Of a DNA stretch of 46,027 nt, positions 1 to 46,027 are shown one piece after another. The notes below the pieces were generated by a model. That model ran no database searches, had not been told where the DNA came from, and saw only the letters and a list, made by a program, of their open reading frames with translations. Positions within the stretch are counted from its first letter, which is position 1. Every line of letters starts with the position of its first letter. This DNA comes from Amanita rubescens. Lineage: Eukaryota; Basidiomycota; Agaricomycetes; Agaricales; Amanitaceae. A program made the translations under genes and the position numbers. The stretch lies in assembly GCA_015039365.1 (NCBI GenBank), contig WION01000419.1, positions 1 to 46,027 of the forward strand, given 5' to 3'.

Positions 1-479
1 CTACATGCTAGAATAACTGTGAATAACTCTACCTTTAACAGGAATACATTCGAAGAACACTACGAATAGACGACAGTCGAGGATAAAAATTTGAAGGCCA
101 ATTTCCAGTCAATGGAACCAGAATTACGTTTCCATACCAGGCCCATGACGGAGTGCTCAGATTTGATTTTTATAAGGTGAGAAAGCCGTTGATCTTCGTC
201 AAAAATGATAAAACAGCAGTGTGTTGTGGGCGCATAAAGCGGGATTTGTCTAGGAGTATGTTCTTTCGCGCGATGCCCACTCAATTACACCACTACGATC
301 AATTCTTTCTGAAATGGGCACAACCACGGTTGGTGACAACTGATGCCGAAAAGAAGATCCAAAAAAGTAGTGTTATCAGACTCCTGTAAAATACACGTTA
401 GAAACTCCCATATGAAGCTGTCTCGGTTTCTTTCGCTTCTTCGCCCTCTTCCTTCGCCCCTTTAGAACCGTTTTGAGAG
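1..479. other. No recognisable gene
   Basis: I see no protein motif, RNA gene or repeat that I can name in this stretch. The open frames here are short, overlap on both strands and do not resemble known proteins. It may be flanking sequence of the FEN1-like remnant that follows. Confidence 0.4.
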
Positions 480-770
480 CTACGAGACGCGAAGCACGTC
501 AGAGTTTGCTACTATAGGAAAACCAGACATAAACTCACCACTCCCTTCTTCAACTCTGGTGGTTCCGTCAGACATATACGCCGGCTTGATCCCGTTTTCA
601 ACGATTCTGGTTGCTATGTAGAAGAACCCCATCAGATAACTGATGCTCTCTCCAGCTTCGTTGGTGAGCAACTCACCGTCCTTCTGGCGCACGGCGATGA
701 GGAATTGGTAGATTGACATGGAAGCATCTTCGATTCTTGATGTCATGTTCTTTAATGCAGGCTGGTGCAT
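480..770 (-). pseudogene. FEN1-like flap endonuclease N-terminal fragment (remnant)
   Basis: The minus-strand frame carries the N-terminal XPG-domain signature of flap endonuclease 1: [15 protein letters not shown], a conserved spacer, then [17 protein letters not shown] and SDG. In FEN1 this part binds the 5' flap and contributes metal-binding aspartates for cleavage during lagging-strand synthesis and base-excision repair. Only about 75 residues are recognisable against some 380 in a full enzyme. The catalytic-region match decays after the SDG position (the usual FDGKPP is altered), and the frame ends 31 residues later. No catalytic C-terminal half follows. I read it as a dispersed, decayed exon copy and not as the working gene. 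Homology is seen directly; the pseudogene status is inference. Confidence 0.65.
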
Positions 771-774
771 GCCA

Positions 775-1060
775 AGTGTTCCATTGCGCCGGCGTTGGGA
801 GTCGTTGGTGTCAAGCTTGACGATGATGAGGTCAACGCGATTCGGGAGGCGGTGTGTGCTACAAAAGCGAAGTATTGGACACGAAACCTGAAAAAGGGTT
901 AAAAAAAAAAGCTTGACACCACGAAATTAGACCAGAACTTACACGTTCCCATCCTCCAAGAAAACCTCCAACATCAAGAAGCCAAGCTCTGGCGGTAGCT
1001 TCTCAACGTTGTTGCCGGGCCCTGATATCCAGCTCATCAAGTTTCTACCTGGGCAATTCT
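775..1060 (-). pseudogene. Unidentified exon pair around a well-formed intron
   Basis: On the minus strand an open frame (about 38 codons, ending LEDGNV) runs to a consensus GTAAGT donor. A 55-nt intron at 888-942 with a pyrimidine-rich CAG end follows, and the frame then continues in phase ([11 protein letters not shown]) for about 45 codons to a stop near 729. I do not recognise the protein. The downstream exon overlaps the start of the FEN1-like frame in another reading frame, so at least one of the two is not functional. Supported only by the intron and the continuous frame. Confidence 0.3.
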
Positions 1061-1590
1061 CTAAAGCATGGACGCAATACCTTGCAATCCATCAAGATCT
1101 TTTATCGCGGCCCATCCCGCAGGTGCTTCGAATCGCGCCTCCCTCCGCGAGCCAGGATCAACATATGGAGAGTTTGCAAGTTGTGATCGTGGAAAAGCAA
1201 GTGGGATAATAGGCTTGCTCGTTCGCGAGCGCCTCGGACCCTGCCACGCAAAGCGGTGGCCCACACCTCAAGTTGCGTCACATTTCCCACCCTTATCTCG
1301 GCTAACGCTCGGCCATCGCCGTGATGCCCAGGTTGAACGTGACCTGAAGAACTCAAAAAAAATCTGAGAAGACACGAACCCACATCCTATATCTGGGAAA
1401 ACTTCCGAGCCGGGCTCTGCCCAACTATAGAGAAGGCAGGTGTCAAACGTCTGAAGTTGCCATGCACAGCAGCAGGACTAATGGGAAAAAATGGGGACAG
1501 CATAAATGATGGACGGTGCAGGTGACACGAATGACGGCAACTGATCAGAGCTCTTCCTCACTCTTCACATACGACATAGACAGCATGCAT
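1061..1590. other. Intergenic; start of tectonin duplication unit 1
   Basis: No gene recognised. From about 1360 onward the sequence begins to match the stretch starting near 2940, so the upstream regulatory region of the first tectonin gene lies here. The best-conserved part is 1500-1610, which matches about 3070-3185 and shares ACTGATCAGAG, CATAGACAGC and GCATTGAC blocks. Confidence 0.5.
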
Positions 1591-1630
1591 TGACAAAACA
1601 AATAATGCGCCATTGATGCACCGCTCTGGC

Positions 1631-1637
1631 TATATAA
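1631..1637 (+). promoter_or_regulatory. TATA box of tectonin gene 1
   Basis: TATATAA followed by ACAGG lies about 210 nt upstream of the ATG at 1843. The same block, with the downstream CAGATATCTTTCCCCAGT and TCGCGATCGTGTA elements, is conserved in front of the second copy. Two-copy conservation supports a real core promoter with a long 5' leader. Confidence 0.6.
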
Positions 1638-1842
1638 ACAGGTTCAGATATCTTTCCCCAGTCTTCCATCTTACTACTCGCGATCGTGTACAGTGGTACG
1701 TACACAATTCAGCTCATGAGTACCCTGTGCTTACCTTTTTACAAGCAGTTTGTGCTTTATCAGGTACATTTTCTCGACTATTGCTATTCATTCACGGTGC
1801 TGAGGCATCTTCGTTTCACTAAGTTAGTCTAACACCCTCGCA

Positions 1843-2536
1843 ATGACTTGGAAACTTGTTAGTGGTCCCAGCGGTCATTTCTCACGAATTTCCGCCGGAT
1901 CGGTCACCAACGTCTGGGGTGTCAACTCTAGCAGTAACATCTTTCGTTACAGCGGTAATGACACCAACCCCTGGGTTCAGGTCCCTGGTGGCCTAGCTGA
2001 CGTTAGCGCGGCTTCTGATGGGACGGTTTGGGGTGTCAACTCTGCAAACAATATCTTTCGCTATACCTGGGAATCCAATCACTGGATCAAGATTTCCGGT
2101 GGTCTCATACAAGTCTCTGCTGGATCGCGCACCAATGTGTGGGGAGTCAACGCGGCCGGTAACATTTATCGTTACACCGGCGATGACGCCAAGCCCTGGG
2201 TCCAAGTCCCGGGTACTTTAGCCAGTATTAGCGCCGGTGCAGACGGCAGGGTTTGGGGAGTCAACTCTGCTGGTGCCATTTTTCGCTATACCGGGGATGA
2301 AGGAGATCCAAAGCACTGGAAACAAATTCCCGGTAACCTCCTTGAGGTTTCTATTGGGGTGGAAACCAACTGTGTGGGCCGTCAAAAAGGGAGGCAGCAT
2401 CTTCACGTACTCGGGTGATGACGCTAACCCCTGGGTTCGGATCCCTGGTGGTTTATCCACTATTGCTGCGGGTGCCGATGGCGTAGTTTGGGGAGTCAAC
2501 GCGGAGGGCTCTGCTTTCCGTTGGATTCGTGATTAA
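1843..2536 (+). pseudogene. Tectonin-like six-bladed beta-propeller lectin, frameshifted copy 1
   Basis: Six tectonin repeats of about 36 residues are visible, each with a VWGVN core, an (I/V)(F/Y)RY strand and a closing PW(V/I)xVPG. Fungal tectonins (for example Laccaria Tec2) are cytoplasmic six-blade propellers that bind O-methylated glycans on bacteria and nematodes; there is no signal peptide here, which agrees. ATG context (CGCAATGACTTGG) is shared with copy 2. Blades 1-4 and the start of 5 read in one frame from 1843. Near 2371 one extra base (T between AAC and GTGTGG) moves the rest of blade 5 and blade 6 into the next frame, ending at 2536. Unshifted reading stops at 2418 after about 191 residues. 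It could be a pseudogene, a sequencing error or a frameshifted product; paralogue 2 is shifted in the same place. Confidence 0.8.
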
Positions 2537-3225
2537 CCTCCTCACGGACTTTTTCTCGTCTTGTATACAAAGCTTGAAAGTACGACAAGGGGTGTATTAA
2601 AAGCAAATATTAAATGTAGTTACAGGTGGTGTAGTTATGCGCACGATGTAAAAAACATGGCGAACGGTCCACGGCATGATGCATGAACAGACTGAGTTTG
2701 TGAGGTGCAGAGTGGAAATAAGGGTAGGGGAGAGGCCGAAAGGCACTAGTAGACGCACTCATATCGTGCGGAGTTTCACGCGCTCAACACCGTGTAGAAT
2801 TCGTGGGGTGCAGAGACGAGAAGCGGAATGGTGCTGGACACATTTGGCCTTGGTACGGGGTCCGAGATTATCAAGTGCTGCCATTGTGGTTGAGTCGTGA
2901 TCCGTTGTGTAGGGCCGTCATAGCGTATGCGTCAGGGTCATTCCATTTCCAGATAAAAAATCCGGGAAGATACGAACTCAATACTCGAAGCCAGCGCCCA
3001 CATGTAATACAGAAGACAGCGTGCGCAGTAGCAGCACTGATCTGGAATAATGGAGACAGCGTCCATTGACAAAACAAATGATGGACAGTGCGAATGGCGG
3101 CAGCTGATCAGAGTTCTTTCCCACTTCCCACATATGACATAGACAGCGTGCATTGACTCAGACGAAACAAGTAATGGTGACCCAAATGACAACATAACTG
3201 GTTCTCTGCTCACGATATATAAACA

Positions 3226-3233
3226 GAGGCTAC
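3226..3233 (+). promoter_or_regulatory. TATA box of tectonin copy 2
   Basis: TATATAAA followed by CAGAGG, 200 nt upstream of the ATG at 3435. Same architecture and downstream elements as in front of copy 1. Confidence 0.55.
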
Positions 3234-3434
3234 AGATATCTTTCCCCAGTATTCCCTCCTACCACTCGCGATCGTGTAACAGTGGTACGTACACAATTCA
3301 GCTCATGAGCACCCTGCGCTTACCTTTCTACACGTAGTTTGTACTTATCAGGTACATTTTCTCGACTACTATTGCTATTCATTTACGGCGCTGAGGTATC
3401 TTCGTTTCACCGGGTTAGTTTAACACCACTCGCA

Positions 3435-4133
3435 ATGACTTGGAAACATATTCGTGGTCGTTTCACACGAATTTCTGCTGGAATGGCCCACAACGTTTGG
3501 GGTGTTAACTCTAGTGGTCACGTCTATCGTTACACAGGCTGATGACAGCAGCCCCGTGGGTCCGGGTCCCCGGTACCCTAACTGAAATTACCGCGGCTGC
3601 TGATGGCACGGTTTGGGGTATCAACTCTGCAGGCCACATCTATCGTTATACCTGGGGATCCAGCCCGGGTGATCCCGGTCACTGGGTCAGAATTCCCGGT
3701 GCTCTCAAACGAATCTCTGCTGGATCGCGCCTCAATGTGTGGGGAATCAATGCGGCTGGCCACGTTTTTCGTTACACAGGCGATGACGCCCACCCCTGGG
3801 CTCGAATCCCTGGCACTTTAGCCAGCATTGGCGCGGGTGGCGACGGCAGGGTTTGGGGAGTCAACTCTGCTGGTGCCATTTATCGCTATACCGGGGATAG
3901 AGATACAAGAGACTGGAAACGAATCTCCGGTACCCTTCATGAGATCTCTGTTGGGAACGGAAACCAACGTGTGGGGCGTCAACCAGGCCAACAACATCTT
4001 CAAGTACTCAGGCGATGACACTAACCCCTGGGTTCGAATCAGTGGTGGTTTATCCCATATTGCTGCGGGTGCCGATGGCGTGGTTTGGGGGCTCAACCCA
4101 AACGGCTCTGTTTTCCGCTGGATTCCTACATAA
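3435..4133 (+). pseudogene. Tectonin-like lectin, frameshifted copy 2
   Basis: Second six-blade tectonin frame, closely similar to copy 1. The N-terminal blade from 3435 reads 35 codons and meets a TGA at 3540-3542. The next frame restarts with an ATG sharing that A (TGATG), and encodes blades 2-5 in frame. Comparison with copy 1 suggests an extra T at 3540 and an extra G near 3556. A third shift near 3956 (extra A after GTTGGG) puts the last blades in the original frame, ending at 4133. The protein would need two frame corrections to be whole. Family knowledge as for copy 1: cytoplasmic glycan-binding defence lectin. Most likely a decaying duplicate, unless the assembly is wrong. Confidence 0.8.
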
Positions 4134-4479
4134 CCTTCTTACGGACTATTTCTCGTCTTGTATACGCTATATGACCCTTTCCCCCTTTCTGCCATTGCTT
4201 TACTACATGGGCGAGCCGAAGGGCTTACGACTTGCGCGGTAGTTATGATGCAACTTAAGTTACATAAATTGAACACAATCAATACGAACGTGACAATTTC
4301 TTGTATCACGCAAATGAACGCAACTCTATTGGATTTTCTTCGATTCCCCCAACTCGTTGATCGCTTTCTGTACTTTCGGCGCTGTATGTTGCCATATCTG
4401 GCATTCGGATAGAAAATGTTTGATGCCATGTAGTGGTGCTGCCTTGCAGATGAGCTGCGGCCACGCGAAGATTTAGGAT

Positions 4480-6178
4480 AAGCCTTGACGTCTAAGGCGC
4501 ATATATGAGGAGAATAACGATCCAGAAGAAGCACAATCACTCACTGCAAATGAATACGAGGTTATCATCAAGCTGGGGTAAAAAATGAGCAATTTTCCAT
4601 ATGAGAAACCCCTGCTGTAACTCACGGTACAGTTAAGGATCCCAGAGGAGCCGGCGCAGCGAGAATTATCGCCGCAACAGTTATCGCAGAAACTACTACC
4701 CGTTAGTAGACTTGCGCATTGCAACAAACATGGGAACTGACCCATCAAACTATGCAATCAGAACATGTATTTAGTCAAAATGACGGATATATGTGAAGGG
4801 AGGTTCTTACATGAAGTAATGCACAGTCCCATCTCGAAAAAAAGTAGTGAAAAGAGGAGGAATACGCCGAGCAGCATGAGGATTTATCTGGAAAATCGCG
4901 CGCCATCCTCTTACAGACAGGACTGTGCGTATTAGGTTCCACATTGTTAAAAGGAACAGAATAGCTTCAATGCCGTGGTTAGTAAAGAGCGCGCTTCTGC
5001 GAGTAATACGCACTGGACGTGATCAAATCGGGTATCCTATCATCTCATGTGTTCAGCCCCGATATTGGAAGTGAATGAAGTTGCTTACCAGCCGAAAAGG
5101 ACGCCTTGGGTATAAAATGTTGACATGATACAACCAGGCCAGGGGACACCAGGAAGAATGGAAATGACAAATGAGTTGCTGGTTCGTATTGCGGAGTATA
5201 ACACTGCCTGTGTTTTCTTCAGGCAGTAGTACGACAACAGTAAAAAGACAAACGGTAAATTGGCCTAGACACAGTGTGAGTCCGAGGTTCCGAACAGAGA
5301 ATTCTGTATGACGCACCAGCTAACAGTAAAAGAAGGATTATTAGAACTTCGCAACACGATTAGCACATGAATAATCGCTAAACAGCATTCATTCACCTCC
5401 ATGACTCCTATTATAAAGGGCATGTACTCGTAACATGAGAATTACATTTGAAAGAGTTGAGAAAATGAGGGGACCTCCGCTGTGGACCGTTAACCTGTTA
5501 AGCCCCATATAGTAATACAAGTCACGCACAAGGTAAGCAAGAAAAAATAGTGGCGGCAGCTTCTTAAACCGTCAAGCACGGAGTTACCACCAGGGTCGAA
5601 CCTGACTTACGTCTTCAAGTGCACCATGTTAGACCTCGAGATACGACAAAGCAGTAATCCATACCTGAAGAGAGTTCGACGTTCTTGTTAAGACTACAAA
5701 GACATCTCAGCGGCAATTCCGAAATCACCAAGCGACCGACCAAAAACCGTAAATCTATATTCTACAGTCAGTCGGAGTAAATGAATTGATTGAAATGCAT
5801 AGCTTACGCAAGATTGGCCAGCCCATAATACCGAAGGAATAAGTAAACGATTTTCGGCAAGGACCACTTTGCCCTGCACAACTTTCGAGTTCATTTGCGG
5901 GACAAATTCGAACGATTTTACCTCCATATATACGTAATCTCCAAGTTTCAGTCAAACATGTGTTGGAAAGCGAACCATTGTCAGCTTACTTCACGTCCCG
6001 AAGTTATAATAATGTCGTAGACCAATACAGTGAATGCGGCCACTGCATTGATTGTATTCAGAGCACGAGGCAAAGAAGAGTTAAGCTGAAGCTCACCAGT
6101 CCCATAATTTGCTGTCCAGGCCAATCGGAGATCGTCAATTAACGCCTCCGACAGAGAGTCGTCTGAGGGAACGCTCAT
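4480..6178 (-). CDS. DUF6533-type multi-pass membrane protein (incomplete or decayed model)
   Basis: Minus-strand exons show hallmarks of the basidiomycete DUF6533 membrane family. Exon 1 (6097-6178) and exon 2 (5990-6042) join over a 54-nt intron to give VAAFTVLVYDIIITSGRE, the first membrane helix. A further exon (5808-5866) reads WSLPKIVYLFLRYYGLANL, typical of the second helix region. Downstream, near 5395-5460, lies LRVHALYNRS, then around 4807-4900 IPPLFTTFFRDGTVHYFM, and near 4620 GILNC, all in the order of the family. Function of the family is unknown; it is predicted to be a seven-helix membrane protein. I could not connect every exon without frame conflicts, and the long intron between exons 2 and 3 is unusual, so the gene may be decayed. 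Family assignment is much firmer than the exon model. Confidence 0.55.
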
Positions 6179-7730
6179 GGTTGAGTCCCACGTTCAAGTC
6201 CGCACTCTTATAGCCAGCATCCCTGATTTGGGCAGAATTCGCAAACAGCATGTCAAGCCTCGGAATGTTCCGAATGCCTACTGTGGATCGCTGTTCCTTG
6301 ATAGGGCACGGGAATGATGAAGCCGTCATCATATTCCGACTCTGTCGAGGAATGCATCGACGGCGCCCACTCACTTCACGAGCTTCATTCAGCGGGTTAA
6401 GCGGGTCTTGCCAGACGCTAAGTTCGGAGACGGGCAAAAATTGGCACTGCCGTATCAAGGAGCGAAGACGTGAAACAGACAAGATTGGCACGGAGTGGTA
6501 GAGGACAGAATTAGACACTATTATACAGCGTTCCGTAACATCACCTGTCGAAACACTTTCAAGGCCCGGCCAGCGATCCCCGCATCCAGGAGCCCGCCAA
6601 GCAGTTTGAACTTTGCGGACTGAGAAAATGAAAGGCAGTGAAAAATGAGTAAGGCTGCCAGTTTTTCATCACGCCTATCAAATCTTGACGACCTGAGGAA
6701 CGCTATATGTACGAGGACATCGGTTCTGGTGTTCCAGAGACCTAAACTAGGTGTAACTCAACTCATCGTCCGACGTCGTCTGTCTTGGAAAAAAGAAACC
6801 TGATTGAAAAACCTGATGCTACGTTTGAGTGTTTCTCTGCAACGCAGAAATGTATGGCCAAAATGGATCGAGAATGAATATTATGAATATATCTAACTCA
6901 AGTCTGTCCCGGTTTAGTGTCGTACTCACCATGTAATTTAACGTATAAAACACATAACAGCCCAAACGGAGAAACCGGGCTCCAGGCGAGTAAATATCAA
7001 TTGTCTTCATTACAGGTTATCTGTAGAACTTGATCCATTAATCGAATTTGCTTCACGGGCGCGATGAGAGTAGAAGATATGAACCTTAAAATGAAAAAGA
7101 CGATCGCCACTAATTCTATGATTGGCCTCCCGACCGCAACTCGACGAGTTCCTTTTTCGAAGAATTGGTTCATAGTGGTGGGAAGCAACTTATCCAGAGC
7201 ATTTGTATGCTATATGTGGCAAACTGTGAAAATGTCTCTTCGGATACGATAAATAAGGGGACCGTCATGAACGCGTAGTCACATACAGCAACAGGCACCG
7301 GCGATCTTCACTACGCATAGCCCTCGGTACCGCTACCCATTGGACATCGACCGATACTCTCACAGGTGGAACGAAGATGACTTTTGGATAAATTTGGAAA
7401 CGTTATACGGGGATCATTATATCAAAACTCCCCATACCATTATGTAAAACACCTGGGATCACTGCATTACCAGGGGAGTTTCAACAAAGATAACGGAAGC
7501 GTCTGTGTCGCGCGACTGGGATTTATCTGGGGTCAACGAAATCACTATCAATGTCCAATAAATGTCTGACCTGTTTCATAAAATCTCTTCGTCATGTTAC
7601 TATTACGTCGCTAGGCAAAATGTATGGGCCATCCGCATTGCGCAAGGTCACCAGTGTCAACATGTTGAGCGTAAGATTCTAAGAATAGTGCAACAAACAA
7701 ACAAACAAATATGTGACATCCGTCACAGTC
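6179..7730. other. No recognised gene
   Basis: Two hydrophobic minus-strand frames (6819-7010 and 6997-7188) flank a plausible donor (GTGAGT) and acceptor (GCGTTGCAG), so a small or decayed membrane-protein gene is possible, but no family is recognisable. A short CAAA run (about 7691-7709) lies immediately before GPN2 and is probably part of its 5' leader. Confidence 0.35.
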
Positions 7731-8925
7731 ATGCCATTTGGCGAAGTCGTCTGTGGATCACCAGGCTCAGGAAAATCGACTTACTGCTATGGAAAACATC
7801 AGCTTTTTAATGTGCTAAATCGACCCATATCTATCGTCAACCTTGACCCGGCCAACGAAAACATACCCTATCCATGTGACATTGACATATCATCGCTGAT
7901 AACGTTGAAGGACGCAACGGACGCACATGGTCTCGGGCCCAACGGCGGAATGTTGTACTGTATGGAGTATTTGGAGGCAAATTTTGATTGGCTGGAGGAG
8001 AAATTGAAGGATTTGGGTCCGGACGCATATGTGTTGTTTGACCTCCCTGGCCAGGTGGAGCTCAGCACAAGTCACGACAGTGTCAAGAATATTATAAATA
8101 AATTGACGAAGATTGGCTTTCGAGTGAGTCGCAGCCCAGCATGTGCTTGAAATTGTCTTGCTGAGTCTCTTGGACACCAGCTTGCCGCCGTGCATCTCTG
8201 CGACGCTCATTACGTTACGGATGCCTCGAAATACGTGTCTGTGCTACTTTTGTCGCTGAGGGCTATGCTCCACCTTGAACTTCCCCATATCAATGTCCTA
8301 TCGAAAGTGGATCTTATCAAGCAGTATGGAGATTTAGGTACGTCAAAACTTGACTTGACTTGATCTTCGGAAGCTAACTTCTTCAGACTTCAATCTGGAA
8401 TATTATACAGAAGTACAAGACCTCTCCTATATTGAAAATGCGCTGTCTGCTTCGCTTCCACCCAAATTCGCCTCGCTCAACATGTCTCTCATCTCTCTTA
8501 TCGAGGATTTCAGCCTAGTCGGCTTTGAAACGTTAGCGGTGGAAGACAAACACTCTATGCTTCATCTGACTCGAGCTATCGACCGCGCAACCGGATATGT
8601 ATTTGTTCCACCTGCAGATGCTACTCAAACTCAGCCATCTGCAGCCAAGGAACCGCCCAAGCCCGCAGTGCTGCGACCAAACGAATATGCGTTGCATTCA
8701 TCTACCATGTCTATCCTCCGTGGGCCACGGAGTGGTATACGGGATGTCCAGGAGAGATGGATAGACGCAAGAGAAGAATGGGATGCGTACGAGCGAAAAG
8801 AATGGAGGAAGGAAGGCGAGATCGCACGCGAGATGGCCAAAGAGGCAGGATTTGCATCATCTACGGCGGAACGTACCACGGTTCACGAAAACGAGAGTTC
8901 GCTCATCGGTATGCGGGACGCCTAA
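7731..8925 (+). CDS. GPN2: GPN-loop GTPase 2 (RNA polymerase assembly factor)
   Basis: Three exons: 7731-8123, 8181-8337, 8387-8925 (362 aa). Introns of 57 and 49 nt have GTGAGT/GTACGT donors and CAG acceptors; the second contains GCTAAC as branch site. The protein has the P-loop GSPGSGKST near residue 10, NLDPANE, the diagnostic GPN motif in [23 protein letters not shown] (Walker B/G3), and SKVDL (G4). GPN GTPases act as dimers in cytoplasmic assembly and nuclear import of RNA polymerases. GPN2 is distinguished from GPN1 and GPN3 by this motif set and the [14 protein letters not shown] segment. The C-terminal 80 residues, rich in charged helix-forming residues, are typical of fungal orthologues. 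An upstream in-frame GTG is not the start; ATG at 7731 matches the conserved N-terminus. Appears intact. Confidence 0.93.
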
Positions 8926-10235
8926 TACCGTTACTCTTGACGATGCCGAGTACAACCAATGCTAGCGCTTCTCTGACCTCTTATCTATAAATTGGTTATG
9001 AGTGCAAGGTTTGAAAGTAGCGATGATACTTTTCAGACTTGCGTTGCCCAGAGGCTCGCCGCAACGTGCAATTTCTAGCGCTTTGGGCAATCTACGGAGG
9101 GTCAGGTTTCATGAAATACTCGTGTATCTTGAGTTGATACTGAGTTGATACTATCCCCCTCCATTCGTCATTACCAGCATTCCTCACCCTGGAGGTACTT
9201 TTCAATTAGCTCATTGACATTCCCTTTTTCCGTCGGCAGTCGCACCGCATACTACAGATGTCTACTTGCTTGAAGTTTTGCATTTACCAAATAGTAGATC
9301 GCGACTAGCACCTGCATTCGTCATTTTCTCGACAAGTCCACAACGTGCATTTGTTCAAAGCGAGGATGGCGGGATTTTTCATCTCCACAGGATAGCCATG
9401 ATGCAAGAATGCGGTCATCAGGAGAGAAGTTCAATAGAAAAGGGTCATGAAGGTAATAACTTTATTTACACGGACAGTTTGATTGGCCGTTAATTGCGTC
9501 TTTTTTAATACTGTCCGCTCATACCCCGTTGTCTAATACTAGGATCAATTGACGATGGATCACGCAATATTGATGATAATCGTGGAGGCGTACTCAATCC
9601 GGCATTGGGATTCGCATTTCAACCAATTGTTCTTTCGTCTTTTTGAAAGCCTCTAAACCTGCGATCAGTGCGCTCTAGCTTGGGTACCCTGGCCGATTGT
9701 CTGCTTCGTAATGCGATGCTAGGTTCTAGGGCGAGTTACATCGAGGAAAGAATACTCTCACACGGGAAGTTGCGGCTCCCATATGACCACCTCTATTTTG
9801 AGATGCATCGCGGCTCGCCTCAGCAAAGTGATATACATTAATATATACATTGCTAGTCCGCCCTGTCTCCAATTAAAACTTACGAAACCACAGCATTTGG
9901 ACTTTTCCCCGGAAGTGAAAAGCACATATCGGGTATTATTAGGCATAAGGTGTTCATAGAAGCAGAAATCCTCAGGTCAGCGACGGTCATTACATTATCA
10001 TGTAGTCGCATAATCTAACCTGAGCAACGTTTGTTTGCCGGGGATGGATGACCGTTACCACGAGACGGATTTAATCCGGTCTGGCAGCTCCCATCACATT
10101 CAACCTTTTACCGTTTGAAGACTTCCTTATCAAATTATCAATCCAGTCACATCATAAAAAAAAGAGAAACAAGCACAGGTAAGGAAAGAATCAAAGAAAA
10201 CCGCAAAAACGGTGAGCAGCACTGAATACGGATGA
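8926..10235. other. No recognised gene
   Basis: Short frames on both strands, none with a recognisable domain or convincing splice pattern. I see no tRNA and no tandem repeat. It separates GPN2 from the duplicated region that begins at about 10236. Confidence 0.35.
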
Positions 10236-10910
10236 CAGAGACAGTACGCGATTATGGCTGGCCAACTGCTTTTGCATAAATAATTTTGTCTGGTTTGTCT
10301 TCTGACGTGCACAGGCTGCCAGCGGCATTAGTCAGCGCAGTCCAGGCCGAATTCGCCGATCACAGAAACTCTAAAAATGCAAGTTCGTTGGTGCCCCTAA
10401 CGCCATTGAACTGGGTAAGATGACCATTCTGCATCGAACGGTCGGCTTAAGAAACCCGATTTTAATATAGAAATCATTACACCACAAGAATCCTTGGCTT
10501 CTTGGCTCACCTTGGCATTCTGTGTGAGCATCTCGCGCGATTTTGAGATCACACGGCGTCATATTAAGCAAGGATGGCAGTTTGAGCATGGAATTGCTCG
10601 TCAATTTTACGGTACGTTCCCAACAGCATTCTGTCAAAAGTCAGTATCATTGATAAGCCAAATGAAGCTAGCCAAGCGACGCACAAAAGACGGTGGATGC
10701 AACCAACATTTCTAGAATGGCTTTAACAGAACCCCCATCACCCATCCTGGTGGTAATTCTACGCACGACCCGACATGTTGGCAGAATAATTTCACGTCAC
10801 CCGTCCATTTGCTTCAACGCATTCGTTTGTTTCGCATAACACCCAAAGTTATAAAGGCGAGCTCTGGAAGGCCAGTATCCTCAGCACTTTGAACACCAGC
10901 GTCAGATGCA
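10236..10910 (+). repeat. Left arm of a long inverted repeat
   Basis: This arm is the imperfect reverse complement of about 12335-13040. Matching blocks in mirrored order: 10236-10300 with 12985-13040 (ATTATGGCTGGCCAACTGC), 10320-10370 with 12890-12935, 10490-10700 with 12560-12780, and 10740-10910 with 12335-12530. In the right arm this DNA is the upstream region of a minus-strand gene; here it is the upstream region without the gene. Related sequence also occurs in direct orientation in the two units at 13.7-14.1 and 16.1-16.5 kb. Confidence 0.75.
10850..10857 (+). promoter_or_regulatory. Orphan core promoter (TATA) with no gene behind it
   Basis: CCAAAGTTATAAAGGCGAGCTC is the same core promoter as that of the five-exon genes at 11725-12328 (minus), 14129-14749 and 16541-17165. 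Homology continues through the 5' leader to about 10905 and then stops, before the position where the start codon should be. The promoter points rightward into the 3' end of the oppositely oriented gene at 11725-12328. Confidence 0.55.
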
Positions 10911-10950
10911 TGATCGAGATAGTAACTGAACACTAACAATGATAGTCAGC

Positions 10951-11724
10951 GGTAAGATTTGGAGAAGCAAACAAACACCTCCCGCCGCAGTAACATGTAT
11001 CTCCGCAATCTTCACTAGGCAGCATCATGTACACACATTCAGAGTAGATCTGAGGCGGCTTGACCCATTGATACCATCTTTCACATGAGTATCCTTCACG
11101 GGGTCCTTCCTAAATAACGCTGGTGTTGACAGCGATAGGAGGGACAACCACAAACGGACTGTAGGATAGCGAAGAATAGGCGGACGAAATGTGCGTATAT
11201 TGCACGCGCGATGAAGATAAGAACAGGTAGTAATACTTCAAGTTGGGCATCACGATGAATTGGTGCCTCGTTTTATCACACTCAGCGCTGCCCACACTCA
11301 GCAAAGCGAGAATACGTACTTGTAAAGACTCCATTTAACAAGACCGACGTGATGAGTCCTTAAACGGGGTCTGATAAGGCAATACTCAGACGGTATATAA
11401 CCCTGGCGTTGAATGTGAACGAAATCGTGATCAAAACTATAATTTCGGTTCCTAGGACGCGATACCAACACGGCTGAGATCGCGCGATGAGACTTGAAGC
11501 TTGAAGTTGGCCGTTAAGTTCGTTCAACGTCCGAGTCACTTGAACCGTGTGAAACCGAAAAGTCGCTAGTCATTCGTTCAAGTTGGAACGGTGGCACAGT
11601 GCTGCTTCTACGGGAATGTGGTTATTCTCACCTCTCGCACCAGTATCAATTCTGTCAGTCAAAGCAAACTATAATTCAAATGTATCTCAATCTCTTATTG
11701 TACACATGTAACTTTCGGAGAGAA
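10951..11724. other. Loop of the inverted repeat, no gene recognised
   Basis: Unique sequence between the orphan promoter and the 3' end of the minus-strand gene. I recognise no domain in it. A transcript from the orphan promoter would cross this stretch. Confidence 0.35.
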
Positions 11725-12328
11725 CTACGCGGGAAGCAGCTTGAAGATGGGCTGGTTCTCCACAAGGTCTCTGCCAGGAGCAAGGCCAACCTAAATATTA
11801 AAGGTAAATTTCCGCTCCTTTGATATTCACAAAGGCACGTACAAAAGGTTCAGTAGATTTGCTCTGGAACCAGTACAAATCCTCGCCGGCGGGATAGATT
11901 CTATGCTACGTCAGTTCTCTTAATACCACAAAATGACTTCTTGCTTACTGATGGTTGCCTCCAATGGGGGCGAGCTGCCACTCATAAGGACCCGGAGCCA
12001 ATATGATATGCTGAGTATCATACTAAGAATGCGTCGACCACGAATGGAACATGAAACTTACACGTTTATGGGGTCCGGGGTGGACGTAAAGCCCGCCGTG
12101 ACCTCGGATGGTGACGGTAGTAGTCCTATTGGGGAGAACAGGACCGGTGAATACAAAGAACTTCGGTATGATACATTGTCAGTGTCGGTGAAGGTGACTT
12201 CGTAAAGTACATACGTTGATGGGAAGGTCGGCGGGAGTGGTCACGACGCGGTCTCCACCTTTGGGAAAAGGAATGAGGAATTCCTTGGTTTGAACACTCT
12301 GGATCTTGTGAACTGTTGTAACTGACAT
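11725..12328 (-). CDS. Unnamed small cytosolic protein, family copy 1 (Q)
   Basis: Minus-strand gene with the same five-exon layout as the copies at 14129 and 16541: 12215-12328, 12062-12160, 11949-12010, about 11843-11901, 11725-11790. Introns of 47-54 nt have GT-AG borders and coincide in position and phase with the other copies. Characteristic stretches are TTVTIRGHGGLYVHPGP, YEWQLAPIGGNHQ, LYWFQS and VGLAPGRDLVENQPIFKL. There is no signal peptide. Exon 4 carries one extra base compared with the paralogues (GAGGAATTTG), which would break the frame if the conserved acceptor is used. An upstream AG (GACGTAG) shortens the intron to about 42 nt and restores the frame. Function unknown; size and WxV...YxI pattern recall beta-trefoil protease inhibitors of mushrooms, which is only a guess. 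Confidence 0.6.
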
Positions 12329-12334
12329 CGTAGA

Positions 12335-13040
12335 CAAAGCAAGCTGTGGAGTTCAAATTGCTGAGGATACTGGCCATCCAGAGCTCGCTTTTATAACTTT
12401 GAGTGTTACGTGAACCAGACGAATGTGTTTAGTACAATTGAAGCAAATGGACAGGTGATATGAAGTTATTTCTGCCAACACGTTCGTGAGTAGGATTACC
12501 GCCAGGATGAGAATGAACGTTCTGTTGAAAATTCTAGAACTGTTCGTTACATCCACCGTTTTTTGTGCGTCGCTTGGCTAGCTGCATTTGGCTCATCAAT
12601 GATACCGAACTCGACGGTTTGACAGAATGCTGTCAGGTACGTACCCTAAAATTTACGGGCAATTCCGCGCTCAAACTGCCATCCCTGCTAAATATTACGC
12701 TGTGTGATCTCCAAATCACGCGAGGTGCTCGCACAGAATGCCAAGGTGAGCCAGGAAGGTAAGGAAGGATTCATGTTGTGTAACGACTGCTCTATTAAAT
12801 TCGGTATCATTTGATAAACTGACGTGCAGAGCAATTGTCATCTTACTCGGTTCATGTTAGGGCACCTATTCTTAGGAGCAGGTATTAGCCGAGCTTCTGT
12901 GATCGGGGAATCCAGTGTGGAGTGCGCTAACTAATGCCGCAATGTTACATAAAGGCCGTCAAGAAGGCAAGGGACTGAGAAACCTGATAAAATTATTTAT
13001 ACAAAAGCAGTTGGCCAGCCATAATCGCGTACCCATCTAG
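12335..13040 (-). repeat. Right arm of the inverted repeat (promoter of the minus-strand gene)
   Basis: Reverse complement of 10236-10910. It contains the TATAAAA element (12389-12395 on the plus strand, read on the minus strand) about 60 nt before the ATG at 12328, and the block GTGCGTCGCTTGGCTAGC found in all copies of the family. Confidence 0.75.
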
Positions 13041-14061
13041 TCAACTCCAGACTGATACATTCCATGGAACTAAGGGGTTTGGACGGATATATGTCTAATA
13101 GTATCGCGCTTTGCTGTGGGCCAGGAGTGTCTGGCCTGTGCTCGTCTGTAGACCCCGTCTTTTCAGACTCTCGAAGGTTGTCTGGCACGCCCGGTGTTCC
13201 TGGGTTTATCTAAGTCTCCGGAGATAAGTTGGGGTTCTGTAGGCGTGTCAAGAATAACGCGAAGACAACATATACTTGGTTCTCTTCGGTAGAACTCCCG
13301 CTCCGAGTGGTCAGGAGCGTGACTGGGGTGGGAGCGTCGGAAGAGTCCGGGTTACATAATGGCAGGCAGCAGCAAGCGGTTACTTGTCTACCAACACGGG
13401 TCATTGACTCGGATAACCGGCAACCGAAGGCAAGAAAAGGCCTTCAAACGCTTGCGCCCAGTAACATATGTCTGGAATCACACACTAGTGTCGGGGCACA
13501 GTCAGTGTTTTGTCAGGTTTGTTTGCTCCTTATATTATTCTAACGAGGTTGCTGCGGCATTAGGTCTGCGGCCAGTTAAGTTCAGCTCCCAAAACGGTCA
13601 CTAAAAATGGAACCTGTCAGTTCAGAACCGAGTAAGATAAAATTTACTTTCCGTCGTAATGACGGTTTGACTAGAACCATCGGATGATAGCAATCACAGG
13701 ACGTAAATCGTATACTTGTGGGTTCACCTTGGCATCCTGTGTGAGGAACTCGCGTCATTTCGAGGTCTTACTGGGACAAGAACAGCGTTCTGAGCGCAGA
13801 ATTTTCTGATTTTACGGTACGTTCGAAAAGAAGTCTGCCAAAGGCCGAATGTGATATTATTGATATGCCAAATGCAGGTGGCCAAACCACGCATAAAACA
13901 CGATGAACACCACTACTTTTCCGGAATGAGGGTGCGTATTACCCATCCTGACGGCAATTCTACTCACGATCTCACATTTCGGCAGCATGACTTGTCGTCA
14001 CCTGCCAAGTTGTTTGCAGTGTGCCCGGGCACGTTCGCCTGGTTCACGTAACACCAAAAGT

Positions 14062-14069
14062 TATAAAAG
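14062..14069 (+). promoter_or_regulatory. TATA box of family copy A
   Basis: TATAAAAG, 60 nt upstream of the ATG at 14129. The stretch GTTCACGTAACACCAAAAGTT just before it is conserved in all copies. Confidence 0.6.
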
Positions 14070-14128
14070 CGAGCTCTCGATGGCTATTATCCTCAGTACT
14101 TTGAACTCCAGAGCTTACTTAGTCGACG

Positions 14129-14749
14129 ATGTCCGAGTCAGTGACGACAGTGCATTTCCAGATCCAAAGCCTTCAGACCCTGGAGCACCTCCTCGAGTAT
14201 CCCAGCGGTGGAATTCGCGTCAAGACCACTCTCGACCGCGCCTTTCACGTACGCACATACCATATGATATTAGCTTCCACTAACGCTGACAACATATCGT
14301 ATTGAAGCCTTTTACAATCGTCCCTCCTCCTTCCCCTCGTCAGACTACTACCTGTGTCATCCGAGGCAGAGACGGGCTTTACATCAGACCTGGACCCGCA
14401 AACCAGGTACGTTCCATGTTCCATTGTGGTCAGTGACTCTTTCTAAATATGATGTTAAGCATATCGTATGGGGCAAGGAGCACTATGAATGGCAGGTCGC
14501 TCCCATTGGAGGCAACTATCAGTAAGTTAGAACTAATGCTGAAGATCAAAAGACCTGATGTGGCGTAGAATCTATCCCGCGGGTAAAGATTTGTATTGGT
14601 ATCAGAGCACCCACACTAAGCCTTTTGTAAGTGCTTTTGTCGATCTCAAAGAAAGGGAATTTACGTTTTCTATTTAGGTCGGTCTTGCTCCTGGCAAAGA
14701 CCTTATTGAGGAAGAGCCTGTCTTCAGGCTGACTCCGCTTCATATGTAG
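14129..14749 (+). CDS. Unnamed small cytosolic protein, family copy 2 (A)
   Basis: Five exons: 14129-14248, 14308-14406, 14460-14521, 14569-14626, 14678-14749, giving 136 aa. All four introns are 47-59 nt with GTACGC, GTACGT, GTAAGT, GTAAGT donors and AG acceptors; phases are 0, 0, 2, 0. The model is strongly supported because the tandem copy at 16541 keeps every splice site, frame and the stop. The mature protein starts MSESVTTVHFQIQSL and ends EEEPVFRLTPLHM, with TCVIRGRDGLYIRPGP, HYEWQVAPIGGNYQ, LYWYQS and VGLAPGKDLI between. No signal peptide or membrane helix. I do not recognise the family. The spacing of Trp/Tyr strands and the size resemble fungal beta-trefoil protease inhibitors (mycocypin-like), but no diagnostic motif is present. 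Confidence 0.72.
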
Positions 14750-15399
14750 TTCCCTCCCGATGATATACGAGTACAGTAAGAGACCGATGTACAATTGAAT
14801 TGTGGTACAGAATTGAGTGCTACTTTGTCACTGGCAGACGAGAGCAAGGCTGTGGAATTAATTCCGCAGCAGTCTCCTTGAAAGGTAACTAACTGCTGAT
14901 GCGACCCAATTCGATGATATATAGGATGAAATTTTGAAAAAATGACAGCACCTTCGTCAGCAGTCCACGCTCTTCGTTTCCAACGTATGACCCGCATAAC
15001 CCATTATGGCTTGGTAGAGGGGCTGTGGTCTTCGCATTCGCCAACCGTAGGTCCTCCATTGTCACACACCAGGCATGTTAACCTGGTGCTGTACGCATAC
15101 TAGATCTCAGCCTGGGATTGGAATGTAAGACCGAAGATACGCACATTCATGGGCCGTGTGATTGGTCTTGCCAAGATGCCAGTAGCCGTGACGACAACAT
15201 GCCGCGCGTGTTACTAGTAGTGATGATAACCCGTATCCTAGTGGCCATGGTGATCCGAGGGACAGCTGACTCCTGGCATTTGGACATGGAAGTCATCCAC
15301 TACAGTCCACTACTCTGCAGGTATAAAAAGTCCCTGACCGGCGCGTTGTCGTAACCAGGGTGGCTGCGACATCAGCGTCGCTAGCGACAGCGATCACTT

Positions 15400-15515
15400 A
15401 GTCGACCCTATATAAGCAGTCCCTAGTACTCTCTTGATACGCTCATCCCTAAGGCCGCAGGCGTCCTTAAGTATGAATCTTTAATTCACTCTCTTCTTCC
15501 TTTCACTCTTTTTAT
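15400..15515 (+). pseudogene. Truncated 5' end of the Kre9-like gene (promoter copy)
   Basis: The TATATAAGCAGTCCCTAGT element and the leader CCGCAGGCGTCCTTA match the region before the intact gene at 17999. The start codon at 15473 is followed by AATCTT and an immediate TAA, and the homology stops at the duplication boundary at 15515. The copy is a promoter with only a few codons, created when the 2.46-kb unit was duplicated. Confidence 0.7.
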
Positions 15516-16473
15516 ACATTCCATGGAACTAAGGGGTTTGGACGGATATATGTCTAATAGTATCGCGCTTTGCTGTGGGCCATCAGTGTCTGGCCTGTGC
15601 TCGTCTGTAGACCCCGTCTTTTCAGACTCTCGAAGGTTGTCTGGCACGCCCGGTGTTCCTGGGTTTATCTAAGTCTCCGGAGATAAGTTGGGGTTCTGTA
15701 GGCGTGTCAAGAATAACGCGAAGACAACACATACTTGGTTCTCTGCGGTAGAACTCCGCTCCGAGTGGCCGGGAGCGTCGGAAGAGTCCGGGTTACATAA
15801 TGGCAGGGAGCGGTTACTTCTTGTCTACCAACACGGGACATTGATAACCGGCAACCGAAGGCATTCAAACGCTTGCGCCCAGTAACCTCCAGTAACATAT
15901 GTCTGGAATCACACACTAGTATCGGGGGCACAGCCTTCAGTGTTTTGTCAGGTTTGTTTGTTGCTGCGGCATTAGGTCTGCGGCCAGTTAAGTTCAGCTC
16001 CCGAAACGTTCACTAAAAATGGAACCTGTCAGTTCAGAACCGAGTAAGATAAAAATTACTTTCCGTCGTAATGTCGGTTTGACTAGAACCATCGGATGAT
16101 AGTAATCGCAGGACGTAAATCGTATACTTGTGGGTTCACCTTGGCATCCTGTGTGAGGAACTCGTGTCATTTCGAGGTCTTACTGGGACAAGAACAACGT
16201 TCTGAGCGCAGAATTTTCTGATTTTACGGTACGTTCGAAAAGAAGTCTGCCAAAGGCCGAATGCGATATTATTGATATACCAAATGCAGGTGGCCAAACG
16301 ACGCATAGAACACGATGAACACAACTACATTTCCGGAATGAGGGTGCGTATTACCCATCCTGACGGCAATTCTACTCACGATCTCACATTTCGGCAGCAT
16401 GACTTGTCGTCACCTGCCAAGTTGTTTGCAGTGTGCCCGGGCACGTTCGCCTGGTTCACGTAACACCAAAAGT

Positions 16474-16480
16474 TATAAAA
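16474..16480 (+). promoter_or_regulatory. TATA box of family copy B
   Basis: TATAAAA 61 nt upstream of the ATG at 16541, identical in context to copy A. Confidence 0.6.
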
Positions 16481-16540
16481 GCGAGCTCTCGATGGCTATT
16501 ATCCTCAGTACTTTGAACTCCAGAGCTTACTTAGTCGACG

Positions 16541-17165
16541 ATGTCCGAGTCAGTGACGACAGTGCATTTCCGGATCCAAAGCCTTCAGACCCTGGAGTTC
16601 CTCCTCGAGTATCCCAGCGGTGGAATTCGCGTCAAGACCACTCTTGACCGCGCCATTCACGTACGCACATACCATATGATAATTAGCTTCCACTAACACT
16701 GACAACATATCGTATTGAAGCCCTTTACAATCGTCCCTCCTCCTTCCCCTCGTCAGACTACTACCTGTGTCATCCGAGGCAGAGATGGGCTTTACGTCAG
16801 ACCCGGGCCCGCAAACCAGGTACGTTCCATGTTCCATTGTGGTCAGTGACTCTTTCTAAATATGATGCTAAGCATATCGTATGGAGCAAGGAGCATTATG
16901 AATGGCAGGTCGCTCCCATTGGAGGCAAAGGCTATCAGTAAGCTTGAACTAATTTTGAAGATCAAAAGACCTGATGTGGCGTAGAATCTATCCCGCGGGT
17001 GAAGATTTGTACTGGTATCAGAGCACCCACATTAAGCCTTATGTAAGTGCTTTTGTCGATCTCAAAGAAAGGGAATTTACGTTTTCTATTTAGGTCGGTC
17101 TTGTCCCTGGCAAAGACCTTATTGAGGAAGAGCCTGTCTTCAGGCTGATTCCGCTTCACATGTAG
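16541..17165 (+). CDS. Unnamed small cytosolic protein, family copy 3 (B)
   Basis: Five exons: 16541-16660, 16721-16819, 16873-16937, 16985-17042, 17094-17165 (137 aa). Exon sizes equal those of copy A except exon 3, which has one extra codon (GGKGYQ in place of GGNYQ). All intron borders are preserved. Differences from copy A are mostly conservative (for example LYVRPGP for LYIRPGP, VGLVPGKD for VGLAPGKD). Preserved frame, splice sites and stop in both units after duplication suggest that the gene is functional and not drifting. Function unknown, as for copy A. The upstream 600 nt is also duplicated, so the two genes are probably co-regulated. Confidence 0.72.
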
Positions 17166-17926
17166 TTCCCTCCCGATGATATACGAGTACAATAAGAGAC
17201 CGATGTACAATTGAATTGTGGTACAGAATTGAATGCTACTTTGTCACTTTGTCCTGTGGATGGCAGACGAGTCACCTTGAAAGGTAACTGCTGATGCGAG
17301 CGGACTTGAGCAATTCGATGATATATAGGATGAAATTTTGAAAAAATGACAGCACCTTCGTCAGCAGTTGGTCAGCAGTCCACGCTCCTCGTTCATCCAA
17401 CGTATGACCCGCATAACCCATTACGGCTTGGTAGAGGGGCTGTGGTCGTCGCATTCGCCAACCGTAGGTCCTCCATTGTCACACACATCAGGCATGTTAA
17501 CCCGGTGCTGTACGCATACTAGATCTCAGCCAGGGATTGGAATGTAAGACCGAAGATACGCACATTCATGATGGGCCGTGACGACAACATGCCGCGCGTG
17601 ATCTCGTGGACTTGACTTTGCGATACTTGGCCGCGCCAATGGGATTGGGACTAGAACAGAAGCTGAAGGAGTAGAGGCATCGAATAGATCGATGTGACCC
17701 AGCACGCAACAAGAAAACTTGAAAGAACTTCCTGGAACAGGAAAGCCGCAGTCATCGTCGCAATTATACAACCCGTATCTGGATCCGAGGGACAGCTGAC
17801 TCCTGGCATTTGGACATGGAAGTCATCCACTACTCTGCAGGTATAAAAAGTCCCTGACCGGCGCGTTGTCAGGAACCAGGGGCTGCGACATCAGCGTCGC
17901 TAGCGACAGTGATCACTTAGTCGACC

Positions 17927-17934
17927 ATATATAA
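17927..17934 (+). promoter_or_regulatory. TATA box of the Kre9-like gene
   Basis: ATATATAAGCAGTCC, about 70 nt upstream of the ATG at 17999. The same element is present in the truncated copy at about 15409. Confidence 0.55.
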
Positions 17935-17998
17935 GCAGTCCCTAGTAACTCCCTTGATACGCTCGCTACCACTCATCCTTAAGGCCGCAGGCGTCCTT

Positions 17999-18612
17999 AT
18001 GAATCTTTTCACTCTCTTCTTCCTTTCACTCTTTTCTTTCGTCCTTTCTTTCCCTCTCTTTCGTCGCGATGTGTTTGTTCCACCAATTCTCTACCCCACA
18101 AAGACGACCGTATGGAGAGTTGGAGAAAAACACCATGTTATCTGGTACGTGTCGCCCTATCTGGATTCATCATTCCCGACTCCCCGTAATCGTCACAGGG
18201 ACGGAACCAACCCTCCTGCCCAAATAACCAATCCATTTGGTAAAATTTATCTGAGAAAGGGGGGCGAACGGGGCCTGACAGACGTAAGAAGTGAGTGGTC
18301 ACTTACATACTGGGAACGCCTTCTAAGATGTTGCCTGATCTGTATCATCAGACCTTCTAATTGGTGGTTTCAATGTCTCGGCGATGGACCGAATCGAGAT
18401 CACGGTGCCAGCTACCTACAGGGATGAGCCGTTGACAACGGGAAGCGACTATCAAATCGTTTGTAAGTGGCACGACACGCAATCACATCCCCCCCCTCCT
18501 GACCCGAGCTCTTTCAGTGATGGGTAACTCTGGAAACTGGAGCCCAGAATTTACCATCATCGCACCTGGAGACGCAACTCAACAAGCCTTTAGCGTCAAG
18601 TCACGACTCTGA
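17999..18612 (+). CDS. Secreted Kre9/Knh1-like (Ser-Thr-rich GPI-anchored family) protein
   Basis: Four exons: 17999-18144, 18199-18290, 18352-18462, 18518-18612, 147 aa. Introns are 54, 61 and 55 nt with GTACGT, GTGAGT and GTAAGT donors. An N-terminal signal peptide (MNLFTLFFLSLFSFVLS) precedes the Kre9/Knh1 N-terminal domain: PTKTTVWRVGEKHHVIWD, ITNPFGKIYLRKGG, MDRIEITVP and the closing SDYQIVLMGNSGNWSPEFTI. This is the domain of fungal secreted or cell-wall proteins linked to beta-1,6-glucan in yeast. The protein stops about 20 residues after the domain, so it lacks the Ser/Thr-rich stalk and GPI signal of longer members and is probably freely secreted. The ATG was chosen because it gives the signal peptide; an upstream in-frame ATG at 17954 would bury it. 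Confidence 0.88.
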
Positions 18613-18917
18613 GGAGTTTCTTTGTTACATTGCTTCGATTGTGCGGGTTGGACTGGATACGGACTTTTTTACAGCGGAGTGATGCTGGACGTCACTTCGT
18701 GGAGTAACCTAATGGGAAAGTGTTGACGCCCCCTGTGGTTGGCAAACAAAATGTGACGAGAATAAGGCTAGCAGTCCGGACTTGAGCAATTCGATGATGT
18801 CAGTAGTATTCGCGGGTGTGATGGATGAGCGCGTGGCAATTGTTTGTCCGTGTTTGCGCCTCGTGCCTCGTTCTAGCGCCCGTGGGCCGCTCACATGAGC
18901 GCAAACCGCTCATCACC
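18613..18917. other. Intergenic
   Basis: No gene seen. A short block (GGACTTGAGCAATTCGATGAT, 18778-18799) repeats sequence present at 17300-17321 in unit B. The right half is presumably the UBE2W promoter. Confidence 0.4.
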
Positions 18918-19843
18918 ATGGGGTCCATATCAGCCAGACGACTCGGAAAAGAACTATCAGAAATACGTCAAGAAGGCTGTCCTGTTGGTGAATTATGCCC
19001 TCATTCACGCCTCGCTATCCGTCATGATCCCTTGTCACTTGGCAGGCATCAAGCTCGTGAAAGCGGACGATTTTGAAACGTGGTGGTTTACAATTGAGGT
19101 GATGGGTGAATCCCTTTATAAAGTGAATGGATCTTGTAGCATTTCGTGATGCGGAACTGATGAAGGCGATGACCACAACAGGGAGAGGTATTCACGCTCC
19201 AATTTCGATTCGACGCTCAGTATCCGATATCGGCGCCAGCGGTTCAGTTCGTAGTCACTGATGGAAAACAATCACCTGTTCATCCTGTGCGCTCTTTCAC
19301 CTTCTCTCCAAGTTGGGGCGCTAACTACGCAACGCTAGCACGTATACTCAAACGGACATGTACATCTCTCTCTCTCTACCCTGCTAAGCATCCTCTTATT
19401 CACGCGTCTCACCAGATATGCGCGTCAATCTTAGGAAACGAATGGTCTCCGGTGCTAAGCGTCGTAGCGGTGTGCGTGACTCTCCAAAGCATGTTGGCAT
19501 CGTGCAAGGTACGTCACCCTTATCTCTGGATACCAAATATGATTGATTATCTTGTAGAAGAAAGAACGGTATGCTCCCATCACCCACCAACCCTCAAAGC
19601 TGATCTGACCCGACTTTTGCTCCCTTCTTACCCTAAAAGACCGGTCGACAACGACCGATACGTACGATACGCACCTGAAAACCCAAAGAAGGTTAGTCTC
19701 CTTTATATAATGCGCGCTCTGTCTTCTCACACTCTCTTGGTTCTCGGTAGACCCGGTTCCACTACGACGGTGCGTCGGTTTTCAACGATATCCAATCTTT
19801 AAACTCACCCCTGTGCTGATGAACCCCTGTAGACGATACGTAA
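18918..19843 (+). CDS. UBE2W: Ubiquitin-conjugating enzyme E2 W
   Basis: Nine exons: 18918-18987, 19046-19122, 19182-19286, 19339-19359, 19416-19508, 19558-19568, 19640-19691, 19751-19769, 19833-19843; 152 aa, matching the usual 151 aa of UBE2W. Key parts: RRLGKELSEI helix, FTLQFRFDAQYPISAP, HPHVYSNGHIC with the catalytic Cys, ILGNEWSPVLSV, and the W-type C-terminus RPVDNDRYVRYAPENPKK, TRFHYDDDT. UBE2W attaches ubiquitin to the alpha-amino group of disordered N-termini, so it acts on substrate N-termini and not on lysines. All introns are 49-71 nt with GT-AG borders. Four exons are only 21, 11, 19 and 11 nt; joined, they give an uninterrupted conserved protein. This shows that the host spliceosome handles very small exons. 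Confidence 0.94.
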
Positions 19844-19989
19844 GTTCTCGCTCATGCATATGATCCGCTAAAAGCTCATCATCGCCTCGACAGCGTATGA
19901 AAACTCCAAATCCACTTTTTTCACCCAACTTATCTTTCAACTACCTGCAACTTTCCGGACTGTTGGAGAGATTCTGTAATTCGACTCAA

Positions 19990-20200
19990 ATGTATAATGT
20001 GAACTTTTTTTTTTCTTTCTTTTTGCAAACCTCGAACTTGGTACCCGCACGGCATGTATCGCTGCCTGATCGGAGCCTCTGGTAGTCGATCGTTCCGTGT
20101 GACTCGGAGACATTCGATTTGCGAATGAGAATGTTTAGACACGCGCTGAGCGACAGTGACAACGTCGCGTCGAGACACCGGCACAGGGAGACGAGCCCGA
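19990..20200 (-). pseudogene. Degenerate copy of the MRS6 C-terminal exon
   Basis: Sequence at about 20040-20180 resembles 20410-20620 within the last MRS6 exon, including the frame NDRLPEAP (KDRLPEAP in MRS6) on the minus strand. It lies just downstream of the MRS6 stop, in the same orientation, with frame disruptions. Probably a local tandem duplication of the 3' end. Confidence 0.5.
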
Positions 20201-20299
20201 ACAAGCGCAACTTCATTGATTAACTCATATTCGCGGACCACTACCCCAAATGATAAATAAGCTTTTTGATCCTTCTTTATCGTACATAGTCCACCACCT

Positions 20300-22133
20300 T
20301 CACCACCCATCCGTATCATCATCCTCCGTCTCACTCAAACTCACCTCAGACGGCCAAAAAGTCCAATTCTCAACAGGCTCTTGCGGTCTCATCGCCCGTA
20401 CGGCCTCCCGGAACACCCGTTCGGCATGGATCGCTGCGAGATCGGGAGCCTCGGGCAGTCGATCCTTCCGTAGCGGAGGTGTGACGAGACATTTGACCCG
20501 ATCCGAAGTTGGGGTTGCGGTTGCCATTGTAGGGGGAGGCGGATCTCTCGAATGAGGATGTTCAAAGTAATAAGTTGCCAAGAGCGGTTCACGCCTGTCC
20601 TCAGACAACGACAAAGTCGCGTCAAGGTACGGCTTCAAAATCTCTTTCGGATCCCTTGCTTCCGTTCCGAGTTCCATAGCAAGGGCAATGTACAATATAC
20701 CTTTTTTTTTTTATTTTTATCGCGTCAGTCAGTGAATCTCGCGTTGAGAGGAAATGCAGAAGGACGTTACTTTTTCCTCTAGGCGCAGACATGGCACTCT
20801 CGCCCGTAACCAACACTGTAGCCGCTCTCGAGGTTGACCCTCCTGGAAGCGAAGAGGGAGGAAAGACGAGTATCCCCGTATCAATTGGTGGTGGTGGTGG
20901 TGGTGGCGTTTGGTCGCCTCGGTTTTGGTCCTCACCGCTGCCCTCTTCCACAACAGAGTTCCCGCGAGGCGAGAACGAAATCGGAAAATCGATAATCGCA
21001 ATACACCTCGCAATCGACAAAGCCCTCTCTTCCCCCTCCGTTCCGGCCGCGACCCAGTTCAGATCCCACTCAGGCGGGAGGTACCCCGTCATACCAGGCG
21101 AGGCAATCACCAACTTGCAGAATAACGGATCCGGGACGTCTTCCACGTCAACTTTGCTCCACGTACTGTTGTTCGGCTCGTCACCATCAGGAGCAGGAGG
21201 AGCACAGCCAGAGATGGACAAGATCCGTCTTCCGAGAATATAAATCGCCCCACTGACAGCTGCAGCGCGACAAAATCCTTGCGCGATCTCGCCCGTACCG
21301 CCATAATGGCCCACGAGGAACGGGGAAGGTCCGTATCGTCCTGCTGCACGCATGTATTTGCGTAGACGAGTCAGCGCGGGTATCGTTGGTTCTATTGCTT
21401 GCATCAGTTACGAATCCAGACACAAAAGGGGAGAGAGAGAGAGAGACCTATCGGAGAAGTACAATACGCCAACGCGTACCCGATAGCCTCAACCACATCC
21501 TCCCCAAGTCCAAACACCGTCTTCACAAACTCGAAAAACGACAAATCAGCTTGTTGTTTCTTCATCTCTGGTTTATCTTCAAACTCGCTCATAGCAAACG
21601 TGAGGAACCGCATGATTCGACGTTTATCGACTAGAGTGAGTTGTTTGTTTTTGAAAATGTCTTCTTTGGAACTGGGTACGCTTTTGACTGTGCCTCCACC
21701 GCTGGGGTGGTGGTGGGAGTAGATGCCTACTGAATCGACGAGTTTGAATCCGCCGTATTTGGAGACGCCGGAGGAGATGAGGGAGGAGATGATAGGTCCG
21801 ACGGAAGGGATAACGGAAGGACACAGTGAGAGGGAGTAGTAACGCGAATGAGACAAGGAAGTGTTGCCATCACGAGTGATATGAGTGTATCGCGGTGAGG
21901 AGCTAGCGATCCACTGAACGAATTCGTCAAGTGATAAACTGGCTTCCTCTGCGCCGTAATACTTGTCAACATCAACATGGGCGACTTTGAACCCGGCTTT
22001 TGACAAGGCTCTGTACAAGTGAGCTCTGAGCTCTGTACGCACTTGCTGCAAGCACTCACGCGGCGAGAATGGACTGAGTGAGAGACGTCCCTAGCACGAC
22101 CACGTCAAACGAGTTAGAGTCCGAGTCAGTCAT
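20300..22133 (-). CDS. MRS6: Rab escort protein (component A of Rab geranylgeranyltransferase)
   Basis: Four exons on the minus strand: 22060-22133, 21448-22010, 20771-21397, 20300-20700; 554 aa (yeast Mrs6 is about 600). The N-terminus DVVVLGTSLTQSILAAALSK is the GDI/REP dinucleotide-like fold, followed by KVAHVDVDKYYGAEEASLSL, the region GFKLVDSVGIY, KRRIMRFLTFA, and SPFLVGHYGGTGEIAQGFCRAAAV typical of REP conserved regions. REP presents newly made Rab GTPases to the geranylgeranyltransferase and delivers them to membranes. Introns are 49, 50 and 70 nt; one contains a CT/GA-rich tract (plus strand 21429-21447). The start codon is only 28 nt from the stop of METTL16 upstream on the same strand. 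The segment 20860-20960 encodes a poly-proline loop, a usual site of insertions. Appears intact. Confidence 0.92.
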
Positions 22134-22161
22134 TAGTACAGGCTAGAAGTTCCCGCCTGCC

Positions 22162-23902
22162 CTAAATATTATTGCAAACTATACTAGTACGAGTCACATG
22201 GTTCACGAAACTCTCAAAAAGGCTTCGGTCTCGGCCGAGAATCCACTCAAATACCACTCCTCCTCCCGGAAAAGAAATACCGCATATCAACGAGTTTGAA
22301 GAGGGTGTTGGCGCTGCTGCTTCTTCTCCTCGGAGTAACCGTCGTCGCACTGCGCGTGACCATGTGTTTTGAGAAGCGTATATGGTCAGAGAGCCATCCG
22401 GCCGTTTGTCGACTGTCACACCAACAATGTGTGATATCGTCTCGGATATGGATTCAGAAGGTGTTTTGCAGCTGATCGTGTTCTGCAGTGGCATATAGGA
22501 CCGTAGAGTCGGGTTGGAGACACCCACGATGGACTGATCAAGAGTTCAGTTGTGTGCAGTTAATTTAACCTCTTTATAACGTACATCGGGTAGATGTATG
22601 TCCCCAAACGACCATGCGATACCCCATCTCCGCGTTTCACCTTGAACAAACTCGGTGATAGCATAGTTTGTCACCTTAACAGGTAATCAACGAGTTATTC
22701 ACAGTCGGGGGTGGCGTTAGAGGCTCACCGAATTCTCTCGGAGAAGCTTGACTAATTCTACGGCAGAGGAGAGTTTACCCAGCATCGACGTGTACCATCT
22801 GGCAAAATATGCATGACGATAAAATCCTGGGCGAGCCTCAGTGGAAGGACACACCTACACCGCTCTTTATAGTCTAAACTTTCCCTCACTATCCGGCCTA
22901 CGAAACCCAATTCACCACCGGGAGTGATCATCTCCACTTCCGCACCCGTACAAACCTATACACGTTAGCCCCAGTTTAAGCGCACCCCCAACACAACTCA
23001 CAGCATTCGGCGGTAACTCTTTCGACGCAGCAGAACGCGCCATCTCATCCGCACTTTCATAAAACGGTGGATTACACATCGTAAACTCGAATCTACTCCC
23101 CCAGTTAAACAAAAAAAAAAGAGAGAACCCAGTCACGAACGATAAGGCGGGATACGACTCCATAACCGATAAAATCCGATCTTCAGCGCTGGTTTTTACG
23201 AGGTGTATTTTCTCGCTTAGACCATTCGCGTCTACGTTGCGACTTGCGTACGAATAGGACGTTTCGTCGAGTTCTGTCGCGATAAACTTCCATCCAGCAT
23301 CAACGCGACATCCGAGGAGAGGGTATATAGCCGACGCGCCCGTTCCTCTAGTACCGCCAATCAGTTTTTTTTTGTTCTTAACAGAGAGAAAGGGGGGACG
23401 GGGACGTACATGTCGATACCGAACGTATCACCACCACCAGGCCGATCAATGTATCTCTCATGAACTCGCACAACATCTTGTAGCCATAGAATGTAGTTTA
23501 GTCTATCAAACATTGTTAGAGTGAAGGATTTGAGCAGAGGCGCGGACCTTACCTGTTGGGAATAGGTGGACAAAGCCGATCGTCTGGCAAGACCAAGCTC
23601 AATCCGAAATCGCGATGAAGGAGCGCTTCCGTTAACCGCCTAATTCAAAACCACAACATCTCAGCTGCGACTAAGAAGAAAAGGCAACACGCGTCAACGT
23701 ACCTTTGAGCATCGCTACTCTTAAAATCAATCGTACACCGTCCAGACGACCCAACGGTTTTCAAACTTTCCTCAATCTTCGATGAACCCAAATTCGTAGA
23801 GTGACAAAAAGATGCGTGATCTTACTGGGGTTTGAGTGGCGCATAGGATTTTGCGAGAGAGTTGAAATCGAGTGGTTGCGCGTAAGGATTTCGAGGGTGC
23901 AT
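22162..23902 (-). CDS. METTL16: METTL16-type RNA N6-adenosine methyltransferase
   Basis: Ten exons on the minus strand: 23826-23902, 23703-23765, 23553-23639, 23410-23502, 23156-23347, 23002-23092, 22855-22955, 22729-22798, 22585-22674, 22162-22533; 411 aa. Start MHPRNPY matches the human MHARNRY. Landmarks: [28 protein letters not shown], the SAM-binding [29 protein letters not shown], and the catalytic NPPF motif in MCNPPFYES, then [14 protein letters not shown]. The enzyme methylates U6 snRNA at the ACAGA box, which pairs with 5' splice sites. The vertebrate C-terminal domains are absent apart from about 120 residues. All phases agree across ten exons. The fifth intron (23093-23155) begins GTATCC and spans a T-tract; reading through it also stays open, so it is the least certain. 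The promoter must lie within or beyond the adjacent tRNA gene. Confidence 0.92.
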
Positions 23903-23941
23903 CAATGCCAAGTTTGTGACGCGTGACGGAAGTGTGGGTGG

Positions 23942-23956
23942 AAGAAAGAAAAAAAG
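23942..23956 (-). terminator. Pol III terminator of the tRNA gene
   Basis: On the minus strand the tRNA 3' end is followed by GC and then a run of seven T, more T-rich sequence and CTTCTTTC. An oligo-T tract directly downstream is the normal RNA polymerase III stop signal. Confidence 0.7.
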
Positions 23957-24056
23957 CGACGCCAGCAGGATTCGAACCTGCGCCCTCAAAGAGGAACAGA
24001 TGATCGACCGTTCAAACAATTCGAATCTGTCGCCGTAACCACTTGGCTATAGCGCC
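23957..24056 (-). tRNA. tRNA-Ser(CGA) with intron
   Basis: The minus strand reads GGCGCTATAGCCAAGTGG and ends TGGCGTCG. The acceptor stem pairs GGCGCTA with TGGCGTC, D-arm and the T-arm CGCAGGTTCGAATCCTGC are present, and the variable arm CCTC-TTT-GAGG is long, as in serine and leucine tRNAs. The anticodon stem ACAGA/TCTGT encloses TTCGAA, giving anticodon CGA (Ser, UCG codons). About 18 nt (GTTTGAACGGTCGATC and neighbours) interrupt the loop after position 37, the canonical tRNA intron site. Its 3' end is 54 nt from the METTL16 start codon on the same strand. Confidence 0.92.
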
Positions 24057-24262
24057 TTACGAATCGGAGAGACCGCTTAAATTACGGGTTTGATTTCAAT
24101 ACCATTCTCCGATGATGTTGGTAATACACACTTGATACTGACCTATTTCCAATCCCACCACCTTACTACCCCCTCGGAGCTGAGCATCCCCGACTTCAAA
24201 CACCCTCCCAAAACCGTAAATGGAAACAAATCCAGAGGCAAAGCTATGATGTAGAAAAACAG

Positions 24263-25611
24263 TCATGAATACGGAGGCGGTGGCTCATCGGTCAACCCTT
24301 GTGCCCAATCTGACGAACGCTCCATTTGCAACTGTGAGATTCGTGCCCTAAGCCGACGTATCTGTCTGTGGATGTCCTCCATCTCCCGTCCTGATCCCTC
24401 TCTTTCTAGTACTTCTCTAGACGATGACCTGACAGGCTCGCACTGCATTGTTTGCCTTGACGCAAGATTCTGCATTTCTCGTTGCGCAGTCCGGAGACGC
24501 ATGTCGATCTCCATCTGACGTAATGCCCTGAGTTCGTCTCGGCCTCGGTCCTTCAACGTGTTGTCAGGTGCCTGCGGTAGCTCTCGCCGAACAGGCACCA
24601 AGGGTACGGAGCCGCTGGCCAAGTCATACGAAGTGACGATAGAAGCTTGCCCTGGTACTGAGTGAAGGTTGCTCATCGCGTCGTCGCGGTAGCCCTGGAG
24701 TGGTTGTTGATTGAACGAGGCAACGATGGGATCAATCGGCCGTTTCCTTTTTATTCTCGAACGTCGGAAGAGAATCAACATCGCAACGAGCGCCAGGCCC
24801 CCAAGAACACAACCGACGATGATCCCCACATTGTTCAAGTTGTTGGATGATGAATTATGGGCTGCTGCAGATCCTGAGGTGCCAGTGACACTGCTGGTGG
24901 ATAAAGGTGTTGAAGTCGTGGTACTGCCGGCGGATGAAGGCGAGGTAGTGTTATCGGCCCTAGGTTAATGTTAGAACCGCAGTGCGGATGGGGCGATCAC
25001 GGAATAGACGTACGTGTATATGGCATAGTCAAAGTTGAGATAAACGTTGATCGGGTAGTCATTCGTCGAGATGACCAGTGTATGCTTGTCATTCCTAAGA
25101 TTCTGGGAACTATATGCGGAAACGTTGTACTGATATCCAGGAGCGATCTCACTAGGCTGAGGGCTATAGTAGGTGTGTACGAGGAGGCCATCGAGGGTGA
25201 AATTGCAAGCTGTATTGGACGTAATGCCGCTTGGGAGATCATTTGCGTTTTGGAGAATGAAGAATATCCAGATGGCAACACCTGCAAAGTAGAGCAGTGA
25301 TGAATAATCGGGCAAACATTGAAAGAGAATTTCTAACCTGTAAACGAGAATGTAATGTTCATGTTGTTTAGGCCTGGATTGTATGTTGCAGCTGACCATG
25401 TTCCGTCAAAGGCCAGGGACTTGTTCGGATTATACAAACAGCCAGAGCAGTTCACACCATTCCAAGCGCCATTGGGCTGGTAGACGGGTACCTGACCGGT
25501 TACACCGTCGCCATAAGTGTCATCGATGGTTCTGTTGACGAGAACTGCCTGAGTGATACAGACGAAGAGGAGAAGCGTGAGTAAGGCGAGGACGGTTCGT
25601 CTGATGGGCAT
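24263..25611 (-). CDS. Single-pass membrane protein with secreted ectodomain and PPxY tail
   Basis: Three exons: 25338-25611, 25014-25281, 24263-24959, 412 aa, introns 56 and 54 nt. The protein starts with a signal peptide (RRTVLALLTLLLFVCITQA), then an ectodomain of about 180 residues beginning VNRTIDDTYGD, with NITFSFTG and LNFDYAIYT strands. A Ser/Thr-rich linker, one membrane helix (VGIIVGCVLGGLALVAMLI) and a basic stop-transfer RRSRIKRKR follow. The cytoplasmic tail of about 155 residues has a likely coiled coil (EMEDIHRQIRRLRARISQLQ) and ends EPPPPYS. This architecture is common among Agaricomycetes, with no assigned function. The terminal PPPY is a typical ligand of WW domains in Rsp5/Nedd4 ubiquitin ligases, which suggests sorting to the vacuole (inference). 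A degenerate paralogue lies at 32554-33855. Confidence 0.82.
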
Positions 25612-25930
25612 GTTGTAGTCAAAAGTTCTTCATGTACTATGAGCGCCCGTAGTAGGGGAGCTCCACGATTTTCGCAGCTGCGGCTCTTGTGCGTCAATGT
25701 ACGTATACCTAACGTAACTTTTGAAACAAATCCAGAGCAAAAACTTGACCAGGTCGCCGTCAATCAAAATTGAAAATAATATAATTGCCAAAGATGAGAA
25801 CGTAGCCATGACATCCAAACACTGGATCACCCTCCAATGTGCTTTATAAATTTAAGAAGTGCCAGTGTGTGAGCTACTGTGGCGTATGCCGACACCGAAT
25901 CAAGGAATTATAGAAATCCTCACGTAACCT
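25612..25930. other. Upstream region of the membrane-protein gene
   Basis: No gene seen. Holds the promoter of the minus-strand gene ending at 24263 and runs up to the retrotransposon target-site duplication. Confidence 0.4.
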
Positions 25931-25940
25931 GACGACGTGA
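25931..25940. repeat. Target-site duplication, left copy
   Basis: GACGACGTGA directly before the poly(T) end of the element; the same ten bases occur at 32307-32316 on the other side, and the match may extend through following T residues. Confidence 0.8.
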
Positions 25941-25962
25941 TTTTTTTTTTTTTTTTTTTTTT
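25941..25962 (-). other. Poly(A) tail of the retrotransposon
   Basis: Twenty-two uninterrupted T on the plus strand, adjoining the left target-site duplication. This is the 3' tail made by target-primed reverse transcription. Confidence 0.85.
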
Positions 25963-26222
25963 AATCCTTGTTTAAGCCCCGCGGCGCTTGTAGCGCATGG
26001 TAGGGCGTACTCTAATGTGGTACTCTTGTCATAATATACGTATGGTTGTCTTCATCTTCCGCTAGAAAAGAACGCGCCATTTCTGGCGCGCGTGGAGTTT
26101 GTGTTGGTGGTTGTAGCATGGTTGAAGCCTGGATGCGGAATTGTGCACTCTGTGCGCTGTTCATCGTCTTCTCACCTCGCCTCTCATCACCTCTCTCCCA
26201 GTCCCCCCTACCTCGCTGCCTC

Positions 26223-29200
26223 TCACCTGCCCCGCCCCGCTCTTCTCCCCATCGTTCTGTTCTCGTCCTCTCCCCCCCCGCTACGCTGCGCCTCACTTGC
26301 CCCGTCCTCCCTCTCGGGCTCCCCCATCCTTCTCTCTCGTCTCCTGTTGCCTACTGTGAGCCAGCTGCGTATGTCTCCTCTGGCGTATGTGTTCCACTCT
26401 TCCATTACTCTTCCCTGGGCACTAGCCGCTGCTTGTTCCCTGCAGTTTTGGGTGCTGCGCTCCCTTGGCCCTGTACCGTTCCTCTGGTGCATCCTTGCCG
26501 TGTGTCTGTAACCGTCGAATAGGTCGCTTTGCGTTGTCGCCTGTTTTTTGTCCTGTTTTGACAGCCATGTTATGCGCTTTGTTTTTCTGACGAATTCGGT
26601 GACATAGGTCATATTGCTGTCGTTACCCAAAAGTTTTTTGAGGCCTGTCATGTCACGTTTAACCATTCGACGGAGTTGGGCCCGCGGTTCGTTGTAGGCT
26701 CGGCAGTGGCGTAGCAGGTGGTCCACCGTCTCGTTGTATTGCTTGCAGCCTGGGCAGATTGCGGTTTTGCTTATATTGATGCGGTGAAGATGTGTGTTTA
26801 GGCCGATGTGGCCCGTTTTGAGTTGCGTCCATATGCTGCCTGTGCGGCGGCTGGCCTTCGTCAAGGCTTTCCTGTACCTTTTACCGCTTTCATAGCTGAT
26901 GATTCCTTTGAGCCTCCTCGCTTGAGGGGCCATACGCCAGGCCTCCAGCGCTGCTTCCTTTACTTTTGAGCCGAATTGCTGTTTCGCTGCGGATTTACTA
27001 GCTGGCAGTGGTTTCCTGAACAGCTTCGGGAGTGCCGTCTTGGCGCTGCATGTGCCCGCACTCGCTGCCTTTGCTGCCACGTCTGCTTCCTCATTCCCCT
27101 TTACCCCAACATGGCCTGGCGTCCATCTGATTTTTATTCTTACATTGTTGTTCCTATGTTTAAGTGCATTGATCTGCTCGTGGAATTCATCTAGAATGTA
27201 CTTGCCTGGCCCTTGCTTGTTATCCGTGGATGCTATTATGGCTGCTTGGTTATCAACGTTAATCGTGACGGACTTCACGTTCCGCCTGTTCCTGATTGAG
27301 AAGACCCCGAGGGCCATCGCAGCGCACTCCGCCTCGTAAACTGTGTGTTCTGTAGTAGTCCCTAGATGAAATTGTGTGAGCGCCATTCTTTTTCCTTGCT
27401 TATATATCACCGCCGCGGCGCCAACGCCGTCTTTTGTTAAGGATCCGTCTGTGAATATTTGATATTCAGCCCTGTCTCTGCTGCACTGCGTGATAGCTGT
27501 GTCTTTGTTGTTCGGGATGATGGTTTTTATGTCCGGGTCCCACGAATTGAGGTGGCGTATGGGCGTTACCTTCTCCATCGTGTCCGGCTTGATATTGTAT
27601 GTGTGGAAGAGCTCATGTAGGGGGCTGGGGTGCTTTTTTACGTATCGTCGCGCTGTGTGGTGCACCATACCATGTAGGGGATGTCCTTTAGGGATTGTTG
27701 CCAGGCTAAGGGCTGCATTGTAGCGCCATTTGTCGACTGCTAGGTGTATCGGGAGTAGGTCTGACAGCAGGTTTAGGACGGTACTCGCCGTGGTTCTCAT
27801 GGCACCTGTAATCATTATTGATGCTCGCCGCTGGACCGTCGCAAGCTGGCGCATGACTGTGACATTGTAGGTTGGGCTTGGGTTGGGCGATGTTAGTTTG
27901 TGGCGCCTTTGAGGAGAGAGGAAAACGTCGGTGGCGTAGAGTATTCGGGGCATTGCTATGGTGAGGTAAAGCTGGCGTACAAAGGCGGGGCTGATCCCTT
28001 TGCTGACACGAGCTAAGCGGCCAAATTGGTTGACCCACTTTTCGCCTTTTGCCAGGGCTGCTGCTATATGTGTTTTCCAGTTGAGCCAGCGGTCGATTGA
28101 AACCCCAAGTAGTTTTGCCGATTCCTGTGGTCGGACCTCGTGTCCTCGTATGAGTATTGATTCACCTTCACCTTCTCTACCTGTCGTGATGTTTTTTCCC
28201 CGCAGGAAGTCAATGAGTTGGAACTTTTCTATGCCAAAGGTACAGTTGTGCGTGTCCGCCCATTGTAGGATACCATCATGCCTGTGTAACATGTCTTCAA
28301 TCTTTCGATGAGTTTCTGTGTAGTTGCAGCCTATCGCGAGAATCGTTGTGTCGTCTACAAATAGAATAGCGTCCTCACCGTTTTTCAGGTTTGGCACGTC
28401 TAGGATGTCTGAGTTGTACAACATGTAGGCAATGGGCGAGAGTGGGTCGCCTTGGTCGAGGCCGTTTGTGATGACGAAAACGTCAGATACGTAGTCATCA
28501 AACCTGAGTTGTGTTTTCCTGTTGCCCATTCTGCGCACTATCCAGTCGGTGATCTGTTGGGGGATGCCCCTTATGCGCATGTCGTGTACCAATCTGTCAA
28601 TGCTGACGCTTGGGAAGGCACCCTTTACGTCTAGGAATAGCGCTGAGACAACTTTCCTCTTCCGCCATGTGTCTTTGACCGTCGTGGTTAGATAGTGGAC
28701 CGCTTGTGTTGTCGTGTGGCCCGGGCGAGCTCCGAAGTGGTTTTTTGGCAGAATGTTATGCGTCTCGCATCTATTTGTAATTTCGTTAGCAATGCATGCA
28801 TTGAGTAGGCGAGCAAACCCGTTCGAGAGTGAGATTGGTCTCCACGCATTGGGGGACTCATAGCTTGGCCGGCTTGGCTTCTTTAGGATGACTGTCATGG
28901 TTCGCGCCCATGAATCCGGGTAGTAGTTGAGGTCGAAGGTTGCTCGAAAAAGCGGTCCCAAGTGTGGTAGTAGGATCTGCTTGGCTTCCTTGAAAACGCA
29001 GTTTGGCGCGGTGTCTGGAGCTGTCGCCTTGTATGGGGCCATGTTGTCAATCGCTCTTTCGATCTGCTTGTTGGTTATTGGCTTGAATTCCCATTTTGGC
29101 GGGGGGTATGTGAAATCGCCTAGCACCACATCCTGTAGCGGCTTCTCTGGGAATAGGGCTTCATAGAACATGCGGCTCTTCTGGTCGTTGGTTGTGGCGG

Positions 29201-30476
29201 TGGTGTCGTCTTCACTACCTCTTAGTTTTGCTTTGAGATTGGGTACCCTTGCGCGGCCCGCATCTGTGGGCTCACTGTTAGCATACTTAGCCGCCGTCCA
29301 CACCGTCGTCTCATTGAGGGATTCCAACCATTCAGCCCAGTGGTTGGTTTTAGCTTCACGTATGGCGGCTGTGTATTGATTGCGTAGGCGTCTATATTGT
29401 TCATGCGCGGGATGGTCTAAGTTGAAGCGCTGGTTATAGGAGTTCCTGCCCTTTTTGGTAACTGCCTTTTTTAGCTTCCTCAGGTCGTTAGACCACCAGC
29501 GCTTCGCATGGGGGGAGGCCTTCGCTTTTGGGACGACTTTTTCTATTGTTTCTTGCACAGCTACATCGAGGCTCATTAGCGTTTGGTCAAAGGTACGAAT
29601 GTTGGGGATGGGCTTAGGCTTTGGTATTCCGTTTAGACGAGCTTTCAAAGTTTTCCTGAATTCGTCCCAGTCGGTTTCTTTGAAGTTGAATCGTTCGTGT
29701 TCTTCGTGAAGCGTGACTGAGATGTCGATCTTGGTGATTATCGGGAAGTGGTCAGTGTTCACCGGTTGCTTTTCTGGTTCTGTGTTGCAGTAGATTAGCG
29801 CATCGATCAGTGAGTGGGAGATAAAAACGTTATCCGGCCGTGTGAGATTGCGCGTATTTAGGGCTCGTAGCGTTGGGATGTCTTTAGGGAGGGCCATCTC
29901 CATATCGTTGGTCATCGTCAGGTTAAGAACCGTTTGTGCACGTTCGAGGTTTGTTGGCGTGAACAAGTGAGAATTTCTATTTTCATCCCAATATGGGTGG
30001 TGTCGGTTGAAGTCGCCAAGCCAAATCATGTGCTCGTTGGATTCTTCGTTGTGGTACTCCTGGGCTGCTTGTGATAGGGATCGTAGGGCGTCGTCGTTGT
30101 TTATGTCGTTGTATATATTGAAGATGTTGATTGTTCCAGCGCTTGTCTGGAGCCGGATTGCGGTGACGTCACCAGAGTTTGTGTTTAGGGCGCTCCACGT
30201 GTCTGTGAGGATTGATATGTTGATGAGCATGACTGATCTCGTCTTTTTCGGGCTTGTATAATGGGTGTTTGGGTAGACGACCCTCCATTTTGAGTTTGCT
30301 TTGGTGTTAGTAAAACAGTCAATGAATGGCTCCTGTATGGCGCAGATATCGAACTCGCTAGTTCTTAAGGATTGCAGGAGGTCTTCCTGTGCATTACGGG
30401 ATTTGTTGACGTTCTGTTGCCAAAAGCGTAAATGTCTGTCGTTGAGCGGGGGTGTTCTTAAGGTTGTGCTAAACAT
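26223..30476 (-). CDS. LINE ORF2: endonuclease, reverse transcriptase, RNase H
   Basis: 1417 aa, uninterrupted. The AP-type endonuclease occupies about residues 10-245 (WQQNVNKS, CAIQEPF, WLGDFNRHHPYWD, TDHFPI). Reverse transcriptase spans about 510-780 (LDVKGAFPSV, QGDPLSPIAYMLYN, catalytic FVDDTT near 707). An RNase H domain lies at about 1003-1140 with all four acidic positions visible: TDGS, YEAECAA, VDNQAA and GNEEADVAA. A CCHC-like knuckle (CPGCKQYNETVDHLLRHC) follows near 1245. These activities nick the target, copy element RNA and degrade it. The start codon overlaps the ORF1 stop (TAATG), a layout that implies termination-reinitiation. The last 60 residues are Arg-rich and low in complexity. 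Confidence 0.95.
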   Translation of the reverse strand: MFSTTLRTPPLNDRHLRFWQQNVNKSRNAQEDLLQSLRTSEFDICAIQEPFIDCFTNTKANSKWRVVYPNTHYTSPKKTRSVMLINISILTDTWSALNTNSGDVTAIRLQTSAGTINIFNIYNDINNDDALRSLSQAAQEYHNEESNEHMIWLGDFNRHHPYWDENRNSHLFTPTNLERAQTVLNLTMTNDMEMALPKDIPTLRALNTRNLTRPDNVFISHSLIDALIYCNTEPEKQPVNTDHFPIITKIDISVTLHEEHERFNFKETDWDEFRKTLKARLNGIPKPKPIPNIRTFDQTLMSLDVAVQETIEKVVPKAKASPHAKRWWSNDLRKLKKAVTKKGRNSYNQRFNLDHPAHEQYRRLRNQYTAAIREAKTNHWAEWLESLNETTVWTAAKYANSEPTDAGRARVPNLKAKLRGSEDDTTATTNDQKSRMFYEALFPEKPLQDVVLGDFTYPPPKWEFKPITNKQIERAIDNMAPYKATAPDTAPNCVFKEAKQILLPHLGPLFRATFDLNYYPDSWARTMTVILKKPSRPSYESPNAWRPISLSNGFARLLNACIANEITNRCETHNILPKNHFGARPGHTTTQAVHYLTTTVKDTWRKRKVVSALFLDVKGAFPSVSIDRLVHDMRIRGIPQQITDWIVRRMGNRKTQLRFDDYVSDVFVITNGLDQGDPLSPIAYMLYNSDILDVPNLKNGEDAILFVDDTTILAIGCNYTETHRKIEDMLHRHDGILQWADTHNCTFGIEKFQLIDFLRGKNITTGREGEGESILIRGHEVRPQESAKLLGVSIDRWLNWKTHIAAALAKGEKWVNQFGRLARVSKGISPAFVRQLYLTIAMPRILYATDVFLSPQRRHKLTSPNPSPTYNVTVMRQLATVQRRASIMITGAMRTTASTVLNLLSDLLPIHLAVDKWRYNAALSLATIPKGHPLHGMVHHTARRYVKKHPSPLHELFHTYNIKPDTMEKVTPIRHLNSWDPDIKTIIPNNKDTAITQCSRDRAEYQIFTDGSLTKDGVGAAAVIYKQGKRMALTQFHLGTTTEHTVYEAECAAMALGVFSIRNRRNVKSVTINVDNQAAIIASTDNKQGPGKYILDEFHEQINALKHRNNNVRIKIRWTPGHVGVKGNEEADVAAKAASAGTCSAKTALPKLFRKPLPASKSAAKQQFGSKVKEAALEAWRMAPQARRLKGIISYESGKRYRKALTKASRRTGSIWTQLKTGHIGLNTHLHRINISKTAICPGCKQYNETVDHLLRHCRAYNEPRAQLRRMVKRDMTGLKKLLGNDSNMTYVTEFVRKTKRITWLSKQDKKQATTQSDLFDGYRHTARMHQRNGTGPRERSTQNCREQAAASAQGRVMEEWNTYARGDIRSWLTVGNRRRERRMGEPEREDGASEAQRSGGGEDENRTMGRRAGRGR

Positions 30477-32143
30477 TAAAATGATTTTGTGGGGTTGGGG
30501 CTAGCGGCTGGTGGCGGAGGCGGTAGCGGGTCTTCCCCTTTTGATCCGAACCAGCTGCCTGGTAGGACGTTTTGGATCATGGTACTAATGCCGGAGCCGT
30601 CTTGTCTGTGACCAGGGGCTTCAGCCTGCACGGCGCTTGAGGGGTCGGGGAGAGGGGACTCATTTGGTGTCCATGTGTACGTGTCTGTTTCTATGGGGTA
30701 AAACCTATAGCGCGCATCAGGTGTGAACTTTCGGTAATGTTCGATACTTCTCTCAAAAGAGGGGCAGTCTCTGTCGGCAGCGGAGTGACCATTTTGTTTG
30801 CAGTTGGTGCAGCGGGGGGCTCCGGCGTGTTTGCAATCGGTGGTACTGTGATCCTCTGCACAACGGGCACAGGTGGGGGCACTTTCGGGGCATTGGGCTG
30901 CGCGGTGGTCGCCTTTGACGCTTTGACACTTGAAGCACCTAGTTGGCTCGTTTAGCAGCTTCTCGACAAGGATACGTTTGTTTTCTATAATTAGGCCTGT
31001 TTCAATGACCTGGTTGGCTAGCTCTCTCGTATTGAAACCAAGGATGACGTGTGCGGTGCGCTGGCCTGGCCTCCTGCGTTCCGGGGCCTTGATGTATTTA
31101 GCGTGTGCTATGGCTTCCGTTGGTAGATTGTTGTTGGATTCCACCAGGTTGCGGCTTAGGCGGTCATCAGGGCTGAACTGGGTGGGTACAAATCTAGCGA
31201 GGACGTGGAAGAGGCGCGCGTGGGTTGTATTGGCATCACCCATGTTGCTTGTGAAGCTTTCGAGGTTATCTTTGGATTTGAGCCAGACTGCGGCACTTTT
31301 TGAGTTGATTTGGTAGATAACGGCACCGCTTTTCGTGGTGGTGGCATGGACGAAAGCCGCTCCTTTGGGGACTGGAATACCTATGTTCGTCATGAGCCCC
31401 AAAGCCAAGTCTGCCTTCGTTACGAGCTCCCTGGCCGTGAGACGGAGTATGTCCCTTTTTGTCTCTTCGTTCCTGAAGGTGACGATGATCTGTCGTTCAC
31501 GGTCATTGCCCTTGGCTATGGCTGAAGAGTGGTGGAGCGAGGTGTTGTTTACGGTTGATGCATATGACGGTTTGATCGGAAGGGCCATTTGTGTTGAAGG
31601 TGCCGCGTTGGTTGCGGGGATGGGCGGGGGCTGCGTGGTGGCCTGGGCGTTGAGTACGCACTGTTTAACTGATTCCATCCCCTTCTTTGTCTCCTCCATG
31701 TCCTTCCTTAATTCCTTAACAATTTCCTTATTGTCGGTTGCCAGTCTGGAGACTAGATCTTCCAGTCTTGTGATGGAGTCGCGCTGTGACTCTAGCTCCT
31801 GTGTCAGGTGGGCGTCGTGCTCTTCACATTCAAAGAAGGCGTCGGCTTCTTCTGCCTGCTCGATGACGAAGCAGATGCTGAGCATGCCGTCCGTGAGGAG
31901 TTTGATTGACCTCTTTGGGTTGGTTGCCAGCGTGCGGAGCGCTGTGAGTGCCAACTTTGCGGTCAGCATCTCTTCTTGCTTCAAGAGGTTCAGTCCAGAT
32001 AGGAAGGACCTTGCGCTCTCAACGGAGGTTATTGTGGACTCAGCTGGGTTCCCAGGTTCAGCTATCTTTTTTGAGCGTGGGGTCTTCTTATCACCGCTGC
32101 TGTCTTTTTCTGCCGTACCCGCTGAGCGTGTACTAGCTGGCAT
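30476..32143 (-). CDS. LINE ORF1: gag-like RNA-binding protein
   Basis: 555 aa. The first 250 residues are charged with a predicted coiled coil (ELESQRDSITRLEDLVSRL). An RRM-like or gag central region follows, and three zinc knuckles lie at about residues 400-457: CFKCQSVKGDHRAAQC, CARCAEDHSTTDC and CTNCKQNGHSAADRDC. The C-terminus is Pro-rich. Such proteins coat element RNA and form the ribonucleoprotein used for retrotransposition. The stop TAA shares its last A with the ATG of ORF2. Confidence 0.92.
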   Translation of the reverse strand: MPASTRSAGTAEKDSSGDKKTPRSKKIAEPGNPAESTITSVESARSFLSGLNLLKQEEMLTAKLALTALRTLATNPKRSIKLLTDGMLSICFVIEQAEEADAFFECEEHDAHLTQELESQRDSITRLEDLVSRLATDNKEIVKELRKDMEETKKGMESVKQCVLNAQATTQPPPIPATNAAPSTQMALPIKPSYASTVNNTSLHHSSAIAKGNDRERQIIVTFRNEETKRDILRLTARELVTKADLALGLMTNIGIPVPKGAAFVHATTTKSGAVIYQINSKSAAVWLKSKDNLESFTSNMGDANTTHARLFHVLARFVPTQFSPDDRLSRNLVESNNNLPTEAIAHAKYIKAPERRRPGQRTAHVILGFNTRELANQVIETGLIIENKRILVEKLLNEPTRCFKCQSVKGDHRAAQCPESAPTCARCAEDHSTTDCKHAGAPRCTNCKQNGHSAADRDCPSFERSIEHYRKFTPDARYRFYPIETDTYTWTPNESPLPDPSSAVQAEAPGHRQDGSGISTMIQNVLPGSWFGSKGEDPLPPPPPAASPNPTKSF

Positions 32144-32306
32144 ATTGTTCTTCGGCGTCTTTTGTGTATTTGTAAGGTAGGGTAGAGTGTAAGAGTATAG
32201 AGATATTGCTACTACGACCGACTATAGTGTACTGCCCTTCCGTCCACCGATTATTTCGGGGTCCTGGTAGGGGTGCCACGTGGTAGAAGATCAAGAGGCT
32301 TTTTTC

Positions 32307-32316
32307 GACGACGTGA
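32307..32316. repeat. Target-site duplication, right copy
   Basis: GACGACGTGA, identical to 25931-25940, immediately outside the 5' end of the element. Confidence 0.8.
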
Positions 32317-32553
32317 TTTAGTTATTATACTCTTCGACCCAGGTATGGGATTTCCCGAGCGGTGACCGGTGACGCCTCCGCAATTACTCTGGCATAGAAT
32401 CGGAGGAGGCTCACAGAGCCAAAAAAAAGATCGGAAAAGCGGGGAAGTGAACGTCAAATACATTTCATAATTGACCCAAAATACAAACACGAAAGGTGTT
32501 GTACATAGTGGTGCCGCGATATACGTACATTTGGTCAAAACATATCGTGACAA

Positions 32554-33855
32554 TCAATCATATGCAGGTGGCGGCTCACTGGTCCGATTCGACCGTTGTC
32601 CCCAATCCGTCGAGCGATCCACTTGCATATTTTCTATCTGATTGCTAAGTTGACGGATCTGTTTGCGTATGGTATCCAATTCGCGGTCTTCTAACATCAC
32701 TTGATGACGAGCCAGCCCCCAGGCTGCTGTAGATCGACTGCAGATCGTGCATCTCCAGTTGTGCGCTCTGGAGACCCTGATGGGCGTCCAGCTGGCGCAA
32801 AGGGCGGAGTTCATCTCGGCTCTTCGTGCTGGATGTAAGCTGGGATGGCTGGTATTCTCGCCGGAAAGGTACAAGCGTTGGGGATTGGCGGGCCAAGTCA
32901 GACGAAGGTGAACGGATATGGCTGGATTGATTGAATAATGTTCCAGACTCACGGAGATGTCATCGCGGACTATGGGTGGTTGCCGTTGTATTGCCAAAGG
33001 ACGATGAAGTTCCAGATGGTTGGGTACCAGTGACGCCAGCCAGTGATACTGTTGGTGGACGAAGATCCTGGCGTTGACGAGGTGGCGTTATCGGGTTCAT
33101 CGGCCCTGGGTTATTATCAGAACCGCAGATAGGGTGATGACGGAATAAACGTACGTGTAAATGGATAGTCAAAATTGAGATACACGGGTCGTCGTTCGTC
33201 GAGATGACCATTTCATGCTGGTTGTTGCTTAAACTGGTAACGTTGGGGTAAAATTGCAATTGTATAGACGTAATGCTGGTTCCGAGCGCGTTTGCGTTTG
33301 CGAGAATGAGAAATATCCAGATGGTGACACCTATTTTAAAGTAGAGCAGTGAATGAGTATTTGAATCGGGGATGGCATTGAACGGGTTCGTCGTTAGTAT
33401 GAGCAAGATATGTGTCACGTTCATAAACGGCAGTATGCTGATCCTTGCATCAGCCTGTGAATGAGTTTTCGAGGAATTTAGAACAACTACAGGTATCCAC
33501 GGCCATAGGACTCTGAAAGCACCGCATCCCGTCCGATCTGCGCAGTCAACCAGAGTGCCGCCTAGTTAGTACCACGGTGGGGGACCACGCGGGAATCCTG
33601 GGTGCTGTGGTTTTTTCCCGTCTAGGATCAGAAACCACGGGCATTGAAAGAAATTTTCTAACCTGTAAACGAGGATTTAATGCTTATGTTGTTTAGGCCC
33701 GGATTGTATGTGCAGCCGACCATGTCAATAGACGGGCCACGTGCCATTACATAATGTGAGTGCTGCACCGTCCGCTTTTCGAGTGAAGAACTTGAAGGCG
33801 AACTTTGAGACGGACGACACTCCCTAATCAGCAGCGTCGCCTCCGGGAGTAGCAC
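32554..33855 (-). pseudogene. Decayed paralogue of the PPxY-tail membrane protein
   Basis: Minus-strand remains of the gene at 24263-25611. The exon 1 end is recognisable (TYNPGLNNISIKSSFTG), as are the start of exon 2 (VTIWIFLILANANAL) and the strand MVISTNDD. The tail has DTIRKQIRQLSNQIENMQVD and ends EPPPAYD, which keeps the PPxY motif. Signal peptide and membrane helix are missing, the first intron has grown to about 330 nt, and frames shift repeatedly. A broken tandem duplicate. Confidence 0.75.
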
Positions 33856-33873
33856 TTTGACGCTTGTGTCGCT

Positions 33874-34851
33874 TCACGTGCACTCATCTCTCTCTCTCTG
33901 TTCGATCAGATTACGACAGACTGTAGCGGTGTCCATCGCACTACCATCGAACATTTGACAACTTAACTTACCATCCTGACGTTCTCTACGTCCCCCAAGA
34001 TCGAAGGCACAGCGTACCGTGAGCATAACAGTGGCCACCGAACGTTGTCGTGGTATTCCGAACCAGGCTAGTCTAGAATATTCGTCGTGACTCGAGGATC
34101 GCTTGCCTTGATTCACCCTCTTTTTTGCTTCTTTTCGCACAACACGTATTGGTCAACGAAACCGGTCGAGGACACAGGCGGGAAGCGGTCGTTGTGCTAC
34201 TGCATGATTCTTATTCGTGCTCTCTCCTTGTCGCTCCGCCGCTTGAGCCCCCTACCGTAGCTCGCACGTTCTTCTCCTTTCAGGATCGTGGCAGGTCCTC
34301 GAACGAGTGCAGCGTTCGACTTGAAGAGCACGGGTCATCTTCAAGCTACGTCATCTGAATAGAGTGAAAGCAGCTGCAAATCAGGGAGTACATAGTTCAT
34401 TGGGCCTCTGGTAAGTAGTACCACTCAGACTCCGAGTCAGTCTTGTTACATTCCATTTCAACTATTAATTACACAGGTCGCAAATATCTTTGAACGCTAA
34501 ACTTGCATGGTTACTTGAGTGCGAAGCCCGGCCACTTTCAGGAAAGTAAGTTAGTACTGGCATTTATCAAGTTTCGGGATATAATAATAGCACAATAAGT
34601 ATAGAAAATTGTTTTCAAGCTACTTATTCGACAAGGGGCAATCCTCACAACTACTATCCTCGAACGGAAATTTAAGTAGCCGAAGGTAAAAGAGGCGCAG
34701 CCAAAAGCCGCAAATCACCCCGTCTAAAGACAGAATTAGCATTCATTAATCCAAGATAAGGTCAAATTTGATAAGCTCTTACTGTGATTGTTTCGAGTGG
34801 TCTGAGAAGCCAATCAGCTAACCTCCTCAAAAGCCGGGATTGTTTAGCTAC
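33874..34851. other. No recognised gene
   Basis: Short frames only on both strands. A TCTCTCTCTC stretch lies at about 33885-33899. Nothing else that I can name. Confidence 0.35.
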
Positions 34852-35124
34852 TTACCAGACACCGTTGACGACGGGAAGGTTACCCGCAGAGCCGACAGCT
34901 GGAAGGTTACCGACAGAGCCAACGGCGGGAAGGTTACCAACAGAGCCAACGGCGGGAAGGTTGCCGACAGAGCCGACGACGGGAAGGTTACCGGCATCGC
35001 CAAGACTCCCGGGGACACCGCCAATGTTGCTGGTAAGGCCCCCGTTGCCTACAGAGTTGACAGGAGCGGCGGCGACAAAAATGGCGAAGGCGGCCACGGC
35101 AACAACAGCGAGTTTGGAGAACAT
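34852..35124 (-). CDS. Small secreted protein with tandem nine-residue repeats
   Basis: 90 aa on the minus strand, good start context (CACCAAAATG). A signal peptide (MFSKLAVVAVAAFAIFVAAA) is followed by a repeat region made of units like VGNLPAVGS, five to six copies encoded by 27-nt direct repeats. It contains no cysteine and no known domain. A TATA-like CATAAAAGG lies about 130 nt upstream (near 35247-35256, minus strand). The frame ends TGGTAAGTAG, and GGTAAGTAG is also a good 5' splice site, so the true protein could continue into an undetected exon. Repetitive secreted peptides of this type occur in fungal surface or effector proteins, but I assign no function. Confidence 0.65.
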   Translation of the reverse strand: MFSKLAVVAVAAFAIFVAAAPVNSVGNGGLTSNIGGVPGSLGDAGNLPVVGSVGNLPAVGSVGNLPAVGSVGNLPAVGSAGNLPVVNGVW

Positions 35125-36100
35125 TTTGGTGGTTCAAGGAGTGAGGTATTGGTAAAGGAGTGGCAGTGGTTTACTTGGGGTGCAAGAGTAAGTGAAGCTG
35201 CGAGACTTCAAACGGTGATGATGTTTGACGAATACCGGGCTCCCTTTTATGGGGCACTGGACAACCGAACAGAGGTGAAATATTACCATGCTAAAACAAC
35301 GTAAAGTTATGTCACTGGCTCCACCTTTTATCCGAATTAGCGTGTGCCGCGCAGGCGAACAAAGTTCACTTACTTACTAGCTATCATTCATTAATCTCTG
35401 GTGACGACATGTTGGTGGGAAGCTTGGGTGACGGAATTCCAATCCGAAATTGGGAAATTGCTGCATTGACTGAAAAGTATTGCACTTTGGGCTTCCAGCG
35501 ATCGAGTCCCGTGTCTTGAAGGGAGGAGCTTTGAGCTCTGGAAGCAGTACGGTTGTGGAGCGCACTAGGACAAGTCTTGGACTGTTCCCACATGCAGTGC
35601 CACCTTACCTCCTCGACGCTTCTGTCATCAGCCCAACAATTACCCTTTTTTTGAACTACCGCCACTCTTCTGCCTTCTTCGCCTGCGCATCTCCGTGTTA
35701 GTTTAGCGTAACGTTATGATCGAATAGGCCTAGTATATGTCGGCTCCATTCGGCTACTCCTGCACGATTAAAGGAGGCCCAGCATTCGTTGAATTATTGA
35801 AGTTTCCGCCCGACTTCTACTCTTTCTGCTGTACATCAGTGACTAAGCGAATTGAGGTCGTTACCGATGCTACTCCGATCGCTTGCCAACGTTTCCATCA
35901 CCTTGCCTACGTGCTACCGGCTGTGCAAACTCGCGCGCCTAGGATACGCTGACAAAGCATGACGTCAAGACAGGCATTCATCTTGCAAAACCTCCAAAAA
36001 CCCACCCAAAAAACCCAAACCATCCTGCCACCCACTTGTGAAGAAAGGCGGTTTTCAACCTCCCTCCAGGCTGACGCAGGGCCAACGCACCGGAATGTTA
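35125..36100. other. No recognised gene
   Basis: Promoter of the small secreted protein at the left; the rest shows only short open frames without recognisable domains or splice patterns. Confidence 0.35.
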
Positions 36101-36103
36101 TAC

Positions 36104-36950
36104 CTCCGAGATCGTGCGAGAGACCAAAGAGGCGTCGACGGACTTTTTTCGTCGAATGTCCATCTACGACAAAAAATGAAAATGAGAATCACGTCTAGTT
36201 CAAAAGAGGCAAAACGCACCTCGCTCATATGCCCGCGATCTTCTTCCTCAATACCAGGACTGTCTTCTTCCCCATTGAGAACATGAAACCTGATCGCTCA
36301 ACGTCTATCACTCGGCGAAAACGACAAATGGGGCGGATGATGTGTCCTCTCCTCCTCCTGCATCACCAACCCAAGACCAATCTTCTCCTTATCCTTGTAT
36401 CTCGGGCCACCTGCAAGGGGTAAAGGGAAGTGTTAACTTTGCAACTGACTTCGAAGAGCGGTGCTACCCACTAGATATCCGTCTTATAGGAACTTCCCTG
36501 ATTGCTTTTGTCAAGGGGTCAACGTACAACTCTTTGAAAGTCCTCTTGGCTTTCTCCTCGCCGTCAAGCCAAACCTGCTCTGTGCTCCCGCCTCTGACAG
36601 CTGATTTCCGAATTTCCGACGTAACACGTAACAAGTATATCAAGTATATCGTACTTTGTGAATACAACAATATGAGGCACTGTGTTTGTCGCTTGTTAGG
36701 GGAGCTTGGATGACAGATAATCGTGGAACTCACCACCGCGTCCACAGATTGAAGAATTCCTCCACTCCTCTTTCTGCGACGCGATCGCCAGCGACGGGTA
36801 CTGAGATACAAATCCTGAAAGTATGCTGTCTCGAGTTGGAACATAATGGTCGGGTGCCCAGTTACTCACTGGCAGATGGCATGAAGTTTGTCTTTGAGCT
36901 CCATCATTTGCTCGCGTCCTTCGATGAAACACTTCACTATGTCGAACTTG
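36104..36950 (-). repeat. Direct repeat flanking the GTPase gene, left copy
   Basis: Matches about 42660-43400 in the same orientation (offset roughly 6.47-6.56 kb, indels). Both contain parts of a minus-strand GTPase pseudogene. The two copies bracket the intact GTPase and micro-exon gene. Confidence 0.8.
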
Positions 36951-37030
36951 GCAACCTCGCCAGGCTCGAAGCCTTCCGAGTCGCGGGCAACGTGAGAGTT
37001 GAGGTGGTGATTAGCGTGGGAGGCAGGGTC
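36215..37030 (-). pseudogene. GTPase pseudogene, copy 1 (divergent from the intact gene)
   Basis: Exons of the same GTPase family as the plus-strand gene: ARDSEGFEPGEVAKFDIV (G3 region), MMELKDKLHAI, ICISVPVAGDRVAERGVEEF, then HIVVFTKYDIL (G4 motif TKYD) after an intron ending ACACAG, and KRTFKELYVDPLTKAI. The P-loop exon is absent: the homology begins after G1 and the sequence then abuts the intact gene in opposite orientation. Comparison with copy 2 shows a 5-nt deletion just before one donor that breaks the frame, and a stop codon interrupts the 3' part. Not functional as read. Confidence 0.7.
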
Positions 37031-37107
37031 AAGTACGCCAGGTGGGAATTCTCAACTCTTATCGCTATCCTTATCGGAAGAAGTTGTTTTCGACCCCCCA
37101 CACGAGC

Positions 37108-40100
37108 ATGTCGCAGCTGCAACTTGCAAACGCTAATCTTGTAGGGACTCATGAGTCTCACAGATTTCTTCTCTAATACTCGAGCAGGCTATTGAGCGCT
37201 TTCGAATCTTGGTCATCGGTAACGCCAACGCCGGCAAGACAACCATTCTGAAGAAGGTGTGCCATGCCCAGGGTCGTGAACCGATTTGTTTCAATAGAGA
37301 TGGTGAACCGGTGTGTCACCTGCTTTTCTGAATGTCGCCAAGGCTTAGTATTCATTCGCCCTTGTTAGATTGCTGCAGAGTTGAAACCGGATGCCTCGGT
37401 GTGTTTCGGATGTATCTGTATCCCGGGCCTTCTTTTATGACAAATCAATGCAATTTCGCAGCGCGGAGAACATGATATAGAAGACAGTTTTCAATATCCA
37501 ACAGCTCACGGCTTCATTTTTCACGATTCCCGTGGGTTCGAGGCAGGTGCTACTGGCGAACTGGATAATGTTACAGATTTCATAAAGAAACGAGCTGAGA
37601 GAGAGGAATTGAAGGATCGGCTTCATGCAATTTGGTGCGCTAAGATCTGCAACATATTGTAATTTTCTGAATTTTCTCCTGCCGCTCAGGTATTGCATCC
37701 CGACTAGCAATGATAGACCGATGACGGAAGCGGGGAAGAAATTATTTGAGATTGACACCGGAAACGGTTGGCAAACGTCTGCATCACCTACTAAACGCAT
37801 TGCTTATTCTAATACAAGTTCCTGTCATTGCGATCTTCACGAAAATGGATGGTCTCGAAGACAGGGCGTTTAACCGGCTAGCAATGGATGGTATTTTCGA
37901 CGAAGAGAAGGCCACGGCCGAGGCAAAAGCTACATTCGAACGCAACTATCTGGAGCCACTTGAAGCGGTAAAGCACAAGCCGTGCCATACCATAAAACTA
38001 CGTGGTATGTTGCTCACATCGACGGTAAGAGCGACAAGCTCAACCATTCTCCACACAGACATGGACAAGGAAGGCACTATTTGCGACGAGCTGATCCTGA
38101 GGACATCACAGGCCCTCGACGGCGATGCTCTAAAGTTGTTCTGTCTCTCAATCCTTCGGAATGATATGGAATCTCGTATCAAAGATGTTATCAACAAGTG
38201 GGCCATTGCCTCTTCCTCCCAGATAACCAGTAACTGATACGATACTACAGGATAATTATACCAAAGGCAAAAGGTGAGGAAAACATCGACTATGTCTTCG
38301 ATCGGTAACTATCGTTCTCCCTTAGAGGCTCGTGAATCGGTCTCGTTTTCGAATGAACAAGCAAAATCGTTGTTCTGTGACGTGATGTGTCGCTTTCCGC
38401 ACATGCTGGTACGCATGCACACTCGTTATATTTAATTATTCACTCCCGTGCTTACAAATGTCAACAATCCCGCCACAGCCCGTACGTAATAGTTATATCG
38501 CCTGCCCTTCCTCTGCTAATCATCCTTGGCAGAGTGTGAGCGTCCTTGCATCAGTCGATGACATCTGGAAGCTATTAATCACCCAATTACCTTGCATCAC
38601 TCTCAGTTTGTAAGTACCTCATTGCCCTGATTGTCATTGCTTGTCCTATTCGTCATGATACTCAAACGCAACATGAACTTCAGGAAGTAGGTCTTAGGCT
38701 ACCGTGACGTTCCTGGGGGTAAGGTCATCACTGATACCCTCGTTCGCTCCTCCCCTCCATAGAAGGTATGTAACTGGTTATTTGGGAGGGAACTAGCTTG
38801 CTTTATCAACTTTTTTCATCTTCGCAGCTAGTGAGTTCTTCACTACGGTTGATACTCTGATGGTTCTTATGGAAATATTCCTTATCGGTTGTCCACAGAT
38901 TGTGAGTGCTGTGGATGTTCAATTTGGCTGTACATTGTTGATAATGTTGATGGCAGCATGTGAGGTCTTGATCATTTTTTGAGTGGTGAATGTCTCATTC
39001 AATCTTATTGGATATAGAATGTGAGTCTCTCTGACAGTTGTGTGCTCTAGTTCTTGGCTATAGTGATTAATTAATAATTACTTGGTATCTATAGATGGCA
39101 AGTTATTCATGACACTAGTACTGCACTCACTGTGCCTGACCATATGATTCAACTAATCTTCAGGATGTGAGTATAGGCTACATCAATGACATAACCATCT
39201 GCACTGCCTAATGTTGTGCCCAACTTTTATTCAAACCATACAGGAAGTGGGTGTGCTTGTGTTGATACACCGGGGACAGATAATCTTACACATCACCAGA
39301 ATGTGAACTTTATTTGGACCTTTGATGGCATACATCATCTACTTACAATCATTCCTGGATTGGTGTATATCAGGCTGTGAGTTGGAATGTTCCTCAACCC
39401 AATCACAGTGGTGTACCAATGGCCTCATCATGGCATTGAACAGGTTGATGTAAGTTTTGGCTTGGTGCTCTCTCACTGAGTTACAAATGCTGTATTTGAA
39501 GGCTGTATGTACTATCCTACACCAACAATTTCAAACTTAACTAATAAATACTTTGTCTGATTTGCAGGCGGTATATGTCATCTGCTCTTCATGACCACTT
39601 ATTGATTGTTGCATTGGTCAATACTTGGCATTGCAGTGCGTAAGTTTGTTCCATCATCAGCATCACCAACTTCTGATATGTGGTGTAGGAGGTATGTGAT
39701 TAGTTTGTCCTTTATTTTTGAATGACATTGGGGTGGATATCAGACTGTATATATAATTGTGGGTTTACTTTTACCAGCAATTAGCAGATCATATTTGCAT
39801 TTGCTTATAACTCACATATCTACTTTGCACCACTGGTGTGCTCTTCACAGGATGTGAATTTGCAATTTTTCTGTTGTGACCAGCCCCTCACAGCTTACCT
39901 CTGCTCTTCACAGCAAGTGAGTTTCTGACTTTTCTGTTGTGATCAGCCCCTCACAGCTCACCTCTGCTCTTCACAGCAAGTGAGTTGCTGACTTTTCTGT
40001 TGTGATCAGCCCCTCACAGCTCACCTCTGCTCTTCACAGTTTGTGAGTTTCTGACTTTTCTGTTGTGATCAGCCCCTCACAGCTCACCTCTACTCTTCAC

Positions 40101-42188
40101 AGATTGTGAGTTTCTGACTTTTCTGTTGTGATCAGCCCCTCATAGCTCACCTCTGCTCTTCACAGCGAGCGAGTTTCTGACTTTTCTGTTGTGATCAGCC
40201 CCTCACAGCTCATCTCTGCTCTTCACAGGATGTAAGTTTCTGACTTTTCTGTTGTGATCAGCCCCTCACAGCTCACCTCTGCTCTTCACAGCAAGTGAGT
40301 TTCTGAATTTTATGTTGTGATCAGCCCCTCACAGCTCACCTCTGCTCTTCATAGCGAGTGAGTTTCTGACTTTTCTGTTGTGATCAGTTCCTCACAGCTC
40401 ACCTCTGCTCTTCACAGCGAGTGAGTTTCTGACTTTTTTGTTGTGATCAGCCCCACAGCTCACCTCTACTCTTCACAGGATGTGAGTTTCTGACTTTTCT
40501 GTTGTGATCAGCCCCTCACAGTTCATCTCTACTCTTCACAGGATGTGAGTTTCTCACTTTCCTGTTGTCTCTCACAGCTCACCTATGCTTTTCACAGATT
40601 GTGAGTTTCTGACTTTTCTGTTGTGATCAGCCCCTCACAACTCACCTCTGCTCTTCACAGTTTGTGAGTTTCTGACTTTCCTGTTGTGATCAGCCCCTCA
40701 CAGCTCACCTCTGCTCTTCACAGTTTGTGAGTTTCTGACTTTTCTGTTGTGATCAGCTCACAGCTCACCTTTGCTCATCACAGCTTGTGAGTTTCTGACT
40801 TTTCTGTTGTGATCAGTCCCTCACAGCTCACCTCTGCTCTTCACAGATTGTGAGTTTCTGACTTTTCTGTTGTGATCAGCACCTCATGGCTCACCTATGA
40901 TCTTCACAGATTGTGAGTTTCTGACTTTTCTGTTGTGATCAGCCCCTCATATCTCACCTCTGCTCTTCACAGCGAGTGAGTTGCTGGCTAAGTTTTCTGT
41001 TGTGATCAGCCCCTCACAGATCACCTCTGCTCTTCACAGCAAGTGAGTTTCTGAATTTTATGTTGTGATCAGCCCCTCACAGCTCACCTCTGCTCTTCAT
41101 AGGGAGTGAGTTTCTGACTTTTCCGTTGTGATCAGTTCCTCACAGCTAACCTCTGCCCTTCACAGGATGTGAGTTTCTGACTTTTACATTGTGATCAGCC
41201 CCTCACAGCTCACCTCTGCTCTTCACAGCGAGTGAGTTTCTGACTTTTCTGTTGTGATCAGCCCCTCACAGCTCATCTCTGCTCTTCACAGGATGTGAGT
41301 TTCTGACTTTCCTGTTGTCCTCACAGCTTACCTCTGCTCTTCACAGGATGTGAGTTTCTGACTTTTCTGTTGTGATCAGCCCCTCACATTTCATCTCTGC
41401 TCTTCACAGGATGTGAGTTTCTGACTTTTCTGTTGTGATCAGTCCCTCATAGCTCACCTCTCCTCTTCATAGTATGTGAGTTTCTGACTTTTCTGTTGTG
41501 ATCAGCCCTTCACAGCTCACCTCAGCAAGTGAGTTTCTCACTTTTCTGTTGTGATCAGCTCCTCACAGTTCACCTCTGCCCTTCAACACAGGATGTGAGT
41601 CACTGCACAAAATCAATATTTGATTGCTTTTTGATCCTTGCATCCTTCTTTTGAAATGTGTCCAGAATGTATGTGCCTATCTTATGTGTTACTTCCACTC
41701 TTTCATGCCATTTCATCTTCTACTCTCCAATATATGTCCAAACTGATTGCTTTGTGTGGTTTTATAGGACCATCAAAGTTTGGAGCAGTGCTTCGAGCTT
41801 ATCTTGCCATTCATACCACTGCAGGTGTGGTACCTTTGTTACAATCTAGGCTAGTTGCCTTATCATCATTCAACTTCACTTAGGATTCTTATCAACTTCA
41901 AGCTATGTGGATTGGCCTCAGTATGTTTTAACATTCTCTGCCATCATTGATGTCTCACTGATCTAGCACTTCATAGTGGCTGCAGCTGTTGCAGATCTCT
42001 GCTTATTTGCCTCTCTCTCAATATCCCATGAGACCTTTCAGGAGACTTTTGACTTCTGTCTAAATGCAGCATCATATCTGAAACTCAAGTCTGCTGCAGA
42101 GCAACAGTCTTCTACTATCATTTATGCCAATGTAGTCCTGGACATCCTGAAGGAGAATAGGGACAATTACAAGTTGTCACTGCAGTGA
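37108..42188 (+). CDS. Fungal P-loop GTPase whose C-terminal part is encoded by one-codon exons
   Basis: Seven ordinary exons: 37108-37140, 37188-37310, 37369-37398, 37462-37634, 37690-37766, 37819-38004, 38059-38229. They encode a GTPase of the family expanded in mushrooms: G1 GNANAGKTT, G3 HDSRGFE, G4 TKMD, plus ELKDRLHAIW. If the GTAACT at 38230 is not spliced, the protein ends at 38237 (266 aa). If it is spliced to 38326 (intron 96 nt), the frame continues in phase through exon 8 (38326-38408), fifty micro-exons, and exons 41768-41824, 41884-41920 and 41977-42188. That gives 61 exons and 444 aa. Alternatively the second part is its own gene with an ATG at 38292 (191 aa), only 54 nt after the GTPase stop. 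I favour one gene: the spacing is too short for a promoter, and VADLCLF near the end resembles the C-terminal helical part of this GTPase family (weak). GTPase part certain; linkage inferred. Confidence 0.7.
38409..41767 (+). other. Array of fifty one-codon micro-exons separated by short introns
   Basis: From the donor at 38409 to the acceptor at 41767, each intron ends in AG, is followed by exactly 3 nt (once 6 nt, GTTGAT at 39444-39449), and the next donor follows at once. Ordered codons 1-10: CCC 38479, AGT 38533, TTT 38607, GAA 38684, AAG 38763, CTA 38828, ATT 38899, CAT 38957, AAT 39018, ATG 39095. Codons 11-20: GAT 39164, GAA 39244, AAT 39300, GCT 39374, GTTGAT 39444, GCT 39502, GCG 39568, TGC 39637, GAG 39689, ACT 39744. 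Then 21-49 in the 63-bp repeat (39851 to 41594) and AAT at 41666. Introns in the first part are 49-104 nt with unrelated sequences. Donors are good (GTGAGT, GTAAGT, GTATGT); two are GC (39098, 40169). All exons are phase 0, and the frame agrees with the flanking normal exons. No cDNA evidence is available here. Confidence 0.75.
39841..41600 (+). repeat. 63-bp tandem repeat: 60-nt intron plus one variable codon
   Basis: About 28 units. The consensus intron starts GTGAGTTTCTGACTTTTC, continues TGTTGTGATCAGCCCCTC, and ends CACCTCTGCTCTTCACAG; then comes one codon. Exact 63-bp spacing holds from 39914 to 40418, with a few shorter units later. Codons in order from 39851: GAT CAA CAA TTT ATT CGA; GAT CAA CGA CGA GAT GAT; ATT TTT TTT CTT ATT ATT; CGA CAA GGA GAT CGA GAT; GAT GAT TAT CAA GAT. 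Introns marked by GAATTTTATG and TTCATAG recur twelve units apart (40295 and 41043), so a twelve-unit block was itself duplicated. Possible branch sites are CTGAC near the donor or CTCACC 15-20 nt before the acceptor. Confidence 0.9.
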
Positions 42189-42659
42189 AGCAGGGTTGAC
42201 ATGCATAATGTGATAATGATATATGATAATGAAAAGAGCTTTGAATCTAGAGTGGGTTGCTTTGGCTTGAGGGTTTCCTGCCAAAAGATCATATGGTGAT
42301 GTCAGAAAGGTAGGAACTTGGCTCATGAGAGACACAGTGGTTAACTGCTTCTCCAGCAAAGACAAGTATTGGAATAGATAGACATCCCCATTCTCTGGGG
42401 TGATCTCTGACTGAAATAGAGTCGGACAGATGTGATAAAGATGAAGAAGAGGAATTTACTTCTTGTATGTCTTCTAGGATGGTCTCGTCTGAAGCCATCT
42501 CTGATAAAGTGACACGAGTGGGTCAAAGTTTCCTTTCGCGCGCCCACCTCCGAATTCGCGACCACCTTGACGTCCTTGTCCAACATGGAAGAAGGCGATG
42601 CCTGCCCAGATGCCCCTTTCGAAGTCCGCGAAGCAGAATCCCACCGCGGGACGCAGCTG
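42189..42659. other. Intergenic after the micro-exon gene
   Basis: 3' flank of the GTPase/micro-exon gene, presumably with its poly(A) site. No other gene recognised before the right-hand copy of the flanking repeat. Confidence 0.4.
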
Positions 42660-43400
42660 AATCGTGCGAGAGACCAACACTTTTTTCGTCACTCATGTCC
42701 GTCTACGACAAGAAACGAAAATGAGAATCACGTCTAGCGTTCAAAAGAGGCAAAATGCACCTTGCTCATATGCCCGCGATCTTCTTCCTCGATACCAGGA
42801 CTGTCTTCTTTCCCATTAAGAACATGAACCTGATCGCTCAACGCTCCATCACTTGGCGAAAGCGACAAATGGGGCGGACAATGCGTCCTCTCCTCCTCCT
42901 GCACCACCAACTCAAGATCAACCCTCTCCTTATCCTTGTATCTCGGGCCACCTGTAAGGGTTAAAGGGAAGTGTAACTGACTCCGAAGAGCGGTGCTACC
43001 CACTAGACACCCGTCTTATAGGAACTTCCCCGATTGCTTTTGTCAAGGGGTCAATGCACAACTCTTTGAAAGTCCTCATGGCTTTCTCCTTGCCGTCAAC
43101 CCAAACCTGCTCTGTGTCTGAGTATATCATACTTTGCGAATATAACAATATGCGTGTCGCTTGTTAGGGCAGCTTGGATGACAGTTAATCATGAAACTCA
43201 CCACCGCGTCCACGCACCAGATTGACGATTTCCTCCATTCCTCTTTCTGCGATGCGATCGCCAGCGACAGGTATTGAGATACAAATCCTGAAAGTATGTT
43301 GTCTCGAATTGGAACATAATGGTCGGGTGCCCACTGAGCTACTCACCAGATGGCATGAAGTTCGCCCTTGAGCTCCATCATTTGCTCACATCCTTCGACC
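42660..43400 (-). repeat. Direct repeat flanking the GTPase gene, right copy
   Basis: Second copy of 36104-36950, including ATCGTGCGAGAGACCA at the left and GGAACATAATGGTCGGGTG at the right. Small indels distinguish the copies. Confidence 0.8.
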
Positions 43401-43415
43401 TCGCCAGGCTCGAGT
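42740..43415 (-). pseudogene. GTPase pseudogene, copy 2
   Basis: Minus-strand fragment matching copy 1: LEPGEVEGCEQMMELKG, DRIAERGMEEIVNLVRGRG and the long tail GPRYKDKERVDLELVVQEEE. Here the exon that is shortened in copy 1 is complete, but the next acceptor and the following codons (the G4 exon start) are deleted. Homology breaks off at about 43410 within the G3 motif, where it joins metallophosphoesterase sequence. Confidence 0.65.
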
Positions 43416-43419
43416 CGGC

Positions 43420-44147
43420 AGCCCGTCCGTCCAGCACATATATTCTTATATACCATTTGCGCCCGATCCCATTTACACCCCTGCCAGCGTGAATGTGCCC
43501 GAACACATGCAACTTTGGACGGACGTGCCATAATGCAAAGGGCAGTGCGTAGCATCCGTGCCTGTTCGCGTCGAGGTGCGCCAAGGGAGGACCGTGTGTG
43601 ATGAGGGTGTCGGTTAGAGGCGGGATTTTGGACCAGGTCTCGTGTGCTTCGGGATGCCCCGGCGGTGAGCGTTGGGCGGACGCGAGGATACTGGAAAGGC
43701 CATGATCCGTGTTTTGGTGTGTATGGGCTGCCATAGATGCGCAACTTGCGTCCACTTATGGTGAGTTCGATGGACGAATTCTCAAGGTATGTCAAACTTG
43801 GCGGTATACGCGCAAGCGTGCGAGCGCGACGTCCGAGTCATGGTTGCCGGCGATGAAGAGTTTATGGGTGCGGATGGGAGTTGAGCCAGGCGAGGGCGTC
43901 ATCGAGTTCGTAGTTTGTGCCAGACTGGGTGAGGTCACCCGCGTGGATGAGAATATCGCCTTCTGGGAGATGAGGTTGAGCGTGGTGGGTGTTGTATGTG
44001 TGTCGATATGCAAACGAGGCGGATGGGGAGTTTTTCGGAAGTGCTAGAAGCGGCAGAGGGTGCCGGATGGAGCCAACGTACAAGGAAAATGAGGGGCGAT
44101 GATATGAAGCGGGCATCTTGACGATGGATGATATCGTCGAGGCTCAT
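43420..44147 (-). pseudogene. MPPED1/2-like metallophosphoesterase, frameshifted
   Basis: Minus-strand frames hold, in order, IRLVCIS, LPEGDILIHAGDLTQSG (metal-binding GD), KLFIAGNHDSD (GNHD motif), LRIYGSPYTPKHGSWPFQYP, and TLITHGPPLAHLD with RPKLHVFGHIHAGRG (HGPP and GHIH motifs). This is the calcineurin-like phosphoesterase fold of the MPPED1/2 type. The segments fall in different frames: shifts occur at the metal-binding DTH motif after IRLVCIS, before KLFIAGNHD, and after FQYP. The 3' end is cut off by the GTPase pseudogene junction. No single intron set repairs it, so I call it a pseudogene. Confidence 0.7.
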
Positions 44148-44340
44148 AGCGTTCCGTGTGTCGAGAATGAGCGGTCCGAGTACCTAGAGATCCCACAATT
44201 TGAGCCTTTTGTGGCTGGGCTAACATGAAGATGACCCACGCTGATGTAACCATATACCATCAAAATTCCAATCCACACTCGCGATCACGCACATCACACC
44301 CGATGATGGACCATTGACAACTGCATAAAAGATCGAGAGA

Positions 44341-44918
44341 TTAAATAAAGTGAATATGCGGTGCCTGCACTACAATATTCATTGCCTTGAACTCCTCACT
44401 GACATCCTCGTCATCCCCATCCAGCACTTTACCCTCTCTGTTTGGTATGTAAAATCTCTTTTCAAGTGGCTTGACCCGCTTAGCCCATTCCGGGGCCTCT
44501 TCAAAGACTTTCGGGCGTGCTGCGAGCTCAGTAAAATCGGTTACGATGGGAGGTGCGTCCCTGGGCAAGCCGTACGCAATGCGTCGGTTGAAAGCGTCGC
44601 ACATCAACTGGGTAAGGACGGCAAGAATGACGCGGCGGACGAGATCGGGATTGGCATCGTCCACGGGCTCAGGAATGGAGGAGATGGCCCAGTCAGGATG
44701 GCTACGACAGAAGTACTCGATCTCGTCTCGGAAGTTAATGTTCCAGCCAAGGACGAAGAACTCGTAGAGACGGTACAAGGAGGCTGAAGGGGTGTCGGGG
44801 CAGGCACGGCCAAGGAGACGGGAGAAGAAGGAAGGGGAGACGTGTGGGCGTGCGCAACGGGTACGAACACGGAGGGATCCGCGAGGATGTCTGAGACTGT
44901 GGGTGGAAGGGTGAGCAT
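44341..44918 (-). CDS. Unidentified protein, probable frame disruption near the N-terminus
   Basis: The main minus-strand frame ends at 44341 and is open for over 145 codons, starting with SRLLGRACPDTPSASLYRLY and including EIEYFCRSHPDWAISSIPEP and CDAFNRRIAYGLPRDAPP. A TATA element (CTATAAAAAG) lies about 30 nt upstream of an ATG at 44918 that opens a different frame (MLTLPPTVSDILADPSVFVP). No GT-AG pair joins the two frames cleanly, so one base may be missing near 44835, or the ATG is elsewhere. Length, codon content and promoter suggest a real gene. I do not recognise the family. Confidence 0.5.
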
Positions 44919-45072
44919 CACAGTGTTCGCGTTAGATATTCTTTTTATAGCATCACGTGACCCGGCGAATGCCCTTCCATTTCCCTTTTTGAGCACCAGA
45001 ACCGGAAGGCATTGAACGAGCTGGCCTGTATCAGGCATCAAGTAAACCACGAGGTCACACCAGAAAATCAGA

Positions 45073-45522
45073 ATGGATCTAGAAACGATACAAACAGGTG
45101 AAGAGGTAGACGGATTCACGTTTCTAGTATTTGTCGTGACTTGGGCAAGACATTGAGGCTCGCCGATCACGGGTTGAACAATCACACCACGTTGTTCATG
45201 GAGGTTCGTTGCCTTGTTTCCTTCCCCTCGTGTACTGAAATATTTTCAGGAATGCATGATCCAGCGGTTATACGACGAAGCCGTGAATCAAAGGGAAATC
45301 GCCTTCACCGCCCCGGGGTTCATGTGTACGCTGCGCCATGGCGGTATGCACTCGGCGCAAAGCTCGACCGTCTGTCGAGCTGGAGCGCGCCCGTACGACA
45401 TGAGTGACGCCGTTGACTATCTCAATCGGCTGATTGGGGAGCGGGGTGGGCAGGCAGTGAGGCAGTCGGAGCTGAGGACGTGGGCAGGCGAGTTCAAGTT
45501 GATGTCCCCTCGGATGATTTGA
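45073..45522 (+). CDS. Unidentified small protein, three exons
   Basis: Exons 45073-45105, 45150-45203 and 45250-45522, 119 aa, with introns of 44 and 46 nt (GTAGAC...CAAG and GTTCGT...TTTTCAG), all phase 0. Recognisable stretches: TLRLADHGLNNHTTLFMEE, QRLYDEAVNQREIAFTAPGF, DMSDAVDYLNRLIGERGGQA. It has no signal peptide and is mostly helical in character. Product unknown. It is divergent from the gene at 44341-44918, about 150 nt away, so the two may share a promoter region. Confidence 0.5.
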
Positions 45523-46027
45523 TGAGTAGGTTGGGAAATGAGTATACAAGGCAGCATGGTGGGGCTGGGACTGGATGGGTACTTAGCTTCAATGTATTTC
45601 TATGCCGCGCAAGGCATTCATAGCGACCTGCTGATCACCAGGTGGTTATGTTGTACATTGCATTTTGACACGTAATGTAATCATACGATTACTAACAAAC
45701 AACTACAATCAATCAACATACATATATTCGGATAGTTCATACACTTCGATATTCTTTCTTTTCCTTCTCCTTATCATCGTACCTAGGTTACTCGTTCTCT
45801 CTTAACACGCTCTGGTCCTGTTCCGTCTCGAGTGATTCCCCTTTGAGTCCACAAAGGGTTTACACGTAATCATCATCAAAAAAAATGTCCATGCAATTAC
45901 AAAATGCAAACTTGAAGATGTACACAGCGCTACAGACATTAGAAGGAACGCAGTGATATTTGAGGCTTGGTCGAGGCCGAAGCAGCAGAGGAATTACTAC
46001 CAATTGCTCGCCTAATTGATTGCTCCA
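45523..46027. other. No recognised gene
   Basis: AT-rich 3' flank of the small gene. I see no coding signal or RNA gene to the window end. Confidence 0.4.

Follow-up and report, generated by a model that had tools for sequence, protein, structure and literature searches.

Gene organization

The window analyzed here (46,027 nucleotides of Amanita rubescens contig WION01000419.1) carries, at positions 37108–42188 of the plus strand, a gene whose conceptual translation is a G-domain GTPase. The GTPase part is encoded by nine ordinary exons between 37108 and 38408 (37108–37140, 37188–37310, 37369–37398, 37462–37634, 37690–37766, 37819–38004, 38059–38197, 38251–38273, and 38326–38408), the spliced translation of which ends in RFPHML. 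The protein of the A. rubescens NCBI gene model P0001 is identical to this part as far as FPHML. At the other end of the gene, three C-terminal exons (41768–41824, 41884–41920, and 41977–42188) run from DHQSLEQCFELILPFIPLQ to NYKLSLQ and a stop codon. The intervening region (38409–41767) parses into 50 micro-exons located from 38479 to 41668, of which 49 are 3 nt long and one is 6 nt long (39444–39449). The 51 array introns measure 49–104 nt each, beginning with a GT...AG intron of 70 nt (38409–38478). All of these introns have AG acceptors and 49 have GT donors, the other two being GC donors (after 39095–39097 and after 40166–40168). The joined micro-exons read PSFEKLIHNMDENAVDAACETDQQFIRDQRRDDIFFLIIRQGDRDDDYQDN without a stop and share one reading frame with the nine exons upstream and the three downstream, giving a conceptual protein of 441 aa. 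This parse reproduced the 50 micro-exons, the AG and GT/GC boundaries, and the stop-free continuity of frame from 38408 to 41768 that had been described in a sequence-only reading of the locus.

The array consists of two parts. Micro-exons 1–20 (38479–39746; 19 of one codon and the two-codon exon) have the codons CCC AGT TTT GAA AAG CTA ATT CAT AAT ATG GAT GAA AAT GCT GTTGAT GCT GCG TGC GAG ACT. The sequence-only reading had placed these between unrelated introns, which is right, as a 63-bp tandem repeat of 28.1 copies begins only at 39839 (39839–41585). Each unit of this repeat comprises a near-constant intron and one variable codon. Micro-exons 21–50 (39851–41668) are 30 single codons, namely GAT CAA CAA TTT ATT CGA GAT CAA CGA CGA GAT GAT ATT TTT TTT for micro-exons 21–35 and CTT ATT ATT CGA CAA GGA GAT CGA GAT GAT GAT TAT CAA GAT AAT for micro-exons 36–50. 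Micro-exons 21–49 lie within or at the edge of 63-bp units, and micro-exon 50 (AAT) is preceded by a unique intron.

For chance controls, the splice-chain motif YAG-NNN-G[TC]RNGN was scored in the sequence and in 300 dinucleotide shuffles. The 3,359-bp array has 44 sites with a longest properly spaced chain of 29, compared with a mean of 1.0 sites and a longest chain of two after shuffling. The part with unrelated introns (first 1,442 bp) has 15 sites and a chain of 12, compared with 0.44 sites and a chain of two in its shuffles. The motif is absent from the reverse strand of the array, and no chain longer than one was found in the window outside the array (38.4 kb on both strands and 3.8 kb on the plus strand only). 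A pure repeat artefact was rejected on two grounds: the introns flanking the first 20 exons are unrelated and this part still surpasses its shuffles, and the open reading frames (ORFs) of relatives hold such codons.

Copies and sister loci

Four further contigs carry a copy of about 99% identity, which is complete in C768, C397, and C773 and present from within the array onward in C582. The micro-exons of the three complete copies differ from those of the window at 2–3 of 153 nt. The C582 copy was excluded from this allele count because its contig begins within the array and global alignment forced false differences. At the sister locus 777A (86% identity), 56 micro-exons were found. Micro-exons 1–19 of the window correspond one to one to exons at 777A, 777B, and 408B, and the lengths of the first 19–20 exons are multiples of three at all four loci despite differing intron lengths. 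When 15-nt exons were permitted, the parse of 777A gave AGCATAAATATGACT, reading SINMT, which is also found in the ORF P0121; this superseded a parse with ACATTA before AAA. Apparent TGA triplets in the C777 array (142–145 kb) turned out, on reading the units, to be overlapping pattern matches (GAG TGA GTTTGT). In the 408B array, eight exons measure 2 or 4 nt and would disrupt the reading frame, and a single 777B unit has CT at the position of the donor GT; these features are either assembly errors or signs of decay.

Between the window and 777A, the first 19 micro-exons differ at 10 of 60 bases (12 of 19 exons are identical), and the introns among them differ at 132 of 1135 aligned bases, with another 170 gap columns. 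The micro-exons are conserved no better than their own introns, so the comparison does not reveal purifying selection on these codons. A more distant paralogue on contig C29 (50% identity over 108 residues) has 11 splice-chain sites with a chain of five between unrelated introns, starting after an exon that reads KFPHFW (exon identified by eye). For another G-domain match, on C439, an array was absent from the 2 kb examined.

Joined codons in open reading frames of relatives

Of the 10 JGI entries among the best 22 matches, nine were examined (P0020 was left out). To judge from their lack of introns, these ORFs appear to derive from RNA. The first micro-exon residue (Pro) follows FPHML or FPHSL in all nine, and P0002, P0005, P0007, and P0010 continue through at least 17 micro-exon residues. 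P0002, an intron-free ORF of 449 aa on a 1.8-kb contig, runs from the GTPase part through an array into the C-terminal part; it shares 60% identity with the conceptual 441-aa protein, aligned over 100% of the latter, and micro-exons 1–20 of the window are colinear with it. A variable segment equivalent to micro-exons 21–50 is found in P0002, P0010, P0121, P0122, and P0123, and the C-terminal exons are conserved in P0002, P0121, P0122, and P0123. When the C-terminal region of P0002 was used as query in a further search, only P0002 and P0005 were found. The 197-aa JGI ORF P0121 could be compared with the spliced sister locus 408B. The two are equal at 45 of 46 upstream residues, at all 25 residues of the 20 unique-intron micro-exons of 408B (one of 6 nt and one of 15 nt) without a gap, and at 98 of the 99 residues that the C-terminal exons encode. 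Between these flanks, P0121 has a 27-residue array that is unlike that of 408B and is built only from residues of array codons.

Since the intron-free ORFs of relatives hold the codons joined in order, the micro-exons are very probably coding. The sequence-only reading had regarded the one-codon exons as plausible protein, a view supported by these ORFs, the sister loci, the C29 paralogue, and the absence of stops. It had also named transcripts without the triplets as evidence to the contrary; in the relatives' ORFs the opposite was found.

The micro-exons may nonetheless be mainly optional, with codon skipping giving rise to many protein variants per gene, a mechanism reported for the truffle NACHT-ANK genes; this is possible, if doubtful. 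Each micro-exon has a length divisible by three and is in phase 0. P0121 is without the last Asn before the C-terminal exon, which is present in the window, 777A, P0002, P0122, and P0123, and this may reflect skipping. In addition, P0008, P0017, P0009, and P0005 enter apparent retained introns after 1, 2, 4, and about 22 codons, respectively, and splicing may therefore be incomplete. However, each locus type was represented by only one or two sequences, and P0121 keeps all 20 unique-intron micro-exons of 408B. Moreover, the donor after the Asn codon is GTACAT at 408B rather than GTACGT as at 777A (compared by eye), which could explain the loss of Asn without regulation.

Array codons are absent from all nine NCBI gene models examined (P0001, P0003, P0004, P0006, P0011–P0014, and P0016). 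P0003 stops before the FPHML-type motif and the other eight stop 5–14 residues past it, with tails (VRICS, VRTRS) suggesting that automatic prediction had read on into the first intron. The array thus appears to be a blind spot of annotation, with eight of nine public models inspected ending at about the first array intron.

G-domain GTPases of the TRAFAC type have the motifs GxxxxGKT (P-loop), DxxG, and T/NKxD. By the known meaning of such motifs, we take GNANAGKTT, DSRG, and TKMD, read by eye in the translation, to be those of a G domain. When the full conceptual protein was scanned against Pfam (E up to 1), there were weak matches to six GTPase-type families, including G-alpha, Arf, and MMR_HSR1; no family scored above its own cut-off, and NACHT and ankyrin matches were absent. 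A sequence profile search of the PDB gave nothing below E 0.025. Foldseek matched the P0002 model to mitofusin, G-alpha, and septin chains, which shows a generic GTPase fold only. The structure model is poor across the array segment (block pLDDT 42–61), and the C-terminal part after the array is predicted to be helical.

Constant introns and variable codons

Among units with 60-nt introns, the per-site difference is 0.074 for introns and 0.63 for codons in the window (n = 21), and 0.005 and 0.62, respectively, at 777A (n = 33). Identical introns make up 28 of 33 at 777A and 52 of 54 at 408B, and neighboring codons at 777A differ at 55% of sites. The codons also have an unusual composition. No stop occurs among the 155 triplets of five array sequences, whereas independence of positions would predict 7.3 (P 5e-4), and none of 70 NAA/NGA codons starts with T, compared with 22 of 85 others (Fisher P 5.6e-7); both P values are rough, given that related repeats are not independent. 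The second base is C in 0 of 155 array codons, compared with 88 of 390 codons in the ordinary exons of the window gene, and the third base is G or C in 2 of 155 compared with 194 of 390. The arrays of the sister genes and of P0121 are unequal in length and cannot be aligned with one another: of the 21 pairs submitted to a shuffle test, only window and 777C (P 0.007) fell below P 0.01. Compared with shuffles, adjacent identical codons are in clear excess at 777A (P 0.001) and in weak excess at 408B (0.019), with no clear excess at the window (0.13), 777B (0.052), or 777C (0.11). Because the excess is clear only at 777A, the arrays give only a partial picture of tandem duplication of single units.

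Introner elements are near-identical introns that occur in many copies dispersed through unrelated genes. The near-identical introns beside unrelated exons at 777A and 408B could point to an old continuous coding stretch that was split at every codon by such mobile copies. However, a search with four units gave at least 123 matches, and those listed were all on eight contigs carrying these genes (C353, C768, C397, C773, C582, C777, C408, and C133); thus, whereas introners are dispersed, the Amanita unit is confined to one gene family among the matches listed. Together with codons unlike ordinary ones and arrays that are unequal in length and unalignable, this makes introner insertion quite improbable. 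Even harder to believe is a single large intron, or an intergenic repeat, with untranslated triplets and a protein ending at or near FPHML: the NCBI models would fit, as would the conservation of micro-exons 1–19, which is no better than that of their introns, but in the relatives' intron-free ORFs the codons are joined and followed by the C-terminal exons, the 155 triplets lack stops, and exon lengths stay multiples of three at four loci while intron lengths vary.

Comparison with known systems

In schistosome micro-exon genes and aphid bicycle genes, tiny in-frame exons likewise follow one another in large numbers, but most exceed one codon in length, and the encoded proteins are unrelated to the Amanita GTPase. 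The sequence-only reading had held that no gene with dozens of successive one-codon exons was known. This is incorrect, as dozens of 3-bp exons were reported in the nank (NACHT-ANK) genes of the truffle Tuber melanosporum (Iotti et al. 2012, as cited in PMC4986451, PMC9815663, PMC10197012, and PMC3689799), where they are linked to diversification of the C-terminal recognition part. In PMC11121469, functional micro-exons are said to be undescribed in filamentous fungi, although Iotti 2012 is cited there. According to these accounts, the Amanita gene resembles nank in having dozens of consecutive 3-bp exons (49 of 50 here), in encoding a P-loop protein, and in belonging to an ectomycorrhizal fungus. 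Unlike nank, it belongs to Basidiomycota, encodes a G-domain GTPase without NACHT or ankyrin matches, and has a conserved C-terminal part after the array. As far as these sources describe the truffle genes, the unit of constant intron and variable codon is a further difference. In the HNWD/WD-repeat NLR genes of Podospora anserina, tandem units evolve in concert with a few variable codons per unit (PMC4986451); these units are coding WD repeats, whereas the Amanita unit is an intron plus one codon. A literature search covering titles, the openings of abstracts, and selected passages of mostly non-subscription papers found no such gene described for Amanita or other Agaricomycetes.

Possible function and evolution

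Taken together, these findings make it likely that this is a GTPase gene with 50 micro-exons, predicted to be spliced in order, that probably encode a hypervariable recognition segment, with the GTPase part before it and a conserved, predicted-helical C-terminal part after it. If the window locus is spliced as its relatives appear to be, fifty exons of the gene contribute little more than one codon each, which would be an extreme case for intron-definition splicing. Since micro-exon lengths are all multiples of three and the introns are in phase 0, unit gain or loss, or exon skipping, keeps the frame, and the length and sequence of the array can therefore change without breaking the protein. 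The 63-bp units may have been multiplied and homogenized through unequal exchange or gene conversion, and the codons would be kept different by selection, perhaps together with a codon-directed process. With its nearly invariant intron and its hypervariable single codon, the 63-bp unit offers a natural experiment in how one codon can change much faster than the surrounding DNA. By analogy with the truffle NACHT-ANK genes, the variable segment may act as a nonself recognizer. If splicing at the window locus follows that of its relatives, a basidiomycete GTPase shares this device with truffle NLR-type genes, and rapidly changing receptors may have arrived at it repeatedly.

A bolder and rather unlikely extension is that the unit of intron and codon is a diversity cassette, in which one intron is recopied and its codon rewritten by a codon-targeted process, yielding an individual-specific recognition peptide assembled by splicing dozens of one-codon exons, and that this applies family-wide in mushroom GTPases. 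This possibility is raised by 777A, where most repeat introns are identical while adjacent codons differ at more than half of their sites, a contrast that selection acting on ordinary mutations would not readily produce.

Structure of the micro-exon array

The array at 38409-41767 of the window's GTPase gene (37108-42188, forward strand) was parsed into 50 exons, 49 of 3 nt and one of 6 nt, lying between 51 introns of 49-104 nt with AG acceptors and GT donors (GC in two). Spliced together, the array codons read PSFEKLIHNMDENAVDAACETDQQFIRDQRRDDIFFLIIRQGDRDDDYQDN, in the frame shared by nine ordinary exons upstream (37108-38408) and three downstream (41768-42188). Splice-signal sites number 44 in the whole array and form a longest chain of 29, compared with a mean of 1.0 site and a maximum chain of 2 in 300 dinucleotide shuffles. 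Both claims of the sequence-only reading concerning this layout, namely fifty consecutive micro-exons (forty-nine of a single codon) and a frame kept across them, thus hold. At 39839-41585, the introns are members of a 63-bp tandem repeat. Upstream of this repeat the introns are unrelated, and 15 sites were found there versus 0.44 in shuffles (chain of 12 versus 2), which bears out the further claim that the first part of the array is not a copied repeat. In the rest of the window, chains of the same splice signal never exceeded 1. In each of three complete 99% copies of the gene, 2-3 of the 153 bases in micro-exons and 14-21 of the 3206 bases in introns are unlike those of the window.

Probable translation of the micro-exons

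Intron-free JGI open reading frames (ORFs) of related genes carry codons of this kind in joined form. P0002 (449 aa, from a 1,800-base contig) covers the whole conceptual protein, the 441-aa spliced translation of the window gene, at 60% identity. It reads FPHML-PSFDKLINDMDKNAVNAMRES where the window exons give FPHML-PSFEKLIHNMDENAVDAACET (13 of 21 residues identical), FPHML being the last residues of the ordinary GTPase part; the sister locus 777A agrees with P0002 at 17 of these 21 residues. Agreement between P0121 (197 aa) and the sister locus 408B, once spliced, is 45 of 46 residues ahead of the array, 25 of 25 across the micro-exons with unique introns (20 exons, of which 18 have 3 nt, one 6 nt, and one 15 nt), and 98 of 99 beyond the array. 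Because the genome has introns between these codons, such ORFs should derive from spliced RNA. P0121 is without the last Asn that its relatives carry before the C-terminal exon; at that position the 408B donor, examined by eye, is GTACAT instead of GTACGT.

All nine JGI ORFs retrieved include at least the first micro-exon residue. Apparent intron read-through begins after one codon in P0008, two in P0017, four in P0009, and about 22 in P0005, and translating the beginning of the equivalent intron in the window likewise yields the VSVLA of P0017. This pattern looks like splicing advancing from the 5' end.

The first 19 micro-exons correspond one-to-one between the window and 777A although intron lengths differ, and 12 of the 19 are identical. 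Stronger conservation of these micro-exons than of their introns was not seen (10 of 60 exon bases differ; in the introns, 132 of 1135 aligned bases differ and a further 170 columns are gaps); the comparison therefore shows a kept layout rather than purifying selection on the codons. Across the repeat parts of five arrays, none of 155 triplets is a stop codon, with 7.3 expected for independent positions. T as first base occurs in none of 70 NAA/NGA codons versus 22 of 85 others (Fisher P 5.6e-7), or in none of 54 versus 19 of 52 with 408B omitted (P 1.7e-7); these P values are rough, since related repeats are not independent.

Variability of the repeat part and sister loci

Among units with 60-nt introns, the introns within each array are nearly alike and the codons are not. 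Per-site differences for introns versus codons are 0.074 versus 0.629 in the window (21 units), 0.005 versus 0.617 in 777A (33 units), 0.025 versus 0.632 in 777B (24 units), 0.023 versus 0.559 in 777C (15 units), and 0.0012 versus 0.566 in 408B (54 units, with likely assembly consensus error). The array peptides of these five loci, P0121, and P0002 align no better than shuffles, with one of 21 pairs at P <0.01 (window-777C, 0.007). Contigs C408 and C777 share an 18.6-kb alignment at 98.8% identity; the codons of the A array are common to both and to C133, whereas the second arrays of C408 and C777 differ.

The codon alphabet is narrow. C is the second base in 0 of 155 array codons versus 88 of 390 in the ordinary exons of the window gene, and codons ending in A or T make up 153 of 155 versus 196 of 390. 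This may stem partly from splicing constraints, because an exon-final AG would make a second acceptor; the micro-exons with unique introns do include AAG, GAG, and CAG. NNT codons could account for 37 of the 38 residues in the variable stretch of P0002, versus 77% in the remainder of this protein, a feature noticed post hoc.

Some sister loci show irregularities. In locus 408B (C408:19398-24394, minus strand), eight exons are 2 or 4 nt long (GA, GA, CA, GATT, GAAT, CTGA, GTTA, and GATT), perhaps as blends of adjacent codons, and the introns are nearly exact repeats (52 of 54 identical). Decay is a possible source of the odd exons, assembly consensus error a likely one, so the near-perfect intron identity is not to be leaned on. 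The 777A array is free of 2- and 4-nt exons and has the same codons on three contigs. In 777B, one unit has lost its GT donor. By eye, 777B ends in an LTR-type element (start TGTCAAG, end GTGACA) and 777C begins after the element's end, with ACAGC on both sides of the insertion (C777:144983 and 151577). This sister copy is thus interrupted, and 777B and 777C are probably two pieces of one gene.

Protein identity, paralogues, and public gene models

A search with the conceptual protein gave 948 matches; among the best 120 listed, the top match is P0001 of A. rubescens. Pfam matches were sub-threshold only. Translation of the first part contains GNANAGKTT, DSRG, and TKMD, which we take to be GTPase motifs and by which this part is identified as a GTPase. 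In the AlphaFold model of P0002, the G domain is confident (values of 80 or above in 24 of the 29 opening ten-residue blocks) and is followed by low-confidence helices that include the micro-exon segment (residues 295-353, block values 42-61). Foldseek matched mitofusin, G-alpha, and septin structures.

Of the G-domain hits beyond the gene itself in a set of 209 matches (the gene's own copies included), two were examined as paralogue candidates, on C29 and C439. The distant C29 paralogue has 50% identity over 108 residues of the GTPase part, introns being disregarded and three TAA occurring in the stretch. At C29:11601-13000, a 1.4-kb stretch with unrelated introns, YAG-NNN-GT-type sites number 11 and their longest chain is 5 (shuffles: mean 0.37 sites, longest chain 1); the exon ahead of them reads, by eye, VLSKFPHFW. 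The pattern is absent within the 2 kb examined at the C439 candidate. Among nine NCBI models retrieved, eight (P0001, P0004, P0006, P0011-P0014, and P0016) stop 5-14 residues past the FPHML-type motif, where the array would begin. They come from A. rubescens, A. muscaria, and Russula decolorans, and their ends suggest that automatic annotation may break down at such an array in these genes too. The ninth, from Lactifluus, ends before the motif.

Relation to known systems and proposed mechanism

According to passages in PMC4986451, PMC9815663, PMC10197012, and PMC3689799, citing Iotti et al. (2012), NACHT-ANK genes of T. melanosporum have dozens of 3-bp exons and alternative splicing. The kind of gene is therefore already known, contrary to the sequence-only reading, which knew of none. 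Phylum, protein family, and the conserved C-terminal part set the window gene apart from the truffle genes; to the extent that the cited passages describe the latter, so does its unit of constant intron and variable codon. For Agaricomycetes, our literature search (mostly titles and abstracts) found no report of a codon-sized micro-exon gene.

Fungal splicing generally proceeds by intron definition, with each intron recognised on its own. In the best-supported scheme, each 49-104 nt intron of the pre-mRNA would be spliced by itself, and 3-nt exons would pose no problem because introns are recognised individually. Units would multiply and be homogenised through unequal exchange or conversion, while selection, perhaps together with a codon-directed process, would maintain codon difference and the absence of stops. 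The outcome would be a segment of variable sequence in which D, E, Q, R, F, L, and I abound; it would lie between the two conserved parts, and its predicted helical structure is of low confidence. This segment may serve in nonself recognition, as judged from the analogy to the truffle NACHT-ANK genes and the WD-repeat NLRs of Podospora.

Other features of the window

A non-LTR retrotransposon with long open frames lies at 26223-32143 (minus strand). Its 1417-aa ORF has endonuclease, reverse transcriptase, and RNase H matches, and follows a 555-aa ORF that has no Pfam match but in which CCHC-like cysteine motifs can be seen by eye. Two forward-strand ORFs, at 1843-2418 and 3542-4018, encode tectonin domains (Pfam PF19193, E 4.7e-47 and 8.5e-36, respectively). 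Finally, a 27-bp tandem repeat of 4.7 copies (34868-34993) falls, on the minus strand, within a 90-aa ORF that has a signal-peptide-like start and GSVGNLPAV repeats.
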